Of a stretch of 58,981 bases of DNA, positions 1 to 58,981 are shown one piece after another. The position numbers were made by a program, and so were the translations under genes. The stretch covers positions 1 through 58,981 of the forward strand of contig NZ_JAKLTR010000028.1 in assembly GCF_022012415.1 (NCBI RefSeq), written 5' to 3'. The notes under the pieces were generated by a model. It did not search any database. It was given only the letters and a program-made list of their open reading frames with translations, and was not told where the DNA came from. Numbering within the stretch: the first letter of the stretch is position 1; the number at the start of each line of letters is the position of its first letter. Source of the DNA: Terrimonas ginsenosidimutans. Lineage in GTDB: Bacteria > Bacteroidota > Bacteroidia > Chitinophagales > Chitinophagaceae.

Positions 1-81
1 CGCCTTGCCCGTCCGGCAAAAATGTAAACAGAGTCTTCGAGGCCCCCTCGAAAAACAGCGCCCTTGCCTGCCCGGCATCCC
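1..81 (-). repeat. Partial copy of a composite hairpin-rich intergenic repeat (copy C)
   Basis: Read on the minus strand this stretch contains the module GCCGGACGGGCAAGGCG, a TCGAGG/CCTCGA-type hairpin and the box GACTCTGTTTAC. The same modules in the same order occur in the inverted pair at 40016-40905. The copy is cut by the window edge and ends at the stop codon of the glycosyltransferase gene that follows. Translations of this stretch are low-information and I do not regard them as genes. Confidence 0.75.
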
Positions 82-1224
82 TCAAGGCCGCCGGCGATCG
101 GCCGCTATCGCCTTCTCAATACTCCGCCACAGCATGGCCGCCGATCTGTCCCAGTCATATTCCTTTGCTTTTTCCAACCCTTTTTGAATAAGCCGGTCAC
201 GCAAAACTTCATCTTTGTACAGCCGCATCATTTTATCAGCAATGTCTTCATGACTGGCAGGGTTTGCGTAAAGGGCCGAGTCTCCGGCGATTTCCTGCAT
301 GGCAGAATTTTCGGAAGTGATCACCGGCACGCCGGCCTGCATCGCCTCTGCAACGGGCATACCAAAGCCTTCGAATAAAGATGGGTATACCATCGCATAA
401 GCAGCACCGGTCAGCTGTGAAAGCTTCTGGTCATCTACGTAGCCTGTCAGGACGAGATCATCGCGATATTTATAGGAGCTTAGGCTCTCCATAAATTTTT
501 TACTCTGCCACGCTGCTCTGCCTGCGATAACAAGCTTCCAGTCGCTCTTCTGCCGTTTCTTGAAGATGGAAAATGCTTTCAACAGATTCACAAGATTCTT
601 ACGTGGATGGATGGAGCCTGCATATATGAAATAGTTTTTACCAGCAGTGAATTCATGCGTAACAGATTGCTTTTCCTGCCAGCTTAATGGTCGCACAGAG
701 GATCTTGCCGCATTATATATTACGTCTATTCCGTCAGGATCTGTTTTGTAATGTGCTATGATATCATTCTTCGAAAACTGTGATACTGTTACAACGGACG
801 ATGCCTTCTTAAGAAATTTTGGAGTATATCTTTTATAGAATAACAAGTGCGAGCGATAAATAAAAGACGGATGATGCAGAAAAGCAAGATCATGTATAAC
901 GAGGCATTGCGGCACCGAGGTGGAAAGTGAGCAGAATCCATCGCAGGATAAGAACACATCCGCCTTGTATTTTTTCAGCACCGAAGGAATGCGTATATCA
1001 TACCACCATTTCCAGAGCAAGGGGTGTCTGGCCGGCGGGCCTGCAACAACCGGTGTGATATTAGCTGCCTGGATAAATTCGTCGCTGTATGGCCGGTCGA
1101 AGATAAATATGAACTGATGTTCAGGGTGGTTTGCAACAAGCCTGCTCAGCATTTCCTTAAGGTAATATCCATATCCTTCGAGCGTGTTGCTTACTAAAAA
1201 CCTTGTGTTGACTGCAATATTCAT
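82..1224 (-). CDS. Glycosyltransferase, GT4-type (GT-B fold)
   Basis: A 380-residue cytoplasmic or membrane-associated sugar transferase, presumably building surface polysaccharide from a nucleotide-sugar donor. The C-terminal half carries the GT4 hallmark: a YAGSIHPRKN segment after the linker and, near residues 284-305, FEGFGMPVAEAM with the E-x7-E donor-binding pattern. The N-terminal half is the more variable acceptor domain. An upstream in-frame extension exists, but the ATG at 1224 (MNIAVNTRFL) gives the usual family start and lies just after a TAACTTTG -7 box on this strand. Donor and acceptor cannot be inferred. No other polysaccharide genes are adjacent. Confidence 0.88.
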   Translation of the reverse strand: MNIAVNTRFLVSNTLEGYGYYLKEMLSRLVANHPEHQFIFIFDRPYSDEFIQAANITPVVAGPPARHPLLWKWWYDIRIPSVLKKYKADVFLSCDGFCSLSTSVPQCLVIHDLAFLHHPSFIYRSHLLFYKRYTPKFLKKASSVVTVSQFSKNDIIAHYKTDPDGIDVIYNAARSSVRPLSWQEKQSVTHEFTAGKNYFIYAGSIHPRKNLVNLLKAFSIFKKRQKSDWKLVIAGRAAWQSKKFMESLSSYKYRDDLVLTGYVDDQKLSQLTGAAYAMVYPSLFEGFGMPVAEAMQAGVPVITSENSAMQEIAGDSALYANPASHEDIADKMMRLYKDEVLRDRLIQKGLEKAKEYDWDRSAAMLWRSIEKAIAADRRRP

Positions 1225-1532
1225 GGTGTAGTGCAAAGTTAAAGTCTTGCCCGCGGCTGACGAAACCAAATACGATCAGTAAAACCGCGCGGCCCTAAAG
1301 GTTCACAAAATCCAGCAGCGTCCGCAAAACTACCCGGAGGCGGGCAGGTGCTTTTACGAGAGAGATTACAGGGAAGGCATGTTTTTTCAGCAGGTTATTT
1401 TTCTGTGGATATTCGGCTATTACTGTGAAAAAAATAGAGAAGTATTACAATTGCAAGCGCATGCATCTATAGGTACCTTTATTTTTCGAGAACCCAAGAA
1501 AACACCAACTATGAACTTTAATCCGGTAACCT
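1225..1532. other. Divergent intergenic region
   Basis: Spacer between the divergently transcribed GT4 gene and the T9SS cargo gene. Apart from the -7 box at 1234-1241 I see no repeat or gene in it. A 74-residue reading frame at 1379-1603 overlaps the next gene and has no recognisable features. Confidence 0.4.
1234..1241 (-). promoter_or_regulatory. -7 promoter box (TAnnTTTG type) for the GT4 gene
   Basis: TAACTTTG on the minus strand, nine bases before the ATG at 1224. It matches the Bacteroidota -7 consensus TAnnTTTG. No well-spaced -33 TTG is evident, and the implied leader is very short. Confidence 0.4.
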
Positions 1533-2732
1533 ATGAAGCATTTTTACTTACGTCATTTTATTCATGCAACACTGTTAACATCGGGCATTTTCGCCGGCGT
1601 TAAAAGTTCTGCTCAGTGCCCTGGCGGCTATGTGCCCAGCGGAATTGCATTTGATACGACGATCAACTTCACGGATGGTAATCACTCCTCAGTCATAAAG
1701 TTTCCCAAATTTGACGGAACCACGGGCATGGTTACCTGTGCAAGATTGAGTATGACTATTTCTTCGACGTTGAATTTTATGTATTTCGAAAACAGGGACA
1801 ACTTTCCTAACACTGCGGGTGTGAACTTTACCAGAACGGACGCCATAAGCGGGCCCGGTTTGAGTTCGCCGATGACAAACAGTGAAACAAATGGATTTGG
1901 GCCGTATAACCTTTCACCCCGGGATGCCACACCTAACACTGGACCGGATTATATAGGCGTTGGACCTGAAACTATTTTTAATACAACGAAGACCATTACT
2001 ATCACTGATATCAGCGATCTCTCTCAATTCTATGGCCCTCCGGGAGATTCCCTTGTATATAATTATACAGCGAATGGATCATCTGCGATCAGCACTACCG
2101 GTAACTGGTTTGGGGGAGTTGATGCATCCGGTTCTATACACTATCGAATTGAATTCTGTTATTGTCCCGCAGTAAGTCTTCCATTAAATGTTTATTCATT
2201 CAATGTAAATAAAACGAGCGCTAACAAAGCCGAATTAAAGTGGAGCGGCACTGATGATCCTGGAATGGATTTCTATTATGAAGTAGAAGTAAGTAGAAAC
2301 GCTTACGACTACACCCGTGTAGGTATTTTAGAAAAAAATGATAATATATCTGGTAATTTTAAAATGAATTTCTCAGCTTTACACGGCGAGACCGGTGTAT
2401 ACCATTTCCGTGTGAAGCAGGTTTATGCAAATGGATATGTTCGTTTCAGCAACACACGTCAGGTTGTTTTGGAAAGTTTCGAAAAAAATTCATTTTCTAT
2501 CTATCCAAATCCATCAAATGGCATAGTTGGTATCAAATTTGATAATATTTCGGCAGAAGAATTTGTTATACAAATCTTCAATACGCAAGGGCAGAAAGTG
2601 TTGACTAAAGAGATCGTGGTAAATGGGCCTTCTTACGTGCAGTTAGGGAACCTTACAAAAGGTGCATACTGGGTGAGAGTGATAAGTAAGAAAGACCGTG
2701 CTTCAAGCGTACAACAACTCATTACTAAATGA
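1533..2732 (+). CDS. Secreted protein with type IX secretion C-terminal sorting domain
   Basis: A 399-residue exported protein. Residues 1-27 form a signal peptide ending near SSA-QCPGG. Residues about 30-215 have no family I recognise and are rich in Thr, Ser and Gly. Residues about 220-310 look like a fibronectin-type/beta-sandwich segment common in these proteins. The last 80 residues (from SFSIYPNPSNG) are a Por secretion-system C-terminal sorting domain with the YPNP start and the late KGAYWVRV strand. It should cross the outer membrane through the T9SS and be anchored or released at the cell surface. Function of the N-terminal part is unknown. A strong terminator follows. Confidence 0.85.
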   Translation: MKHFYLRHFIHATLLTSGIFAGVKSSAQCPGGYVPSGIAFDTTINFTDGNHSSVIKFPKFDGTTGMVTCARLSMTISSTLNFMYFENRDNFPNTAGVNFTRTDAISGPGLSSPMTNSETNGFGPYNLSPRDATPNTGPDYIGVGPETIFNTTKTITITDISDLSQFYGPPGDSLVYNYTANGSSAISTTGNWFGGVDASGSIHYRIEFCYCPAVSLPLNVYSFNVNKTSANKAELKWSGTDDPGMDFYYEVEVSRNAYDYTRVGILEKNDNISGNFKMNFSALHGETGVYHFRVKQVYANGYVRFSNTRQVVLESFEKNSFSIYPNPSNGIVGIKFDNISAEEFVIQIFNTQGQKVLTKEIVVNGPSYVQLGNLTKGAYWVRVISKKDRASSVQQLITK

Positions 2733-2763
2733 CCTCTTAGGTGGAAGAGGATGGTGGCTTGTA

Positions 2764-2795
2764 AAAGGGGCCTTGGTTCGGGGCCCCTTTCTTTA
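2764..2795 (+). terminator. Rho-independent terminator after the T9SS cargo gene
   Basis: Perfect 9-bp stem AAAGGGGCC / GGCCCCTTT with a 9-base loop, followed by TCTTTAT, starting about 30 bases after the stop codon at 2732. Confidence 0.8.
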
Positions 2796-3026
2796 TGTCC
2801 ATACGTGAACGGAAAAAGATCGCTGTCCGCTTGCCTTTGTCCAGTGCCCGGTTAGTGGTAAACTCCAAAGATTTGTTCAAAAGAAGCTTCCCCGGTGAAC
2901 AGTCAACCGGCGACGAATTTCCCGCTCAAAAAAGCCGATTTGCATTTTAAATAATAAATTTCTATTATTGGCCGTACCTTTACATTCACCGCTACATTCT
3001 TACATTTGCTTTCCACTATTTTTTTT

Positions 3027-3752
3027 ATGGAATATAACACTACGAGAAATGACCTGGCCATGAGAGAGTATGGCCGTCATGTGCAGAAAATGATCGAACA
3101 TTTGCTGAGCATTGAAGATCCTGAACGCAGACAGCGCAATGCTTATGCTGTGATCGAATTGATGGGATTTCTGAACCCCCACCTCAAAAATGTGGAGGAT
3201 TTCCGCCATAAGCTCTGGGACCATCTGTTCCTGATCTCCGATTTTAAACTGGAGGTGAAATCTCCTTACCCGATCCCAACCCGGGAATCCTTAAGCGAAA
3301 GGCCTAAGCCACTGCCTTACCCAAAACGTTATCCAAGGCATTCCCACCTGGGTAAAAATCTTGAGCTGATCATTAAGAAAGCCCTGGTAGAAGAGGATAT
3401 GGAAAAACGCGCCGGCTTTGCAAATGCGATCGCGTATTACATGAAACTCGCCTATAATAACTGGCATAAGGAAATGGTACACGATGACGCCATCCAGGGA
3501 GAACTCTCAGGTATTACAAACGGACAACTTACCTTCACCAACACTCCGTATGTAAAAGCCTTCCGCCAGCAGGACAACCGCGAAAGGGACAGAAGCAACT
3601 TCGGAAAGCAACGCGGCAAATTCCAGCATCGAAGCAACAACAACAACGGCGGAGGAGGAAACGGCAACAATAACCAACGCAGAAATGACAATCGCGATAA
3701 TCGCGGCGGTGGCAACGGCGGCGGAGGTAACTTCAAAAAGAAACGCTACTAA
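3027..3752 (+). CDS. DUF4290 domain protein
   Basis: A 241-residue soluble protein of the Bacteroidota-specific DUF4290 family. Residues 1-165 form the conserved helical domain (MEYNTTRNDLAMREYGRHV, then MGFLNPHLKN and HKLWDHLF). The last 50 or so residues are low complexity, rich in Asn, Gly and Arg, ending in a basic FKKKRY tail that resembles RGG/NG-rich nucleic-acid-binding tails. The ATG at 3027 is preferred over an upstream in-frame TTG because the family begins at this Met. It is followed on the same strand by murA, a neighbourhood I recall as recurrent in the phylum. The function is not known; RNA binding by the tail is inference only. Confidence 0.85.
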   Translation: MEYNTTRNDLAMREYGRHVQKMIEHLLSIEDPERRQRNAYAVIELMGFLNPHLKNVEDFRHKLWDHLFLISDFKLEVKSPYPIPTRESLSERPKPLPYPKRYPRHSHLGKNLELIIKKALVEEDMEKRAGFANAIAYYMKLAYNNWHKEMVHDDAIQGELSGITNGQLTFTNTPYVKAFRQQDNRERDRSNFGKQRGKFQHRSNNNNGGGGNGNNNQRRNDNRDNRGGGNGGGGNFKKKRY

Positions 3753-3893
3753 GTAAAGTAACCGTCAGCATTAAACATTTAAAAAGCTACTTAAACTTGC
3801 GGGTTTCTGCGGCTTTTTTAATTATAGATGACTTGGATTGCATAGCTCAGTTTGTCCGCCAAACGGCTTTTATTTTTAATTTTTACTTATACC

Positions 3894-5204
3894 ATGCATT
3901 CATTCGAAGTACGAGGTGGTAAGAAATTACAGGGAGAGATCATCCCACAGGGGGCAAAGAATGAGGCTCTTCAGATCCTCAGCGCGGTTTTGCTCACTCC
4001 TGAAAAAGTGACCATTACCAATATTCCGGACATTCTCGATGTTAATCTGCTGATCGAACTCCTGCAGGAAATGAATGTGAAAGTAGAGCGTACATCGCGC
4101 GATACAGCCATTTTCCAGGCCGATAATGTAAATATCGATTACCTGCACAGCGACGATTACAAAAAGAAAAGCGGTCGCCTGCGCGGGTCTGTCATGCTTG
4201 CCGGACCAATGCTTTCACGCTATCGTAAGGCATTCATTCCCAAGCCTGGCGGAGACAAGATCGGCCGCCGTCGCCTGGATACGCACATCATTGGTTTTGA
4301 AAAGCTTGGCGCAAATTTCGACTATAATAACGAAGATGGATTCTTTCATTTATCAGCCCCCCATCTCCACGGGACGAACATGCTGCTGGATGAACCATCC
4401 GTAACCGGTACCGCCAATATCGTGATGGCGGCCGTAATGGCAAGCGGCACCACGACCATCTACAATGCCGCCTGCGAACCATACCTGCAGCAGCTTTGCA
4501 AAATGCTCAATCGTATGGGTGCGAAGATCAGCGGTATCGGCAGCAACCTGCTGACCATTGAAGGCGTAACCTATCTAGGTGGCACTGAGCACCGTATGCT
4601 GCCGGATATGATCGAGATCGGTTCATTCATTGGAATGGCCGCTATGACACACGGTGATATCACGATCAAAAATGCCAGCATCGACAATCTCGGCATCATC
4701 CCCGAAAAATTTCGCCAGCTGGGCATCCAGCTTGAGTTCACTGGCGATGATATCCATATCCCCTCCCAGGATATCTATGAGGTACAACGATATCTTGACG
4801 GCGGAGTACTTACCATCTATGACCATCCATGGCCGGGTTTTACGCCCGACCTTCTCAGTATCGTACTTGTAACCGCCATACAGGCAAGAGGTAGCGTGCT
4901 CATTCACCAGAAGATGTTTGAAAGCAGGCTCTTCTTCGTGGACAAACTGATCGATATGGGCGCGCAGATCATTCTTTGCGACCCGCACCGCGCGGTAGTG
5001 ATCGGCCTCGAGAGAGAGCAAAAGCTTCGTGGAATTACAATGAGCAGCCCTGATATCAGAGCCGGTGTTTCCCTGCTGATCGCAGCGCTGAGCGCGGAGG
5101 GAAAAAGCGTCATACAGAATATCGAACAGATCGATCGCGGATATCAATATATAGATGACCGACTCCGTAAGCTGGGAGCAGACATTAAACGGGTTGAAGG
5201 GTAA
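3894..5204 (+). CDS. murA: UDP-N-acetylglucosamine 1-carboxyvinyltransferase (MurA) with Asp in place of catalytic Cys
   Basis: First committed enzyme of peptidoglycan synthesis: transfers enolpyruvate from PEP to UDP-GlcNAc in the cytoplasm. The 436-residue length and motifs are typical: GAKNEALQIL with the conserved Lys near residue 22, the active-site loop near residues 117-130, the conserved Asp in HPWPGFTPD, and the Arg in DIRAGVSLL. In the loop the sequence is PGGDKIGRR, so the residue matching Cys115 of the E. coli enzyme is Asp121. Asp at this place is known in naturally fosfomycin-insensitive MurA enzymes. The ATG at 3894 (MHSFEVRGGKKL) fits the family start better than upstream codons. 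It lies downstream of the DUF4290 gene. Confidence 0.96.
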   Translation: MHSFEVRGGKKLQGEIIPQGAKNEALQILSAVLLTPEKVTITNIPDILDVNLLIELLQEMNVKVERTSRDTAIFQADNVNIDYLHSDDYKKKSGRLRGSVMLAGPMLSRYRKAFIPKPGGDKIGRRRLDTHIIGFEKLGANFDYNNEDGFFHLSAPHLHGTNMLLDEPSVTGTANIVMAAVMASGTTTIYNAACEPYLQQLCKMLNRMGAKISGIGSNLLTIEGVTYLGGTEHRMLPDMIEIGSFIGMAAMTHGDITIKNASIDNLGIIPEKFRQLGIQLEFTGDDIHIPSQDIYEVQRYLDGGVLTIYDHPWPGFTPDLLSIVLVTAIQARGSVLIHQKMFESRLFFVDKLIDMGAQIILCDPHRAVVIGLEREQKLRGITMSSPDIRAGVSLLIAALSAEGKSVIQNIEQIDRGYQYIDDRLRKLGADIKRVEG

Positions 5205-5209
5205 AGGAA

Positions 5210-5297
5210 TTTAAAAGTTTAATAGTTTTAATGTCCGACAGTGACTTCGTAATTCGCCGCTGTTCTTAAAATTCAGGAGCATTCAACTTTTAAACGA
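5210..5297. repeat. AT-rich inverted repeat of short degenerate units
   Basis: ATTTAAAAGTTTAATAG near 5211-5227 is mirrored by CATTCAACTTTTAAACG at 5281-5297 across a loop of about 55 bases. The arms resemble degenerate 7-base units. It fills the murA-cupin spacer and belongs to the class of spacer arrays described in the findings. Confidence 0.5.
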
Positions 5298-5303
5298 TTG
5301 TCT

Positions 5304-5729
5304 ATGATAAAGTATATCCTCATCGCCGTATTGTTTTTTGCATCCGGTATACTGGCTTCACAGGTTCTGCAAACAAGATCCACAGAACCTTATATCCTGG
5401 AAAATGAAAAAGACATTCCTGTAAAACAGGCTGGTCCCCATAATGGCGGAGGCGAAACAACAGGTTTCAACTTTTTCTCCAAAGCAAAAGATTTTCATCT
5501 CGCATTCCGGAAACGCATTCTTCACCCGGGTTCAGCCATTGGCTATCATTTACAAAAAGAAGACGAGATCTATTATGTTCTCAGCGGGCGCGGCGAAATG
5601 CAAATGAACGGCCAATCATTCGAAGTAAAACCGGGGGACGCTATTTTAACCCGTCCGGGCAGCTCACATGGGCTAAAGCAGGCGGGAACAGACGACCTGG
5701 TCATTATCATCAATTACATATTGAAGTGA
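5304..5729 (+). CDS. Exported cupin-domain protein
   Basis: A 141-residue protein with an N-terminal hydrophobic segment (residues 1-20) acting as signal peptide or anchor, then a single cupin barrel (about residues 60-140). Motif 1 is IGYHLQKEDEIYYVLSG and motif 2 is PGDAILTRPGSSHGL. Of the usual metal ligands one His in motif 1 is replaced by Gln, while the Glu and the motif 2 His are present, so metal binding is plausible but not certain. The ATG at 5304 was chosen over an in-frame TTG at 5298. Substrate is unknown; a small-molecule-binding or isomerase role outside the cytoplasm is inference. Confidence 0.8.
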   Translation: MIKYILIAVLFFASGILASQVLQTRSTEPYILENEKDIPVKQAGPHNGGGETTGFNFFSKAKDFHLAFRKRILHPGSAIGYHLQKEDEIYYVLSGRGEMQMNGQSFEVKPGDAILTRPGSSHGLKQAGTDDLVIIINYILK

Positions 5730-5895
5730 GACCGCGGACAATAGACCCGGACTTCGGACGACCGATGATGAACTGAATAACCTCTAATTATACAGGCAAT
5801 ACTTATGATTTTGCCATTGAAATGAAACGTCTGCGGTCTGCGGGGTTGCCTGTTCCCGACAGTCGTCGCTGTTGAGGGGTTGTGGCATTTATCTC

Positions 5896-6471
5896 TCAGA
5901 TCCCCAGGAAATCCCGGATGATCTGGTCTGCCTCCTTACACGCTTTGGAGAGATCATCATTTACTATGATCTTGTTGAAATGATGCTTGAACGAGATCTC
6001 GTAAGAGGCTTTATTCACGCGTGCCTGCAGGGACTCGACCGTTTCTGTGCCACGGGACTCCAGTCTTCTCTTCAGTTCATCAACAGAGGGAGGTTCGATA
6101 AACATCGTGAGTGAGCTTTCCGGGTATTGCTGTTGGACATGTATCGCACCTTTTACATCAATATCGAGAAGGGGGCATTGGTGATTATCCCAGATGCGCT
6201 GTAGTTCAGACTTCAGGGTACCATAGTATTTTCCTTCGTACACCATTTCCCATTCCGCAAATTCGTTCTGCTGGATCCGTTGTTTAAAATCTTCTGCCGA
6301 CAGGAAATAATAATCCACCCCATCAGTTTCATACGCCCGTTTGCTTCGTGTTGCCGCAGAGATCGAAAAAGCAAGCTCAGGATATTTCTCCAGCAAATAA
6401 CGGGTAATAGACGTTTTTCCGGCACCTGATGGTGCTGTAATAATGATGATCTTATTTTGAAAAGAAGACAT
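5896..6471 (-). CDS. gmk: Guanylate kinase
   Basis: A 191-residue cytoplasmic enzyme that phosphorylates GMP to GDP with ATP. The P-loop is TAPSGAGKTS near residues 10-19. GMP-binding features follow: SAATRSKRAYETDGVDYYFLS and the EFAEWEMVYEGKYYGT segment; the LLDIDVKGA strand and the IEPPSVDELKRRLESRGTE lid region are also clear. The ATG at 6471 is preferred over an upstream in-frame codon at 6495. A run of TTTCTTTGCAC just before the ATG resembles a -7 box. A degenerate AAAAGTC heptamer array lies directly upstream. Confidence 0.96.
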   Translation of the reverse strand: MSSFQNKIIIITAPSGAGKTSITRYLLEKYPELAFSISAATRSKRAYETDGVDYYFLSAEDFKQRIQQNEFAEWEMVYEGKYYGTLKSELQRIWDNHQCPLLDIDVKGAIHVQQQYPESSLTMFIEPPSVDELKRRLESRGTETVESLQARVNKASYEISFKHHFNKIIVNDDLSKACKEADQIIRDFLGI

Positions 6472-6485
6472 GTGCAAAGAAAGGC

Positions 6486-6520
6486 AAAAAGTCAAAATTC
6501 AAAACTAAAAAGTAGAAATG
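6486..6520. repeat. Degenerate heptamer array, AAAAGTC type
   Basis: Successive 7-base units AAAAGTC, AAAATTC, AAAACTA, AAAAGTA, GAAATGC directly upstream of gmk. A similar array sits directly upstream of the deoxyhypusine-synthase-like gene at 13069-13103. No clear inverted partner is seen here. Confidence 0.5.
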
Positions 6521-6666
6521 CCTTAAGAATGGTCAAAGTTCATTTAAACACCGGATCGGTTGGCCCCCAGGTACCGCCTTCATCCCTTAGAAGGCCTTTT
6601 TTATTTTCGAATTCTGACTTTCTTTGCCCTGTTTCTCTTTCACGCCCGCTTTACTATCTTTACTGA

Positions 6667-7914
6667 ATGGCAGAATGGAATAAAATAATCTGGTTTGTGA
6701 TCACCCTGCTCCTGATGGGTTTTTTCGCCGGGATTGAGATGGCCTATTACAGCGCCAACCGGCTTAATATAGAATTGAAGAAAAAACAGGGCGGCACTAC
6801 CGGTCACCTGTTATCTAAATTCATCGATGCGCCCACGAGCTTTATCGGCACGACCCTGATCGGGTTTACCCTGTTCCTTGTATTCTTCGGGTTAGTGTTC
6901 AGTGTTGTGATGAAGCCGATCTGGGATTATGCGCATGTGCATGATGTGGTCCGCATTATTATTGAGATCGCTGCGGCGACGCTGATGGTGCTGGTATTTG
7001 CTGAATTCATCCCGCGCGCGGTGTATCGTGCCCGTGCGAACAGTGCGCTGAGCCGTCTCGCGCTGATCACCGATTTCTTTTACCAGATCTTCTCGCCGAT
7101 CGCGGAGGGTTTCATCCGCCTTTCCCAGTGGCTGCTGAAATATGTATTCAACGTACGGATCGATCAGCATAAAGAGCCGCTGAGCCATGCGGAACTGAAA
7201 AACCTGTTTCAACAATCGATGAATGAGGACCGGCAGGACAGGAATGCACAGCTCCTGGAGAACGCCCAGGAATTTCCGAAGGTAAAGATCCGCCAGTGCC
7301 TCGTTCCCCGGAAAGAGATCGTTGGTATAGATCGCAGTGCGGGCATCCAGGATGTGCAGGAAAAATTTGTGCAAACCAAACTGAGCAAACTGGTCGTATA
7401 TGAAAATAATATCGACCACATTGTTGGATACGTACACCAGCTTGACCTTTTCAAGAAGCCGTCTGATATCAAATCGATCCTTCTTCCGATACCGGCAGTG
7501 CCAGCGAGCATGAGCGCGGCCGACCTGATCGGCAAGTTCAGCCGGGAAAGAAAAAGCATCGCCTGGGTAGTGGATGAGTTTGGGGGAACAGCCGGGATCA
7601 TTACCATGGAAGACGTTCTGGAAGAGCTGTTTGGTGAGATCCAGGATGAATACGATACGGAAAAATTTGTGGAGAAACAGATTGCAGAGAATGAATATAT
7701 CTTTTCAGGCAGACTGGAACTGGATTATCTCGAAGAAAAATACCGTTTTGAATTTCCGGAAAATGAATCGGAAACGCTTTCCGGGTACATCATTAACTAT
7801 CACGAGACGATCCCGCAACAAAAGGATCGCATCATCATTGATGATTATGAGTTTGATATTATCAGTGTAAGTGATACGAGGATCGAGACGGTGAAGATGA
7901 AGCGGCTGAAGTGA
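6667..7914 (+). CDS. CNNM/CorC-family membrane protein with CBS domains
   Basis: A 415-residue inner-membrane protein. Residues about 5-185 are a DUF21/CNNM transmembrane domain with several hydrophobic helices. Residues about 205-325 hold a CBS domain pair that normally senses adenine nucleotides, including VDEFGGTAGIITMEDVLEELFGEI. Residues about 330-412 are a CorC_HlyC C-terminal domain. The family is linked to Mg2+ or Co2+ efflux, although many members are still labelled hemolysin-like. The ATG at 6667 is followed directly by the first membrane helix. It stands alone between gmk (opposite strand) and tatC. Confidence 0.88.
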   Translation: MAEWNKIIWFVITLLLMGFFAGIEMAYYSANRLNIELKKKQGGTTGHLLSKFIDAPTSFIGTTLIGFTLFLVFFGLVFSVVMKPIWDYAHVHDVVRIIIEIAAATLMVLVFAEFIPRAVYRARANSALSRLALITDFFYQIFSPIAEGFIRLSQWLLKYVFNVRIDQHKEPLSHAELKNLFQQSMNEDRQDRNAQLLENAQEFPKVKIRQCLVPRKEIVGIDRSAGIQDVQEKFVQTKLSKLVVYENNIDHIVGYVHQLDLFKKPSDIKSILLPIPAVPASMSAADLIGKFSRERKSIAWVVDEFGGTAGIITMEDVLEELFGEIQDEYDTEKFVEKQIAENEYIFSGRLELDYLEEKYRFEFPENESETLSGYIINYHETIPQQKDRIIIDDYEFDIISVSDTRIETVKMKRLK

Positions 7915-7917
7915 GCC

Positions 7918-8030
7918 ATCAATGATCGACGGTAGATGGCCACTGGCCGGGCCGGGCCTCGCTCAGTCAAAGCGGTTTTTGGCGTAAAAACTTTACATAT
8001 ACGTTTATGGCCATTCCGACCATCGATCAT
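7918..8030. repeat. Imperfect inverted repeat of GATCGATGG/ATGGCC units
   Basis: The left arm (about 7918-7946, ATGATCGACGGTAGATGGCC) is mirrored imperfectly by the right arm (about 8002-8030), whose reverse complement reads ATGATCGATGGTCGGAATGGCC. The arms enclose about 60 bases. The unit resembles the GATGRCC heptamers at 42707-42879. It lies between the CNNM gene and the tatC promoter. Confidence 0.55.
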
Positions 8031-8048
8031 CCAACATCGATTCTACCG

Positions 8049-8056
8049 TATCTTTG
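8049..8056 (+). promoter_or_regulatory. -7 promoter box for tatC
   Basis: TATCTTTG fits TAnnTTTG and ends 23 bases before the tatC ATG. No clear -33 TTG at the expected distance. Confidence 0.45.
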
Positions 8057-8079
8057 CCCGCACCTTATAAATCGCACTA

Positions 8080-8937
8080 ATGGCTTTAATGGATTTTTTT
8101 AATAAACGGAAGAAGGTACCCAACGCCGAAATGTCTTTTATAGATCATTTGGAGGAATTGCGCTGGCACCTGGTCCGTTCCGTTATTGCCATCCTGGCCT
8201 GTGCAATTGTTGCTTTTATCTATTCTGAATATATAGTTGATACGATCCTGTTTGGGCCAACCAAGCCTGATTTTATCTCCGCACAATGGCTTTGCGCAGC
8301 AGGGCAGAAAATAGGATTGGGAGATGCGATATGCTTCAAAGAAGTGAAAGTGAACTTCCTTGAAACCACCATGACCGGGCAGTTCATCGCCTCGTTCACG
8401 GTGGCCTTTATTGGTGGATTTATTGTTGCATTCCCTTATGTATTCTGGGAATTCTGGCGTTTTGTAAGGCCTGCGCTTTCTGATAAAGAAAGAAAAAACA
8501 CGCGCGGGGTGATCTTCTGGGTTTCATTTCTTTTCTTCCTGGGTGTTGCTTTTGGTTATTTCATTCTGACGCCATTCATGGTGAACTTCTATTTTAACTA
8601 CAAGCTGAGTGCTCAGATCACGATCATGCCTACATTTTCCGATTACCTGGAAAATCTGATATATACAACGGTTGGTATCGGTATCCTCTTCCAGATGCCG
8701 CTGCTGGTAATGGTGCTGGCGAAAGTCGGCTTTGTTACCGCGAAGTTCCTTCGCAAGTACCGCCGCCATGCCTTCGTTCTGATCATTATCGCGGCAGCGA
8801 TCATCACGCCGTCAACGGATCCATTCAGTCTTACGATCGTGACCATTCCGCTTTATGTGCTGTTCGAAGCAAGTATTGCCGTGGCATCAAGAGTGAACAG
8901 GAAGCAGGAGTTGAAGGATAAGGAGGAATGGAGCTAG
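8080..8937 (+). CDS. tatC: Sec-independent protein translocase TatC
   Basis: A 285-residue inner-membrane core subunit of the twin-arginine translocase; it recognises RR signal peptides. The N-terminal MSFIDHLEELRWHLVRS is the diagnostic family motif, with the Glu residues that contact the signal peptide. Six hydrophobic segments follow, and FWRFVRPALSDKERK is the conserved cytoplasmic loop. The C-terminal tail is charged and cytoplasmic. No tatA/tatB-like gene is adjacent, so the partner subunit must be encoded elsewhere. The start follows a TATCTTTG -7 box. Confidence 0.96.
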   Translation: MALMDFFNKRKKVPNAEMSFIDHLEELRWHLVRSVIAILACAIVAFIYSEYIVDTILFGPTKPDFISAQWLCAAGQKIGLGDAICFKEVKVNFLETTMTGQFIASFTVAFIGGFIVAFPYVFWEFWRFVRPALSDKERKNTRGVIFWVSFLFFLGVAFGYFILTPFMVNFYFNYKLSAQITIMPTFSDYLENLIYTTVGIGILFQMPLLVMVLAKVGFVTAKFLRKYRRHAFVLIIIAAAIITPSTDPFSLTIVTIPLYVLFEASIAVASRVNRKQELKDKEEWS

Positions 8938-9118
8938 GCGATCGTTGTTGAGAAAAACATCGCTCAGATCAGAAAATGGTGTTTGAAAAAACCGGTATTT
9001 GCGGGAGGCAGATGTTTTCGCCCGCCATGGGGTATCAAACATTGATTTTCCCGAACTTTCTTACTTTTACCGTCCGGGCGCCATCCATCTCAGGCGTCGC
9101 GTAAAAGAATTGTACATT

Positions 9119-9574
9119 ATGACATCTTCATTTGACCTGAATAAGCCCATAGCCATCGGCAGTGACCATGCCGGTTTTGATTACAAAGAGCAATTGATCT
9201 CCTTCCTGGAAGGAAAGGGATTGTCTTATAAAGATTTTGGTCCGTTTTCCAGGGATTCTGTTGATTACCCTGACTACGCCCATCCGGTTGCGGAGGCAGT
9301 GGAAAGTGGTGATTGCGCTTTTGGGATACTGCTTTGCGGCAGTGCCAATGGCGTGGCGATCACTGCCAATAAGCACCAGCAGATCCGGGCAGGTATTTGC
9401 TGGGGCGATGAGATCGCTCAGCTGGTCCGGCAGCATAATGACGCCAATGTACTTTGCATACCCGCTCGCTTCGTACGCGAAGAGGATGCCGAGAAAATGG
9501 TGACCACGTTTATTACAACCCCATTCGAGGGCGGAAGACATGCGAACAGGGTGGGAAAGATCGCCTGCTCGTGA
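9119..9574 (+). CDS. rpiB: Ribose-5-phosphate isomerase B
   Basis: A 151-residue cytoplasmic enzyme interconverting ribose 5-phosphate and ribulose 5-phosphate in the pentose phosphate pathway. The diagnostic motifs are IAIGSDHAGFDYKEQL near the N-terminus, the active-site segment LLCGSANGVAITANK with the catalytic Cys, and DANVLCIPARF; the terminal HANRVGKI segment is also typical. The start at 9119 (MTSSFDLNKP) is supported by the family alignment; an upstream extension of 40 residues has no homology that I recognise. The gene stands alone between tatC and the M28 peptidase gene. Confidence 0.95.
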   Translation: MTSSFDLNKPIAIGSDHAGFDYKEQLISFLEGKGLSYKDFGPFSRDSVDYPDYAHPVAEAVESGDCAFGILLCGSANGVAITANKHQQIRAGICWGDEIAQLVRQHNDANVLCIPARFVREEDAEKMVTTFITTPFEGGRHANRVGKIACS

Positions 9575-9577
9575 GAT

Positions 9578-9620
9578 CGTTGACCGCTAACCGTTGACCG
9601 TTCTCCGTTGACCGGTTGCC
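9578..9620 (+). repeat. Heptamer array, CGTTGAC type
   Basis: Six 7-base units, CGTTGAC, CGCTAAC, CGTTGAC, CGTTCTC, CGTTGAC, CGGTTGC, starting four bases after the rpiB stop codon. The same unit makes the inverted arrays in front of lysS at 43850-44058. No inverted partner is seen in this spacer. Confidence 0.75.
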
Positions 9621-9797
9621 GGGGAAATGATGCACATTTTACCTTCTGCATTATTTTTTCGTACGGCTCTTTTTAAAACGAGGGCGGTCAGGTTGACCAG
9701 ATATCCATCCAGCCATTTATCAAAACCTTCCACTCACTTCCACTTTTTCCCTTAAGTTTGAGGCTATTCTTTTTCAATTACAAAACATATTACAACC

Positions 9798-11333
9798 ATG
9801 AGAAGATTACTGCTCCCGGTTTCCCTGGGGCTGAGCCTGTTTGCTACGGCACAAAAAACAGGTAACCCGGCAAGCTTTGCCAAATCAATCACTGCAGAGG
9901 ACATGAAGCGTCACCTTTACATTATTGCGGGCGCGGAAATGGAAGGTCGTGACACCCCTTCACCAGGCCTGGAAAAAGCAGCTGACTACATCGAAAATCA
10001 TTTTAAATCACTGGGACTATTGCCAGGCAACAACGGAAGCTACCGCCAGACTTATCCGCTGTATAAAGACTCTATGACGTCTGCCACGCTGAAAGTAAAT
10101 GGCACTGGTTTCACGCTGACCAAAGACTTCCAGCCACAGCTTTCGATGAGCCATACTTCTGAGCTTCGTTTCTCTGAGGTGGTCTTCGCCGGTTATGGTA
10201 TCGTGGATGGTGAGCTTGACGCGTACAAAGACCTTAACGTTCGTGGTAAACTGGTTATGATCGTAGACGGAGCTCCTGCTACCTACAAACCAACCACCCA
10301 GGGATTCAACTCTCCTGCAGGTATGCCCGCTAAAGTGGCAAAAGCACAGGAAAAAGGTGCTGCTGCGGTACTGGTCGTGTATGGCAATTTCCCGCGTAAT
10401 ACTTTCAATGCCTCGGGTAACTACAATATGAATGGTTATCCTGCTTCAGTTTATCCGCAAACATTCAGCATTTCCTCTTCCGTTGCTGCTACGATCCTCG
10501 GATTGACCGGCACGAATGTGATCGATAAAATGAAAGCAGAACCTATCGCCCCGGCTGTTTACAAAGCGAACATCGATATGGGCTTTACAAAAACAACCCT
10601 CACAGCAAGCGCATCAAATGTGATCGCAGTACTGGAAGGAACAGATAAAAAAGACGAATACATTTTCCTCACGTCACACTATGATCACGTAGGTAAAAGA
10701 CCTGATGGCACTATTTACTATGGCGCGGATGATGATGGTAGCGGCACAACCGGCATCCTCGAGCTGGCGGAAGCATTCGCAAAAGCAAAAGCAGCTGGTA
10801 AAGGCCCGCGCAGAACGGTTGTATTCATGACTGTAAGCGGTGAAGAAAAAGGCCTGTGGGGTTCTGCATACTATGCAAACCACCCGATCTTCCCACTGGA
10901 AAAAACATCTGTTGACCTGAACATCGACATGATCGGCCGTATCGGCGAAGAATACCTGAAAGATAAAGACTCTGCGAACTTCGTTTACATCATCGGCGAT
11001 GATAAACTAAGCACAGATCTTACTCCGATCACCGACGCAGCGAACAAAAACGTAAAGCTGAAACTCGACAGGAAATACAACGACCTGAATGACAGGAACC
11101 GGTTCTACTATCGCAGTGATCACTACAACTTCGCAGAAAAAGGAGTTCCGATCATTTTCTACTTCAATGGTGTACACGCGGACTACCACCGTCCAACAGA
11201 TACGCCTGACAAGATCAACTATCCGTTGATGGCGAAAAGAGGTCAACTTGTATTCTATACAGCCTGGGAAATGGCTAACAGGAATGAAATGCTGAAGCGT
11301 GACCTAAAGCTGGACAAGCCTAAAGGATTCTAA
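9798..11333 (+). CDS. Secreted M28-family zinc peptidase with PA domain
   Basis: A 511-residue exported metallopeptidase, likely an aminopeptidase acting in the periplasm or outside. Residues 1-18 are a signal peptide. Residues about 110-270 include a protease-associated (PA) insert. The M28 domain shows the two-zinc ligand set in order: TSHYDHVG near 293, GADDDGSG near 312, GEEKGLWGS near 350, NIDMIGR near 376 and the late VHADYHRPTD near 460. All expected ligands are present, so it should be active. It is followed by a strong terminator and stands as a single-gene unit. Confidence 0.93.
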   Translation: MRRLLLPVSLGLSLFATAQKTGNPASFAKSITAEDMKRHLYIIAGAEMEGRDTPSPGLEKAADYIENHFKSLGLLPGNNGSYRQTYPLYKDSMTSATLKVNGTGFTLTKDFQPQLSMSHTSELRFSEVVFAGYGIVDGELDAYKDLNVRGKLVMIVDGAPATYKPTTQGFNSPAGMPAKVAKAQEKGAAAVLVVYGNFPRNTFNASGNYNMNGYPASVYPQTFSISSSVAATILGLTGTNVIDKMKAEPIAPAVYKANIDMGFTKTTLTASASNVIAVLEGTDKKDEYIFLTSHYDHVGKRPDGTIYYGADDDGSGTTGILELAEAFAKAKAAGKGPRRTVVFMTVSGEEKGLWGSAYYANHPIFPLEKTSVDLNIDMIGRIGEEYLKDKDSANFVYIIGDDKLSTDLTPITDAANKNVKLKLDRKYNDLNDRNRFYYRSDHYNFAEKGVPIIFYFNGVHADYHRPTDTPDKINYPLMAKRGQLVFYTAWEMANRNEMLKRDLKLDKPKGF

Positions 11334-11350
11334 TTCAGTGTCTAATAAAT

Positions 11351-11393
11351 AATAATAAAGGCAGCTCGGATATTCCGGCTGCCTTTATTATTT
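11351..11393 (+). terminator. Rho-independent terminator after the M28 peptidase
   Basis: Perfect 15-bp stem (AATAATAAAGGCAGC and its complement) with a small inner CGG/CCG extension, then TTTT. It starts 17 bases after the stop codon. Confidence 0.85.
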
Positions 11394-11416
11394 TGTGAAA
11401 GAACCAAAACCACTAT

Positions 11417-11893
11417 ATGTCAAACGAACAAACTCCTGTCACAAACAACAATGATGTGATCGCAGATCATTTCGATGAATTAAGACAGATCGAATTGGAA
11501 GGATATGAACTTGCCGTTAAGAAAGCAAGAAATGCTTTATTTCTTGTAGCAGGTCTTATCCTGTTCTGGGAATTATATGCAAGCTATCGTGATGCGGGTT
11601 CACTGGATTTCACCGTCACTGCATTTGCGGTCATCGTGTCCGGAATATTTGTCGCACTTGCGTTATGGACCAAAAAGAAGCCATACACGGCACTGGTCTC
11701 CGGCATCATTGCCTTCATTCTCTATAAATTGCTTGTAATAGCTGCAAACGGATACATTGAAGGAGGTGAAGGGATTGTCAAAGGTTTAATGAGCGGTATT
11801 ATTTTTACCGTCGTCATATTTGTTCAGTTATTCCGCCCGCTTAGTGATGCAAAAGAATTGCAACGGGCAAAAGAAGAAAAAATAGCTAAATAA
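11417..11893 (+). CDS. Small multi-spanning membrane protein, unknown function
   Basis: A 158-residue protein with a charged soluble N-terminus (about residues 1-42, acidic and helical) and four hydrophobic segments near 43-60, 70-88, 93-112 and 128-145. The C-terminus is charged (KELQRAKEEKIAK). I do not recognise a named family; proteins of this layout are common in Chitinophagaceae. It follows a terminator, so it probably has its own promoter, and it converges with the deoxyhypusine-synthase-like gene. Confidence 0.65.
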   Translation: MSNEQTPVTNNNDVIADHFDELRQIELEGYELAVKKARNALFLVAGLILFWELYASYRDAGSLDFTVTAFAVIVSGIFVALALWTKKKPYTALVSGIIAFILYKLLVIAANGYIEGGEGIVKGLMSGIIFTVVIFVQLFRPLSDAKELQRAKEEKIAK

Positions 11894-11941
11894 TTATTTG
11901 ACTGATCAGGTGCTCTTAATAGTAAGTACCTGAAAAAAATA

Positions 11942-11995
11942 AAGGTTTAAATGTTCAATGCCTTTCCGGAGAATAACATTGAACATTTAAACCTT
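11942..11995. repeat. 19-bp perfect AT-rich inverted repeat between convergent genes
   Basis: AAGGTTTAAATGTTCAATG at 11942-11960 is perfectly mirrored at 11977-11995 across a 16-base loop. The right arm continues in 7-base steps (CATTGAA, CATTTAA, ACCTTAA). It lies between two convergent genes and could act as a bidirectional transcription stop. It is also a short member of the heptamer class seen elsewhere in the window. Confidence 0.75.
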
Positions 11996-12021
11996 AAACT
12001 TTTGAACTTAACTCTCCTGGC

Positions 12022-12996
12022 TTATTGCCCCAGGATCCACGCAAAGATCAACGGCGCTACGATCGTAGCATCACTTTCCACAATGAATTTCGGTGTATTG
12101 ATATCCAGTTTACCCCAGGTGATCTTCTCATTGGGCACTGCACCTGAATAAGAACCAAATGAAGTGGTAGAGTCACTGATCTGGCAGAAGTAGCTCCAGA
12201 AAGGAACATCATGCCACTCAAGATCCTGGTACATCATTGGCACAACACAGATCGGGAAATCTCCTGCGATGCCGCCTCCGATCTGGAAGAAACCAACGCC
12301 TTTACCTGAAGAGTTATGACGGTACCAGTCAGCCAGCCAAACCATGTACTCGATACCATTCTTTACCGTACTTGCCTGCAGTTCGCCTTTGATCACGTAG
12401 CTCGCGAAGATGTTACCAGTGGTACTGTCTTCCCAACCCGGAACAACGATCGGAATATTCTTTTCAGCAGCGGCAACGATCCAACTATCCTTCGGATCGA
12501 TCTCATAGTATTGTTCAAGCTCGCCGCTTAATACAGTTTTATATAGGAACTCATGCGGGAAATAGCGCTCGCCCTTTGCTTCAGCGTCTTTCCACTGCTT
12601 TACAAGGTGTTTCTGTAAACGACGAAATGCCTCTTCTTCAGGGATACATGTGTCTGTTACGCGGTTGTAATGATTTTCAAGCAGGTCCCACTCATCCTGC
12701 GGAGTAAGATCGCGGTAGTTTGGAACTCTCTTGTAGTGAGAATGCGCTACAAGGTTCATTACGTCTTCTTCCAGGTTCGCACCTGTACAGCTGATGATCT
12801 GGATCTTATCCTGACGGATCATTTCTGCCAGTGAAATGCCAAGCTCGGCAGTACTCATGGCTCCGGCAAGAGATACAAGCATTTTTCCGCCTTCCAGCAA
12901 ATGGGTTTCATACCCTTTTGCGGCATCTACCAATGCTGCTGCGTTGAAATGGCGATAATGATGCTCGATGAATTTTGAAACTGGTCCTTTGTTCAT
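12022..12996 (-). CDS. Deoxyhypusine-synthase-like enzyme
   Basis: A 324-residue cytoplasmic protein of the deoxyhypusine synthase family, which uses NAD to move an aminobutyl group from spermidine. Family landmarks: VSLAGAMSTAELGISLAEMI and the ISCTGANLEEDVMNL segment in the N-terminal half, PIVVPGWEDS in the middle, GGGIAGDFPICVVPMM, and SGAVPNEKITWGK near residue 296 with the Lys equivalent to the covalent-intermediate Lys. Bacteria lack eIF5A, so the acceptor is unlikely to be eIF5A; bacterial members are thought to act in polyamine metabolism, for example homospermidine formation. The start at 12996 fits the family. It is a single gene, preceded by an AAAAGTC heptamer array. Confidence 0.85.
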   Translation of the reverse strand: MNKGPVSKFIEHHYRHFNAAALVDAAKGYETHLLEGGKMLVSLAGAMSTAELGISLAEMIRQDKIQIISCTGANLEEDVMNLVAHSHYKRVPNYRDLTPQDEWDLLENHYNRVTDTCIPEEEAFRRLQKHLVKQWKDAEAKGERYFPHEFLYKTVLSGELEQYYEIDPKDSWIVAAAEKNIPIVVPGWEDSTTGNIFASYVIKGELQASTVKNGIEYMVWLADWYRHNSSGKGVGFFQIGGGIAGDFPICVVPMMYQDLEWHDVPFWSYFCQISDSTTSFGSYSGAVPNEKITWGKLDINTPKFIVESDATIVAPLIFAWILGQ

Positions 12997-13068
12997 GTTA
13001 TATGATTTTAGACCGCCTTCAGATCCGCTTCAGCGGAGACATTGCGGGAATGAGCGGCAAAAATAAGA

Positions 13069-13103
13069 ATAAGTCAAAAGTCAAAATTAAAAAGTAAAAA
13101 AAT
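13069..13103. repeat. Degenerate heptamer array, AAAAGTC type
   Basis: Units ATAAGTC, AAAAGTC, AAAATTA, AAAAGTA, AAAAAAT upstream of the deoxyhypusine-synthase-like gene; closely similar to the array upstream of gmk at 6486-6520. Confidence 0.5.
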
Positions 13104-13290
13104 ACCCGGCGGGAGGTTGAATTTGCTTTACAGGTGCCGAATATTCTTTAAGAAGATGTCAAAACTGACAACCGAGCCGGAAAGCTGTCTTTGCGCAAAG
13201 TCTGTTCAACAATCCTTTCCAGGTAATCAGACTGAGGCGGCCGGTTATATGCTTACATGGATTGGTCTACACCCTTTTTAATTTTTAATT

Positions 13291-13319
13291 AAAAAAACCC
13301 GCTCTTAAGGAGCGGGTTT
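13291..13319 (-). terminator. Terminator downstream of the PepSY-like / small membrane protein pair
   Basis: Perfect 10-bp stem AAACCCGCTC / GAGCGGGTTT with a 5-base loop; read on the minus strand it ends in a run of T. It lies about 30 bases past the small reading frame at 13349-13474, which places that frame inside the transcript. Confidence 0.85.
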
Positions 13320-13348
13320 CTGCCGGCATATTAAATCACTGTTACCGT

Positions 13349-13474
13349 TTATGCTTTGATTCCGTGTTGTCCTGACAGATCCGACTGCCGGTAGGCGGCT
13401 TCCTGTTTTTTCTGAACGATCAATTGGATAAGGTAGATTGGAACCAGGGCTATAAACAACAAGCCTAAAAACAT
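13349..13474 (-). CDS. Predicted 41-residue single-span membrane protein
   Basis: A short frame that starts with ATG at 13474, four bases after the stop codon of the upstream PepSY-like gene, and ends in TAA at 13349-13351. The product has a hydrophobic helix at residues 2-20 (MFLGLLFIALVPIYLIQLIV) followed by a polar, basic tail (QKKQEAAYRQSDLSGQ). It lies between that gene and a perfect terminator, so it is very probably transcribed. No family is recognised. Tight spacing suggests translational coupling; this is inference. No Shine-Dalgarno site is seen, which is normal for the phylum. Confidence 0.5.
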   Translation of the reverse strand: MFLGLLFIALVPIYLIQLIVQKKQEAAYRQSDLSGQHGIKA

Positions 13475-13478
13475 GTGC

Positions 13479-13922
13479 TTATTTTTTCACGCGCTCTTTA
13501 CTCAACACTTCACCAAGGCTGTTGAATTTAACGGTATACTTTTTCACTCCTTCTTCGATCGCCAATGCATAGGTGGTGCCTTCATCTGTAGAAACTTCTC
13601 TCACTTCCGTTACAACAGGTGATTTGAACTTCTGATCCACGGCACGGATCACGATCATTGGAAGCTGATCAAAGAACATATTGCGTATTGAACCTACGAA
13701 CTCCGCATTCGAGTTGAAGTAGGCAACTGTGCTATGGCCACCCCAAACAAAAGATACTTTCATCACATCCTGGTCAGTGCGAGACCAGATAATGTTCTGC
13801 GCTCCCGCAAACTGCTTGTTAAATGCCTGCTCCGCTTTAGGATCTGCTTTCTCAACTGGATTTGCAAAAGAAGAAACGATACTTACTGTAAGTACTACTG
13901 CTGCTAAAAAAAACTTTTTCAT
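13479..13922 (-). CDS. Small secreted PepSY-like protein (paralog 1)
   Basis: A 147-residue exported protein with a signal peptide (residues 1-20, ending SSFA-NPVEKA). The mature part has the pattern of small periplasmic PepSY/BLIP-like proteins of Bacteroidota: an opening helix with AFNKQFAGAQNIIWSRTDQDVMKVSFVWGG, a turn with AYFNSNAEFVGSIRNM, and a closing strand pair around TYALAIEEGVKKYTVKFNSLGEVLSKE. Two paralogs of the same size and layout are at 14360-14797 and 21573-22019. The function is unknown; these domains usually act as inhibitors or binding modules. It seems to form a unit with the small membrane protein downstream. Confidence 0.7.
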   Translation of the reverse strand: MKKFFLAAVVLTVSIVSSFANPVEKADPKAEQAFNKQFAGAQNIIWSRTDQDVMKVSFVWGGHSTVAYFNSNAEFVGSIRNMFFDQLPMIVIRAVDQKFKSPVVTEVREVSTDEGTTYALAIEEGVKKYTVKFNSLGEVLSKERVKK

Positions 13923-14294
13923 GACTAATGGTTTAATTGGTTAATGGTTTCGAGATTGTGTTTGTATTTGTCTGTTTGTTATTAAGACGTATCAAAAGTA
14001 CCTTAGGTTACAGGTTCAGAAAAGTAAATTGGGATTGGTGGTAGCGAATGTTAATGGGAATAACAATCATTAACCTTGGAGAAGGTTGGCGATGTTACCG
14101 CCTAAAGATCTGATGTGACAATGAAGGAAGAATATTTTTAAACGAAGAGTTTTCATTCATCGAAACTATATAACAGAGGATCCTTTCACTTAACTAATAA
14201 CTAAAGAAATCTGTCATTTACTAAATGTTTCTTTTTCATTCTCCTCTTCAGCGCTTTCACTACCGATCTTCTATAACCCTTTCCAGAAAAAGGA
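13923..14294. other. Spacer without recognisable gene
   Basis: Upstream region of the PepSY-like gene and downstream region of the next one. No gene, array or strong palindrome apart from the terminator that begins at 14295. Confidence 0.4.
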
Positions 14295-14328
14295 AAACCC
14301 CGTCTCCTGGAAGAGAGAACGGGGCTTT
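14295..14328 (-). terminator. Terminator after PepSY-like paralog 2
   Basis: Stem CCCCG-TCTC against GAGAACGGGG with one bulge and flanking A/T pairs; on the minus strand it ends in CCTTTTTCTGG. It lies about 30 bases after the stop codon at 14360. Confidence 0.7.
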
Positions 14329-14359
14329 ATTTACCACACACCAAAACTAACTGCGTTGA

Positions 14360-14797
14360 TTATGCTTTTGTTGATTTCTTGTATACACTCCATTTGCCGC
14401 CATTGCTTGATTTCAAAGTGATCTTTGAATCAGCCTGCTCAAGCGTGATATAATAATGTGTGCCATCTTCATTTGAAACTTCGAACAGCTCTGTGATCCA
14501 ACGGTCAGCGTAATCTTTCTTCAGTGAAGTCTGCAGGTTGCCCGGCAGATCCAGTGAGCTGATATTGCGGGCAAGACCCAGCATCTGGCCATCAAATGAA
14601 TAGAAAGCTGTTACATACTGCTCATTATAAATGAACGCTGCTTTGTAAAAGCCGGTACCAACTGTCCACTGTACTTCTTTTGCATCACCGAACTCTGTAT
14701 TGAATGCTGATAATACTACTGTGCTGACTTTTACATCTTTTGCAAATACAACCATACTGCTGATGGCGATTGCGAGGGTGAGGATGATCTTTTTCAT
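14360..14797 (-). CDS. Small secreted PepSY-like protein (paralog 2)
   Basis: A 145-residue exported protein; residues 1-19 are a signal peptide ending SSMVVFA-KDVKV. The layout matches paralogs 1 and 3: an AFNTEFGDAKEVQWTVGTGFYKAAFIYNEQ segment corresponds to AFNKQFAGAQNIIWSRTDQDVMKVSFVWGG of paralog 1, then AFYSFDGQMLGLARNISSLDLP, then a C-terminal strand pair (HYYITLEQADSKITLKSSNGGKW). The TDQDVMK-like region is variable, so divergence is substantial. Single-gene unit with its own terminator. Function unknown. Confidence 0.7.
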   Translation of the reverse strand: MKKIILTLAIAISSMVVFAKDVKVSTVVLSAFNTEFGDAKEVQWTVGTGFYKAAFIYNEQYVTAFYSFDGQMLGLARNISSLDLPGNLQTSLKKDYADRWITELFEVSNEDGTHYYITLEQADSKITLKSSNGGKWSVYKKSTKA

Positions 14798-15051
14798 AAT
14801 TTTTTATTTTTTGTGGTTTCAGGTTTTTATTTCCTTTTAAATATGTCCGGTTATTAACCGTGTTGTGTATCTAAGACGTGGCAAAAGTAGATTAGGTTAC
14901 ATCCATCTGCAAGCTAATTGTGACTAATGGAAACCAGTGTTAAACACTGTTAACGCGTGTTATTGCCTGTTAACCGCACATCCTTTCTTAATACCATCCG
15001 TAAACCAGAATTTCACATTTGATACAGTTATGATTAGGAAGTTTACGATAG

Positions 15052-15074
15052 TATTTAGATATTTGTCTAAATAT
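15052..15074 (+). promoter_or_regulatory. Palindromic operator upstream of the ArsR/SdpR-like regulator
   Basis: Perfect 8-bp arms TATTTAGA (15052-15059) and TCTAAATA (15066-15073) separated by six bases. A second overlapping palindrome, ATATTT-GTCT-AAATAT, lies at 15059-15074. The site ends about 20 bases before the regulator ATG at 15094, where ArsR-family autorepressors commonly bind. Confidence 0.7.
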
Positions 15075-15093
15075 TTAATGAATCAACTGGTAA

Positions 15094-15357
15094 ATGAATA
15101 CGGTTTTCAAAGCGTTGAATGACCCCACCCGAAGGAAGATCCTTGAGTTATTGCAGGAAAGAGATATGACTGCGGGTGAGATAGTAGAGCATTTCAATAT
15201 CTCTGGCCCAAGCATTTCACACCATCTTGATCTGTTGAAGCAGGCAAACCTTGTTTTTTCAGAAAAGGACGGTCAGTACGTTTATTATTCATTGAACATC
15301 ACTGTGGTGGATGAAATAGTTAAATGGTTTATGCAGTTCAAACTAAAAAAGAAATAG
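15094..15357 (+). CDS. ArsR-family winged-helix repressor, SdpR-like
   Basis: An 87-residue transcription factor with one winged helix-turn-helix. It begins MNTVFKALNDPTRRKILELL, the hallmark of the ArsR/SmtB fold, with the recognition helix around GPSISHHLDLLKQANLV and the wing around SEKDGQYVYYSL. There are no Cys clusters, so metal sensing is unlikely. The next gene, one base downstream, encodes an SdpI-like protein, and the pairing matches the Bacillus SdpR/SdpI immunity-and-autorepressor arrangement. A palindromic operator lies directly upstream, supporting autoregulation. Confidence 0.9.
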   Translation: MNTVFKALNDPTRRKILELLQERDMTAGEIVEHFNISGPSISHHLDLLKQANLVFSEKDGQYVYYSLNITVVDEIVKWFMQFKLKKK

Positions 15358-15358
15358 C

Positions 15359-16024
15359 ATGAAGATCCTTAAGAAAATTATCTGGCTATTTATGCTGGCG
15401 CCGATCGTTTATCTGTTTAGTATCTGGCAGCAACTGCCTGAATCCGTTGCTTTACACTTTGATATCAACGGGAACCCTGACCGGTATGGCAGCAAGAAAG
15501 AATTGTGGGGTTCCGCACTTCTCCTGCTGGGCGTAAGTATTGGCGTTTATTTGATGATTACGAATATTAACCGCATTGACCCCAAGCGATATGCTAAAGA
15601 AATGCAGGATAAATATGATAAGATGGCCGTGGCTATCGCGCTGTTTCTTTCTGTTATCCATTTTTTTGTGATCAGCAGTGCGTCGAGCGGCAGGATCAGC
15701 TTTTCACCTGGAGTAGTTTTCGCACTCGTGTCTGCTTTGTTCGCCGTGATGGGTAATTATATGTATAATATCAAACCCAATTATTTCATCGGCATTCGTG
15801 TGCCCTGGACGCTGGAGAGTGAAGACAATTGGAAAAAAACGCATCATCTGGCATCACGGATGTGGTTTGTCGCTGGTATTATTATGGCAATACTCACATT
15901 GCTTCTTCCAACAACACCAGGCATGATCGTATTCTTTGCCGGTACTTTTCTCATTACCACCATACCTATTATCTATTCTTATAAACTATTTATTAAAGAA
16001 CGAAATCAAAAAAACCAACTATGA
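15359..16024 (+). CDS. SdpI-family membrane protein (DUF1648 plus SdpI domains)
   Basis: A 221-residue inner-membrane protein with about six hydrophobic helices. Residues 10-55 are a DUF1648-like segment (LPESVALHFDINGNPDRYGSK), and the C-terminal part has the SdpI signature NYFIGIRVPWTLESEDNWKKTH. In Bacillus subtilis SdpI gives immunity to the SdpC toxin and sequesters SdpR at the membrane. Here no sdpC-like toxin gene is seen, so an envelope-stress sensing role with the upstream repressor is inference. Start is one base after the regulator stop codon; the stop overlaps the next gene by four bases (ATGA), so the three genes form an operon. Confidence 0.9.
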   Translation: MKILKKIIWLFMLAPIVYLFSIWQQLPESVALHFDINGNPDRYGSKKELWGSALLLLGVSIGVYLMITNINRIDPKRYAKEMQDKYDKMAVAIALFLSVIHFFVISSASSGRISFSPGVVFALVSALFAVMGNYMYNIKPNYFIGIRVPWTLESEDNWKKTHHLASRMWFVAGIIMAILTLLLPTTPGMIVFFAGTFLITTIPIIYSYKLFIKERNQKNQL

Positions 16025-17448
16025 AAATGAGATCTTTCTTAATTATTTTTTTGTTCCAGGCAGGAATCTTTACGGCAAGTGCTCAAAAAGGTGAAATTTT
16101 TCATGGACGTTGGGAAGGGAAAATTGCTGTCGGCGGTAATGGACTGACATTTGTCATTAATGTTACAGATAATGGTCGCGGCGGACTGACTGCCACTGCC
16201 GACAGTCCTGACCAGGGTGTGTTTGGCATAAAATGCGATTCAGCATGGTTTGCCGGCACTGAGATCACTGTTGAGCTAAAAAGCCTTAATGCTTCATATA
16301 AGGGCCGGCTTTCCGGTGATACAACGCTTGTGGGCACCTTCTCCCAGGGAATGGAAATACCGCTCAATCTCACAAAAACCAGCGCGGCCCCGGCTGCGAA
16401 GAGGCCACAGGAACCCAGACCTCCGTTTCCCTACAAAAGTGAAGAGATCGTTTACCACGATCCAAAAGGAGCCCGTCAATACGGCGCCACCATTACCATC
16501 CCCCAGGGAAAAGGACCTTTCCCGGCTGCCTTGCTGATCACCGGAAGTGGTCCGCAGAACAGGGATGAAGAAGTTTTCGGTCATAAGGCATTCGCGGTAC
16601 TTGCCGACGCATTAACCCGGAATGGATTTGTTGTATTGCGGGTTGATGACCGGGGGATTGGCAAAACAACCGGGCCGTTCTCCGGAGCGACCACTGCCGA
16701 CTTTGCCGATGATGCCCGTACAGGACTGCAATACCTGCAATCCAGGCCAGAGGTAAATAAAAAGAAGACCGGTATGATCGGGCATAGCGAAGGCGGTATG
16801 ATCGCACCGATGGTTGCAGCAAACCGGGACGATATCGATTTTATCGTTTTGCTCGCCGGACCGGGCGTTCCTGTCTCTCAACTGATGGCCGACCAAAACG
16901 CAGCAATATTCCGCCAGGCTGGTATGAGCGAACCGGCCATCACATCTTATATCGATATTTATACCAACGTAGCAAAGCATATTGTCAGCACTACAGATTC
17001 ACTCACTGCACTTAACAAAAGCATTGAGCTGATCAGAAGCTGGAGACTTAAAACAGATACTGCACTATTAAGAGAATTGCGTGTGAATGGAGATGAGACA
17101 GACCGGGAGATGGCGACCGCGTTTGCAAGTGCCATGCGTGACAACTGGTTCCGCTATTTCTATTCGTTTGATCCAACCGGCTATCTTCAGAACCTGCGTT
17201 GCAAAGTACTTGCCCTGAATGGTAGTAAGGATATACAGGTTCTCTCGTCAGCCAACCTGCCCGCGATCGAAGCTTCTTTGAAAAAGAGCAAGAGCAGATC
17301 ATTCATAGTGAAAGAAATGCCCGGATTGAACCATTTGTTCCAAACCTGCAAAACCTGCTCAACCACCGAATACGGCCAGCTTGAAGAAACCTTCGCTCCG
17401 GCTGCCCTGGAAGAGATCAACAATTGGTTGAATAAAAATGTAAAGTGA
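16021..17448 (+). CDS. Secreted alpha/beta hydrolase
   Basis: A 475-residue exported hydrolase. Residues 1-22 are a signal peptide (ending TASA-QKGE). Residues about 25-130 form an N-terminal beta-rich domain (HGRWEGKI.. and AGTEITVELKSLNASYKGRL). The hydrolase domain follows: the oxyanion strand LLITGSGPQNRDEE, the conserved LRVDDRGIGKTTGPF, and the nucleophile elbow GMIGHSEGGMIAP with Ser near residue 258. The acid is probably in LALNGSKDIQV and the His in MPGLNHLFQ. The family includes esterases and acyl peptidases; substrate unknown. It overlaps the sdpI-like gene by four bases and a strong terminator follows. Confidence 0.9.
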   Translation: MKMRSFLIIFLFQAGIFTASAQKGEIFHGRWEGKIAVGGNGLTFVINVTDNGRGGLTATADSPDQGVFGIKCDSAWFAGTEITVELKSLNASYKGRLSGDTTLVGTFSQGMEIPLNLTKTSAAPAAKRPQEPRPPFPYKSEEIVYHDPKGARQYGATITIPQGKGPFPAALLITGSGPQNRDEEVFGHKAFAVLADALTRNGFVVLRVDDRGIGKTTGPFSGATTADFADDARTGLQYLQSRPEVNKKKTGMIGHSEGGMIAPMVAANRDDIDFIVLLAGPGVPVSQLMADQNAAIFRQAGMSEPAITSYIDIYTNVAKHIVSTTDSLTALNKSIELIRSWRLKTDTALLRELRVNGDETDREMATAFASAMRDNWFRYFYSFDPTGYLQNLRCKVLALNGSKDIQVLSSANLPAIEASLKKSKSRSFIVKEMPGLNHLFQTCKTCSTTEYGQLEETFAPAALEEINNWLNKNVK

Positions 17449-17513
17449 ACGTTATTTGAAAAAAGAACTAATTTTTAGGTCGAAAAATTAAGTTGAACAG
17501 GTTAAAAAAATTG

Positions 17514-17541
17514 AAAACTGCCGAATCCGGCAGTTTTTTTG
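17514..17541 (+). terminator. Terminator of the sdpR-sdpI-hydrolase operon
   Basis: Perfect 10-bp stem AAAACTGCCG / CGGCAGTTTT, four-base loop, then a run of T, about 65 bases after the hydrolase stop codon. Confidence 0.9.
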
Positions 17542-17602
17542 AATATGCCGGGGTAAGATTTTGATCCCTGGACATTTTCCGGGAATATTTAAACTCTGAG
17601 AA

Positions 17603-18205
17603 ATGAATTTTCTTGCACACGCATTTCTGTCCTTTGATGATCCGGGAGTGCTCGCAGGAAACATGATCGGCGACTTCGTTAAAGGCAGGCAAAGACTGGA
17701 TTATCCCGCAGAAATGCAGGTAGGCATTATGCTTCACCGGCTTATAGATTCTTATACTGATGAGCATCCGGCAACACGGGCTGCCAAAGAGCCATTTCGT
17801 CCTGCATATCGGCTGTACAGCGGAGCGATCATGGATGTGATCTATGATCATTTCCTGGCAAATGACGTGGACGAGTTCCCGGATGAATCACTCTTTGCAT
17901 TTTCCCAAAAAACCTACACGATCCTTAATAGCAGGCTTCATTCGCTGCCTGCCAACTTCAGGGCAATGCTTCCATATATGCAACAGGAAGACTGGCTGTA
18001 TAATTACCAGTCTAAATGGGGAATAGGCAAAAGCATGCATGGACTTATCCGCCGCGCAACTTATCTCACCGAAAGTGATACTGCCATGAAATTACTTGAC
18101 AGCCATTACCAACTATTACAAGATTGTTATCGTCAGTTCTGGAGTGACATGAAGCCTTATGCATTTGAACAATTCACAAGATTAAAGAACGAGATCGGCG
18201 GATAA
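17603..18205 (+). CDS. acpH: Acyl carrier protein phosphodiesterase (AcpH family)
   Basis: A 200-residue cytoplasmic enzyme that removes the 4-phosphopantetheine group from holo-ACP. It begins MNFLAHAFLSFDDPGVLAGNMIGDFVKG, the family signature with the metal-binding His and Asp residues, and continues with VGIMLHRLIDSYTDEHP and GAIMDVIYDHFLAND. These His/Asp residues form an HD-like metal site. Length is close to the usual 193-200 residues. It lies alone between two terminated units. Confidence 0.9.
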   Translation: MNFLAHAFLSFDDPGVLAGNMIGDFVKGRQRLDYPAEMQVGIMLHRLIDSYTDEHPATRAAKEPFRPAYRLYSGAIMDVIYDHFLANDVDEFPDESLFAFSQKTYTILNSRLHSLPANFRAMLPYMQQEDWLYNYQSKWGIGKSMHGLIRRATYLTESDTAMKLLDSHYQLLQDCYRQFWSDMKPYAFEQFTRLKNEIGG

Positions 18206-18253
18206 GAATCAGCCCGTCACCGAAATATAACCATTCGTTAATTCGTTATGGTC

Positions 18254-18285
18254 TTGTGGGAATTGCCTGCACTTCTATATTTTTG
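18254..18285 (+). promoter_or_regulatory. Bacteroidota-type promoter for the first DUF2911 gene
   Basis: A TTG at 18254-18256 is followed after 21 bases by TATTTTTG at 18278-18285, matching the -33/-7 pair TTG / TAnnTTTG. The -7 box ends 16 bases before the ATG at 18302. Confidence 0.5.
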
Positions 18286-18301
18286 CAAATATTTTTTATA
18301 T

Positions 18302-18865
18302 ATGAAAAAAGCCCTTACCGTTTTTGCAGCGTTGATCATGCTGGGCTATACTGCCAGTTCCCAGACATCACTTCCGGAGATTGATAAGTCTCCTTTGGAT
18401 ATCTGCTATTACCCGACCGAGTATCCGCAATTAAAGACACAGGCAAAAAGCATCGATCCGGCAGTGGCGAGGGTCATCTACAGCAGGCCAAAGAAAGAAG
18501 GCCGGCCCGTGTTTGGTAATCTGGTGGAATATGGAAAGCTATGGAGGCTTGGTGCGAATGAGGCGACGGAAATTGAATTTTTCAAACCCGTGATGATCGG
18601 GCAGAAGAAAGTAGCGAAAGGCCGCTATACTTTATATGCTATTGTTAACGAAAAAAGCTGGACATTTATCCTTAACAAAGACATAGATATCTGGGGATCT
18701 TTTAAATATAAACAGGCGAATGATGTGTTAAGACTGGATGTTCCTGTTCAGACAATGAAAGACCAGGTTGAATCACTAGCAATGACTTTCGAAAGAAGTG
18801 CATCAGGCGTAAACCTGGTGGTTGCCTGGGAAAATGTGAAGACAGAACTTCCGATTACGCTCTAA
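18302..18865 (+). CDS. DUF2911 secreted protein (first of a tandem pair)
   Basis: A 187-residue exported protein; residues 1-20 are a signal peptide (TASSQ). The DUF2911 domain follows: PLDICYYPTEYP, then ARVIYSRPKKEGRPVFGNLVEYGKLWRLGANEATEIEF, then KVAKGRYTLYAIVNEKSWTFILNKDIDIWGS. The family is widespread in Bacteroidota and has no established biochemical role. The start at 18302 was chosen because the longer frame has no signal-peptide logic upstream. It is followed 12 bases later by a paralog, so the two are probably one operon. Confidence 0.9.
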   Translation: MKKALTVFAALIMLGYTASSQTSLPEIDKSPLDICYYPTEYPQLKTQAKSIDPAVARVIYSRPKKEGRPVFGNLVEYGKLWRLGANEATEIEFFKPVMIGQKKVAKGRYTLYAIVNEKSWTFILNKDIDIWGSFKYKQANDVLRLDVPVQTMKDQVESLAMTFERSASGVNLVVAWENVKTELPITL

Positions 18866-18877
18866 CGAACAATAACC

Positions 18878-19519
18878 ATGAAGATCCTTCAGCATTCGAT
18901 CATCTTTCTGACCATGTTTTTGGCTTTGTCCTGTGATCAAGAAAAGAAAGAAGAGACCACAGAAAAGACATCCATTCCCGCGGATACGATCCCTAACCTC
19001 GCGCCGGACATTCCCGGCGGGAATTCATATGCCCAGGTTGATATCTCTCCGATGGACATGAGTTACTTTCCTGTTGATTATCCGAAGATCAAAATGGCCA
19101 ATAGTTCAGCAGCGCAACCGCTTGCACGGGTAGTGTATAGCCGTCCCCATCTTCAGCGCCGGCGCCTGTTCGCAGGAATTCTTAAGTATGATGAGCCCTG
19201 GCGACTGGGTGCCAACGAATCAACGGAGATCGAACTTTTTAAAGAAGCAACTATCCAGGGTAAGAAAGTCAAAGCCGGCAGATATATCATGTACTGCATC
19301 CCTCACCAGGATGCGTGGACCATTATTTTCAATAACAACATTGACACATGGGGCCTGAAGCAGGACCCGGCGAAAGACGTAGAACGTTTCCGCGTTCCAG
19401 CCACCAGCGGGAATCCACCACTGGAATATTTCACCATCGTTTTTGAAAAAACAAATACAGGAGCGGATCTTATTATTGGTTGGGATGATGTGCTTGTAAA
19501 GATGCCAATGAGTTTTTGA
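18878..19519 (+). CDS. DUF2911 lipoprotein (second of a tandem pair)
   Basis: A 213-residue lipoprotein: the lipobox LALSCDQ puts the lipidated Cys at residue 19, followed by an acidic, Glu- and Lys-rich linker up to about residue 48. The DUF2911 core repeats the landmarks of its upstream neighbour: PMDMSYFPVDYPK, ARVVYSRPHLQRRRLFAGIL, PWRLGANESTEIELF and IDTWGLKQDP. The pair therefore arose by tandem duplication, and only this copy kept or gained a lipid anchor. Function unknown; an envelope location is likely. Confidence 0.9.
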   Translation: MKILQHSIIFLTMFLALSCDQEKKEETTEKTSIPADTIPNLAPDIPGGNSYAQVDISPMDMSYFPVDYPKIKMANSSAAQPLARVVYSRPHLQRRRLFAGILKYDEPWRLGANESTEIELFKEATIQGKKVKAGRYIMYCIPHQDAWTIIFNNNIDTWGLKQDPAKDVERFRVPATSGNPPLEYFTIVFEKTNTGADLIIGWDDVLVKMPMSF

Positions 19520-19626
19520 TCTCCTTTTTACGGTCATTGCCATATTTACGTCACATACTTGATCATATCCATCCCTATTAGATCCGGAAACGGCCAGCAC
19601 TCCGAAATATTTAAGATATTTACATC

Positions 19627-21498
19627 ATGTGCGGGATTGCCGGGACTATACAAAACGCGCCTCTCTATAACAAACAGCATGTGCAGCAAATGATGCATGT
19701 GCTGGCTCATCGCGGCCCCGACGGTGAGGGTTACTGGCAAAATGCAGACAACTCCTGCCTTCTCGGTCATCTGCGCCTCGCGATCATCGATACAAGTGAC
19801 GCCGCCGCTCAACCACTTCACTATACACCTCCCACCGGATTTGATCAACGTTACAGCATCGTCTACAATGGGGAAATATATAACTACCAGGAACTGAAAG
19901 ACGAGCTGAGAAAGCTTGGCTATAGCTTTCAAACGGCATCAGATACGGAAGTGATACTGGCCGCCTATGATTGCTGGGATGAAGACTGCCTTTTACGGTT
20001 TGATGGAATGTTCGCATTTGCCATCTGGGATGAAAAAGAAAAAGAACTTTTCGCCGCGCGTGACCGCTTTGGAGAAAAACCCTTCTATTATTGCCGGGAT
20101 CAAAACGCTTTGTTATTCGCATCTGAAATGAAAGCGCTTTGGGCCGCGGGGATCAGGAAAGTTCCTAACCTGAAAATGCTTTTCAATTTCATCACCATCG
20201 GATATGTTGATAATCCTGAACGCCCGGAAGAGACGTTTTTTGATAATATCTCACAACTTCCGCCGGCATCCTCCTTGTTCTTCTACCCATCCACCGGCGA
20301 ACTGGTAATTGAACCTTACTGGGAATTGTCCACAGACATACATCGCCCCGAAAATGAAAAGGAGGCAATAGAACGGTTTGGAGAAATGCTGGAAGGATCG
20401 GTAAAAAGAAGGCTAAGAAGTGATATGCCTGTGGGCACTTCGTTAAGCGGCGGGCTGGACAGCTCTTCTATCTCGTCCATGGTCAATACAATCAGCAGTC
20501 AAACATTCTCACAACATTGTTTTACGGCAGGTTTCCCGGATTTTGGAAAAGATGAGATCGCCTTTGCCAGGCTTGTAGCAGATAAATTCGGCCTGCAGCA
20601 ACATATTACCAATGTAACAGTAAATGATCTTCTGGATAAATGGAAAATATTCTGCCATCATCAGGAAGAACCCGTGAGTTCGGCCAGCGCTTTTGCTCAA
20701 TTCAAAGTATTTGAACTGGCAAAGCAGCATAATATCTCTGTGTTACTCGATGGGCAGGGGGCCGATGAAACCCTGGCCGGGTATCACAAGTATTATAAAT
20801 GGTACTGGCAGGAATTGTTTCATCAGCGAAAGCTCATCCGCGGCAAAGAAATTGACGCAGCGAGAAGGCTGGGCGTTCAGGAACCTTTTGGACTAAAGAA
20901 TGTACTCGCCAGCCTGCTTCCCGACCTTGCCTCTGTGATCCTCGAAAAACAATACCTGTTCCACGCATTGGCGCAGGAAGATCTTGATCGCGACTTCGTC
21001 AGGCTGCAAAGCAAAGAAGCTTATTACAGTACGCCTGAATTAAGCAGCCTGAATGGGATACTTCATTTTAATACCTGTATTCACGGATTGAATGAATTAT
21101 TGAGATATGCAGATCGTAATTCGATGGCACATGGAAGAGAAGTAAGGCTTCCATTCCTTGACCACCAGCTGGTGGAATTCGTCTTTTCGCTTCCGCCGGA
21201 ATACAAGATCAGGCAAGGTTGGACGAAATGGATCCTGCGGCAAAAAATGGATCCCCAACTTCCTGGTGAAATTACCTGGAGAAAAGACAAAACGGGTTTC
21301 GAACCGCCACAGAAACAATGGCTTCAAAACAAAGTAATGCAGGAGATGGTGCACGCGGCAAGATCTGCACTGGTAGCGGAAAATGTATTGGATAAAAGAG
21401 TGCTGTCAAAACCCCTTCAACCTGCGGATGCGTATGATAAGAATAATTATGACTGGCGATATCTTAGTGCTGCCAGCACTTTGTTTACATCAGCCTGA
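19627..21498 (+). CDS. asnB: Asparagine synthase (glutamine-hydrolysing), AsnB type
   Basis: A 623-residue cytoplasmic enzyme making asparagine from aspartate, ATP and glutamine. MCGIAG places the class II amidotransferase nucleophile Cys2 at the mature N-terminus, and LAHRGPDGEG and YNGEIYNYQEL are further glutaminase landmarks. The synthetase domain has the PP-loop SLSGGLDSSSIS near residue 273 and the DGQGADETLAGY segment. Homologues of this class also occur in antibiotic and polysaccharide clusters as amidotransferases, so the exact acceptor is not certain, but no such cluster is visible here. Single gene, followed on the opposite strand by a PepSY-like protein. Confidence 0.93.
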   Translation: MCGIAGTIQNAPLYNKQHVQQMMHVLAHRGPDGEGYWQNADNSCLLGHLRLAIIDTSDAAAQPLHYTPPTGFDQRYSIVYNGEIYNYQELKDELRKLGYSFQTASDTEVILAAYDCWDEDCLLRFDGMFAFAIWDEKEKELFAARDRFGEKPFYYCRDQNALLFASEMKALWAAGIRKVPNLKMLFNFITIGYVDNPERPEETFFDNISQLPPASSLFFYPSTGELVIEPYWELSTDIHRPENEKEAIERFGEMLEGSVKRRLRSDMPVGTSLSGGLDSSSISSMVNTISSQTFSQHCFTAGFPDFGKDEIAFARLVADKFGLQQHITNVTVNDLLDKWKIFCHHQEEPVSSASAFAQFKVFELAKQHNISVLLDGQGADETLAGYHKYYKWYWQELFHQRKLIRGKEIDAARRLGVQEPFGLKNVLASLLPDLASVILEKQYLFHALAQEDLDRDFVRLQSKEAYYSTPELSSLNGILHFNTCIHGLNELLRYADRNSMAHGREVRLPFLDHQLVEFVFSLPPEYKIRQGWTKWILRQKMDPQLPGEITWRKDKTGFEPPQKQWLQNKVMQEMVHAARSALVAENVLDKRVLSKPLQPADAYDKNNYDWRYLSAASTLFTSA

Positions 21499-21572
21499 GT
21501 TACATTACTAAAGAAGAAAGGAGTACGCTGCTCGCCATACTCCCTTCATTATACACGCTGAGAAAACTAAGC

Positions 21573-22019
21573 TTATTTGTTATCGGCACGTTTAAATTTC
21601 GTAACCGTCTCAAGGTTTCCGTAGATATCAGATTTCACCGTGTACCAGTTCTCCTCATCACGCAGATTGATCACAAACTGTACTTCGTTATCTGCCATTG
21701 TTTCTGTTACACCATAGATCTCTTTTCCGCTATGCTTTTTTTTCAATTTTGCCAGGATGTTCGGCTGCAGCTCGCTCTCCCCATAATAACGGATCGTCTT
21801 GATCAAAGTACCGTCATCTGAAAACTGCGCTCTTACCTGGATCTGGTTTTGATTGAAGTTCGCTTGCACAAAGTCAGTGTAGTTATGCCACGTTATATCT
21901 TTTGCCAGGGCAAATGTTTCTTTAAATGCTTTCAACACTTTTTCCGTTGGCTCAGGCTTCGGAGCTGCAAAAGCGATCACACCGGCCATCATTGCTACTG
22001 CTAATAATAATTTTTTCAT
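21573..22019 (-). CDS. Small secreted PepSY-like protein (paralog 3)
   Basis: A 148-residue exported protein with a signal peptide (residues 1-18, AFAAP). It shares the layout of the paralogs at 13479-13922 and 14360-14797: KVLKAFKETFALAKDITWHNYTDFVQANFNQ, then AQFSDDGTLIKTIRYYG, then a C-terminal strand pair (VQFVINLRDEENWYTVKSD). The conserved part is the opening A-F-x3-F-x2-A-K-x-I-x-W pattern. This copy has the longest charged tail. Function unknown; an envelope PepSY/BLIP-like binding protein is the best guess. Confidence 0.7.
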   Translation of the reverse strand: MKKLLLAVAMMAGVIAFAAPKPEPTEKVLKAFKETFALAKDITWHNYTDFVQANFNQNQIQVRAQFSDDGTLIKTIRYYGESELQPNILAKLKKKHSGKEIYGVTETMADNEVQFVINLRDEENWYTVKSDIYGNLETVTKFKRADNK

Positions 22020-22412
22020 GGTTACTGTTTTTGATGATTAATCGTTAGCTGATACAAAGTACCGACATCAATGAGCATAAGGCAAGCGTTTAGGTATTAT
22101 TGGTAAATGAAGTTTATGTTTCCGGAATATCATGTGTTGCATGCTCATTGCTGAACCGCTGTTTAAGCTGGTCGAAATATGTTTTTAGCATCTTGAAACG
22201 TGATTCAGCAAGGCAGATTCCCCGTTTAAACTAATTGTTAAAAGCCTGTGCTGGTGGATGAGCGGCAACCAGTTGTTGATATTGCATTCTGAAATTATTT
22301 CCCATCTTTGCATCCTGTATTCCGGGAAGGGCTAATACTTCGTATTTACACGGTTTTTCAGAGCTATTATGATTATCCTTCCGGTATAAATTCATCATCT
22401 TAACATTTTGAT
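22020..22412. other. Divergent spacer before the PLP enzyme
   Basis: About 390 bases between a minus-strand PepSY-like gene and the plus-strand PLP enzyme. I looked for a methionine-linked riboswitch because the downstream gene is in sulfur amino-acid metabolism and did not find a convincing fold. CATCTTTGC near 22305 is only a weak match to a -7 box. A 65-residue minus-strand frame here has no recognisable features. Confidence 0.35.
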
Positions 22413-23552
22413 ATGAAGCTTGCAACAAAGTTCATTCACGCAGGAGCAACTCCTGACCCTTCCACAGGTGCTATTATGACTCCGATATTTCAAACCTCTA
22501 CGTATGTGCAGGAAGCTCCGGGTAAAAATCAGGGATTCGAATATGCCCGCAGTCAAAATCCCACCAGGAAAGCACTTGAAGAGGCGCTTGCGCAAATTGA
22601 GAACGGAAAATTCGGTCTGGCATTCTCAAGCGGAGTAGCAGCAACCGATGCTGTGATCAAATTGCTGGAACCCGGAGATGAAGTAATAGCAGCTGCTGAT
22701 ATGTACGGCGGCACTTATCGTCTCTTTACAAAAGTGTTCGAGAAATTCGGAATAAAATTCCTTTATGTAGATACAACAGATCTTTCTAAAATCGAAGCGG
22801 CTGTATCTCCAAAAACAAAATTGATCTGGCTGGAAACGCCAACAAACCCTTTGATGAATATTACCGACATTGAAGGCGTTGCGGCTATCTCAAAGAAAGC
22901 AGGATCCATGCTTTGTGTCGACAATACGTTTGCTTCCCCATACCTGCAGAACCCACTCGATCTTGGAGCTGATATAGTCATGCATTCTTCCACCAAATAC
23001 CTGGGTGGACATAGCGATGTGATCCAGGGCGCGCTGGTGATGAATTCACCGGAGCTTCGTGAAAAACTTTACTTCATTCAAAAGAGCTGCGGTGCGGTTC
23101 CCGGTCCTATGGATTGCTTTCTTGTATTAAGAGGTATCAAGACACTTCATTTGCGGATGCAGCAACATTGCATCAATGGGGAAAAAATTGCCCAGTGGCT
23201 TCGCAGTCATCCCAAGGTTGGAAGGGTATACTGGCCCGGCTTTGAGGACAATGCAGGATATGCTATAGCAAAAAAACAAATGCGCGGCTTTGGAGGCATG
23301 ATCAGCTTCGAACTGAAAGATGACAGCCAGCAGGAAGCGATGCGCGTCCTTTCCTCAACACATTTATTTTCACTGGCAGAGAGTCTTGGCGGTGTCGAAT
23401 CTTTGATCAATCATCCGGCTACGATGACACATGCATCGATTCCCCGCGAAGAGCGTATCAAAAATGGCTTGTCCGATTCATTGATCAGACTAAGCGTTGG
23501 CGTTGAGGATGCAGACGACCTGATCGCCGACCTGAAACAAGCTATCGGATAA
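22413..23552 (+). CDS. PLP-dependent trans-sulfuration enzyme (cystathionine gamma-synthase or gamma-lyase type)
   Basis: A 379-residue cytoplasmic enzyme of the Cys/Met-metabolism PLP family. The N-terminal KFIHAGATPDPSTGAIMTPIFQTSTY and YARSQNPTRKALE are typical, with SSGVAATDAVIKLL following. Residues around VDNTFASPYLQNPLDLGADIVMHSSTKYLGGHSDV include the PLP Lys near residue 195. Features that would separate gamma-synthase from gamma-lyase or methionine gamma-lyase are not decisive here. It likely cleaves or forms cystathionine in the cysteine-methionine route. Transcription is divergent from the PepSY-like gene. Confidence 0.92.
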   Translation: MKLATKFIHAGATPDPSTGAIMTPIFQTSTYVQEAPGKNQGFEYARSQNPTRKALEEALAQIENGKFGLAFSSGVAATDAVIKLLEPGDEVIAAADMYGGTYRLFTKVFEKFGIKFLYVDTTDLSKIEAAVSPKTKLIWLETPTNPLMNITDIEGVAAISKKAGSMLCVDNTFASPYLQNPLDLGADIVMHSSTKYLGGHSDVIQGALVMNSPELREKLYFIQKSCGAVPGPMDCFLVLRGIKTLHLRMQQHCINGEKIAQWLRSHPKVGRVYWPGFEDNAGYAIAKKQMRGFGGMISFELKDDSQQEAMRVLSSTHLFSLAESLGGVESLINHPATMTHASIPREERIKNGLSDSLIRLSVGVEDADDLIADLKQAIG

Positions 23553-23630
23553 TTGTCCGGAAAGTTTTGGCATTGTATCTGCAAAATGAGGTATAGGGTA
23601 GACATTATTTCATCACTAAAAATACCAACT

Positions 23631-23777
23631 ATGCTATACCTTATTGCTATAATATTATTGATCGGTTGGGCGCTGGGCTTTTTCGTTTTTTCTGTAGGAA
23701 GCCTTATACATATCCTGCTGGTTATTGCTATCATCGCGATACTGTTGCGCCTTATCCGGGGTCAAAGCCCGGTCTAA
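23631..23777 (+). CDS. lmo0937-family small membrane protein
   Basis: A 48-residue protein made almost entirely of two hydrophobic helices: MLYLIAIILLIGWALGFFVF and a second one ending LLVIAIIAILLRLIRG, with a Ser-Gly turn between them. This is the lmo0937/DUF5670 pattern, a small membrane protein family of unknown function found in many phyla. The ATG at 23631 is used; the longer in-frame extension has no features. The next gene follows after 13 bases. Confidence 0.8.
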   Translation: MLYLIAIILLIGWALGFFVFSVGSLIHILLVIAIIAILLRLIRGQSPV

Positions 23778-23790
23778 GGGACTAAAACAT

Positions 23791-24549
23791 ATGACGAAAT
23801 CGTTAATAGATTTTTTAAACAAGAAGGTTGATGAATATAATCAACCTTCTTTTATTAAAGATGATCCTGTTTGCATTCCACACCTGTTCACCAACCCTGC
23901 CGACCAGGAAATTGCCGGCTTTTTTGCTGCAACCTTTGCCTGGGGTAATCGGACAACGATCATTAATAAATCAAGGGAACTGATGCAACTGATGAATATG
24001 CAGCCACATCAGTTTTGTCTCTATCACACCGATAATGACCTCAAAAACCTGCTGAATTTCAAGCACAGAACATTTAATGCAACCGACCTTTTATACTTTA
24101 TAGAATTCTTCAAACATCATTACAGCTCTTCCCGATCACTGGAAACTGCATTTACAAAACACGGATCCACCATTGAAGAAATGCTCTCCGGCTTTCATCG
24201 TTACTTCTTTTCACTGGAAGATGCACCTCCGCGTACAAAAAAACATGTGGCCACCCCGGATAGAGGCTCCACCTGTAAACGGTTGAATATGTTTTTGAGA
24301 TGGATGGTGAGAAACGATGACAGGGGAGTTGACCTTGGTATCTGGAGAAACATTTCACCTTCGCAATTGATCTGCCCCATCGACCTGCATGTTGCGAGAG
24401 TTGCCCGTAAATTCAAAATGCTGAAACGAAAGCAAACTGACTGGGATGCTGCGGAGGAATTAACCGCACAACTGAAAAGGCTTGATCCCGATGATCCGGT
24501 GAAGTATGACTTTGCGTTATTTACATTGGGCATTGCAGATCGGTATTAA
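23791..24549 (+). CDS. TIGR02757 family protein
   Basis: A 252-residue soluble protein of the TIGR02757 family (DUF2400), found mainly in Bacteroidota. Features: an N-terminal helical segment with VDEYNQPSFIKDDPVCIPHLF and the GFFAATFAWGNRTTIINKSRELM stretch, then a middle region LYFIEFFKHHYSSSRS, then KRLNMFLRWMVRNDDRGVDLGIW followed by CPIDLHVARVARKFKMLKRK. The last part recalls helix-hairpin-helix DNA glycosylase folds, and the family is sometimes linked to DNA repair on that basis; this is inference. The start at 23791 replaces a longer frame that overlaps the preceding gene. Confidence 0.9.
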   Translation: MTKSLIDFLNKKVDEYNQPSFIKDDPVCIPHLFTNPADQEIAGFFAATFAWGNRTTIINKSRELMQLMNMQPHQFCLYHTDNDLKNLLNFKHRTFNATDLLYFIEFFKHHYSSSRSLETAFTKHGSTIEEMLSGFHRYFFSLEDAPPRTKKHVATPDRGSTCKRLNMFLRWMVRNDDRGVDLGIWRNISPSQLICPIDLHVARVARKFKMLKRKQTDWDAAEELTAQLKRLDPDDPVKYDFALFTLGIADRY

Positions 24550-24604
24550 CAACGGCGGGTGAATATCCATTTCCCGGGTCATTGATATCTGCTTTACGAA
24601 GGAA

Positions 24605-24650
24605 CCCCTTCCGTCTTCACGGTAAAATAAACCGGGAAGACGTGAAGGGG
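24605..24650 (-). terminator. Hairpin terminator for the outer-membrane receptor gene
   Basis: A long stem CCCCTTC-CGTCTTC...GAAGACG-TGAAGGGG with one bulge lies about 70 bases after the stop of the receptor gene (which ends at 24720) and also after the TIGR02757 gene on the other strand. A bidirectional terminator is likely. Confidence 0.65.
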
Positions 24651-24719
24651 CTCTTTATAAATTATCTGTTCCTTTTTATTGAGGACGCGGTCACATTAAC
24701 GTGGTCAGCTCTTAAAAAG

Positions 24720-27533
24720 TTAGAACAGGAAGAATCTTTCTCTTCCGCCCACCTTCTTTTTTACTCCGGCTGCACGTACGTTATACGTAAACGTTGCCAT
24801 GAAATATTGCGTGAGCGTGTTGGTAAAACTTGATGTGATCATATTCCTGTTCACATAAGCGTTCGCGTTCTGATTCTGGTCAAGGATATCGAATACGCTT
24901 AAACGGAGTACGCCAACTTCATCTTTGAGCATCGTAAAGTTCACAGCAGCATTCCAGCGAACAACATCTTTTGGTACGCCTGCAGGTGCATTGCTGTTGA
25001 AGGCATAACTGCATTGTGTTTCCCAGATCACATGTTTTGGCCATCTGATGATCAGTTCGTTATCCCAATACCTGGTATTTACTTTCAGCTTGTTAAAACG
25101 GGTAGTTGAATAGCGGGTAAAGTTATGCCCCAGAGAAGCATTAGAATTCCATTCTATTTTATCATTCCAGTTGAGGCCAATTCCGGCCCATTGATTCAGC
25201 GTCCAGGTAGATTGCCAGCTTATCTCACTATTGTATAGCAGCTGATTTCTGTTGTAGCTATAATACGCCCCGGTATTCCAGGAGAAGATGAATTTCTGAT
25301 TGTTCTTGTATTGTTTGTAGAGGTTATAGTTGACGTAAAAATTCTTACTGCCATCTGCATTCACTGGCATTGTGGTCTGTACACCTTTTTCATCTACCAT
25401 AATACTTTGGATGATGTCATTCCTGGTAAATGATCCGCTACCGTAGAAGTTGACATTTATAAAACGTTTCGGGTCATTGAAGTAATAGTTTACAGAAAAG
25501 TTATCCCTTCTGGAAGGTTCAAGCGACGTGTTTCCTTTAGAGATATAATATGGGTTAGTATTATCCGTTACGGGGATCAGGTAAGTGTAAGAGGGCAATA
25601 TCACGTCACGGCTATAGTTCAGGTTGATTTGCTTGAACACGATACCCAGCGCAGGAAGAATGTTGGTGCTTTTCTGTTTAAGAGGTGCTGGCAATGACGC
25701 AAGGTCATTATCTACATACTGGAACAATGCTCTGGCACTTGGTGTAACAGTGAGATTCTTCCATTTGAATTCAAGCCCTGGTGTCAGCAGGATGCGGTTG
25801 CTATTACGTTCGAAGCTGCTTGTACGCAATGCATCCGGTACATCAGGCGCCTGATTGTTCGGATCTTTGCTGAAAGTATTGACGTCATTATTGACCTTCC
25901 CATATTCATACCTGCCGCCCATGCGGATGGTCATTTTTTTTGAGAGCGGCTCGCTATAGTTGAATGCAACACTTGCGTCAGTTCTCGGGATCCGCTCGTT
26001 CCTTAACTGAGCAGCCAGACTATCATAAGGCGTCGGATAGAAAAAATCGAGTCCTGTATTGGTATTAAAATCGTTGTAACGATTGTTAATATCAAGATTA
26101 TGATTGACTGTAAACCTTCGCCCCTTTTTTGTCTTTGACATACGGGTAATGCTCACAGAATGTCTGTAATAATGGTTATCAGAAAGATTCCGCTGGATAA
26201 CATCTCCCGCACTTAACGCACCAAGGATATTGCTGGAGCTATTGATCACACTTGCCCGGTTCTCGTTCGTCAGGCCAAGCGTATAATTAGCATTGATCAG
26301 GATATTTGTTACTGAGTCAGGCTTTAACCGGGCGCCTGCACCAATATTATGCGCATTGGTTATACTTAAACTGCGAAGGGCCGTTTGGTTAGAGACGATG
26401 GTATCTCCGTTAAATTGCTGTGTTTCGCTTTCAGAAATACGGTTGTTACGCACATTGCCATAAAAATACTGGAGGAATAAAGATTTTTTTGCGGAAGGAG
26501 CATGGTTCAGGTTAAACCCTACACCTTTACTCGACGCAACACCTCCGTTCTGGCTTCCGCCAAAATTGACACCGTTGATGGATACGCTGGAAGATCCGGA
26601 ACTGCTGTTGTTAATGGTAATACTTGATCCGCTACTCGCTGCCTGGTTACGCTGCATCCCCCCGGTTTGCATCAGCTCAGAAAAACTAAATCCAGGTCTG
26701 TTCAGGTTGTTTGCATAAGCAAGGACGCTTAGCTGCAAGGTATCGCGATAGATATTTGCAATCCCACCCGCTTCGTATAGCTCATCCGTTCCGCCGCCTG
26801 CATACAGTTTTCCGAACCATCCTTTTTTCACGCCTTTCTTCAATGTTATATTAATGACTTTACCAACGTTGTTGATATTATCATCGCCATTGCGCATAAG
26901 TTCATCTTTATCATCTGTGACCTGTACTTTATCGATCACGTTTGCAGGAAGGTTTCGGGTGGCCATTTTCGGATCATCCCCAAAGAATGTTTTCCCATCT
27001 ACCAGGATCCGGTTAACAACTTTACCATTTACGGCGATGTTTCCATCCTTGTCTACCTGTACACCGGGAAGCTTCTTCAAAAGGTCTTCCACAAGTGCAT
27101 TCGGAAGCGTTTTGAAGGCTGATGCATTAAATTCGATCGTATCTTTTTTCACGATCACGGGAGGTCTCTCCGCGATCACAAGTACTTCATCAAGTGATTT
27201 TGCATCAGGCGCCATATAAACATCGCCCAGATCCTTCACTCCGTCACCAGCGCTTATAATGAACTCCTTTCGATAAACGCCAAATCCCGAAAACGAGATC
27301 ACCATACGGCAATTAACGTCAAATGGAATGCCCGGGACTTTAAAGTTCCCTTCAGGATCACTCAGCCGGTAGGTAATGATAACGGTATCGACCGCTTTGA
27401 AAATGGTAACGGTTGCGAGGCTAAGAGGCTGTTTGTTTGTAGAATCAATGACCCTGCCCTTTAATGTCCCCTGTGCCGAGGCGATGCTGATCAGACCGAA
27501 AATAACGGCCAGCATCAATAAGATCTTTCTCAT
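24720..27533 (-). CDS. Outer-membrane beta-barrel receptor with carboxypeptidase-regulatory-like domain
   Basis: A 937-residue outer-membrane protein. Residues 1-20 are a signal peptide. Residues 22-110 are a CarboxypepD_reg-like beta-sandwich (GTLKGRVIDSTNKQPLSLATVTIF). Residues about 125-230 resemble a plug domain (PNALVEDLLKKLPGVQVDKDGNIAVNGKVVNRILVDGK). The rest, about 240-937, is a beta-barrel with Asn/Ser-rich loops, as in the outer-membrane beta-barrel family 3 common in Bacteroidota; a TonB box is not obvious. No SusD partner is next to it, so a SusC/D-type system is not indicated. Ligand unknown. The promoter region contains TTCGTACGAA palindromes. Confidence 0.9.
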   Translation of the reverse strand: MRKILLMLAVIFGLISIASAQGTLKGRVIDSTNKQPLSLATVTIFKAVDTVIITYRLSDPEGNFKVPGIPFDVNCRMVISFSGFGVYRKEFIISAGDGVKDLGDVYMAPDAKSLDEVLVIAERPPVIVKKDTIEFNASAFKTLPNALVEDLLKKLPGVQVDKDGNIAVNGKVVNRILVDGKTFFGDDPKMATRNLPANVIDKVQVTDDKDELMRNGDDNINNVGKVINITLKKGVKKGWFGKLYAGGGTDELYEAGGIANIYRDTLQLSVLAYANNLNRPGFSFSELMQTGGMQRNQAASSGSSITINNSSSGSSSVSINGVNFGGSQNGGVASSKGVGFNLNHAPSAKKSLFLQYFYGNVRNNRISESETQQFNGDTIVSNQTALRSLSITNAHNIGAGARLKPDSVTNILINANYTLGLTNENRASVINSSSNILGALSAGDVIQRNLSDNHYYRHSVSITRMSKTKKGRRFTVNHNLDINNRYNDFNTNTGLDFFYPTPYDSLAAQLRNERIPRTDASVAFNYSEPLSKKMTIRMGGRYEYGKVNNDVNTFSKDPNNQAPDVPDALRTSSFERNSNRILLTPGLEFKWKNLTVTPSARALFQYVDNDLASLPAPLKQKSTNILPALGIVFKQINLNYSRDVILPSYTYLIPVTDNTNPYYISKGNTSLEPSRRDNFSVNYYFNDPKRFINVNFYGSGSFTRNDIIQSIMVDEKGVQTTMPVNADGSKNFYVNYNLYKQYKNNQKFIFSWNTGAYYSYNRNQLLYNSEISWQSTWTLNQWAGIGLNWNDKIEWNSNASLGHNFTRYSTTRFNKLKVNTRYWDNELIIRWPKHVIWETQCSYAFNSNAPAGVPKDVVRWNAAVNFTMLKDEVGVLRLSVFDILDQNQNANAYVNRNMITSSFTNTLTQYFMATFTYNVRAAGVKKKVGGRERFFLF

Positions 27534-27573
27534 TCGATTGGTAGTGGTTTAGTGACGCTAAACTACGATAATA

Positions 27574-27583
27574 TTCGTACGAA
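27574..27583. promoter_or_regulatory. TTCGTACGAA palindrome in the receptor promoter
   Basis: Perfect 10-bp palindrome about 40 bases upstream of the receptor ATG. On the minus strand it sits about 9 bases before TAGTTTAG, a near match to the -7 box. Confidence 0.55.
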
Positions 27584-27705
27584 AGTCATCGAACATCTGC
27601 TTTAACTTTTATTTTGCAAATTTTATTGGCCAGGAAATTCTAGATAATGTATTGTTAATCAACCTTTAATAATAAAATTCGTCATATGTAAGAAATATGA
27701 ACAAT

Positions 27706-27715
27706 TTCGTACGAA
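27706..27715. promoter_or_regulatory. Second TTCGTACGAA palindrome, divergent side
   Basis: Identical 10-bp palindrome, followed at 27724-27732 by the related TACGTACGC. It lies about 25 bases before TATCTTTA (27741-27748), a -7-like box for the rightward gene. Confidence 0.55.
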
Positions 27716-27766
27716 CTATTTCATACGTACGCAATAGCCCTATCTTTATGACCTAAAAAAGCATAG

Positions 27767-28087
27767 GTGGAGAGAGAACAATCATTGATTCAGGTTTGCG
27801 ACCAGCTCGGTCTTGAGGTTCGGCATCAGGATCGGCCTGATCTGTTGGGCGCTTTGGAAGAGGAGATCAACCGCCTGCTGGTGCACGACTTTGACAGGCT
27901 GATCGCCATACTTTACCGGGTTGATGTAAGTGAACATAAGCTGAAAGACTTGCTGAAGAAACAATCTGGTGAAGATGCGGCGAAACTTATCGCTTCATTA
28001 TTGATAGAACGCCAGCAACAGAAGATCAGATCCAGAGGAGAGTTCAATTCTTCCGATGATCAAATTAATGAAGATGAACGCTGGTGA
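27767..28087 (+). CDS. Conserved hypothetical protein (GTG start)
   Basis: A 106-residue acidic and basic helical protein with no signal or membrane segment. It starts with GTG (MEREQSLIQVCDQLGLEV); no better ATG is in frame. The sequence ends in a short region (VDVSEHKLKDLLKKQSGEDAAKLIASLLIERQQQKIRSR) that I recall in many Bacteroidota proteins of unknown function. It is transcribed away from the outer-membrane receptor and shares its palindrome-containing control region; a perfect terminator follows. A regulatory or assembly role is not known. Confidence 0.7.
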   Translation: MEREQSLIQVCDQLGLEVRHQDRPDLLGALEEEINRLLVHDFDRLIAILYRVDVSEHKLKDLLKKQSGEDAAKLIASLLIERQQQKIRSRGEFNSSDDQINEDERW

Positions 28088-28095
28088 CATGCATT

Positions 28096-28120
28096 AAAAA
28101 ACCCACGGAATTCGTGGGTC
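28096..28120. terminator. Bidirectional terminator between convergent genes
   Basis: ACCCACG-GAATTC-CGTGGGT-type perfect palindrome (28101-28119) with a run of A before it. It lies between the plus-strand hypothetical gene and the minus-strand hydroxylase gene. Confidence 0.85.
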
Positions 28121-28140
28121 TGAATAATTATTTATCGCTC

Positions 28141-28815
28141 TTATTTCTGTTTTTCCTTCCCGAACATTAACTCCTTCACTTTCTCTTTGTCTTCCTTCTC
28201 CTTTTTCAGATCGAACATCGTTCCGAACACGTGATCCCAGATCGTGGAGCTGACACCAAATCCATTGTGTTCATTTTTGTAATGATGCAGGTGATGATTT
28301 CGCCATAGACCCTTCATCCATTTGAACGGAGGGTTCCATGCGTGAATTGCATAGTGCATTGTACCATACATCAGGTATCCCAGGATAAAACCAGGGAAGA
28401 ACATAAATGCCTGCTGACGGACAAACAGGTAGGTCAAAGCAAAAATTGCAGAAGCAATGATAATGCTTGGAACCGGAGGCATGAATAATCTTTGCTTATC
28501 CCTTGGATAGTGATGGTGATTACCATGCAGCGTGTAGATAAATTTTTGCGCCTTTGTGTTCTCACTTACCCAATGAAACAGGAAACGATGGGCAAGGTAT
28601 TCAAAGAATGTCCAGAAAAACATACCGCCAACGAAAGTCAGCGCGACACGAAGAACCGGATAATTCAAATTGGCATTGCTATGATACAACATGTATCCTA
28701 TCACAGGAAGATACATTCCCCAAATCACCAATGGGTGGGTTTTGGTTAACATTTCAAGGTAGTCACTCTTGAAAAGACGTGCCTGACCTTTGTTATGGAT
28801 CTTTTCAAACTGCAT
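28141..28815 (-). CDS. Fatty acid hydroxylase superfamily membrane protein
   Basis: A 224-residue integral membrane di-iron protein of the sterol desaturase/fatty acid hydroxylase superfamily. The His clusters are in order: EYLAHRFLFHWV near residue 70, LHGNHHHYPRD near residue 95, HYAIHAWNPP near residue 155, and WRNHHLHHYKNEHNGFGVSSTIWDHVFGT near residues 173-195. Such enzymes add a 2-hydroxyl group to acyl chains; in Bacteroidota they are candidates for hydroxylating sphingolipid or lipid A acyl chains, but the substrate here is inference. The Met at 28815 fits the family start. Confidence 0.88.
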   Translation of the reverse strand: MQFEKIHNKGQARLFKSDYLEMLTKTHPLVIWGMYLPVIGYMLYHSNANLNYPVLRVALTFVGGMFFWTFFEYLAHRFLFHWVSENTKAQKFIYTLHGNHHHYPRDKQRLFMPPVPSIIIASAIFALTYLFVRQQAFMFFPGFILGYLMYGTMHYAIHAWNPPFKWMKGLWRNHHLHHYKNEHNGFGVSSTIWDHVFGTMFDLKKEKEDKEKVKELMFGKEKQK

Positions 28816-28991
28816 GCGGCAAATATAAGGATATTGTAGTGTGCAACGGGAGCTTAACGTGTTAATATATAATCAACTGGGAGTGAATATGCATGGATGG
28901 TGCGACGGGGTGCAATTGCACAATTATCGCTATTTTGCCGCGCAAAGAATATTCCGGCCTTAACATCCGGTTCTACAAAAATGATCCTGTT

Positions 28992-29501
28992 ATGAAACTT
29001 TTATTCAGAAAGGCGGAGATCGGCGACCTTGATCCAATCTGGGAAATTTTGCAGCAGGCCATCGAGCGCCGCCGGTTGGATGGCAGCAATCAATGGCAGG
29101 ACGGCTATCCCAACCCTGATGTTGTCCGTAAGGATATTGACAATCGATATGGCTTCGTTCTGACTGAGAATAATACCATTGTTGGCTATTGTGCCATACT
29201 TATCAATGATGAGCCGGAGTATGCCAACATTAAAGGCAAATGGCTGACAAACGGAGATTTTGTTGTGTACCACCGGGTTGCCATTTCGGAAAACCATCTC
29301 GGAAAAGGGCTTGCTCAGGAAATGCTGCGTTCAATTGAACAGTACGCACTGGATAATCATATAAACAGCCTGAAAGCCGATACGAATTTTGACAATGCAG
29401 GAATGCTTCGAATTTTTGAAAAGATGGGTTATGTGTACTGCGGTGAAGTCACGTTCAGAGGATCACCAAGAAAAGCTTTCGAAAAAGTACTGGCGGTGTA
29501 A
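28992..29501 (+). CDS. GNAT-family N-acetyltransferase
   Basis: A 169-residue acetyltransferase using acetyl-CoA. The fold starts at LLFRKAEIGDLDPIWEILQQAIERR, continues through IVGYCAILINDEPEY, and has the acetyl-CoA motif A near VVYHRVAISENHLGKGLAQEMLRSIEQYA. C-terminal motif B is LKADTNFDNAGMLRIFEKMGYVYCGEV. The ATG at 28992 was chosen; the longer frame adds 33 residues without homology. Its substrate cannot be inferred. A promoter signature is not clear. It is followed by the fumarylacetoacetase-type gene on the same strand. Confidence 0.88.
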   Translation: MKLLFRKAEIGDLDPIWEILQQAIERRRLDGSNQWQDGYPNPDVVRKDIDNRYGFVLTENNTIVGYCAILINDEPEYANIKGKWLTNGDFVVYHRVAISENHLGKGLAQEMLRSIEQYALDNHINSLKADTNFDNAGMLRIFEKMGYVYCGEVTFRGSPRKAFEKVLAV

Positions 29502-29596
29502 AGGTCCCCTGTTGCCATGATCGTATAAGATAACAAGCAGGGTATGGGTTGACGTTGTTAAACTGACTGCGATGTCCTGCAAACCTCTTCCTCCAT

Positions 29597-29604
29597 TACC
29601 TTTG
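29597..29604 (+). promoter_or_regulatory. -7 promoter box for the FAH-family gene
   Basis: TACCTTTG fits TAnnTTTG and ends 27 bases before the ATG at 29632. A -33 TTG at the expected distance is not apparent. Confidence 0.45.
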
Positions 29605-29631
29605 CTGCACTTGCAATGAAAATAATAAACA

Positions 29632-30636
29632 ATGAAATTAGTTTCTTACGTTAAAGATCAGCGCGAACAATTAGGCGTACTCATCGATGGATTTGTGTAC
29701 GATATGGAGACCCTGCACCCTGAGCTGCCGGGAACGATGAATATGTTCTTACAATACTGGGAAGATTATCTTCCGATTGCCACCGCCGGCGAATTGATGC
29801 TGCGCGAAGGATCACGCTCCAGCAACCGCCGCACTCCGGTGAGCGAGGTTCAGTTACTCGCACCCGTTCCCTATCCTACGAGTTGCCGTGACGGATATGC
29901 CTTCCGCCAGCACGTCGCAGCGGCCCGCCGCAACCGCAAAGTGGAAATGATCCCCGAGTTTGATCAATACCCGATCTTCTATTTCACCAATCATCATAGC
30001 GTTAAAGGACCAGGGCCGGTGACCTGTATGCCTGATCACTTCGAAAAACTGGATTTCGAACTGGAAGCTGCGATCGTGATCTGTAAGCACGGACGAAATA
30101 TCAAAGCGGAAGACGCAGATGAATATATTGGCGGACTGATGATCATGAATGACCTCAGTGCGCGCAGGCTACAGATGGAAGAAATGCTGCTGAACCTGGG
30201 CCCCGCAAAAGGAAAAGATTTTGCCACCACTATCGGGCCATGGCTGGTCACACTGGACGAATTGAAAGAGTTTGAGATCGCGCCCAAAGAAAATCATACT
30301 GGTAAAAACTGGAACCTGACCATGAAATGCCGTGTTAACGGTCAGCAGGTGAGCCTCGGAAATCTGGGCGACATGGATTGGACATTTGCAGAGATCATCG
30401 AACGGGCTTCCTACGGCGTAGACCTTCATCCCGGCGACGTGATCGGCAGCGGAACTGTCGGCACCGGTTGCTTCCTCGAACTCAACGGCACCGGCAAACT
30501 CAACGACCCCAACTACACCGAACAATGGCTCCAGGACGGCGATATCGTCGAAATGGACATTGATCAGCTTGGAACATTAAGCAACAGCATAACCAGGGAA
30601 GAAGGGGATTGGAGTCTCCTCGCTCTACGCAAATAA
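29632..30636 (+). CDS. Fumarylacetoacetate hydrolase family protein
   Basis: A 334-residue cytoplasmic hydrolase. Residues 1-75 are an FAA_hydrolase_N-like domain (MKLVSYVKDQREQLGVLIDG). The C-terminal catalytic part has the metal-binding set: Glu pair in DFELEAAIVI near 143-150, Asp in IMNDLSARRLQ near 171, and Lys in the GPAKGKDFATTIGPWLVT stretch. The substrate-binding loop ends VIGSGTVGTGCFLELNG. The N-terminal domain matches fumarylacetoacetase-like enzymes of aromatic amino-acid breakdown rather than the short acylpyruvases, but no tyrosine-degradation neighbours are in the window. A decamer array starts five bases after the stop codon. Confidence 0.9.
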   Translation: MKLVSYVKDQREQLGVLIDGFVYDMETLHPELPGTMNMFLQYWEDYLPIATAGELMLREGSRSSNRRTPVSEVQLLAPVPYPTSCRDGYAFRQHVAAARRNRKVEMIPEFDQYPIFYFTNHHSVKGPGPVTCMPDHFEKLDFELEAAIVICKHGRNIKAEDADEYIGGLMIMNDLSARRLQMEEMLLNLGPAKGKDFATTIGPWLVTLDELKEFEIAPKENHTGKNWNLTMKCRVNGQQVSLGNLGDMDWTFAEIIERASYGVDLHPGDVIGSGTVGTGCFLELNGTGKLNDPNYTEQWLQDGDIVEMDIDQLGTLSNSITREEGDWSLLALRK

Positions 30637-30640
30637 ACCA

Positions 30641-30722
30641 TGAACGCGAATGAGCACGAATGGCCGCGAATGAACGCGAATGAACACGAATGCGCACGAA
30701 TGGCCGCGAATGAACACGAATG
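30641..30722 (+). repeat. Decamer array (left arm of a large inverted repeat)
   Basis: Eight 10-base units of the form TGAACGCGAA, TGAGCACGAA, TGGCCGCGAA and variants, in exact 10-base register, starting five bases after the stop of the FAH-family gene. All variation is in positions 3-6 of the unit. The right arm at 30788-30856 mirrors it. Confidence 0.9.
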
Positions 30723-30787
30723 CTGCCCTACTGAGGAGAAATATCCTGTAACAGCGTCATAGGGTCTTCTTTACCTGACAGACACTA

Positions 30788-30856
30788 TTCGCGTTCATTC
30801 GCGGCCATTCGTGCGCATTCGCGTTCATTCGCGGCCATTCGTGCTCATTCGCGTTA
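30788..30856 (-). repeat. Decamer array (right arm of a large inverted repeat)
   Basis: Seven 10-base units whose reverse complement repeats the left arm unit by unit: the first four units are identical (40 bases), one left-arm unit is missing, and the rest follow again with one base different. It ends a few bases before the stop codon of the response regulator. Confidence 0.9.
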
Positions 30857-30861
30857 TGTGG

Positions 30862-31269
30862 TTAATTAGCGTTGCGGATCTCTTCACAGATATACTGCTC
30901 CCCCCTCATCACGGCCTTGACGGCTTCAAAGATCTCTTCGGGTGAAGAGTTTTTGGTGACATATGCGCGGGCGCCCAGCTCAAGCATTTGCCGTGCATAA
31001 GATGCCTGGTTATGCATGGATACTGCGACGATGCGGGTTTTGGGAGAAGACTCAAGAATATACGGCACGGCATCCAGGCCGGAAGCGTCCGGAAGGTTGA
31101 TATCAAGTAATACTATATCGGGCTGCTGTTCGGTGATCATTGGAATAGCCTCAGCAAGGGAACCACTCTCTCCGGCAATTTTAACTTCCGGCATTTCTTC
31201 AAATAGAGTCATCCACATCTGACGTACCAACTTGTGATCTTCAACAAAAGCAAGGGTTATCTGTTTCAT
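30862..31269 (-). CDS. Single-domain response regulator
   Basis: A 135-residue cytoplasmic receiver. Residues 4-122 are a complete REC fold: the acidic pocket at Glu10-Asp11, the phospho-acceptor Asp56 in DIVLLDINLPD, the Ser/Thr switch in IVAVSMHNQ and the Lys in AYVTKNSSPEE. The REC resembles NarL/FixJ receivers, but the frame stops directly after the domain (GEQYICEEIRNAN), exactly where a DNA-binding domain would start, so the output must be through protein contact. It is the last gene of the cluster that begins with the hybrid kinase at 37654. Confidence 0.92.
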   Translation of the reverse strand: MKQITLAFVEDHKLVRQMWMTLFEEMPEVKIAGESGSLAEAIPMITEQQPDIVLLDINLPDASGLDAVPYILESSPKTRIVAVSMHNQASYARQMLELGARAYVTKNSSPEEIFEAVKAVMRGEQYICEEIRNAN

Positions 31270-31286
31270 AGTTTCGAATGCACAAG

Positions 31287-32714
31287 TTAATGCAGTGGGA
31301 TCGATATTTCCAACTCACACCCCTTCCCCGGCTCGGAATTAATGGAAAGATCTCCTGAATAAAAGTCAACCCGGCTGCTGATATTCTTCAAACCAATGCC
31401 CTTGGCCTTCTGTGTTGTGTCAAATCCAATGCCGTCATCAGCTATTGAAAAGGAGAGGTGGCGTCTATCCATTGAAAGGGAAATAACTGCATGAGTCGCA
31501 CTCGCATACTTTCTTACGTTGTTAAGCTGCTCCTGCGCTATCCGGTACAACATCACCTCCATGTTCTTATCGATCTTGATACTCTCTGTGATTTCGGTGA
31601 TCACACTCACTTTCAGATCGCCGGCGATATTGATCTCCTCGGCCAGTTCCTTCAACGCCACGAGCAAACCCATATCTCCAAGAGATGGCGCAACAAGTGA
31701 TTTTGATAATTTCCGGATCTCCTCAATAGCATGATCCAGGTTATCTGCACTGCGGGCGATAAGCTCTTCCTGCTTGGAAGGATTGGTGGCAGACATCTTC
31801 AGATACATCCTTACTGTTGCCAGGATCTGGTTGATATTATCATGTAATTCACGTCCAAGCTCTGTACGTTCTTTTTCCTGAGCCTGTATCGTTACTTCGG
31901 TGATCAGTTTATGTTGTTTTAATGATTGCTCTGCCCTTTCCTGTTCCTGTTTTCTTTTTTCAGCAAACTTCTGTTCGGTAATATCACGTGTGTTCACAAA
32001 CCATTTTTCTTTGCTGACAACGATATTCCAGTGAAGCCATTTCCATGTCTGGTCCTTACAAAGCGTATAGGTTTCAAAAGACAGGCGGTCCTTCCGCGCA
32101 TCGAGCATTTCTTTTACACGCGATTCATCTTCCGGTTGAAGAAAATAGAACAGACTTTTATTGATCGCCTCCTGTGGTGAAAACCCGAGTATCACCTGAA
32201 ATGCGGGATTGATCTCTTCGATCATAAAGCTTTCTGCATCTATAATGCCTATAATATCCGCAGAGTTGTTGATCAGTAGCGCCGCATTCTGCAGGGAAAT
32301 ATTCTTCTCCCGCAGTTCTTTCTGCTGCATTTGGAGCTTGAGAAGCACAGCCACCTTAGCGCGCGCGATATCCGGATCAAGAGGTTTGAATAAATAATCG
32401 ATGGCGCCTTCACTGTAACCCTGCATCACGAAACTGTGTTCCTTGCTTTCCGCAGTAGCGAAAATTATCGGAATATCCCGGGTGCGCTTCTTTTGTTTCA
32501 GTAATTGCGCTACCTCAAACCCATCGATATCCGGCATCTGAACATCCAAAATGATCAGATCCACTTCTTCTTCTAATGCTTTCTTCAACGCCTCACTTCC
32601 GCTATTAGCTGAAATAAGCGTGCGGTCGGGAGACCCCAACAAGCTTTCCAATACCAGGATATTTGCGGGTTTGTCGTCTACGATTAAAATGACAGCTTTG
32701 CCGTTCTCCATCAT
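31287..32714 (-). CDS. REC-PAS-HisKA_3 sensor kinase
   Basis: A 475-residue cytoplasmic kinase with its receiver at the N-terminus. Residues 7-125 are REC (acidic Asp13-Asp14, phospho-acceptor Asp57 in LIILDVQMPDIDG). Residues about 145-250 are a PAS domain (SADIIGIIDAESFMIEEINPAFQVILGF). A coiled linker (250-280) leads to a HisKA_3 dimer domain with His291 in GRELHDNINQILATVRM, and the ATPase domain occupies about 370-475 with DDGIGFD and KGIGLKNI motifs. HisKA_3 kinases usually signal to NarL-type receivers, which matches the receiver encoded downstream. Its start overlaps the cheB-like stop by four bases. Operon position: fourth of five. Confidence 0.93.
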   Translation of the reverse strand: MMENGKAVILIVDDKPANILVLESLLGSPDRTLISANSGSEALKKALEEEVDLIILDVQMPDIDGFEVAQLLKQKKRTRDIPIIFATAESKEHSFVMQGYSEGAIDYLFKPLDPDIARAKVAVLLKLQMQQKELREKNISLQNAALLINNSADIIGIIDAESFMIEEINPAFQVILGFSPQEAINKSLFYFLQPEDESRVKEMLDARKDRLSFETYTLCKDQTWKWLHWNIVVSKEKWFVNTRDITEQKFAEKRKQEQERAEQSLKQHKLITEVTIQAQEKERTELGRELHDNINQILATVRMYLKMSATNPSKQEELIARSADNLDHAIEEIRKLSKSLVAPSLGDMGLLVALKELAEEINIAGDLKVSVITEITESIKIDKNMEVMLYRIAQEQLNNVRKYASATHAVISLSMDRRHLSFSIADDGIGFDTTQKAKGIGLKNISSRVDFYSGDLSINSEPGKGCELEISIPLH

Positions 32715-33289
32715 ACCTCCGGAATTTTCGATAAAAAAAATGATATCTCTTTAAGCGTACCTACTTTCTTCACACTCTTTGTAGCGATCGCTGCAGCTGG
32801 CATCGATGGGAACTGCGCTTCAGCTGGATCCTGCGCAATCGTAAACCCTCCATAATCACTGATCCGTTTTATCCCCGCAGCACCATCCCTGTTTGCTCCG
32901 GTCAGAATTATCCCTACCAATCCTTCGCGATAAGCGACTGCTGCCGTTTCAAACATTACATCCACCGAAGGGCGGCTGTAACTTACCGGTTGATCCACAG
33001 TCAGCGAGAACGTCCTGTCGGTTTCTATCAGCAAATGATAACCGGGCGGTGCCAGGTATATGATGCCTTTTTCTATCGATTCCTTCTCATCCGCCTGTTT
33101 CACTATCATCCCCGTCTTTGATTGCAATAATTCTTCCAGCAATTCGTGCTGTTCTGCCATCCGGTGCTGAACGATGATCACCGGCAGGGAAAATTTTTCG
33201 GGCAAATGCTCCAGGATATAGAACAAAGCATGCAGTCCCCCAGCTGACGCTCCGATCACAATCGCTTCATATCGTTTTCCTCCAGGCAC
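32711..33289 (-). CDS. cheB: CheB-type protein-glutamate methylesterase without receiver domain
   Basis: A 192-residue stand-alone CheB catalytic domain. The catalytic triad is visible: Ser15 in VIGASAGGLHAL, His42 in IIVQHRM, and Asp135 in LTGANRDGAAGI. Proteins of this kind normally demethylate or deamidate receptor glutamates and are gated by an N-terminal REC, which is missing here. It starts with GTG at 33289, directly after the stop codon of the CheR-like gene, and overlaps the kinase gene downstream by four bases. No receptor is encoded nearby, so the target is unknown. Confidence 0.93.
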   Translation of the reverse strand: MPGGKRYEAIVIGASAGGLHALFYILEHLPEKFSLPVIIVQHRMAEQHELLEELLQSKTGMIVKQADEKESIEKGIIYLAPPGYHLLIETDRTFSLTVDQPVSYSRPSVDVMFETAAVAYREGLVGIILTGANRDGAAGIKRISDYGGFTIAQDPAEAQFPSMPAAAIATKSVKKVGTLKEISFFLSKIPEV

Positions 33290-34105
33290 TTATTTTATTT
33301 TCATATAGATCCTTTCCTTCCGGTCAACCTCTTCGAATGACCGTTGCTGTGCTCCGAAGCGCAAAGATTCCTTGTTACCTAACCCCAGGTATCCAAACAT
33401 ACACAGGCTTCCATGAAAAAGATCCAGCACACGCTTCTGCAATTCCTGGTTAAAATAAATAAGCACATTGCGGCACAGGATCAGCTGAAACTCATTAAAC
33501 GCCTTGTCCATTGCCAGGTTATGGGCAGAAAAGACAATATTTTGTTTTAACGACCTGTCAAACATCACTGAGTTATACTTCGACATATAATACTGCGAAA
33601 AAGAACCAGTGCCTCCCGACTTCTGATAGTTGCCGGTATATGCTTTCATACTTGATGCGTCATACATTCCGTCCTTTGCGATCTGCAAAGACTGCTGATT
33701 GATATCTGTTGCATAAATGACCGACCTGTCGAGTATTCCTGCTTCTTTGAACAAGATCGCCAGGGAGTAAACCTCTTCGCCGGTTGCGCAACCTGCCACC
33801 CACACCTTAATAAACGGGTAGGTGGCCAGCCTTTCCACCACTTTTTCCCGTAAACTTTTATAGAATCCCGGATCGCGGAACATTTCAGTAACGGTCACTG
33901 ACAGCTCCTGCAAAAAGTCCCGGAAAATGTTTTCATCTCTTAAGATCAATGACTGCAGGTCCGCCAGTTCATTGATCCTGTGCATTCCCATGTAATGAAT
34001 GATCCTTCTCTTCACTGAGGCTTCGGCATAACCTGTAAAATCGTATCCGTAAGAAGAATGGACCGCTTTCAACAGATTTCTAAAGGCTCCATTATCTAAC
34101 TCCAT
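33290..34105 (-). CDS. cheR: CheR-type methyltransferase
   Basis: A 271-residue SAM-dependent methyltransferase of the CheR family. Residues 1-75 are the helical CheR_N domain (YGYDFTGYAEASVKRRI). VTVTEMFRDPGFY is the conserved linker before the catalytic domain. The SAM-binding motif is IKVWVAGCATGEEVYSLAIL near residue 105, and LILCRNVLIYFN lies late in the domain. CheR normally methylates chemoreceptor glutamates. It is directly next to a CheB-like gene and downstream of a hybrid kinase, so methylation of the kinase or of an unlinked partner is more likely than chemotaxis. Confidence 0.93.
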   Translation of the reverse strand: MELDNGAFRNLLKAVHSSYGYDFTGYAEASVKRRIIHYMGMHRINELADLQSLILRDENIFRDFLQELSVTVTEMFRDPGFYKSLREKVVERLATYPFIKVWVAGCATGEEVYSLAILFKEAGILDRSVIYATDINQQSLQIAKDGMYDASSMKAYTGNYQKSGGTGSFSQYYMSKYNSVMFDRSLKQNIVFSAHNLAMDKAFNEFQLILCRNVLIYFNQELQKRVLDLFHGSLCMFGYLGLGNKESLRFGAQQRSFEEVDRKERIYMKIK

Positions 34106-34204
34106 TCAGTTTCTTTTACAGATATTCATCCAATATCGTTCCCATCTTTTTACCTCCATTTTGATACACAAAATATTCTGGTGTCAAAAAATGTGTTGCT
34201 TTTT

Positions 34205-37200
34205 TTACTTATAAAGCCATACGCGCATCAGGGAGAGCAGTTGCTCAATATTCACCGGCTTTGAAATATAATCAGACATACCCGCATCGAGGCATTTTTC
34301 CCGGTCGCCTTTTATCGCCTTGGCCGTAAGCGCGATGATCGGCAATTTTTCAAAGTGTGGTATGGCCCGGATCGCACGCGTTGCTTCAAAGCCGTCCATC
34401 TCCGGCATCATGATATCCATTAAAATGATATCCACTTCAGGGTGCTCTTGCAATTCTTCCACCGCTCTCTTTCCGTTATCGGCTACAATGCATTCCATTC
34501 CTTCTTCTTCCAGCACATTTGTGAGGGAATAAATATTCCGGATATCATCATCCACTACCAGTACCTTCTTTTTCACGAGCACTTCATCCGTGCGATGAAG
34601 TTTGCGGATGATCGTTTGTTTTTCTTTCGGCAATCTTGACTCCACACGGTGCAGGAACAGCATCGTCTCATCAAGAAGGCGTTCATGGGAATTCGCCGTT
34701 TTCAGCACTACTGTATTTGCATACTTCATCAGCTGCATATTCTCTTCACGCGTGAGGTCCTTGCCTGTATAAACGATGATCGGGATACGTTTCAGTGTTT
34801 CTGTATCCTTGATCTTTTCCAACAGATCAAATCCTGACATATCCGGCAGGCCAAGATCAACAATGATGCAATCAAAATGATCTCCGTTCAGCATATCTAC
34901 TGCCTGCTGACCGGAAAATGCGGGATATGATTTCACATCTCCATTTCCTATCAGCTCCCGGATCGCAGTATTCTGCTGTTCATTATCTTCTACCACCAGC
35001 AGCTTTTTCATTTTCCTGTTGGTGAATTCCTCGATACGATCGAATGCATTCATCAGGTTGTTTGGATCCACCGGCTTTTGAAGAAAATCAAATGCTCCAA
35101 GTTCAAGACTTTCTTTTTTCAGGTCATACCCCGAAATGATCTGTACAGGAATATGCCGCAGGGATGGATCATTCTTCAGGTATTTCAATACCTCTGAACC
35201 ATCCATCACCGGAAGTTTCATGTCCAGCAAGATCGCATCCGGTTTATAGTATCTGGCATAGCTCAGGCCTGTATTACCCTGCACGGCCACTATCGCTTTG
35301 TAATTACGCTCCCTTACAAAGTCAAGTAACAGTGAAGCAAACGATGGATCGTCTTCCATGATCAACACCACTTTATCTTTTTCAGAAATGGAATGGCGGT
35401 CATCATTCACTTCTCCTTCCTTTTTTGGGAAGATAGTGACCGTTTTCTCCTCTGTTATTTTCTGTTGTGGCTCTTTCTCTTTAGCCTCATAGCGTCTGTC
35501 GCCCGATACGTTGAACGATTCGCTGAACCGTTGCGGAATAAACAGGGTGAATGTACTTCCGATCCCTTCCTCACTGGTCACAATCAATTCTCCTCCGAGA
35601 GCATGTGCCAGTTCACGGCTGATCGATAACCCTAGCCCCGTGCCTCCAAATTTTCTTTTTGTACTTCCATCGGCTTGCTGGAACGCTTCAAAGACCATTT
35701 CAAGTTTATTTTCCGGAATTCCTATGCCCGTATCTTTTACCGAAAAAGACAACACTTCAGCATGGATACCCAGGGCCGGATTGCGAAAGCGAAGTGTAGC
35801 AGGCGCCTTCTGAACAGACAATACAACCTTGCCACCTCTTTCAGTGAATTTAAATGCATTGGACAAAAGGTTCCGAAGGATCTGCTGGAGCCTCTGTTTA
35901 TCTGTAACGATATAATTGTCTATCGATGGATCACGATCGATCGAAAACTCAATGAATTTGCTTTTCGCCAGTTCATCAAACGTCGAATGGTTGCCGGATT
36001 CGATCTCATCAAGAGTGAGTTCACTGATCTCCAGTTCCATTTTTCCAGCTTCCACTTTCGAAAGGTCGAGTATTTCATTGATCAGTTTAAGCTGATCATT
36101 TCCTGAATTATAAATATTTCTGGCAAATTCTACTTCCTTGTCATTAAGCCGGTGCTCTTTGTTCTCGGATAGGATCTTGGAAAGAATAAGGATGCTGTTC
36201 AGCGGTGTACGCAGTTCGTGGGACATGTTTGCCAGGAACTCGGTCTTATATTTACTTGTCAGCTCAAGCTCTTTGGCTTTTGTTTCAAGCTCTATCCGGG
36301 CATTTTCAAGTTGATTACGCTGTTCCTCCAGCATGTTTGCCTTTTCTTCAAGTTCTTCATTGATCTGCTGAAGTTCTTCCTGCTGAGCCTTGAGCTCTCC
36401 TTCTGATTTTTCCAGGAGATCTGTTTTCTCCTGCAGCTCTTCGTTGAACTGCTTGAGCTCCTCCTGTTGTGCCTCGAGTTCTTCTGCCTGCTGCTGAGAC
36501 TCTGCGAGCAGCTCTTCTGTTCGTTGACGTGACTGCGAGGCGGCAATAGCAATAGCGATCGTTTCGCTTAACCTGTTCAGCAGATCCTGCTCGATCGCAG
36601 AAAAGCTGTGTACGGACCCAAGTTCAACAACGCCACGGATCTCATCGCCCGCCAGCAATGGGAGACAGATGATCTCCCGGGGCACCGTCTGACCAGTACC
36701 GGAACTTATACGCAAATAGTCTGGCGGAACCTCTTTGAAAAGGACCGGCTTTTTTTGTGCGGCAGCCTGCCCGGCAAGTCCTTCACCCAGGCTCAGCGTA
36801 TCCGGTGTTCCGGCAGGCAAGCCATAGGCGCCTGCCAGCTTAAGCTGACCGATGTAATTGGCAACATATATAGCACCTACCCTGGCGTCCAGGTAAGAAC
36901 AGAGTTGTTCAAGTGCGGCCTGTGCGATCGAATCTGTGACTGTCTCTCCACGGATCTTTTCATTTAGCTGCAGGTTTGCAGTAAGGATCCAGTTCTTTTC
37001 CGCCGTTTCCTGTTCTGATCTCCTAAGAGCCTTAAGGTTGGAAGTAATGATCCAGTAAACAATAAGCAGTGTAAGGCCAATGACAATAAGAAGGGAAATA
37101 AAGACGATCGTAAAGTTGCTTGCATCATGTTCGCTAATCAGCTTCCTTTGCTCAAGCAGCCGGATCTCGATGTTGCGGGCGTTAATGGTGATCCTCCTTA

Positions 37201-37654
37201 TTTCATCCTGAATTAACTTTCCTTCTCCCTTGCTGATAAATGTGCTGGCATCAGTGAGGTCCTGGCTTCTCCGGCTGATAGCCTCGTCCAGGTTCTTACG
37301 CCGCAGTTCTAACTGAGGGCGAAGTTTTGCCACATTGTCCTGCTGAATGGAATTGTCCCGCGTGAGTTCGGCGGCGTTATCAAGATGCTGAACAGCGGAG
37401 GAAGTTGCCGACCGGTAGTTTTGAAGATGATCCCGATCCCCCGTAATAATGTATCCACGCGCAGCACTTTCAGCATCAAGAGTTGCCGCCAGTATCAGGT
37501 CAAATTCATACATGACTTCATGCGTATGAGCCACCATCTGGCTGGCACGCATAAAGCGTTCACTGTTCCGAAAAGAAAAAATGGCTACAGCCACCAGAAT
37601 ACACGTGCAAACAGCAAATCCGAGCAAGATCCTGCGACTTAAACTCATCTTCAT
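34205..37654 (-). CDS. CHASE3-GAF hybrid histidine kinase with three receiver domains
   Basis: A 1149-residue inner-membrane kinase. Order: TM1 at about 8-28, CHASE3-like extracytoplasmic helical domain 35-178, TM2 182-203, GAF 235-372, a coiled coil at 375-468 with near repeats of QQEELxQxNEELxEK, HisKA with His479 in NMSHELRTP, ATPase domain about 590-715 with GIGIPENKLEMVFEAFQQ, then three receivers at about 760, 885 and 1029. Their phospho-Asp residues are in ILLDMKLPVMDG, IIVDLGLPDMSG and ILMDIMMPEMDG. The architecture is that of sensors working with CheB/CheR in Bacteroidota. First gene of the cluster; about 100 bases separate it from the CheR-like gene. Confidence 0.95.
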   Translation of the reverse strand: MKMSLSRRILLGFAVCTCILVAVAIFSFRNSERFMRASQMVAHTHEVMYEFDLILAATLDAESAARGYIITGDRDHLQNYRSATSSAVQHLDNAAELTRDNSIQQDNVAKLRPQLELRRKNLDEAISRRSQDLTDASTFISKGEGKLIQDEIRRITINARNIEIRLLEQRKLISEHDASNFTIVFISLLIVIGLTLLIVYWIITSNLKALRRSEQETAEKNWILTANLQLNEKIRGETVTDSIAQAALEQLCSYLDARVGAIYVANYIGQLKLAGAYGLPAGTPDTLSLGEGLAGQAAAQKKPVLFKEVPPDYLRISSGTGQTVPREIICLPLLAGDEIRGVVELGSVHSFSAIEQDLLNRLSETIAIAIAASQSRQRTEELLAESQQQAEELEAQQEELKQFNEELQEKTDLLEKSEGELKAQQEELQQINEELEEKANMLEEQRNQLENARIELETKAKELELTSKYKTEFLANMSHELRTPLNSILILSKILSENKEHRLNDKEVEFARNIYNSGNDQLKLINEILDLSKVEAGKMELEISELTLDEIESGNHSTFDELAKSKFIEFSIDRDPSIDNYIVTDKQRLQQILRNLLSNAFKFTERGGKVVLSVQKAPATLRFRNPALGIHAEVLSFSVKDTGIGIPENKLEMVFEAFQQADGSTKRKFGGTGLGLSISRELAHALGGELIVTSEEGIGSTFTLFIPQRFSESFNVSGDRRYEAKEKEPQQKITEEKTVTIFPKKEGEVNDDRHSISEKDKVVLIMEDDPSFASLLLDFVRERNYKAIVAVQGNTGLSYARYYKPDAILLDMKLPVMDGSEVLKYLKNDPSLRHIPVQIISGYDLKKESLELGAFDFLQKPVDPNNLMNAFDRIEEFTNRKMKKLLVVEDNEQQNTAIRELIGNGDVKSYPAFSGQQAVDMLNGDHFDCIIVDLGLPDMSGFDLLEKIKDTETLKRIPIIVYTGKDLTREENMQLMKYANTVVLKTANSHERLLDETMLFLHRVESRLPKEKQTIIRKLHRTDEVLVKKKVLVVDDDIRNIYSLTNVLEEEGMECIVADNGKRAVEELQEHPEVDIILMDIMMPEMDGFEATRAIRAIPHFEKLPIIALTAKAIKGDREKCLDAGMSDYISKPVNIEQLLSLMRVWLYK

Positions 37655-38140
37655 AAAACCTTGAATTTTGGGGATAGTGGAGGTACAGATCAGCCGGAAT
37701 ACATTTTCTTTCCTGTGCTGAAAATGTCCCTGCTAAAAATAAAACATGTTTAACAGAAATCAACTTACACATGCGTAAAAAATGGACAATCTCGTTCATT
37801 ATGAACCGATACGGTGTTCAACAGTGGTGAATCCCCGAAACATTCCATTTGTTTTAGCATAAACTCTTATAATGATCGCATCAGATTAAATCACAGCAGC
37901 ACACTGGCCGTTCCAGATAACACTTCACATGTATCTTATCCGGATGATCTTCCTTAAAAAAAGCAGCCTGTCTTTTCAGAATGCGCTACCTCAATTGAGT
38001 GAAATTTCTCAAAATGGTCAAATTAGCCATCACCCGGTATACAAAAATGATTGTTTCGAGCGATATAGCCTTTCATCCGTAGAAACCCCGGGGCTTTCAT
38101 TCCAGGCTCACGGATAAATTTTCTAATCAAAAACCATAAT
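37655..38140. other. Divergent spacer between the hybrid kinase and a lipoprotein gene
   Basis: About 486 bases with no array, no strong palindrome and no convincing gene. A 62-residue frame at 37929-38117 has no features. Promoters for both flanking genes presumably lie here. Confidence 0.4.
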
Positions 38141-38671
38141 ATGAAACACACAGCAAAAAGATTTAAAGCAGCAATCTTATTATTCAGTTTAATGACGATC
38201 GTATTTGCCTGCAAAAAAGGCGATGAAGGACCAGCAGGCGAGCCTGGTACGGCCAACGTAATTTTTTCACCATGGATGAAAACCACTTCATGGATCCCAT
38301 CCACCACATCAACGGGATCGGGCAAAAGCACTTTTTATTTTGATATCAATGCGCCACAGGTGACGCAGGGGATCATTGATAGCGGTACCGTGATCGTATA
38401 TATGAAGTTCGTAAATGATCCGGATGGAACGGGCATTGCGAAACCGCTGCCAAGTGTTTACTACAATTTGGGAGGAGCGTCTACCCAATACAGATTTCAA
38501 CATGGCCTGATGTTATCAAAGGTCAGGGTGATAGCAGATGTTATTCCCAGCGGAACGCCGGCCAATAGTAATGATGTCCGCTACATTATCATTCCGGGTG
38601 GAGTACCTCTTACCGGAAGAATGGACATGAGCTATGAAGCGGTTTGTGAGAGATATGGCATTCCTAAATAA
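38141..38671 (+). CDS. Lipoprotein with a short collagen-like Gly-x-y segment
   Basis: A 176-residue lipoprotein: LLFSLMTIVFACKKG puts the lipidated Cys at about residue 24. It is followed at once by GDEGPAGEPGTANV, a short collagen-like triplet run, then a compact domain (about residues 45-176) with WMKTTSWIPS, TFYFDINAPQVTQGIIDSGTVIVYMKF and VRYIIIPGG. Proteins with this combination recur in Chitinophagaceae and I do not know their function. It is flanked by an upstream spacer and a downstream terminator, so it is a single-gene unit. Confidence 0.8.
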   Translation: MKHTAKRFKAAILLFSLMTIVFACKKGDEGPAGEPGTANVIFSPWMKTTSWIPSTTSTGSGKSTFYFDINAPQVTQGIIDSGTVIVYMKFVNDPDGTGIAKPLPSVYYNLGGASTQYRFQHGLMLSKVRVIADVIPSGTPANSNDVRYIIIPGGVPLTGRMDMSYEAVCERYGIPK

Positions 38672-38682
38672 TGCCTAACAGA

Positions 38683-38720
38683 GAAGAGGCTGCCGTTCAT
38701 TGTGAGGCAGCTTCTTTTTT
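38683..38720 (+). terminator. Terminator after the lipoprotein gene
   Basis: GAAGAGGCTGCC pairs with GGCAGCTTCTTTT (one G-T pair) around an 11-base loop, followed by T residues; starts 12 bases after the stop codon. Confidence 0.85.
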
Positions 38721-39048
38721 ATCCGGGTTATTGTAGAGACGATCAGTCGCCCAGGCAGTTCCCAGTGTCTTCGTGTAATGTTTGATACAATTTCTTTGTT
38801 ATGATAGAGCCTTGCCATAACTTAAGTGCTTACACCTAAAGTAAAAACAATTAACCCTTAATTTTCGAAATAACTGATTGAACTTGTATTTGTTGAATTT
38901 TCTTTCGGTAGTTTACAATAACAAAGCCATTACGTATGAAGATTCATTTTTTTTAAGTTGGAACTATTGTTCCGGGTTAAGGCTCTGTTTCTTTTCGGTA
39001 ATTCTTCTTTTCCATTTGTCTGCCCATAGTTGATCGGGCAAATTCAGT
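38721..39048. other. Spacer without recognisable gene
   Basis: About 330 AT-rich bases between the lipoprotein terminator and the XRE regulator gene. No repeat or gene seen. Confidence 0.4.
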
Positions 39049-39297
39049 TCAGTCTTTTGGTACAAGTTCGGATAATTGCAGGTCCAGCGCCTTTGCGATG
39101 GCAACCAGCGTTGTTAGTGTAGGATCACCTTTACCACTTTCCAGTGTCCACACTTGGCTATACGCAATATCTGCCGCGTAGGAAAATTCGCGTGTTGACA
39201 ATCCACGTTCCTCGCGCAACTGCTTCAGCTTTCGCCCGAATGCATTCAACATTTTCTGATCCTTATTATTTCTCGGCATCATAGTAAGATCACTCAT
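39049..39297 (-). CDS. XRE-family helix-turn-helix regulator
   Basis: An 82-residue DNA-binding protein, a single HTH_3/XRE domain. Residues about 20-75 form the five-helix fold: LKQLREERGLSTREFSYAADIAYSQVWTLESGKGDPTLTTLVAIAKALDLQLSELV. The GKGDPTLTTLVAIAKALD pattern is the canonical third-to-fifth helix region. There is no additional sensor domain. The start at 39297 is used; a second in-frame Met lies five residues on. It is divergent from the unknown gene at 39521, from which it is separated by about 220 bases. Regulated targets cannot be inferred. Confidence 0.9.
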   Translation of the reverse strand: MSDLTMMPRNNKDQKMLNAFGRKLKQLREERGLSTREFSYAADIAYSQVWTLESGKGDPTLTTLVAIAKALDLQLSELVPKD

Positions 39298-39520
39298 TTA
39301 AAAAAAATAACTGACCTGATTTATCAAGTCTTTTATAAAAATCGGTAGATTAGTGGAAGAATAATTGCAGCAGCAATTCTTTCTTAGACTATATACTGTT
39401 AAGCACGACTTTTCCCCCATTCAGCATTTTATTTTCTATTGATTGATCCTGCGCGATATTATAGCTCCGGGATCCATGATTCATATTATTCACCGCGGCA
39501 AGCCGCTCAAAATATTTATT

Positions 39521-40015
39521 ATGACAACATCAGCATTGGCAATTGTTAATCCCCGTTATTTTCTTAACAGGCTCGCACTGGAGCATTCTGCGGATTGTCT
39601 TTCACTTGAGCCCAAACAGGTTATTCAGCAGTTATTTGCTAAAACGCCTTTACCGGTAATGCAGGAAATGTTCGAAGAGTTTTGCGAAGCAGCTGTTGCT
39701 CCTGCCTGTTATTGGCCGGGTCGCAACCCGGAAGTGTTGCTGAAGTTCAGTGAGGAAATGGAAAAGCTTATCGAATCATGCTATCTCCTGTATCGTGACA
39801 AGCGGAGGCGGCAAGATGCTGATCATCCTGCAGAGATCAAACAGTTTTTCACTGTGTATTCGTTAGCCGATTGGAAACGGATCTTGCGCGACTGGGTGCG
39901 TGCGGCATTATCAGTCAACAGTGTTGCAGAGACGGGGAATCCAAAAGAAATGATCCCCTTTGTTAATGGGATGGAGAAATTGATGAAGTCGATGGGGGAG
40001 TTTGCGAGGTACTAA
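39521..40015 (+). CDS. Hypothetical protein, unknown family
   Basis: A 164-residue soluble, helical protein with no signal peptide or membrane segment. Visible features are a Pro- and Tyr-rich start (MTTSALAIVNPRYFLNRLAL), a segment with two Cys residues (FCEAAVAPACYWPGR), and acidic and basic stretches (SYLLYRDKRRRQDADHP-like). The second half is helical (WKRILRDWVRAALSVNSV). The ATG at 39521 is preferred over a longer in-frame start whose extension looks like noncoding sequence. I do not recognise a family. The gene is followed at once by the composite repeat, with no separate terminator. Confidence 0.6.
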   Translation: MTTSALAIVNPRYFLNRLALEHSADCLSLEPKQVIQQLFAKTPLPVMQEMFEEFCEAAVAPACYWPGRNPEVLLKFSEEMEKLIESCYLLYRDKRRRQDADHPAEIKQFFTVYSLADWKRILRDWVRAALSVNSVAETGNPKEMIPFVNGMEKLMKSMGEFARY

Positions 40016-40440
40016 CCGTCATTTTTCGACGGCGGTCGGGGCGCTTTTTTCTTTTGCGGGGGAAGGAGTTTTTTTTAACGGGAGCGTTGAGGGCTCTGTT
40101 TGGAGTTTGCCGGACGGGCAAGGCGCTTTTTTTTTCGAGGGGTTGCCTCGAAGACTCCGTTTACTTTTTTTGCCTTGAGGCAAAAAAAGTAACAAAAAAA
40201 GATCAAGGCTACGCGCAAATAGCCAGCCCCGCACTCGATGCGGGGGCTAAAAATTATGGGCTTCACCTGGCACTAAAATAAACTCGCCGGAAGAATGTTT
40301 TGGAATTGATTGGCGTGCTGGCTCAGACAATATTTTAGCGCCCTCGCCTTCGGCTCGTCGGTTACGCCCATAATTTTTTTAACGCCATTTGCGCTATGCC
40401 GCCCCCTCTTAAAGCGGGGAGAAGGCCTTTATAGAAATGT
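40016..40440 (+). repeat. Composite hairpin-rich repeat, copy A
   Basis: Starts at the stop codon of the unknown gene. In order it contains TTTGCCGGACGGGCAAGGCG, a TCGAGG...CCTCGA hairpin, GACTCCGTTTAC, the perfect 14-bp hairpin TTACTTTTTTTGCC-TTGA with its complement at 40161-40192, then AACAAAAAAAGATCAAGGCT, then a longer part with TTCACCTG, CTCGCC, GGCTCAGACA and AACGCCATTT. Copy B repeats the same series on the opposite strand. Confidence 0.8.
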
Positions 40441-40539
40441 AGCCTAACGGTTTTCGCTGGCTTTATTTCTTCTTTAGCATAAAAGTTAACTCTTCAAATT
40501 ATAATACAGAATCGGAACTATAACGAATCTTCTCCGCAA

Positions 40540-40905
40540 AAGCCTCCCCCTCTCTCAACGCCCCCGGCCTTGGAAAAAATGGCGTTAAGAAAATGGGAGG
40601 CTGGCACCGTCTGAGCCACACCGCAGGTGTGCGAAGGCGCCAAAAACTGTCTGAGCCCAACACGCCATTCAATCCTAAACCTGGACGGGCGAGTTTTTTT
40701 GGTGCAGGTGACATCCTCCCATTTTTAGCCATTTTTTCCCAGCCTTGATCTTTTTTTGTTACTTTTTTTGCATCAAGGCAAAAAAAGTAAACGGAGTCTT
40801 TCGACCTCCCGTCGAAAAAAAACGCCTTGCCCCTCCGGCAAAAAAACCGAAGGCCCCTTTCAATTCTCCCATCGAAAAAAAAGCGCCTTGCCCGCCCGGC
40901 AATCT
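40540..40905 (-). repeat. Composite hairpin-rich repeat, copy B (inverted)
   Basis: Read on the minus strand, the modules come in the same order as in copy A: two GCCGG...GGCAAGGCG modules, GACTCCGTTTAC, the poly-T/poly-A hairpin at 40759-40790, AACAAAAAAAGATCAAGGCT, then the GGATGTCACCTG, CTCGCC, GGCTCAGACA and AACGCCATTT boxes. It ends about five bases before the stop codon of the head-GIN gene. Divergence from copy A is substantial outside the hairpins. Confidence 0.8.
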
Positions 40906-40909
40906 TCCA

Positions 40910-41614
40910 CTATATCACTACTTTATTCCGCTTCGTAACAGTTCCGCCTCCTTTATTCTTCACACCGCCGAGGCCGGAAGACTTCATCTTCAAACTTTTT
41001 TCCGCGTTCACTTCAGCGCCACCAATGCCGTTATTATCGATGTCCATCGTCTGCACAACAAATTTCGCTGCTTCAAGGCTGCCTACTGATTTGTTTCGGA
41101 TCACGGCATTATCAGCTTTACCTTCCAGTTCCAGGTTACCCACACTTTTGTTTTCCAGGTCAAGGGAACGCGCAGACAACTTCAATTCTACATTACCAAC
41201 GCTTGAATTGTTCATCTTCAGATCGTCAAAGGTAAGCGTGCCCGTGGTGGTGATGTTGCCAACGGTTTTCAGATCAATTGATTTCAGCTGTTTGAACGTG
41301 ATATAAACCGTCATATTCTTTTTTGACTTGATATTCGTATGCTTCTTCATATTGACAGTTAATCCATCTTCGCTTTGCTCTACCTGTATCAGTTCCTGGA
41401 GATTGTCTTCTGCTTCAACCTTTACAGCTTCTGTGCTCCCCTGGGACAGAACCACGTTAAAGACACCGCCAACGGTAAGCCGACTGAATGACTTCACTGG
41501 AACATCCCTCGTGATCACATTTCCACTGCCTTCATACTTTTCATTTTCCTGTGCTTTAACCGTTCCAGGGAGGGTCATGGCTGTAATTGCAAGCATTGCT
41601 AACATCTTTCTCAT
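40910..41614 (-). CDS. Secreted head-GIN domain protein (DUF2807)
   Basis: A 234-residue exported protein. Residues 1-21 are a signal peptide (TVKA-QENEK). The rest is a DUF2807 repeat-like beta-helix: SGNVITRDVPVKSFSRLTVGGVFNVVLSQG starts the domain, followed by VEAEDNLQELIQVEQSEDGLTV and then regular turns such as LKTVGNITTTGTLTFDDLKMNNSSVGNVELKL. The GNV/GNLE/GSLE repeats mark the coils. The family is envelope-located and its role is not settled. The stop codon is about five bases from repeat copy B, so no separate terminator is visible. Confidence 0.9.
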   Translation of the reverse strand: MRKMLAMLAITAMTLPGTVKAQENEKYEGSGNVITRDVPVKSFSRLTVGGVFNVVLSQGSTEAVKVEAEDNLQELIQVEQSEDGLTVNMKKHTNIKSKKNMTVYITFKQLKSIDLKTVGNITTTGTLTFDDLKMNNSSVGNVELKLSARSLDLENKSVGNLELEGKADNAVIRNKSVGSLEAAKFVVQTMDIDNNGIGGAEVNAEKSLKMKSSGLGGVKNKGGGTVTKRNKVVI

Positions 41615-41824
41615 AATAAAATGGTTTTATTGTTTTTTTGATTATGGCTAATGACGAAATCCTTCGTAGAACGAAGATGCATTTCTTTTTGTTACAGCAT
41701 TTTCAAAATAATTACGAATGGCTTTTAAACCCGCTGAGTGGAAATTCACGGCGGTTTTGGTTGTTTTTTGATCGTAACTGTTCACTTTTGCATATCGGGC
41801 TAAGAGCCGCCCGGTATAACAATT

Positions 41825-42706
41825 ATGACCCTTGATCTTGCCGGCCTTACCGCGGCCGAAAAACAATATTTTCTGCAGCATGCTATTGCCCCAAGGCCCA
41901 TCTGCCTTGCATCCACCATCAATAGCGAAGGGGAAATAAATCTTAGCCCCTTCAGCTTTTTCAACCTTTTCTCCTCCAATCCGCCGGTAGTGGTATTCTC
42001 GCCCGCACGCCGCGTGCGTGATAACACGACCAAGCACACCTTAGAGAATATTCTCGAAGTACCGGAAGTGGTGATCAATATTGTGACGTTTGAGATGGTA
42101 CAGCAGGTTTCTCTCGCCAGTTGCGAGTATCCTAAAGGTGTGGATGAATTTTACAAAGCAGGTTTTACTGCCGAACCGGCTTCCCTCATCAGACCACCGA
42201 TGGTAAAGGAAAGTCCGATCAAAATGGAATGCCGGGTCCTGGAGGTGAAATCACTGGGAACTGAAGGTGGCGCAGGCAACCTCGTCATAGCGGAAGTGAT
42301 CCGCATGCATATCAACGATGAGCTTCTTGACGGGAACCGGAAGATGGATCAGCGAAAGATCAATCATGTGGCCAGGCTTGGTGGCGACTGGTACTGTGCT
42401 GTAAGTGAGGCAAACCTTTTCCAGGTAGAAAAGCCAAACACAAGGCTTGGGATTGGGCTCGATAGCCTCCCTTCTTCTATCCGGAACAGCCAGATCCTGA
42501 CCGGAAATCATCTGGGTCAGCTTGCAAACGTACACGAAATGCCTGTTGTAGACGCTGCCTATGAGGACAATCATTTAAGACAGATCATTCAGTATTACAG
42601 CCTGAACCCTGACGATATGGAGAAGGAACTGCACCTACACGCGAAGAAATTACTGGATTTCGGGCTTGTAAGGGAAGCCTGGCAGGTCTTATTAGCAGGA
42701 GTATGA
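41825..42706 (+). CDS. Flavin reductase family protein
   Basis: A 293-residue flavin-binding protein. Residues about 15-190 are a flavin reductase-like (DIM6/NTAB) split barrel with IAPRPICLASTINSEGEINLSPFSFFNLFSSNPPVVVFSP, the typical FMN-binding strand-loop. The C-terminal 100 residues (from KINHVARLGGDWYCAV) are an extension usual for this subgroup. Such proteins bind FMN and may reduce flavins or act as NADH:flavin oxidoreductase partners; substrate not inferred. The ATG at 41825 begins the family homology. A GATGRCC heptamer array starts directly after the stop codon. Confidence 0.9.
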   Translation: MTLDLAGLTAAEKQYFLQHAIAPRPICLASTINSEGEINLSPFSFFNLFSSNPPVVVFSPARRVRDNTTKHTLENILEVPEVVINIVTFEMVQQVSLASCEYPKGVDEFYKAGFTAEPASLIRPPMVKESPIKMECRVLEVKSLGTEGGAGNLVIAEVIRMHINDELLDGNRKMDQRKINHVARLGGDWYCAVSEANLFQVEKPNTRLGIGLDSLPSSIRNSQILTGNHLGQLANVHEMPVVDAAYEDNHLRQIIQYYSLNPDDMEKELHLHAKKLLDFGLVREAWQVLLAGV

Positions 42707-42783
42707 GATGGCCGATGGCCGATGACCGATGGCCGATGACCGATGGCCGATGACCGATGGCCGATGACCGATGACCGATGACT
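42707..42783 (+). repeat. Heptamer array GATGRCC x 11 (left arm)
   Basis: Eleven units of GATGGCC or GATGACC (the last ends in T) in perfect 7-base register, starting on the base after the TGA stop codon of the flavin reductase gene. Confidence 0.92.
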
Positions 42784-42851
42784 CCATTAGGATTCAAGTT
42801 ATCGCTGCCAGTCTGTATAGATGATCCCGTCTGATAGATCTGTGTATTTTC

Positions 42852-42879
42852 GGCCATCGGCCATCGATCATCGGCCATC
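42852..42879 (-). repeat. Heptamer array GGCCATC x 4 (right arm)
   Basis: GGCCATC, GGCCATC, GATCATC, GGCCATC, the reverse complement of the left-arm units, about 70 bases away. The spacer between the arms has no further repeats. Confidence 0.85.
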
Positions 42880-42905
42880 GATAAGAGCAAGAGTACGTTC
42901 AAAAT

Positions 42906-42930
42906 AAAAAAGGCTGCCAGTGGCAGCCCT
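42906..42930 (-). terminator. Terminator after the DUF4197 gene
   Basis: Perfect GGCTGCC...GGCAGCC stem, three-base loop; on the minus strand followed by a run of T. It lies about 35 bases from the DUF4197 stop codon. Confidence 0.85.
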
Positions 42931-42960
42931 TATGTGGAGTAGGGATTAAAAACGGGAGAG

Positions 42961-43683
42961 TTATTTCTTTACACTTCCGAATACTTTCTGCAGGAGCGCA
43001 GATGCCTGGCCCATTGGATTAGCCCGGATATTGGCCTCTTCCTTTGCTACCTGGTCAAACAGCGCGTCAACTGCTTTTCCAACTACGAAAGAAGTGAGAT
43101 CCGGATCCACTTTCTTGATCGTTGTCGGGAACTTGTTATACGTTGTAACGATATCACCGTAATATTTTGTGGCATCTACTTTTTCCAGCGAAGATTGAAC
43201 TGAGGGAGTAAACGCCGTAACCAATTTCTGTGTGGTCTTCTGTTTGAAGTACTCAGTGGCACCGTTTTTCGGGCCCGTAAGGATCTTTAATGCATCGGTT
43301 ACGGTCATCTCTTTGATCGCATCAATGAAGATCGGCTTAGCGAAGGCCACCGCATCTTCCGCACCGCGGTTGATCGCAAGAACAGCCTTATCTACCTGAG
43401 CTCCCATCCCTGCAGAGCGTAATGTTTTTTCGATCTTTTGAGCATCTGGCGGAAGAAGCACTTTATAAAGCTCACTGCCAAAGAAGCCATCTGTTTTATT
43501 GAGATTCAGTACTGCATTTGCCACTCCCTGGGTCAGGGCCTCTTTAATACCCTGGCCGGCCTCGTCTTCAGAAACACCAGAAGACCCGCCTTTATTCAGG
43601 ATTTTAGGAAGTTTTATTTGAGCGTCAACTGTAGCCGGCAGGATTGCTGCACCAAAAAGAAGAGCGACGAGATAGGTTTTCAT
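42961..43683 (-). CDS. DUF4197 secreted protein
   Basis: A 240-residue exported protein; residues 1-21 form a signal peptide (TVDA-QIKLP). The DUF4197 domain occupies about residues 38-235: GIKEALTQGVANAVLNLNKTDGFFGSELYKVLLPPDAQKIEKTLR, then AEDAVAFAKPIFIDAIKEMTVTDALKILTG, then AATEYF-like GATEYFKQKTTQKL and IKKVDPDLTSFVVGKAVDALFDQVAKEEANIR. This family is widespread in Proteobacteria and Bacteroidota and has no known function. It is a single-gene unit with its own terminator and is transcribed divergently from lysS across a large inverted array. Confidence 0.9.
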   Translation of the reverse strand: MKTYLVALLFGAAILPATVDAQIKLPKILNKGGSSGVSEDEAGQGIKEALTQGVANAVLNLNKTDGFFGSELYKVLLPPDAQKIEKTLRSAGMGAQVDKAVLAINRGAEDAVAFAKPIFIDAIKEMTVTDALKILTGPKNGATEYFKQKTTQKLVTAFTPSVQSSLEKVDATKYYGDIVTTYNKFPTTIKKVDPDLTSFVVGKAVDALFDQVAKEEANIRANPMGQASALLQKVFGSVKK

Positions 43684-43849
43684 CAGATGTTTTTAATGTT
43701 TAAAATAGGATTGGTCTGTTCTCCAACGGGTCTGAACCATCATTCAGAATGAACAGCGCCTCAAGTTAACCGCCAATCCGTTAAAATCCAATAGGCAGAC
43801 AGTGAATTGACGATAGTTTCATGAAATCCGCTGCATGAAGGGGAAGATT

Positions 43850-43898
43850 CGTTGTCCGTTGCCCGTTGTCCGTTCACCGTTGACCGTTGACCGAAGAC
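43850..43898 (+). repeat. Heptamer array CGTTGNC (left arm before lysS)
   Basis: Units CGTTGTC, CGTTGCC, CGTTGTC, CGTTCAC, CGTTGAC, CGTTGAC, CGAAGAC in register; degenerate units continue to about 43919. The reverse complement of 43850-43892 matches the right arm with only about two differences in 43 bases. Confidence 0.92.
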
Positions 43899-44016
43899 CC
43901 GAGACCCCAGACCATTGTCTGGATTGCCATATAATAGTTGTGCTGGGGTTTAAAGTTTTCGGCCCCAATAAGAATTACAGATGCCTGCTGCCAGAAAATT
44001 GACCATCTGTGCATCC

Positions 44017-44059
44017 GGTCAACGGACAACGGTGAACGGACAACGGTCAACGGACAACG
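44017..44059 (-). repeat. Heptamer array GGTCAAC/GGACAAC (right arm before lysS)
   Basis: Six units GGTCAAC, GGACAAC, GGTGAAC, GGACAAC, GGTCAAC, GGACAAC, mirroring the left arm. It ends eight bases before the lysS -7 box, so the right arm occupies the region where a -33 box and regulators would sit. Confidence 0.92.
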
Positions 44060-44067
44060 AATATCCC

Positions 44068-44075
44068 TACCTTTG
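44068..44075 (+). promoter_or_regulatory. -7 promoter box for lysS
   Basis: TACCTTTG fits TAnnTTTG and ends 18 bases before the lysS ATG at 44094. The expected -33 position falls inside the inverted heptamer array. Confidence 0.5.
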
Positions 44076-44093
44076 CAGCCAATTTTTCACTAT

Positions 44094-45641
44094 ATGAGCA
44101 CGCAACATTTGTCTGAACAGGAACAACTCCGCAGGGAGAAACTGGCCGAATTGATCATGATGGGCATCGAACCCTATCCGGCCCCTCTGTACCCGGTTAA
44201 TAGCACTTCTGTCTATATAAAAGAAAACTTCAAGGAAGAAACGAAGGAGCAATTCAAGGATGTGTGCCTGGCGGGCCGGATCATGAGTGTCCGCGATATG
44301 GGAAAAGCCAACTTTGCCGTGATCCAGGATGGCGCCGGCAGAATTCAGCTGTATATCCGCCGTGACGATATCTGCCCGGGCGAAGACAAAAGCCTGTATG
44401 ACATCGTTTGGAAAAAATTGCTTGATATCGGCGATATTATCGGGATCCGCGGCTATGCGTTCGTAACCAAAACCGGAGAAACCTCCGTACATGTAACCGA
44501 ACTGACGCTGCTGAGCAAATCTCTTCGTCCACTGCCGATCGTGAAAGAGGCAGAAGGCCAAACATTTGATGCTGTTACAGATCCTGAATTCCGCTACAGG
44601 CAACGCTATGCGGACCTCATCATCAACCCATCCGTAAAAGAGACATTTGTCAAAAGGACAAAGCTGATCAACTCGATCCGTGAGTTTTTGAATAGCCATA
44701 ATGCCCTCGAAGTAGACACGCCGGTACTTCAGGCGATACCCGGCGGCGCTGCGGCTCGTCCGTTCATTACACATCATAATGCACTGGACATCCCGTTCTA
44801 TCTCCGTATCGCCAATGAGCTTTACCTGAAAAGACTGATCGTCGGGGGATTCGACTGGGTGTATGAGTTCAGCCGCAACTTCCGTAATGAAGGTATGGAC
44901 CGGACACACAACCCTGAGTTTACCGTACTTGAATTCTATGTGGCTTATAAAGATTATTTCTGGATGATGGAAACGACCGAGCAATTGCTTGAAAAAGCTG
45001 CCCGTGACGTTTGCGGAACCACGGAAATTGTTGTTGGTGGTAAAGACATTTCTTTCAAGGCACCATTCAAGCGCATCAGTATCTACGATGCGATCAAAGA
45101 ACATACCGGGCATGATGTAAGTCGTATGAGCGAAGAGCAATTACGTGCGGTATGCCGTGAGTTGCATATCCAGGTTGACAATACCATGGGCAAAGGCAAA
45201 CTGATCGACGAGATCTTCGGCAATAAGTGTGAACAACATTATGTGCAACCGACATTCATCATCGATTACCCGGTTGAAATGAGTCCACTGACTAAAAAAC
45301 ACCGCGATAAACAAGGGCTTGTAGAGCGATTTGAGCTGATGGTAAACGGTAAAGAGATCGCCAATGCCTACACCGAGCTGAATGACCCGATCGACCAGCG
45401 CGAACGTTTTGAAGAGCAGGTTCGCTTACTGGAAAGAGGTGATAGCGAAGCCATGTTCATCGATCATGACTTCCTCCGTTCACTCGAGTACGGCATGCCT
45501 CCAACATCCGGTATCGGTTTTGGCATTGACCGCCTCTGTATGCTGCTGACAAACCAAGCATCCATCCAGGACGTGTTGTTCTTCCCGCAGATGAGACCTG
45601 AACAAACACAGGAGACTTCGAAAGAGGAAGAAAGTAAATAA
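44094..45641 (+). CDS. lysS: Lysyl-tRNA synthetase, class II
   Basis: A 515-residue cytoplasmic enzyme charging tRNA-Lys. Residues about 60-150 are the OB-fold anticodon-binding domain ([30 protein letters not shown]). The class II core has motif 2 [18 protein letters not shown] near 262 and motif 3 [13 protein letters not shown] near 473. The end carries a charged tail ([11 protein letters not shown]). The start at 44094 removes a 52-residue in-frame extension that lies inside the repeat arrays and has no homology. The gene is monocistronic with a strong terminator. Confidence 0.97.
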
Positions 45642-45657
45642 GTAAAGTTTCAAAGAC

Positions 45658-45697
45658 AAAGCTCGTATCCTGGTTATCCCCGGATACGAGCTTTTTT
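45658..45697 (+). terminator. lysS terminator
   Basis: 13-bp stem AAAGCTCGTATCC / GGATACGAGCTTT with an 11-base loop, then TTT, 16 bases after the stop codon. Confidence 0.9.
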
Positions 45698-45720
45698 AAT
45701 TTTGAAGTGGTTGCACCGGA

Positions 45721-46542
45721 TCAGTCGACAAACAGATCCCTGTACAATTTTGCACCCGGTACGACCGAATATTTTTCGAGATCAATAATTCCTTCTGCCG
45801 CGAATAGCTCTTCGTCGATAAAGCAGTTTCCCGTGCATTCTTTGGGCGATTTATTGAGGATCAGGTAAGCGGCATCTGCAAGTATTTCCGGGGTTCTGCT
45901 CATGTTGGCAAGCGTTTCACCTCCCAGCAGATTTCTTACAGCAGCTGTATCGATAGTTGTCTTTGGCCATAAAGCATTCGAACCGATGTTGTGGCTTTTA
46001 AGTTCTTCGGCCCATCCCATTGCCATCAGGCTCATATTGTATTTCGTCATCGTATAGGCAATATGGCCGGCAAGCCACTTCGGCTTGATGTTCACCGGCG
46101 GCGACAATGTGAGAATATGCGCATGATCCGATTTTTTCAGGTGAGGAATACAAGCTTTTGTAACAAAGAAGGTTCCGCGCACATTTATTGAATAGATCAG
46201 GTCGAACCGCTTCGATTCTGTTTGTTCCGTCGGGGTGAGAGAGATCGCAGAAGCATTGTTGATCAGCACGTCAATGCCACCAAAGGTTTCGAGGGTTTTG
46301 TCAACCACATTCTGCACCTGGTCTTCAAACCGGATATCACATTGTACGGCGAGCGCTTTTCCTCCGGCGGCTTCTACCTCGGCAGCCGCACTGAAGATCG
46401 TTCCTCCGAGTTTGGCATTCTCTTCCACAGATTTTGCGGCTATTACAATATTGGCTCCATCCGCCGCAAAACGTAATGCCATGGCTTTCCCTATACCGCG
46501 GGTCGCTCCTGTAATGATGATCGTTTTGTTCTTCAATGACAT
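45721..46542 (-). CDS. Short-chain dehydrogenase/reductase, HSDL2-like
   Basis: A 273-residue NAD(P)-dependent SDR. The Rossmann start is IIITGATRGIGKAMALRFAADGANIVIAAKS; the co-substrate Asn is in VLINNASAISLTP; the catalytic Tyr and Lys are in AYTMTKYNMSLMA (Y-x-x-x-K) near residue 165, with Ser in ILTLSPPVNIKP. The sequence resembles hydroxysteroid-dehydrogenase-like protein 2. The start at 46542 (MSLKNKT) gives the normal family start. Acyl-lipid or sterol-type substrates are known for relatives; the substrate here is not known. Confidence 0.92.
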   Translation of the reverse strand: MSLKNKTIIITGATRGIGKAMALRFAADGANIVIAAKSVEENAKLGGTIFSAAAEVEAAGGKALAVQCDIRFEDQVQNVVDKTLETFGGIDVLINNASAISLTPTEQTESKRFDLIYSINVRGTFFVTKACIPHLKKSDHAHILTLSPPVNIKPKWLAGHIAYTMTKYNMSLMAMGWAEELKSHNIGSNALWPKTTIDTAAVRNLLGGETLANMSRTPEILADAAYLILNKSPKECTGNCFIDEELFAAEGIIDLEKYSVVPGAKLYRDLFVD

Positions 46543-46844
46543 AGCAGATCTTTTGTTTGCCTGAAGATATGAAAAGCCGCCGGGGAATAGCATTTTACCT
46601 CGTATATACACTAGATGACCCGTAAATCCGGAATGGATATTAATGGTTACATCTGCGCTGGTGCCGATAAAAAAGCGCCTCTATATTTGATGCTGTTACC
46701 GGTTCATAACAGGCCGGCAGTACAAACCGTGAGTCCCGTTTTATTCCAATATACCCTTTGACAGTTGAAGCAATGGCAACAGCTGTACTAATGAAAAACC
46801 TCTGAGCCGACTAACTGCAACATGAAGAACACTTTGGTTTGGCC

Positions 46845-46887
46845 CTAAAAAGATTCAACCCCGGATAGTCCGGGGTTGAATCTTTTT
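46845..46887. terminator. 20-bp perfect hairpin in the gene-poor region
   Basis: TAAAAAGATTCAACCCCGGA pairs perfectly with the sequence at 46868-46887 around a 3-base loop. It has A and T runs at both ends like a bidirectional terminator, but no gene ends next to it; the nearest start is 300 bases away. Confidence 0.75.
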
Positions 46888-46989
46888 AGACTATTCCCGG
46901 AAGTAGTTAGGTCCATCCGAAATGCCGGAGAGCCAGCTTTCATCCGAATTAAGAAGGCTTATTTTCTTAGATCCAGAAAGCAGTTTTTT

Positions 46990-47130
46990 CAACGGCATAC
47001 TCCCGTTATTTTCCCGCAAGATGTTGTGTTTTTCTCATGGATTCGCTTTGGCCTAAAGCGATCTTTACAACAGAGAAATTTCTTAGTCACCGTCATTTTC
47101 AGGACTGGTGGAGGAGGGCAGTCCTGAAAA
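46990..47130 (+). repeat. Dispersed element with small palindromes and G-rich-loop hairpin, copy 1
   Basis: CGTTATTTTCCC, TTGTGTTTT, CATGG, a TCGCTTT...AAAGCGA hairpin, TTTACAAC, and the AGAAATTTCT palindrome follow in order. The element ends with a perfect 12-bp stem (TTTTCAGGACTG and its complement, 47096-47130) around the loop GTGGAGGAGGG. The matching copy is at 58424-58569. An 83-residue frame that covers it is not conserved in frame between copies. Confidence 0.7.
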
Positions 47131-47270
47131 GGGCGGTGCAATTTTTTTTCATTGTTGGTATGATCAAAAAAAGGGATAGTGAGATAGGAAATGTGGAATT
47201 ATACAAATGAAAGTGGGCGACGACGGTCAAAACGCAGCAATGCGGATGCCGTCGTATGCCCATTTATAGC

Positions 47271-47340
47271 CTGCGCTGATCTGCGCTGATTTACGCTGGC
47301 CTGCGCAAGTCTGCGCTGATTTGCGCTGGCCTGCGCATGA
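47271..47340 (+). repeat. Decamer array CTGCGCTGAT type
   Basis: Seven 10-base units: CTGCGCTGAT, CTGCGCTGAT, TTACGCTGGC, CTGCGCAAGT, CTGCGCTGAT, TTGCGCTGGC, CTGCGCATGA. All in register; no inverted partner is found within the nearby gene-poor region. Confidence 0.88.
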
Positions 47341-48225
47341 GAAAATGTTCAGGACAATGAAAGTCGGGTTGGACCAAAATCCAACGCCGCCCGATCAGGC
47401 AGCGCAGCCTGTCGCCCCCCGGCCCACTACCCCGGCCATGATCTCGGGTTAATAATTGATCACCTGTATGTCTCCGCGTTTACTTCCTAAACGACTTAAA
47501 ATCACGTCGCAGTGAAATTGAATTTATACCCTGGCTTGATGCCCATACAGAAAGGCGCAGCTTAGCCGGGAAAGTAAAGTCTGTCTGAAAATCTAAACCC
47601 TGCCCCCCAATATTAAAGCGGTAAGTCACTGTCAGGGTCAAGGAAAGCAGGGATCAAAGGATATTTCCACCCTGCTTAACCAGCACCAGGCAACCGGGAA
47701 GCTTTGAGGGGGTGATTGGAGAAAACGAGATCCCTGTATGCCAGGGAGGGTCCTCATCAGGGCTGGCCTTCTAATCATAGGGCTGGAGCTTAGCTCAAGC
47801 GCGAAGAATTCCGCCCAGGTCAATCTCCCAAACGGTCACATGGTTGTTCTTCCATGATTTTGCGGCTCAATCTGTAGTGTTCTTCTCGTAAGAAAAGAGC
47901 CTGTTTCTGGCTCCAGGACAAACACAGGTCAGGTAAGGCAGCTTTGCGTCACAGGCCCGGCAAAATGAGGCAGTTTTTGGAGCGCGGAAGAAATATACCG
48001 TCAATTTGAACTCTTTTCAGACTGACAGAAATCTAAAGGTTTGCCGGTTCCCGAAGTGGCAGGGCATCGGGAGATGTATAAGCAGATCCAGCGTATACGT
48101 ACCCATTAATTAACGTGGGGGAAGCTGAGGTGGATGGGCTTTGAGTCGCTTACCACTTGATGGGCAACGACCGGTTCCTGACGGGAGGGGTTCCGGGGGG
48201 CGCATTCGTCCTTAAACCTGATCCA
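47341..48225. other. Gene-poor stretch, possibly decayed
   Basis: About 880 bases without a convincing gene; translation in the plus frames is interrupted by stop codons every 20-60 codons. The longest minus-strand frame (47638-47823) has no recognisable features. Several GC-rich runs differ from the neighbouring genes. The end near 48080-48200 (GACCGGTTCCTGACGGGAGG and flanking) faintly recalls the 3-prime ends of mobile introns, but I could not recognise a domain V fold, so I do not name an element. Confidence 0.3.
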
Positions 48226-48819
48226 TTATGGTGTCAACCCATTACTCTTCACATCCAGTAAGGCTGTTGGCTCAATGAACGTGACCGTTTTCAGATCCTG
48301 TGTCGCCTGCAGCCCTTTGTGGCCCTGCACCTGCTGATCTTTCGAGCGGTACTCCGCATATTTATCTGTATAAAAGATGCCGAGGTTCTGGTCCCACCAA
48401 AGGTCCGGGCTTTTCAGTGTGTCGCCTTTAAGCGTGATGACCACTACGCTATCGCGCAGGTAAACTTTGTTATATGTCTCGTAGTATTTGCCGTATTTGC
48501 TGTCAAGCCGGGTTTCCTTCACGAGGCTGTCGTTGTAAAAATCAACATGAAGACTTTTGGGAAACTCAACGTACTGCGTATCTGAAGATTTCCCGGATGC
48601 CATCCTGATCATGACCGGGGCGGTCAGCCTTGCCTTCATTTTTCCTTCTGAACTGATAAAGCTCTCGATCGATCTTGCTTCCTCGACGGAGGCAACGTCA
48701 CTCGTCAGATCATTGATCACTTTCTGATCGTTTTCACAACCCCATAAAAAAAAGCAGCTTATACAAAAAGCTGCTATGGGATAATATTTTGGAAAGGATC
48801 TGATCACGTTGTTAATCAT
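48226..48819 (-). CDS. lptC: LptC-family lipopolysaccharide transport protein
   Basis: A 197-residue lipoprotein or signal-anchored periplasmic protein linking the inner-membrane LPS transporter to the bridge. The N-terminus FFLWGCEND has a lipobox-type Cys near residue 28, unlike the E. coli anchor but usual in Bacteroidota. The beta-jellyroll repeats contain VEFPKSLHVDFYNDSLVKETRLDSKYGKYYETYNKVYLRDSVVVITLKGDTLKSPDLWWDQN. It overlaps the OMP gene by eight bases and belongs to the coaX operon. No lptA, lptB or lptD is adjacent. Confidence 0.9.
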   Translation of the reverse strand: MINNVIRSFPKYYPIAAFCISCFFLWGCENDQKVINDLTSDVASVEEARSIESFISSEGKMKARLTAPVMIRMASGKSSDTQYVEFPKSLHVDFYNDSLVKETRLDSKYGKYYETYNKVYLRDSVVVITLKGDTLKSPDLWWDQNLGIFYTDKYAEYRSKDQQVQGHKGLQATQDLKTVTFIEPTALLDVKSNGLTP

Positions 48820-50242
48820 ATTTTCTCTTCATGAACCAAAGATCGCTCAGTGAAAGTCCTATTGAAACACGGAACAAACTTTCCTTCAGCGCACTCTGAT
48901 TATCTCCTCTTCTGCTGTATTCTAGTGCAAGATTGATCACGGTGATCTGGTTAGGCGCAGTAGTACGGCTGAAGTTGGATAATGGCAGGCCAAATCCTAA
49001 GGACGCACCCCATGTGTTGAGCTTGCGGCTTTCAACCTGCACATAGTCAGGTCCTACAAAGAAACCCGCCCGGTATGCAACATTGCTGAAGTAATTTGCT
49101 GCAGGGAAGGGACGCAACTGGCCACCTACACGTACCTGCCAGTTAGATTTCACGGTAGGATCTGCGGCTCCATACACACGGTATTCATCCCAGTTGCTTC
49201 TCACAAGATCAACACCCACCAGCCAGTCACCTTTCTTCTGCTCAAAATCAAAGTTGCGGCGTAAGGCAAAACCTACTGTGAAAGATGACGGATAAATGAT
49301 ATCACCTTTTATATCTTTAGTTTCATATGAGCTGTCAATTCTCGTATTACCCAGGTTCTCATCGTAATAATATGTTTCGCGGATCACATCCTGGGACGCA
49401 TTCAGTTTGCGTCGCATATTTCCAAAAGCACCCAGTGTAAGCGCATATCCTTTATTGAACGCGTGCGTGTATTGCAAACCACCATTAAACATGATGTTTC
49501 CGTAAGTGGTTTTAGTCTGGAAATTACCGGCGTTATAGGACACAGTATCGTTCAGGAAAAAGCGACGGGAGCTGATGTCTTTGGATCCAAAAAGGTAGCC
49601 TACACCAGCGCCAATTGCCAGCTGATCATTTTTTCCGAAATTGAATTTATATCCCATCCCGAGATTTGGCAAAAATGCACCGCCACTTCCCTGATACAAT
49701 GTACCTGCCGTATCGATCGATTGACCGGTATTAGGATCAACCAGGCGTTCTGTAGACGCGATCTGGTAGCTCACTCTTGACACCGGACGGATGCCAAACG
49801 ACAAACCCCAATTCTGACGCAGGGGAACACCAAGTTGCACATGCGAAAAAAGCAGGTTACTCGTTCCGAATTTATTGGTGTTATTGGGCTCAATCAGGTT
49901 GCGGTTATCCAAATTGATACCTACATCCAGGATCGCACGGCCAGCCGCAAGCTTGTTTGACTTGCTTTCTTTTCTCGATTGGAAAAAGGCGTACGAAGCA
50001 GGGTTACTGTAGTTAATTGACAATGGCGCCGGGGCGTCAAAAATTGCCGCGGAAATTCCTCCCATTCCACGGGAATTAATATTTGCTCCGGGCGTCAAAT
50101 CACCAATGCCATATCGCGAATAAGGTGAGTTATCCTGTGAAAAAGCAGGTAGTACAGCAGTTGTCAGTAGAACGCTTATTGAAAAACGAAACACACCTAA
50201 CTTGTTGATTCTCTTAGGGGTTATTAAGTTCGCTAATGGCAT
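48812..50242 (-). CDS. Outer-membrane beta-barrel protein, FadL/OmpP1-like
   Basis: A 476-residue exported barrel protein. A signal peptide covers residues about 1-34 (ending AVLPAFSQ). The mature part has the start DNSPYSRYGIGDLTPGANINSRGMGGIS and NYSNPASYAFFQ that I recall from Bacteroidota OMPs near lptC, and the barrel contains repeated alternating strands with frequent Gly/Tyr (KGYALTLGAFGNMRRKL, FTVGFALRRNF). FadL-like import of hydrophobic molecules is inference. It overlaps coaX by 29 bases at its 5-prime end and lptC by eight bases at its 3-prime end, so these three genes form a tight operon. Confidence 0.85.
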   Translation of the reverse strand: MPLANLITPKRINKLGVFRFSISVLLTTAVLPAFSQDNSPYSRYGIGDLTPGANINSRGMGGISAAIFDAPAPLSINYSNPASYAFFQSRKESKSNKLAAGRAILDVGINLDNRNLIEPNNTNKFGTSNLLFSHVQLGVPLRQNWGLSFGIRPVSRVSYQIASTERLVDPNTGQSIDTAGTLYQGSGGAFLPNLGMGYKFNFGKNDQLAIGAGVGYLFGSKDISSRRFFLNDTVSYNAGNFQTKTTYGNIMFNGGLQYTHAFNKGYALTLGAFGNMRRKLNASQDVIRETYYYDENLGNTRIDSSYETKDIKGDIIYPSSFTVGFALRRNFDFEQKKGDWLVGVDLVRSNWDEYRVYGAADPTVKSNWQVRVGGQLRPFPAANYFSNVAYRAGFFVGPDYVQVESRKLNTWGASLGFGLPLSNFSRTTAPNQITVINLALEYSRRGDNQSALKESLFRVSIGLSLSDLWFMKRKYD

Positions 50243-50939
50243 AAAGACCTTTAAATATTAAATCAGGGTCTGCAAATATCTTGTTTTTAAGGTGCGAACC
50301 CAAATGTACCATATCACCCCCGGTTAAGACCACGTTAAAGTTGTCGAATTTTTTAGCGTATTCGTCTATAAATCCGTCGATCTCGTAGACCATTCCGAGG
50401 GTCACTCCGCTTTGGATATTGGTAACCGTGTCGTAGCCGATCAGTGGCACATTGCTATCGGCCCTGACCACCGGCAGCTTGGCGGTATAATGGTTAAGCG
50501 ACTTTAATCTCATTTCCATGCCCGGAGAGATACCTCCACCTGAAAAGCGATGATATTTGTCAATAAAATTATAGGTGATGCAGGTCCCTAAGGCGATGAT
50601 CAGGTTATTCTTTTTAGGGTAAAACCTCACTGCCGCGGCTAAAAGCGCCAGCCGGTCTGCCCCTATCGTTTCGGGTTTGCCAACGAGGGTAGTAAAATCC
50701 AGCCTGGTTAAATGATTCAGTTTATGGAACCGGGTATGTTTTGCCAACTGTTCTTCCAGCATCGGATCATGATCGATCACCGACGAAAGTATCGCTTTTC
50801 CTGGCCGGTATGTATCCAGCAATTCCCCGATCGTCTCTGCATTATCATCCGCCAGTACAATCACCTTCTCGATCACATCGCCGGTAAATACCGCGAGCTT
50901 TCTCCTTGTATTGCCAAAATCAAAACAAAAGGTAACCAT
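50214..50939 (-). CDS. coaX: Type III pantothenate kinase (CoaX)
   Basis: A 241-residue cytoplasmic kinase that phosphorylates pantothenate, the first step to coenzyme A; type III enzymes are not feedback-inhibited by CoA. Family landmarks: the phosphate loop FCFDFGNTRRKLAVF, TIGADRLALLAAAV, the IIALGTCITYNFID segment, GGGISPGMEMRLKSL and GVTLGMVYEIDGFI. The ATG at 50939 was preferred over an in-frame TTG upstream. First gene of the operon coaX-OMP-lptC. Confidence 0.93.
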   Translation of the reverse strand: MVTFCFDFGNTRRKLAVFTGDVIEKVIVLADDNAETIGELLDTYRPGKAILSSVIDHDPMLEEQLAKHTRFHKLNHLTRLDFTTLVGKPETIGADRLALLAAAVRFYPKKNNLIIALGTCITYNFIDKYHRFSGGGISPGMEMRLKSLNHYTAKLPVVRADSNVPLIGYDTVTNIQSGVTLGMVYEIDGFIDEYAKKFDNFNVVLTGGDMVHLGSHLKNKIFADPDLIFKGLYAISELNNP

Positions 50940-51058
50940 GGGCTGCAAGATAAGGGTTGAAAGTTTTTTTTGTTCAAAAGTTTAAGGTTCGCTCCCTCGT
51001 TCACCATTTTCCAGCGCATCTTAAATTGTACGCTTTTAAACCATTCAACGAGTGATCC

Positions 51059-51709
51059 TTACACCTCCTTCCACTTCCAATCAAACCCTCCCAGGTTCTT
51101 GAAGTGTCCGTTCAGCTTTACCTTCTCTTTCAGCTGCTCCATGCCTGACACCATGGGAAGTGTCTTGACCAAATGTCGTTTCAGGTATTCCTGGCGTTGA
51201 CGTTCGTCCAGCAAACCTAACAGCTCATACTCTTCCTGTAAGGAAAAACCTACATGATGCGCCACATCATAAGCGCTGATCTGCTCATCCGTTTTTGCAA
51301 AATCCTTGGAGAGGTTCAATAGCTGGTGTAATTCACGGATGCTGGCCATCACTTTGCGCATCTGTTCAACATTGCCCTGTTCCCGGTTATCCGGGTAATT
51401 GACGATCGCACCGCTGTATAATTTGTCCGGGATCTCTTTGATCACTTCCAGGATCCGGAATACACGGCTGCCAACAGTGCGGATGTCCATTTCTCCATTA
51501 TCATAGATCTTTGAGATCTCATGGATCTCGACAAGCGAACCCATATCCTGCAGGTTGTTATCAATCACAGTCGGAATACCGAACGGCTTCTTTTGCTCAT
51601 GACACTCCCTGATCAATTGTTTATATCTGGGTTCAAAAATATGAAGGTTCAATTGCTCTCCCGGGTATACCACAATACCAAGAGGAAATATCGGAATGAA
51701 ATTAGTCAT
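51059..51709 (-). CDS. LON N-terminal (substrate-binding) domain protein
   Basis: A 216-residue soluble protein containing only a Lon N-terminal domain and a helical tail. It begins MTNFIPIFPLGIVVYPGEQLNLHIFEPRYKQLIRECHEQKKPFGI, the standard start of LonN proteins. The C-terminal helices (about residues 125-200) fit the LonN bundle, including DEQISAYDVAHHVGFSLQEEYELLGLLD. There is no AAA or protease domain, so it probably recognises substrates or acts as a regulator; the partner is unknown. It lies upstream of coaX but about 110 bases away. Confidence 0.9.
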   Translation of the reverse strand: MTNFIPIFPLGIVVYPGEQLNLHIFEPRYKQLIRECHEQKKPFGIPTVIDNNLQDMGSLVEIHEISKIYDNGEMDIRTVGSRVFRILEVIKEIPDKLYSGAIVNYPDNREQGNVEQMRKVMASIRELHQLLNLSKDFAKTDEQISAYDVAHHVGFSLQEEYELLGLLDERQRQEYLKRHLVKTLPMVSGMEQLKEKVKLNGHFKNLGGFDWKWKEV

Positions 51710-51760
51710 AGTTAGAAATTGTCTTCCCGCAAAAACGTGTTTTCCGTACCCGCAATTTGC

Positions 51761-52993
51761 TTAATAGTCCGCTTCAAAACAATGCCATTTCCACCACCAC
51801 AGGCTAAAAAATGTATAAATAAAGATGCCATGCTGCATTTCAAGACTTGTTTCGACCACAAAAAGGCAGATGGATGAAAGATGAAACGTGACCCAGAAGA
51901 ATCGGTTTTTTATTCTTCGCCGCAATAGTGGCAGAAAAACAACTCCACTGAAGAATAAAATCCCGGGCCAGCCTGCCATGCATCCATGCGCCAGCCATTC
52001 ATTACTTGGATACAGCTTATCGCTATGCTGGATCCCGTTGATATTCTTATCATACCAGCGATCGGCCTGATGCCACACATCACCAGCACCAACCCCGGTA
52101 AACGGATGCTCGCTTAAAAGTGCCCAACCAGCTTTTAGAGACGCGACCCGGTTGCCGTCACTTGTGCCTGACCGATACTTATTCTTGATGATAAAAGAAA
52201 GATCATACAGATTATAGCTGATACGATTTCTGAATGTGGGAAAACAAAACCAGCCGATCAACAATAAAGCAACGATGCCCGTCACTACAGTGAATGCCAG
52301 ACGCGGTCTTGTTCTTATTTTATGAAGGGCATAGCAAAAGGCAAACAGGTATAGCATCACCAAACCCGCACGCGCTGCCAGCAAATGCAAATAGATAACG
52401 AGAAATACTACCGCAAGCAGAAGGAACGCCCGTTTCCGTCCTGCAGCATTTTTGTCACCGGCCAAAAAAACCGCTATCCAGATAGCGAGAAATACCATCC
52501 AGCTGAACCTTACATGATCATCGCCCAACAACGTGGGGATCGTTTTTGCACGCAGATAACTTTCATTGATAAGTTCCGCATTCATGAAATACTGAGCCAG
52601 GCTCCAGCTACATGCTGCTATAGTAAAAACAATAAAACATACTGCGATCCGGCGGTTGTCTTTGGACGCCAATTTCCAATTCCCGGCAAAAGCGAGTGGC
52701 AATAATAGAAATGGAAGTTTTATGACCATCACCTCCGCCCATTCCCGTGAATCGGCGCTCCACAAACCCGAAATAAGCGGGATCAGGAATAAAAAGGAAA
52801 TACTCAGCAGTAATGCTGATCTCATAAAAATCCTGCACTGTTGCACAAAACCACTATGCAGGGTGGTCATCGCAATAAAGAGGACCATGCTCATTGACAG
52901 CATTGCCCGGGAAACAAATAAGCTCCCCAGCATTAAAATGATCACAGCGAAAATGGCTTTGTTCCGCCATTCATTCTGTACAAGAATCCTCAT
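51761..52993 (-). CDS. O-antigen ligase / Wzy-like polysaccharide protein
   Basis: A 410-residue inner-membrane protein with about eleven hydrophobic segments. It has the Wzy_C (O-antigen ligase) features: the large periplasmic loop with GSGTSDGNRVASLKAGWALLSEHPFTGVGAGDV, including the conserved Arg and the GVGAGD motif, and the SNEWLAHGCMAGWPGILFF helix. Its role is to join a lipid-linked glycan to an acceptor or to polymerise O-units. No other polysaccharide-polymerisation genes are adjacent, but two glycosyltransferases lie just downstream of meaB. Confidence 0.88.
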   Translation of the reverse strand: MRILVQNEWRNKAIFAVIILMLGSLFVSRAMLSMSMVLFIAMTTLHSGFVQQCRIFMRSALLLSISFLFLIPLISGLWSADSREWAEVMVIKLPFLLLPLAFAGNWKLASKDNRRIAVCFIVFTIAACSWSLAQYFMNAELINESYLRAKTIPTLLGDDHVRFSWMVFLAIWIAVFLAGDKNAAGRKRAFLLLAVVFLVIYLHLLAARAGLVMLYLFAFCYALHKIRTRPRLAFTVVTGIVALLLIGWFCFPTFRNRISYNLYDLSFIIKNKYRSGTSDGNRVASLKAGWALLSEHPFTGVGAGDVWHQADRWYDKNINGIQHSDKLYPSNEWLAHGCMAGWPGILFFSGVVFLPLLRRRIKNRFFWVTFHLSSICLFVVETSLEMQHGIFIYTFFSLWWWKWHCFEADY

Positions 52994-53000
52994 ACATTTG
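52993..53000 (+). promoter_or_regulatory. -7 promoter box for meaB
   Basis: TACATTTG fits TAnnTTTG and ends 21 bases before the meaB ATG. No well-spaced -33 TTG. Confidence 0.4.
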
Positions 53001-53021
53001 TAAACCTACAACAAGTTTTCG

Positions 53022-53930
53022 ATGTGGCAGGAGCTATCCATACAATTACAAAGCGGAGACATCAGGGCTCTGGCAAGAGCGATCACTCTTGTCGAAAATG
53101 CTGTTGCCGGATATGATACATTTCTTGAAAAACTACCGGAACATAAGACAAACATTATCGGTATCACAGGGCCACCGGGTGCAGGTAAAAGTACACTTGT
53201 AGATGCTTTAATAGGTGAACTGGTTACCGCCGGTAAAAAGATCGCGGTACTTTGTATCGATCCTTCATCACCGTTTCATCTTGGAGCAGTGCTTGGCGAC
53301 CGGATCAGGATGAGCGACTGGTACACTAACCCATCCATATACATCAGGTCTCTTGCGAGCAGGGGCAGCATGGGAGGCCTTCATCCGATGATCATTGAGA
53401 TCACCTATGTGTTAAAGGCAGCGGGATTCGATCATATTATCATTGAAACAGTCGGCATTGGACAAAGTGAAGTAGAGATTGCCGGTCTCGCAGATACAAC
53501 TGTCGTCGTATTGGTACCCGAAGCTGGTGACGAGATCCAAACGATGAAAGCCGGCCTGATGGAGATCGCGGATATTTTTGTGGTGAACAAGGCCGACCGC
53601 CCGGATGCTGATCATTTTGTAAAAAATCTCCGGCTTATGCTGGCGCCTTCCTTCAATAAACAGGAAGAAGTGCCTATCCTAAAAACCGTCGCGTCAAAAA
53701 AGACCGGCATTGATCTCCTAGCAAAAGCTATCAATAACCATTCTTCCACGGCCAACACTCAACGCAAAGCTTTTCTGCTGGCTTCGAAAGCCTGGCATAT
53801 TCTTCAAAAACTCCGGATGAAAGACCTCGATCAGCGAAGTCTTGCGCAGGAGATCACTTATAAACTTACAAAAGGAGACTTTAACCTGTTCTCATTTATA
53901 AACGAGGTGAACAACCGCAGTTCTGTTTAA
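53022..53930 (+). CDS. meaB: Methylmalonyl-CoA mutase chaperone GTPase MeaB
   Basis: A 302-residue cytoplasmic G3E-type GTPase that protects and reloads adenosylcobalamin-dependent methylmalonyl-CoA mutase. Walker A is IGITGPPGAGKSTLVDAL near residue 50; the switch/Walker B segment reads VLCIDPSSPFHLGAVLGDRIRM, with further landmarks IIIETVGIGQSEVEIAGLAD and IFVVNKADRPDAD, the guanine-specificity motif. The mutase is not in the window. It is transcribed away from the O-antigen ligase gene. Confidence 0.95.
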   Translation: MWQELSIQLQSGDIRALARAITLVENAVAGYDTFLEKLPEHKTNIIGITGPPGAGKSTLVDALIGELVTAGKKIAVLCIDPSSPFHLGAVLGDRIRMSDWYTNPSIYIRSLASRGSMGGLHPMIIEITYVLKAAGFDHIIIETVGIGQSEVEIAGLADTTVVVLVPEAGDEIQTMKAGLMEIADIFVVNKADRPDADHFVKNLRLMLAPSFNKQEEVPILKTVASKKTGIDLLAKAINNHSSTANTQRKAFLLASKAWHILQKLRMKDLDQRSLAQEITYKLTKGDFNLFSFINEVNNRSSV

Positions 53931-53941
53931 TACGCACGCCC

Positions 53942-53949
53942 TAATTTTG
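53942..53949 (+). promoter_or_regulatory. -7 promoter box for the glycosyltransferase at 53961
   Basis: TAATTTTG fits TAnnTTTG, 11 bases before the ATG. Confidence 0.4.
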
Positions 53950-53960
53950 TATTTTTAATC

Positions 53961-54797
53961 ATGGCTATCACGTCATCTCTTTCTGTCACACCTTCTCCGG
54001 CGGAACTACGGTTCTCTGTTTGCAGTATTGTGACCAACACGCAGGAGTTCGAAGAAATGAAAATCAGCTTTGAGCAGTGTGGTTTTGAAAAGGGTTGCGA
54101 ATACATCATTGCAGATAATACAAAGGGCAATCAATTTGATGCATATACGGCAATTAACCGTTTTATCAGGGAAGCTAAAGGAGAGTACATCATCATCGTC
54201 CATCAGGATGTGAGATGTATAGACAGGGCAGATTCGTTATCTCAAATACTGAATGATCTTTCTGCAAAAGATCCGAAATGGGCGGTGTGCGGAAATGCAG
54301 GTGCTGCGGGCTACCACCGTGATGTGCGTTATATCGTAAATGCGGGAAAAACTATCACTCATGAGAACCTTCCGATGAGGGTTTTTTCACTCGATGAGAA
54401 CCTGCTGATCATTCGCCGTTCGGCGAATATTGTTGTTTCGTCAAACCTATCAGGCTTTCACATGTATGCAGCCGATCTTTGTCTTCTCGCTGATCACCTC
54501 GGCTATAATTGCTATGTTATCCCATTTATGGCAGAGCATCTTAGCCTTGGAAATCTGAAAGACCTTGCACTCCACAAAAAGAATTTTCTTGATCAGTATG
54601 GCTATAAAATGCGTAGCCGGTTTATTCAAACACCGAGCACCAAATTTGTTTTGTGTAAATCGCCAAGAAGCAACCGGCTTAGCAATGGCCCGTTTTTTTT
54701 CCTGGTAAAATGGATAGAAGGGATCAAGCTCTTTTTCGGCAGAACAAATCACAAAAAGCATTACAGGAAAACTGTTACGGAGGGCAAACGCAGCTAG
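53961..54797 (+). CDS. Glycosyltransferase, GT-A type (GT2-like)
   Basis: A 278-residue protein with a GT-A-like core: FSVCSIVTNTQEFEEMK begins the nucleotide-sugar strand, EYIIADNTKGNQFDAYTAINRFIREAKGEYIIIVHQDVR contains the metal-binding acidic motif near HQDV, and the segment CGNAGAAGYHRD follows. Lys/Arg-rich tail. The acidic D-x-D motif is replaced by HQDVR, which some glycosyltransferase 2-like proteins have. Substrate unknown. The 3-prime end converges on the GT2 gene and the two stop regions overlap by four bases. Confidence 0.75.
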   Translation: MAITSSLSVTPSPAELRFSVCSIVTNTQEFEEMKISFEQCGFEKGCEYIIADNTKGNQFDAYTAINRFIREAKGEYIIIVHQDVRCIDRADSLSQILNDLSAKDPKWAVCGNAGAAGYHRDVRYIVNAGKTITHENLPMRVFSLDENLLIIRRSANIVVSSNLSGFHMYAADLCLLADHLGYNCYVIPFMAEHLSLGNLKDLALHKKNFLDQYGYKMRSRFIQTPSTKFVLCKSPRSNRLSNGPFFFLVKWIEGIKLFFGRTNHKKHYRKTVTEGKRS

Positions 54798-55792
54798 AAT
54801 CGGGTGATCTCATTTTTTTCAACCGAAGATCTCACTAACTCTACCACTTGATTCACCGTGAGCAATTCCCGCCCGTTAGCGGCTTTCAAAAGATTTCTCC
54901 GGCTTTCGATCACCCCATTATAATGCCGGATAAATGACAGCAGGGATTTCAGCCAGGTGATCCTGAACATGAAGAGATAGGCCAGGCTCTCAAAGGAAAA
55001 TTGTACAAACCACTGAAATCGCTTGAAATAACTAAGATGAATAGCATGCAGGAACATCTTATTCCTATCGTACACCACTTTTATACTTTTCTTCCGGTGA
55101 CTTTGCTTTATAGACACTGAAACTTTATGCCGGCAGACCGCGTAGTCATCGTAGTAACACTTCCAGCCCATCCGCCATGCCCTTAGTGAAAGATCATAAT
55201 CTTCCACATAAAAAGGAGCAAACAACTCATTGAATCCTCCAAGTGAAATAACCTTCGATCTATCAACAAACGCAGCGGCACCTGACAGATACATACTGTA
55301 AAGCCACTGCCCAGACTCTTTTTTTACTGGTAAATAATTCCCGGAGGTCTTGATCTTAAGGCCGTGAAAAGAAGGAAACTTGCCGCCATCCTGTACATAG
55401 TCATCATCCCAACCGATTATCTTTCCCATTACACCAAACGTATCGGGCTTATCAAAATAACGGAGAAGATGAACAAGGTAACCGGGTTCAAGCTTCACAT
55501 CACTGTTCAGCAAAAGCAAATGTGAATACCTGGCTTTGAAAATACCTTTATTAATGGTGGGTGAAAATCCCTGGTTGGTCTCGTTTTCCAGAATTATCAC
55601 ATCAGGGTATTCTTGTGTAAGGAAAGGGATCGAGTTGTCGGAGGAACAGTCATCGCTGATGATGATCTCAAACGGGAGCTTGGTTTCTTCTATAGCGATC
55701 ACGACTGCCGGTAGTATGTCCTGCAACAGCAAAAGACCATTATAGTTTGGTATGACGACGGAGACGCCGGATACAATCGTACTTTGTTGCAT
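54794..55792 (-). CDS. Family 2 glycosyltransferase
   Basis: A 332-residue membrane-associated GT2. The N-terminal core has VVIPNYNGLLLLQDILPAVV, the DDCSSDNS strand (IISDDCSSDNSIPFL), the SHLLLLNSDVKLEPGYLVHLL segment with the D-x-D-like NSDV, and FYVEDYDLSLRAWRMGWKCYYDDYAVCRH late in the core, the ED acceptor-binding motif. A hydrophobic C-terminal stretch (LAYLFMFRITWLKSLLSF) suggests membrane attachment. It probably adds a sugar to a surface glycan. The end overlaps the convergent glycosyltransferase by four bases. Confidence 0.9.
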   Translation of the reverse strand: MQQSTIVSGVSVVIPNYNGLLLLQDILPAVVIAIEETKLPFEIIISDDCSSDNSIPFLTQEYPDVIILENETNQGFSPTINKGIFKARYSHLLLLNSDVKLEPGYLVHLLRYFDKPDTFGVMGKIIGWDDDYVQDGGKFPSFHGLKIKTSGNYLPVKKESGQWLYSMYLSGAAAFVDRSKVISLGGFNELFAPFYVEDYDLSLRAWRMGWKCYYDDYAVCRHKVSVSIKQSHRKKSIKVVYDRNKMFLHAIHLSYFKRFQWFVQFSFESLAYLFMFRITWLKSLLSFIRHYNGVIESRRNLLKAANGRELLTVNQVVELVRSSVEKNEITRF

Positions 55793-55848
55793 GTTGGTGA
55801 TCGTCCCTTAAAGGGTTTCCCCGGTGAACGTAGGCGATACTGACGCTA

Positions 55849-56073
55849 CTACTGCTGCTGCTTATTGTTCTGCCACCACTTATAGCTGATGTAACCTATA
55901 AGAAGCATCGGTGTGAAGGCCAGATACAAAATCCCTGAATTAAGACCTTGTGCAGGCTTCTCACCGAGTTGCTGAGCTGTTTTTGTGCAGATAGAACATT
56001 GTGCTTCTGCCACAACAGGCAGAACAATTGAAAAACATGCAATCAGACAATAAACCAATACCCTCTTTTTCAT
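55849..56073 (-). CDS. Small membrane protein with a CxxC pair
   Basis: A 74-residue exported or membrane protein: residues 1-24 form a signal peptide (EAQ), then QCSICTKTAQQLGEKPAQGLNSG, then one hydrophobic helix at about residues 48-66 and a polar tail (WWQNNKQQQ). The CSIC pair could hold a metal or form a disulfide. I do not recognise a named family. The ATG at 56073 is preferred over a longer frame. It sits between the GT2 gene and the S41 gene on the minus strand; a hairpin at 56148 separates it from the S41 gene. Confidence 0.6.
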   Translation of the reverse strand: MKKRVLVYCLIACFSIVLPVVAEAQCSICTKTAQQLGEKPAQGLNSGILYLAFTPMLLIGYISYKWWQNNKQQQ

Positions 56074-56147
56074 CAGTTCAATTTCACCGCAAAAATAGTG
56101 AAAGCACACTGAAAAAATCTGATTAAATGATCTGTCATCCCCAAATG

Positions 56148-56176
56148 CAGAATAGCCGGAAATTCCGGCTATTCTG
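56148..56176. terminator. 13-bp perfect hairpin downstream of the S41 gene
   Basis: CAGAATAGCCGGA pairs perfectly with its complement around a 3-base AAT loop, between the S41 stop codon and the small membrane protein start. It lacks a long T run, so it may be a weak terminator. Confidence 0.65.
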
Positions 56177-56235
56177 TCTGTTATTTACACGTTCCGGAGA
56201 AAACACTTAGATGAAATCACCCGTTCGCGAACATA

Positions 56236-57663
56236 TTATTTTTTTATTTCCTTTTGGACCGTTATCAACCAATCCGGATTGTTAAAATCCAGGACTACAT
56301 CCGGTCTGATGCCTACATTATCTATCCCTTCTCCTATGTCTATCCTTCGTGAACGGGTGGTTGGATAGTTAACAGTAAAATCGTTACAGATCTCCTTTTC
56401 CCGCACGTTCGCATAGTCAAGCACCCCCATGCTATGCGTTCCGAATAATCTCACTTTCTTACTTTGCCTTGCTTCAAGAAGAAACTGCTCGGTTGTACTG
56501 CCACACCGGCCATTTATTATTACAGCAATTTTCTTTGGGAAAGGAATAGCTTCTGATGTTATCGTTGTATCCGGGAAAAAATTGAACATCCGCTTATTAC
56601 TTTTTCTTGCATTCTCCATCAGGTCGCTATACTCTTTTTTATCAGCTTCAGGCATTCCTGAAATACTGTTGATCAGCTGAAGAGTAATGTCAATGTTATA
56701 CGGCGTAGCAAGGAGATCAACACCAATGTTCTTTACAGGGTCCGTATACATAAACCTCTTTAACGGCCTGTAAGAAATATCAGCGCCGCCCCCATTACCA
56801 CGAACATCGATGATCATATACGGAAGCGATTCCAGCAATGCGGTATTGGTTTTGATCACCGAATCAATCGACTGGATAAAGTTTGCATCGAAGCTGCTGA
56901 TACGGATATAAGAAGTCTGATCGTCTAATTGCCTGAAGAACGCATTATGCAGCTTTTCTTCTTCAAACAACGGAGTGTAGGAATTCGAAAGGCCCGGTTT
57001 TTCGTAATTGCTTTTATACCACCCTTGCGTGTGAAATGAATTTCCCTTTGAAAAATCAAGCTCCCCAAATATGGGATAGTGATAGCGATTGTACCAGATC
57101 ACGTCATACTCGTTACTGCCTTTACCCGGAACAAGCTCGAATTTTACATTGCCGGGCTTCCACTCGGGGGCTTTTGCGGATAAAATGATACCGGCATATT
57201 TTCGGAAACCGTTATCATTCTTAACAACGGCTACCTTGTAGGAAGAATCACTGGTGTAATAAATCCCTTCGATCGAAGCAGAAGTCGTCTTCTCCAGGAA
57301 CGGTGTGGAAATTCCTTCCATAGGAAACTGCTCGACTGCCGCAATATCTCTTGCCAGTTTTCCATTAGCTGTGTCAAATTGAACTGACATGCTTAAGTGT
57401 TCATCTTTGAAGAATTTCAGCCAGTCTTTGATAACCTGGTAAGAGTATGCTTTCTTCTTTGTCTTCTGAATGGCACGGATATGTTTTTCTGTAAATAATG
57501 CAAATTCTTTTTTGTTAGATGCATTCACCTTATCAGAATAACCCGCGTAATTCTCTTTAAGGAATAAGTGTAAACTATCAAAGGATTTCGCCGCAGTGCA
57601 GGCTGGCTGGCTTTGTGCGGATAGAAATGCCGCAGAGAAACAGATCAGAATTAAGTACTTCAT
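56236..57663 (-). CDS. S41-family peptidase-like protein
   Basis: A 475-residue exported protein. Residues 1-18 are a signal peptide (LSAQSQ). The S41 core shows MIIDVRGNGGGADISYRPLKRFMY and the nucleophile region IINGRCGSTTEQFLLEA with Ser389. The Lys found in the GTxTxGK step of CtpA-like members is replaced: here it reads GTHSMGVLDYANV, a subgroup common in Bacteroidota that lacks the classical Ser-Lys dyad. A proteolytic or processing role in the envelope is likely, but catalysis by the usual dyad is not assured. Confidence 0.85.
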   Translation of the reverse strand: MKYLILICFSAAFLSAQSQPACTAAKSFDSLHLFLKENYAGYSDKVNASNKKEFALFTEKHIRAIQKTKKKAYSYQVIKDWLKFFKDEHLSMSVQFDTANGKLARDIAAVEQFPMEGISTPFLEKTTSASIEGIYYTSDSSYKVAVVKNDNGFRKYAGIILSAKAPEWKPGNVKFELVPGKGSNEYDVIWYNRYHYPIFGELDFSKGNSFHTQGWYKSNYEKPGLSNSYTPLFEEEKLHNAFFRQLDDQTSYIRISSFDANFIQSIDSVIKTNTALLESLPYMIIDVRGNGGGADISYRPLKRFMYTDPVKNIGVDLLATPYNIDITLQLINSISGMPEADKKEYSDLMENARKSNKRMFNFFPDTTITSEAIPFPKKIAVIINGRCGSTTEQFLLEARQSKKVRLFGTHSMGVLDYANVREKEICNDFTVNYPTTRSRRIDIGEGIDNVGIRPDVVLDFNNPDWLITVQKEIKK

Positions 57664-57710
57664 AAAATTATTTATCGTCTTTTAGGCGCATTCGGGATAA
57701 AAACAAAAAA

Positions 57711-57736
57711 GAAAAGCGGTAACCACACCGCTTTTC
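57711..57736. terminator. Terminator after the small lipoprotein gene
   Basis: Perfect 10-bp stem GAAAAGCGGT / ACCGCTTTTC around a 6-base loop; A run on one side and T/C run on the other. It lies about 40 bases after the lipoprotein stop codon and can serve the minus strand. Confidence 0.85.
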
Positions 57737-57774
57737 ACCACCAAACTTACTGTTATAAAAGAACCGTCCTTAAA

Positions 57775-58173
57775 TTATTTTTTGTTTGCGTACCATGTGC
57801 CGTCAATTTCTGAGTCATTTTTCCAGGTTCCGTTGATCAGTTTGTTGGCCAGTTTATCAATTTTTGCAGAAACTTTTACTACCACGCCATTCTGTTTTCC
57901 GGTATACTCTCCCTTGAAAAATTCTCCGGTAATCGACCATGTTCCTGTTCCTGTTACTACGCCATCACTCAGCCGATCAAGCTTTCCTCCAGCCTTGATA
58001 TCAAGGGCGAACGAACCGGATGGAATCGCGGAACCGCTTCCGATCTTTCCCTGCCAAACGCCGATAATGTCAAAGGCTGGTGCAGGCGGATCGATCTCCT
58101 TTTTGTCTTTTGAACATGAAGTGAAAAATGCAGCCATCAAAATAGTTGCCGCAAAAAATCTAACCAGTCTCAT
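57775..58173 (-). CDS. Small secreted lipoprotein
   Basis: A 132-residue lipoprotein: MAAFFTSCSKD puts the lipidated Cys at residue 20, followed by an acidic linker (KDKKEIDPPAP). The rest is a small beta-barrel-like domain with regular W-G and G-T-W steps: GVWQGKIGSGSAIPSGSF, GTGTWSITGEFFKGEYTG, NGTWKNDSEIDGTWYANKK. This pattern recurs in Chitinophagaceae lipoproteins of unknown role. Single-gene unit with a terminator downstream. Confidence 0.8.
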   Translation of the reverse strand: MRLVRFFAATILMAAFFTSCSKDKKEIDPPAPAFDIIGVWQGKIGSGSAIPSGSFALDIKAGGKLDRLSDGVVTGTGTWSITGEFFKGEYTGKQNGVVVKVSAKIDKLANKLINGTWKNDSEIDGTWYANKK

Positions 58174-58423
58174 CGTTTTAGGTTTAATGTTTAATGATTT
58201 TCATTTGATGGTGCAAAGCTAACAGCGATCATTCTGTCTGCACATCCATGTTGAGCCTTCTGTTTATATTTTGAGTAAAGCGTACAACGGTATGTGCAGG
58301 GAATGCAGGGAAGATGTTAAACAGTCTTTTATGACCAGTGGCGGATGCAGGACAAATTACGCTACATCATTTGTCAGCCTGTCCGTGACGGCGTTTCCAG
58401 CTTGTGTTTCGCTCATGATTTCT

Positions 58424-58569
58424 TCGTTATTTTCCCCTGACATTTTGTGTTTTACCCATGGTCTCGCCTCGCTTCTAAGCGATATTTACAACGAGATATC
58501 TTACTTAGTTGTCTCCGCTTATGGCGGATGGGGGTGGGGGTTGGGGGGTGTTCGCCATGGGCGGAGACA
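58424..58569 (+). repeat. Dispersed element with small palindromes and G-rich-loop hairpin, copy 2
   Basis: Shares with copy 1 (46990-47130) the order CGTTATTTTCCC, TTGTGTTTT, CATGG, TCGCTT...AAGCGA hairpin, TTTACAAC and an AGATATCT palindrome. It ends with a 17-bp stem (58510-58526 with 58553-58569, two G-T pairs) around a 26-base loop containing G runs of 5, 5 and 6. The 106-residue frame that spans it (58271-58591) is in a different frame relative to the shared bases and is not conserved. Confidence 0.75.
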
Positions 58570-58981
58570 CTATTTTATAAATATTCAATAACTAAAAGAG
58601 AAAAAAGAGAGAATGGATAGATAAAAGAAAAAAATACATGAATTGAAAACGCTTGAAGATCAGGCAGGATATTTTGCATGCGTAAATTATCGTAGTCAGT
58701 CTGTAATTGAATTATCAGTTAAGCAATTTTCATTCACCTCCATTATTATTCAAGTCAACTTAAAGACGAAGAGCAAAAAGCTGCCGTCGCCCCCGGGCCG
58801 GGATTCGGGGAATTCTGGCCGCGGACATGAGAGCGCAGGCGAACTGCGGCCGGCACCGCCGGTTAGCCGGGTTTACAGCATTCCCAGCCTGACTCAACTT
58901 TGGAGATCTCCCGGTACTTTAAAATCATTAAACCAAATGGTCAGGGTGGGCAGATACACCGTCCACTACGAACCGGCAAAA
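58570..58981. other. Right-edge region without recognised gene
   Basis: The left part is AT-rich; from about 58780 the composition turns strongly GC-rich (runs such as CCCGGGCCGGG). An ATG at 58938 opens a frame of 15 codons that runs off the window (MVRVGRYTVHYEPAK); it is too short to call. Confidence 0.35.

Follow-up and report, generated by a model that had tools for sequence, protein, structure and literature searches.

The window, i.e., the whole analysed stretch of 58,981 nt from Terrimonas ginsenosidimutans, contains at positions 40016-40905 a repeat element which fills the spacer between the stops of two convergent ORFs, ORF 39443-40015 (+) and ORF 40910-41614 (-), the latter encoding a DUF2807 protein. 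The original prediction placed the edges of this element within a few bases of stop codons, and indeed its start directly abuts the stop of the left ORF, while its end is situated 4 bases short of the right ORF. The two diverged, inverted halves that had been described are recovered as arms of 73 nt (40151-40223 and 40728-40800) with 90% complementarity, accompanied by several more inverted pairs and by an inverse match of the element to itself (query 632-894 vs 40059-40347, 73% identity, E 3e-34). Serial hairpins are present as well, namely TTACTTTTTTTGCCT/AGGCAAAAAAAGTAA, the GCCGG/GGCAAGG modules, and the TCGA modules. The element is composed of two related units of ~230 nt each, A on the plus and B on the minus strand, which are arranged tail to tail with hairpin modules of ~60 bp on the outside (Table 1). 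The partial copy reported for positions 1-81 matches the end modules and is located at the contig start, and thus represents a copy cut by the assembly. A second dispersed repeat, made up of tandem GGCCGATGACCGAT-like words and an inverted piece, is found at 42707-42880 of the window, with many copies on other contigs.

Table 1. Coordinates of the units, stems, and modules of the repeat element in the window
Feature	Position	Strand	Remark
End modules of another copy	1..81		At contig start
Left end modules	40016..40157		Diverged ~60-bp repeats: GCCGG..GGCAA and TCGA..TCGA hairpins, then T runs
Unit A	40158..40402	+	Match to family model R1, 128 bits
Hairpin P1 of unit A	40161..40192	+	Loop CTTGAG in the window copy vs CTTGAT in other aligned copies
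ATCAAGG, partner of the P1 loop of unit A (pseudoknot-like pairing)	40202..40208	+	
Conserved stem of unit A, 5' strand	40245..40261	+	GGC-TAA-AAATTATGGGC
Conserved stem of unit A, 3' strand, including extra unpaired bases	40366..40386	+	GCCCATAATTTTTTTAACGCC
Central spacer between the 3' ends of units A and B	40403..40564		Contains the most variable part among copies
Unit B, tail to tail with unit A	40565..40793	-	R1 match, 147 bits
Hairpin P1 of unit B	40759..40790	-	Loop partner 40743-40749 (CCTTGAT on the + strand)
Right end modules	40794..40905		Same kind as left end modules, inverted

In the T. ginsenosidimutans genome (G000; 7.14 Mb, 64 contigs), 18 near-full-length copies, that of the window included, and many partial ones were identified, which supports the proposed dispersed composite family with modules in constant order. 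The 17 near-full-length copies other than that of the window are 82-92% identical. Alignment of the 18 copies reveals nearly invariant blocks and a variable centre; the end modules differ in number and sequence yet keep their hairpins, e.g., TCGAC..GTCGA vs TCGAGG..CCTCGA. At some loci a second, partial copy follows head to tail. Assembly is interrupted by the repeat, with at least 19 of 128 contig ends (13 starts and 6 ends, the first 81 bases of the window among them) situated inside copies. All 18 copies for which both neighbouring ORFs were readable, four further copies at contig ends being left out, are situated between ORFs, of which 6 pairs are convergent, 3 divergent, and 9 co-directional. 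Filling of a convergent spacer therefore holds for the window copy, but is not a property of the family.

A DNA search of 59 genomes, comprising that of T. ginsenosidimutans and its relatives, gave matches in 18 of them. Outside of T. ginsenosidimutans, these matches span ~30-70 bp around a hairpin with the loop CTTGAT, and a ~30-bp piece (query 566-597) was additionally matched in G002 and G028. Several relatives carry a single unit of ~170-250 nt, others the head alone or little more. A covariance model (R1) built from 18 units of 9 genomes matched 108 of 244 genomes of the organism's family (63 of 101 genera) and 102 of 395 genomes of a phylum sample (51 of 171 genera), where the weaker matches perhaps comprise the head only, since a local match can reach across the model with as little as 50-100 nt. 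At E<=1e-15, 60 of the 244 family genomes and 31 of the 395 phylum genomes were retained. Due to strict filters and the few candidates scored per genome, R1 copy numbers are lower bounds. Several genomes contain tandem same-strand arrays in spacers with steps of roughly 290-360 bp. A spacer holding several units can be followed by one that contains no unit.

When named genomes were scanned with a head pattern, the matches listed included Elizabethkingia, Chryseobacterium, Kaistella, Leeuwenhoekiella, Flavobacterium, Mucilaginibacter, Bacteroides luti, Parabacteroides, Cytophaga, Taibaiella, and Edaphocola, as well as MAGs named Balneolaceae, Chlorobiota, and Calditrichaceae. This pattern also occurs on three viral contigs, and a plasmid search with one unit gave no match. 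The P1 head was also seen in front of a different, shorter hairpin (GGCAAA..GCTCC..TTTGCC-like; L014, L051, L054, L056, and L090:2445-2523), and may be a module shared by longer and shorter elements. A rough regular expression applied to 133 head matches among those listed classified 58 as long, 1 as short, 64 as unclassified, and 10 as cut, so that a split into a long unit and a shorter head-only relative is unproven by these classes. The original observation is right but understated: the window element represents a lineage-specific composite form of a folding repeat that occurs phylum-wide.

The unit starts with hairpin P1 of variable arms, followed by an A-rich linker and the motif ATCAAGG, which pairs with the P1 loop, and continues with the long stem P2, a conserved asymmetric internal loop, the variable stem P3, and inner stems. 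In L016, L038, and L049, units occur in which a further stem bearing an internal loop of this kind is nested. Covariation was evaluated for 142 matches from 72 chosen sources, comprising 133 distinct units, 131 of which have a length of at least 150 nt. In the 133 distinct units, standard pairs make up 92.8% of 4275 cells of the structure including the loop pairing. The alignment of copies for compensatory changes, which had been suggested as a check, gave a positive outcome: changes on both sides occur at 27 of 33 pairs and in 837 cells, compared to a mean of 227 in shuffled controls (0 of 500 reach 837) and 120-207 with a slid structure, an effect whose size is inflated because relatedness persists in the shuffle control and because part of the structure, the loop pairing excepted, served to fit the alignment. 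Despite this inflation, the slid control supports the stems. Further pair types are at the level of the shuffles (82 vs 79.1; 102 of 500).

In case of the last loop pair, TA (89), AT (20), and CG (13) are observed, and the evidence for the loop pairing comes mainly from this one position and from outliers, e.g., L129:12533, in which loop and partner both read differently from other units. The internal loop is kept, with TA on one side in 114 of 133 units and CTTAAC or TTTAAC on the other side in 82 of 133. Due to the retention of these imperfections, repair to perfect palindromes alone is unlikely to explain the pattern.

Compensatory change in the units is plentiful and nearly without wobble, above all on the listed strand. 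In the paired columns of R1, 3172 Watson-Crick, 28 G.T, 59 A.C, and 238 other cells were counted, and with one unit per genome (51 genomes) the numbers are 1243, 12, 24, and 91, respectively. RNase P RNA of the same family (29 of 30 searched genomes; consensus fold) shows 2086 Watson-Crick, 286 G.U, 30 A.C, and 106 other cells, although the two alignments were built by different methods. If the units are subjected to the same MAFFT and consensus-fold treatment, only 6 pairs are obtained, with 769 Watson-Crick, 7 G.T, 7 A.C, and 9 other cells. An alignment-free count of minimum-energy folds yielded a G.U share of 3.2% of pairs for the units (shuffled 11.2-11.5%) and 11.7% for RNase P RNA (shuffled 12.9-14.1%); for the complementary strands these shares are 7.6% (shuffled 15.6-16.5%) and 7.9% (shuffled 11.0-11.9%), respectively. 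The near absence of G.T from covarying helices points to folded DNA, rather than RNA, being under constraint or undergoing mutational correction, and it does not bear out the stress that the original prediction laid on a long paired transcript. The complementary strand wobbles more, as seen from the excess of A.C over G.T in the R1 columns and from its G.U share in the folds, which comes close to that of the RNase P complementary strand; this leaves room for a weakly wobbling RNA from that strand. Strand-symmetric counts of isolated mismatches (G.T/A.C) were discarded as a discriminator of DNA and RNA, since units and RNase P RNA are not separated (14/16 and 8/5 with flank 4; 122/204 and 74/55 with flank 3) and chance stems dominate.

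Presence and absence of the element differ by site between congeneric species. At one site of G356, two tandem units are located in ~0.84 kb between conserved flanks, which are ~125 bp apart in G562, ~0.7 kb in G277, and 14 kb in G468, and lie on different contigs in G522. At a second site of G356, three tandem units occupy ~1.4 kb; the flanks are separated by ~90 bp in G562 and in G277, and by ~200 bp in G468 and G522. Due to the fact that the empty sites differ by more than the element and that not every comparison is clean, loss or array expansion may also account for these differences. In G001, a different gene is situated to the left of the orthologue of the right-hand gene of the window, and the spacer contains a plain terminator-like hairpin. 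A comparison of L023 with G001 as an empty site was discarded, since the flanks are not syntenic in G001. No clear target-site duplication was found at the copies, the ends of which are not sharply defined, and the flanks of copies in one genome remain similar beyond the unit.

Within 300 bp of the 142 units, 83 ORFs point with their 3' end toward the unit and 48 away from it, counts which are not independent because units of one array have common neighbours. A replication-strand bias was considered and set aside, as unit strands are mixed in six single-contig genomes, too few for a test without a known origin. Judged from translations, units and tandem arrays fill the spacers of apparent polysaccharide biosynthesis clusters in L137, L138, and L129 (G330, G593, and G527); in G527 most units are situated just behind gene ends and antisense to the genes. 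In L119/L136 (G298) and L125 (G587), a unit is also located between two genes whose translations resemble an excisionase and a tyrosine recombinase, and which in both genomes belong to one kind of integrated mobile element. When 340 ORFs from the vicinity of units of many genomes were compared only with each other, those that recur were XRE-type regulators (near four units), epimerases of polysaccharide loci, ABC-type ATPases, and the mobile-element gene set of G298 and G587. The related XRE-type regulator gene is situated within about 1 kb of the unit in four genera (L064, L070, L072, and L073).

A source element carrying a transposase, for which a search had been proposed, was not found: none of the 35 ORFs nearest to the 18 T. 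ginsenosidimutans copies scores above cut-off for transposase, integrase, or recombinase Pfam families. Their products are commonplace, such as DnaJ, Clp protease, TonB receptors, and TilS, and 3 of the ORFs match no family. In the tests made, the repeat was assigned neither to a known REP family nor to an annotated transposon, and further copies do exist. A description of the repeat family was not found among the open-licence papers searched; papers beyond these may describe the family.

REP/BIME/REPIN elements with their RAYT (TnpA_REP) transposases resemble the repeat in being intergenic, dispersed, palindromic, multi-copy, also arranged as inverted pairs, and possibly acting as folded single-stranded DNA. 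PMC3733652 and PMC6006769 describe REPs as short (20-40 nt) palindromes with a GTAG/GTGG foot, whereas the units have a length of ~170-250 nt, lack a conserved foot of this kind, and possess loop pairing and internal loops. In the 18 aligned units no conserved GTRG was present at the foot of P1. Membership in REP/RAYT was thus rejected on unit length, on the foot, and on the flanks of Y1 genes (see below). In case of L009 (G000:C2:19463-22807), a Y1 transposase gene is preceded by two near-identical hairpins (GCCCACGATT..AATCGTGGGC), the nearer of which directly follows GTAG; from its sequence this locus looks like an ordinary RAYT/REP pair unrelated to the folding repeat.

Integron attC sites are large imperfect hairpins which are defined by structure more than by sequence and contain conserved unpaired bases. 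The units share the large imperfect hairpin, the conserved unpaired bases, and the likely folding at the DNA level. On inspection, however, they lack the R boxes RYYYAAC/GTTRRRY at the stem ends, and their CTTAAC/TTTAAC forms the unpaired side of the internal loop rather than a paired terminal box. The integron integrase model TIGR02249 is matched above cut-off in 1 of 244 genomes, and matches with E<=1e-20, nearly all of them below cut-off, occur in 226. The sole match above cut-off (G194) has an internal stop, and many tyrosine recombinases of 300-450 aa score below cut-off with their TIGR02249 match broken into two pieces, often close to the end of a contig. Integron-like cassette arrays, as hinted by the same-strand clusters, were rejected, because the neighbours that were read are mostly ordinary chromosomal genes and the integrase is that rare. 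Bacterial MITEs are similarly short, non-coding, dispersed, and of inverted structure, but for the repeat neither a clear target-site duplication nor a parent transposon was found, and its fold is conserved across the phylum sample. With the structured bacterial RNAs of Rfam it has in common covarying helices, pseudoknot-like pairing, and a length of ~200 nt; in contrast to these, it has almost no G.U pairs and reaches the gathering score of no family, neither at 39900-41000 of the window nor at 13 loci.

Taken together, we consider the repeat a non-autonomous interspersed element of the Bacteroidota that acts and is maintained as folded DNA, a reading to which we assign a probability of about 0.5. 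A single strand, or the arm of a cruciform, would form P1, the loop of which would pair with bases just downstream, next to the long stem bearing the conserved asymmetric internal loop. A trans-acting protein would recognise this folded strand and move or multiply the element, and the tail-to-tail pair of A and B with a variable number of end modules would be the spreading form in T. ginsenosidimutans. We suggest, though only tentatively, that the element is moved by a dedicated single-strand recombinase or transposase. It is tempting to speculate, with considerable doubt, that bacteria possess, beside REP/RAYT and attC/IntI, a third mobility system based on folded single-stranded DNA, in which a so far unrecognised enzyme of the Bacteroidota would read a pseudoknotted, internally looped DNA hairpin and, by moving or multiplying it, give rise to dispersed copies, inverted pairs, and tandem arrays. 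The repeat differs from both REP and attC in the features compared above; its likeness in working to these folded-DNA elements is more secure than what the repeat itself is.

Alternatively, the repeat might be a BIME-like chromosomal binding or boundary element, which binds a nucleoid protein, gyrase, or polymerase, or ends transcription at gene ends, and which spreads by ordinary recombination and slippage without a dedicated enzyme. This is in agreement with the location of all scored T. ginsenosidimutans copies between ORFs, the preference of ORF 3' ends for the unit side (with the dependence of counts mentioned), the tandem arrays in spacers, and the plain terminator-like hairpin that occupies the G001 spacer. 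We regard it as rather unlikely, since one G356 site retains a terminator-like hairpin alongside its units, half of the scored copies (9 of 18) separate co-directional ORFs, and the conservation of an internal loop across the phylum sample goes beyond what a terminator requires. Still less probable is a structured RNA, either a small RNA or an mRNA element consisting of a hairpin, an H-type pseudoknot with an A-rich third loop, and a long stem. The geometry does resemble an RNA pseudoknot, and strong covariation, the pseudoknot-like pairing, and the higher wobble of the complementary strand fit such an RNA; the near absence of G.U compared to the RNase P control, the missing Rfam match, and the mixed orientation of units relative to neighbouring ORFs argue against it.

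The lowest probability is given to a REP-like element moved by a Y1 (RAYT/IS200-type) transposase, e.g., of Bacteroidetes subclass 2.6, for which PMC6006769 describes atypical, weaker flanking structures. HUH enzymes recognising folded hairpins are a known way of working, and Y1 transposase genes are common, being present in 184 of 244 family genomes. Considering all R1 matches, they are slightly more common in genomes with the element (88 of 108; element only, 20) than in those without (96 of 136; neither, 40; Fisher p 0.053), but this association is gone if only strong matches are considered (46 of 60 vs 138 of 184; neither, 46; p 0.86). The 14 of 60 genomes with strong matches that lack a Y1 match include G148, G164, and G262 with 9 scored element matches each. 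Furthermore, only 1 of 22 Y1 loci contains a unit in the examined stretch, and this unit is separate from the transposase ends; 20 of these loci were among the best-listed Y1 matches of element genomes (~3 kb on each side, two shortened by contig ends) and the remaining two are those of T. ginsenosidimutans itself (~1.5 kb on each side). Its Y1 protein L010, nearest to subclass 2.6 by the motifs NHLH and YIHENP, has neither the unit nor a strong hairpin beside it, the Y1 gene L318 is followed by a different repeat, and the foot of P1 has no conserved GTRG. It is therefore very improbable that a Y1 enzyme moves the element.

The comparison of wobble pairs provides a simple way of asking if a covarying fold is maintained at the level of DNA or of RNA. 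If the repeat acts as folded DNA, as we favour, it would serve as a natural probe for the time and place of single-strand folding in the living cell, and would point to an unknown protein that binds this DNA fold.
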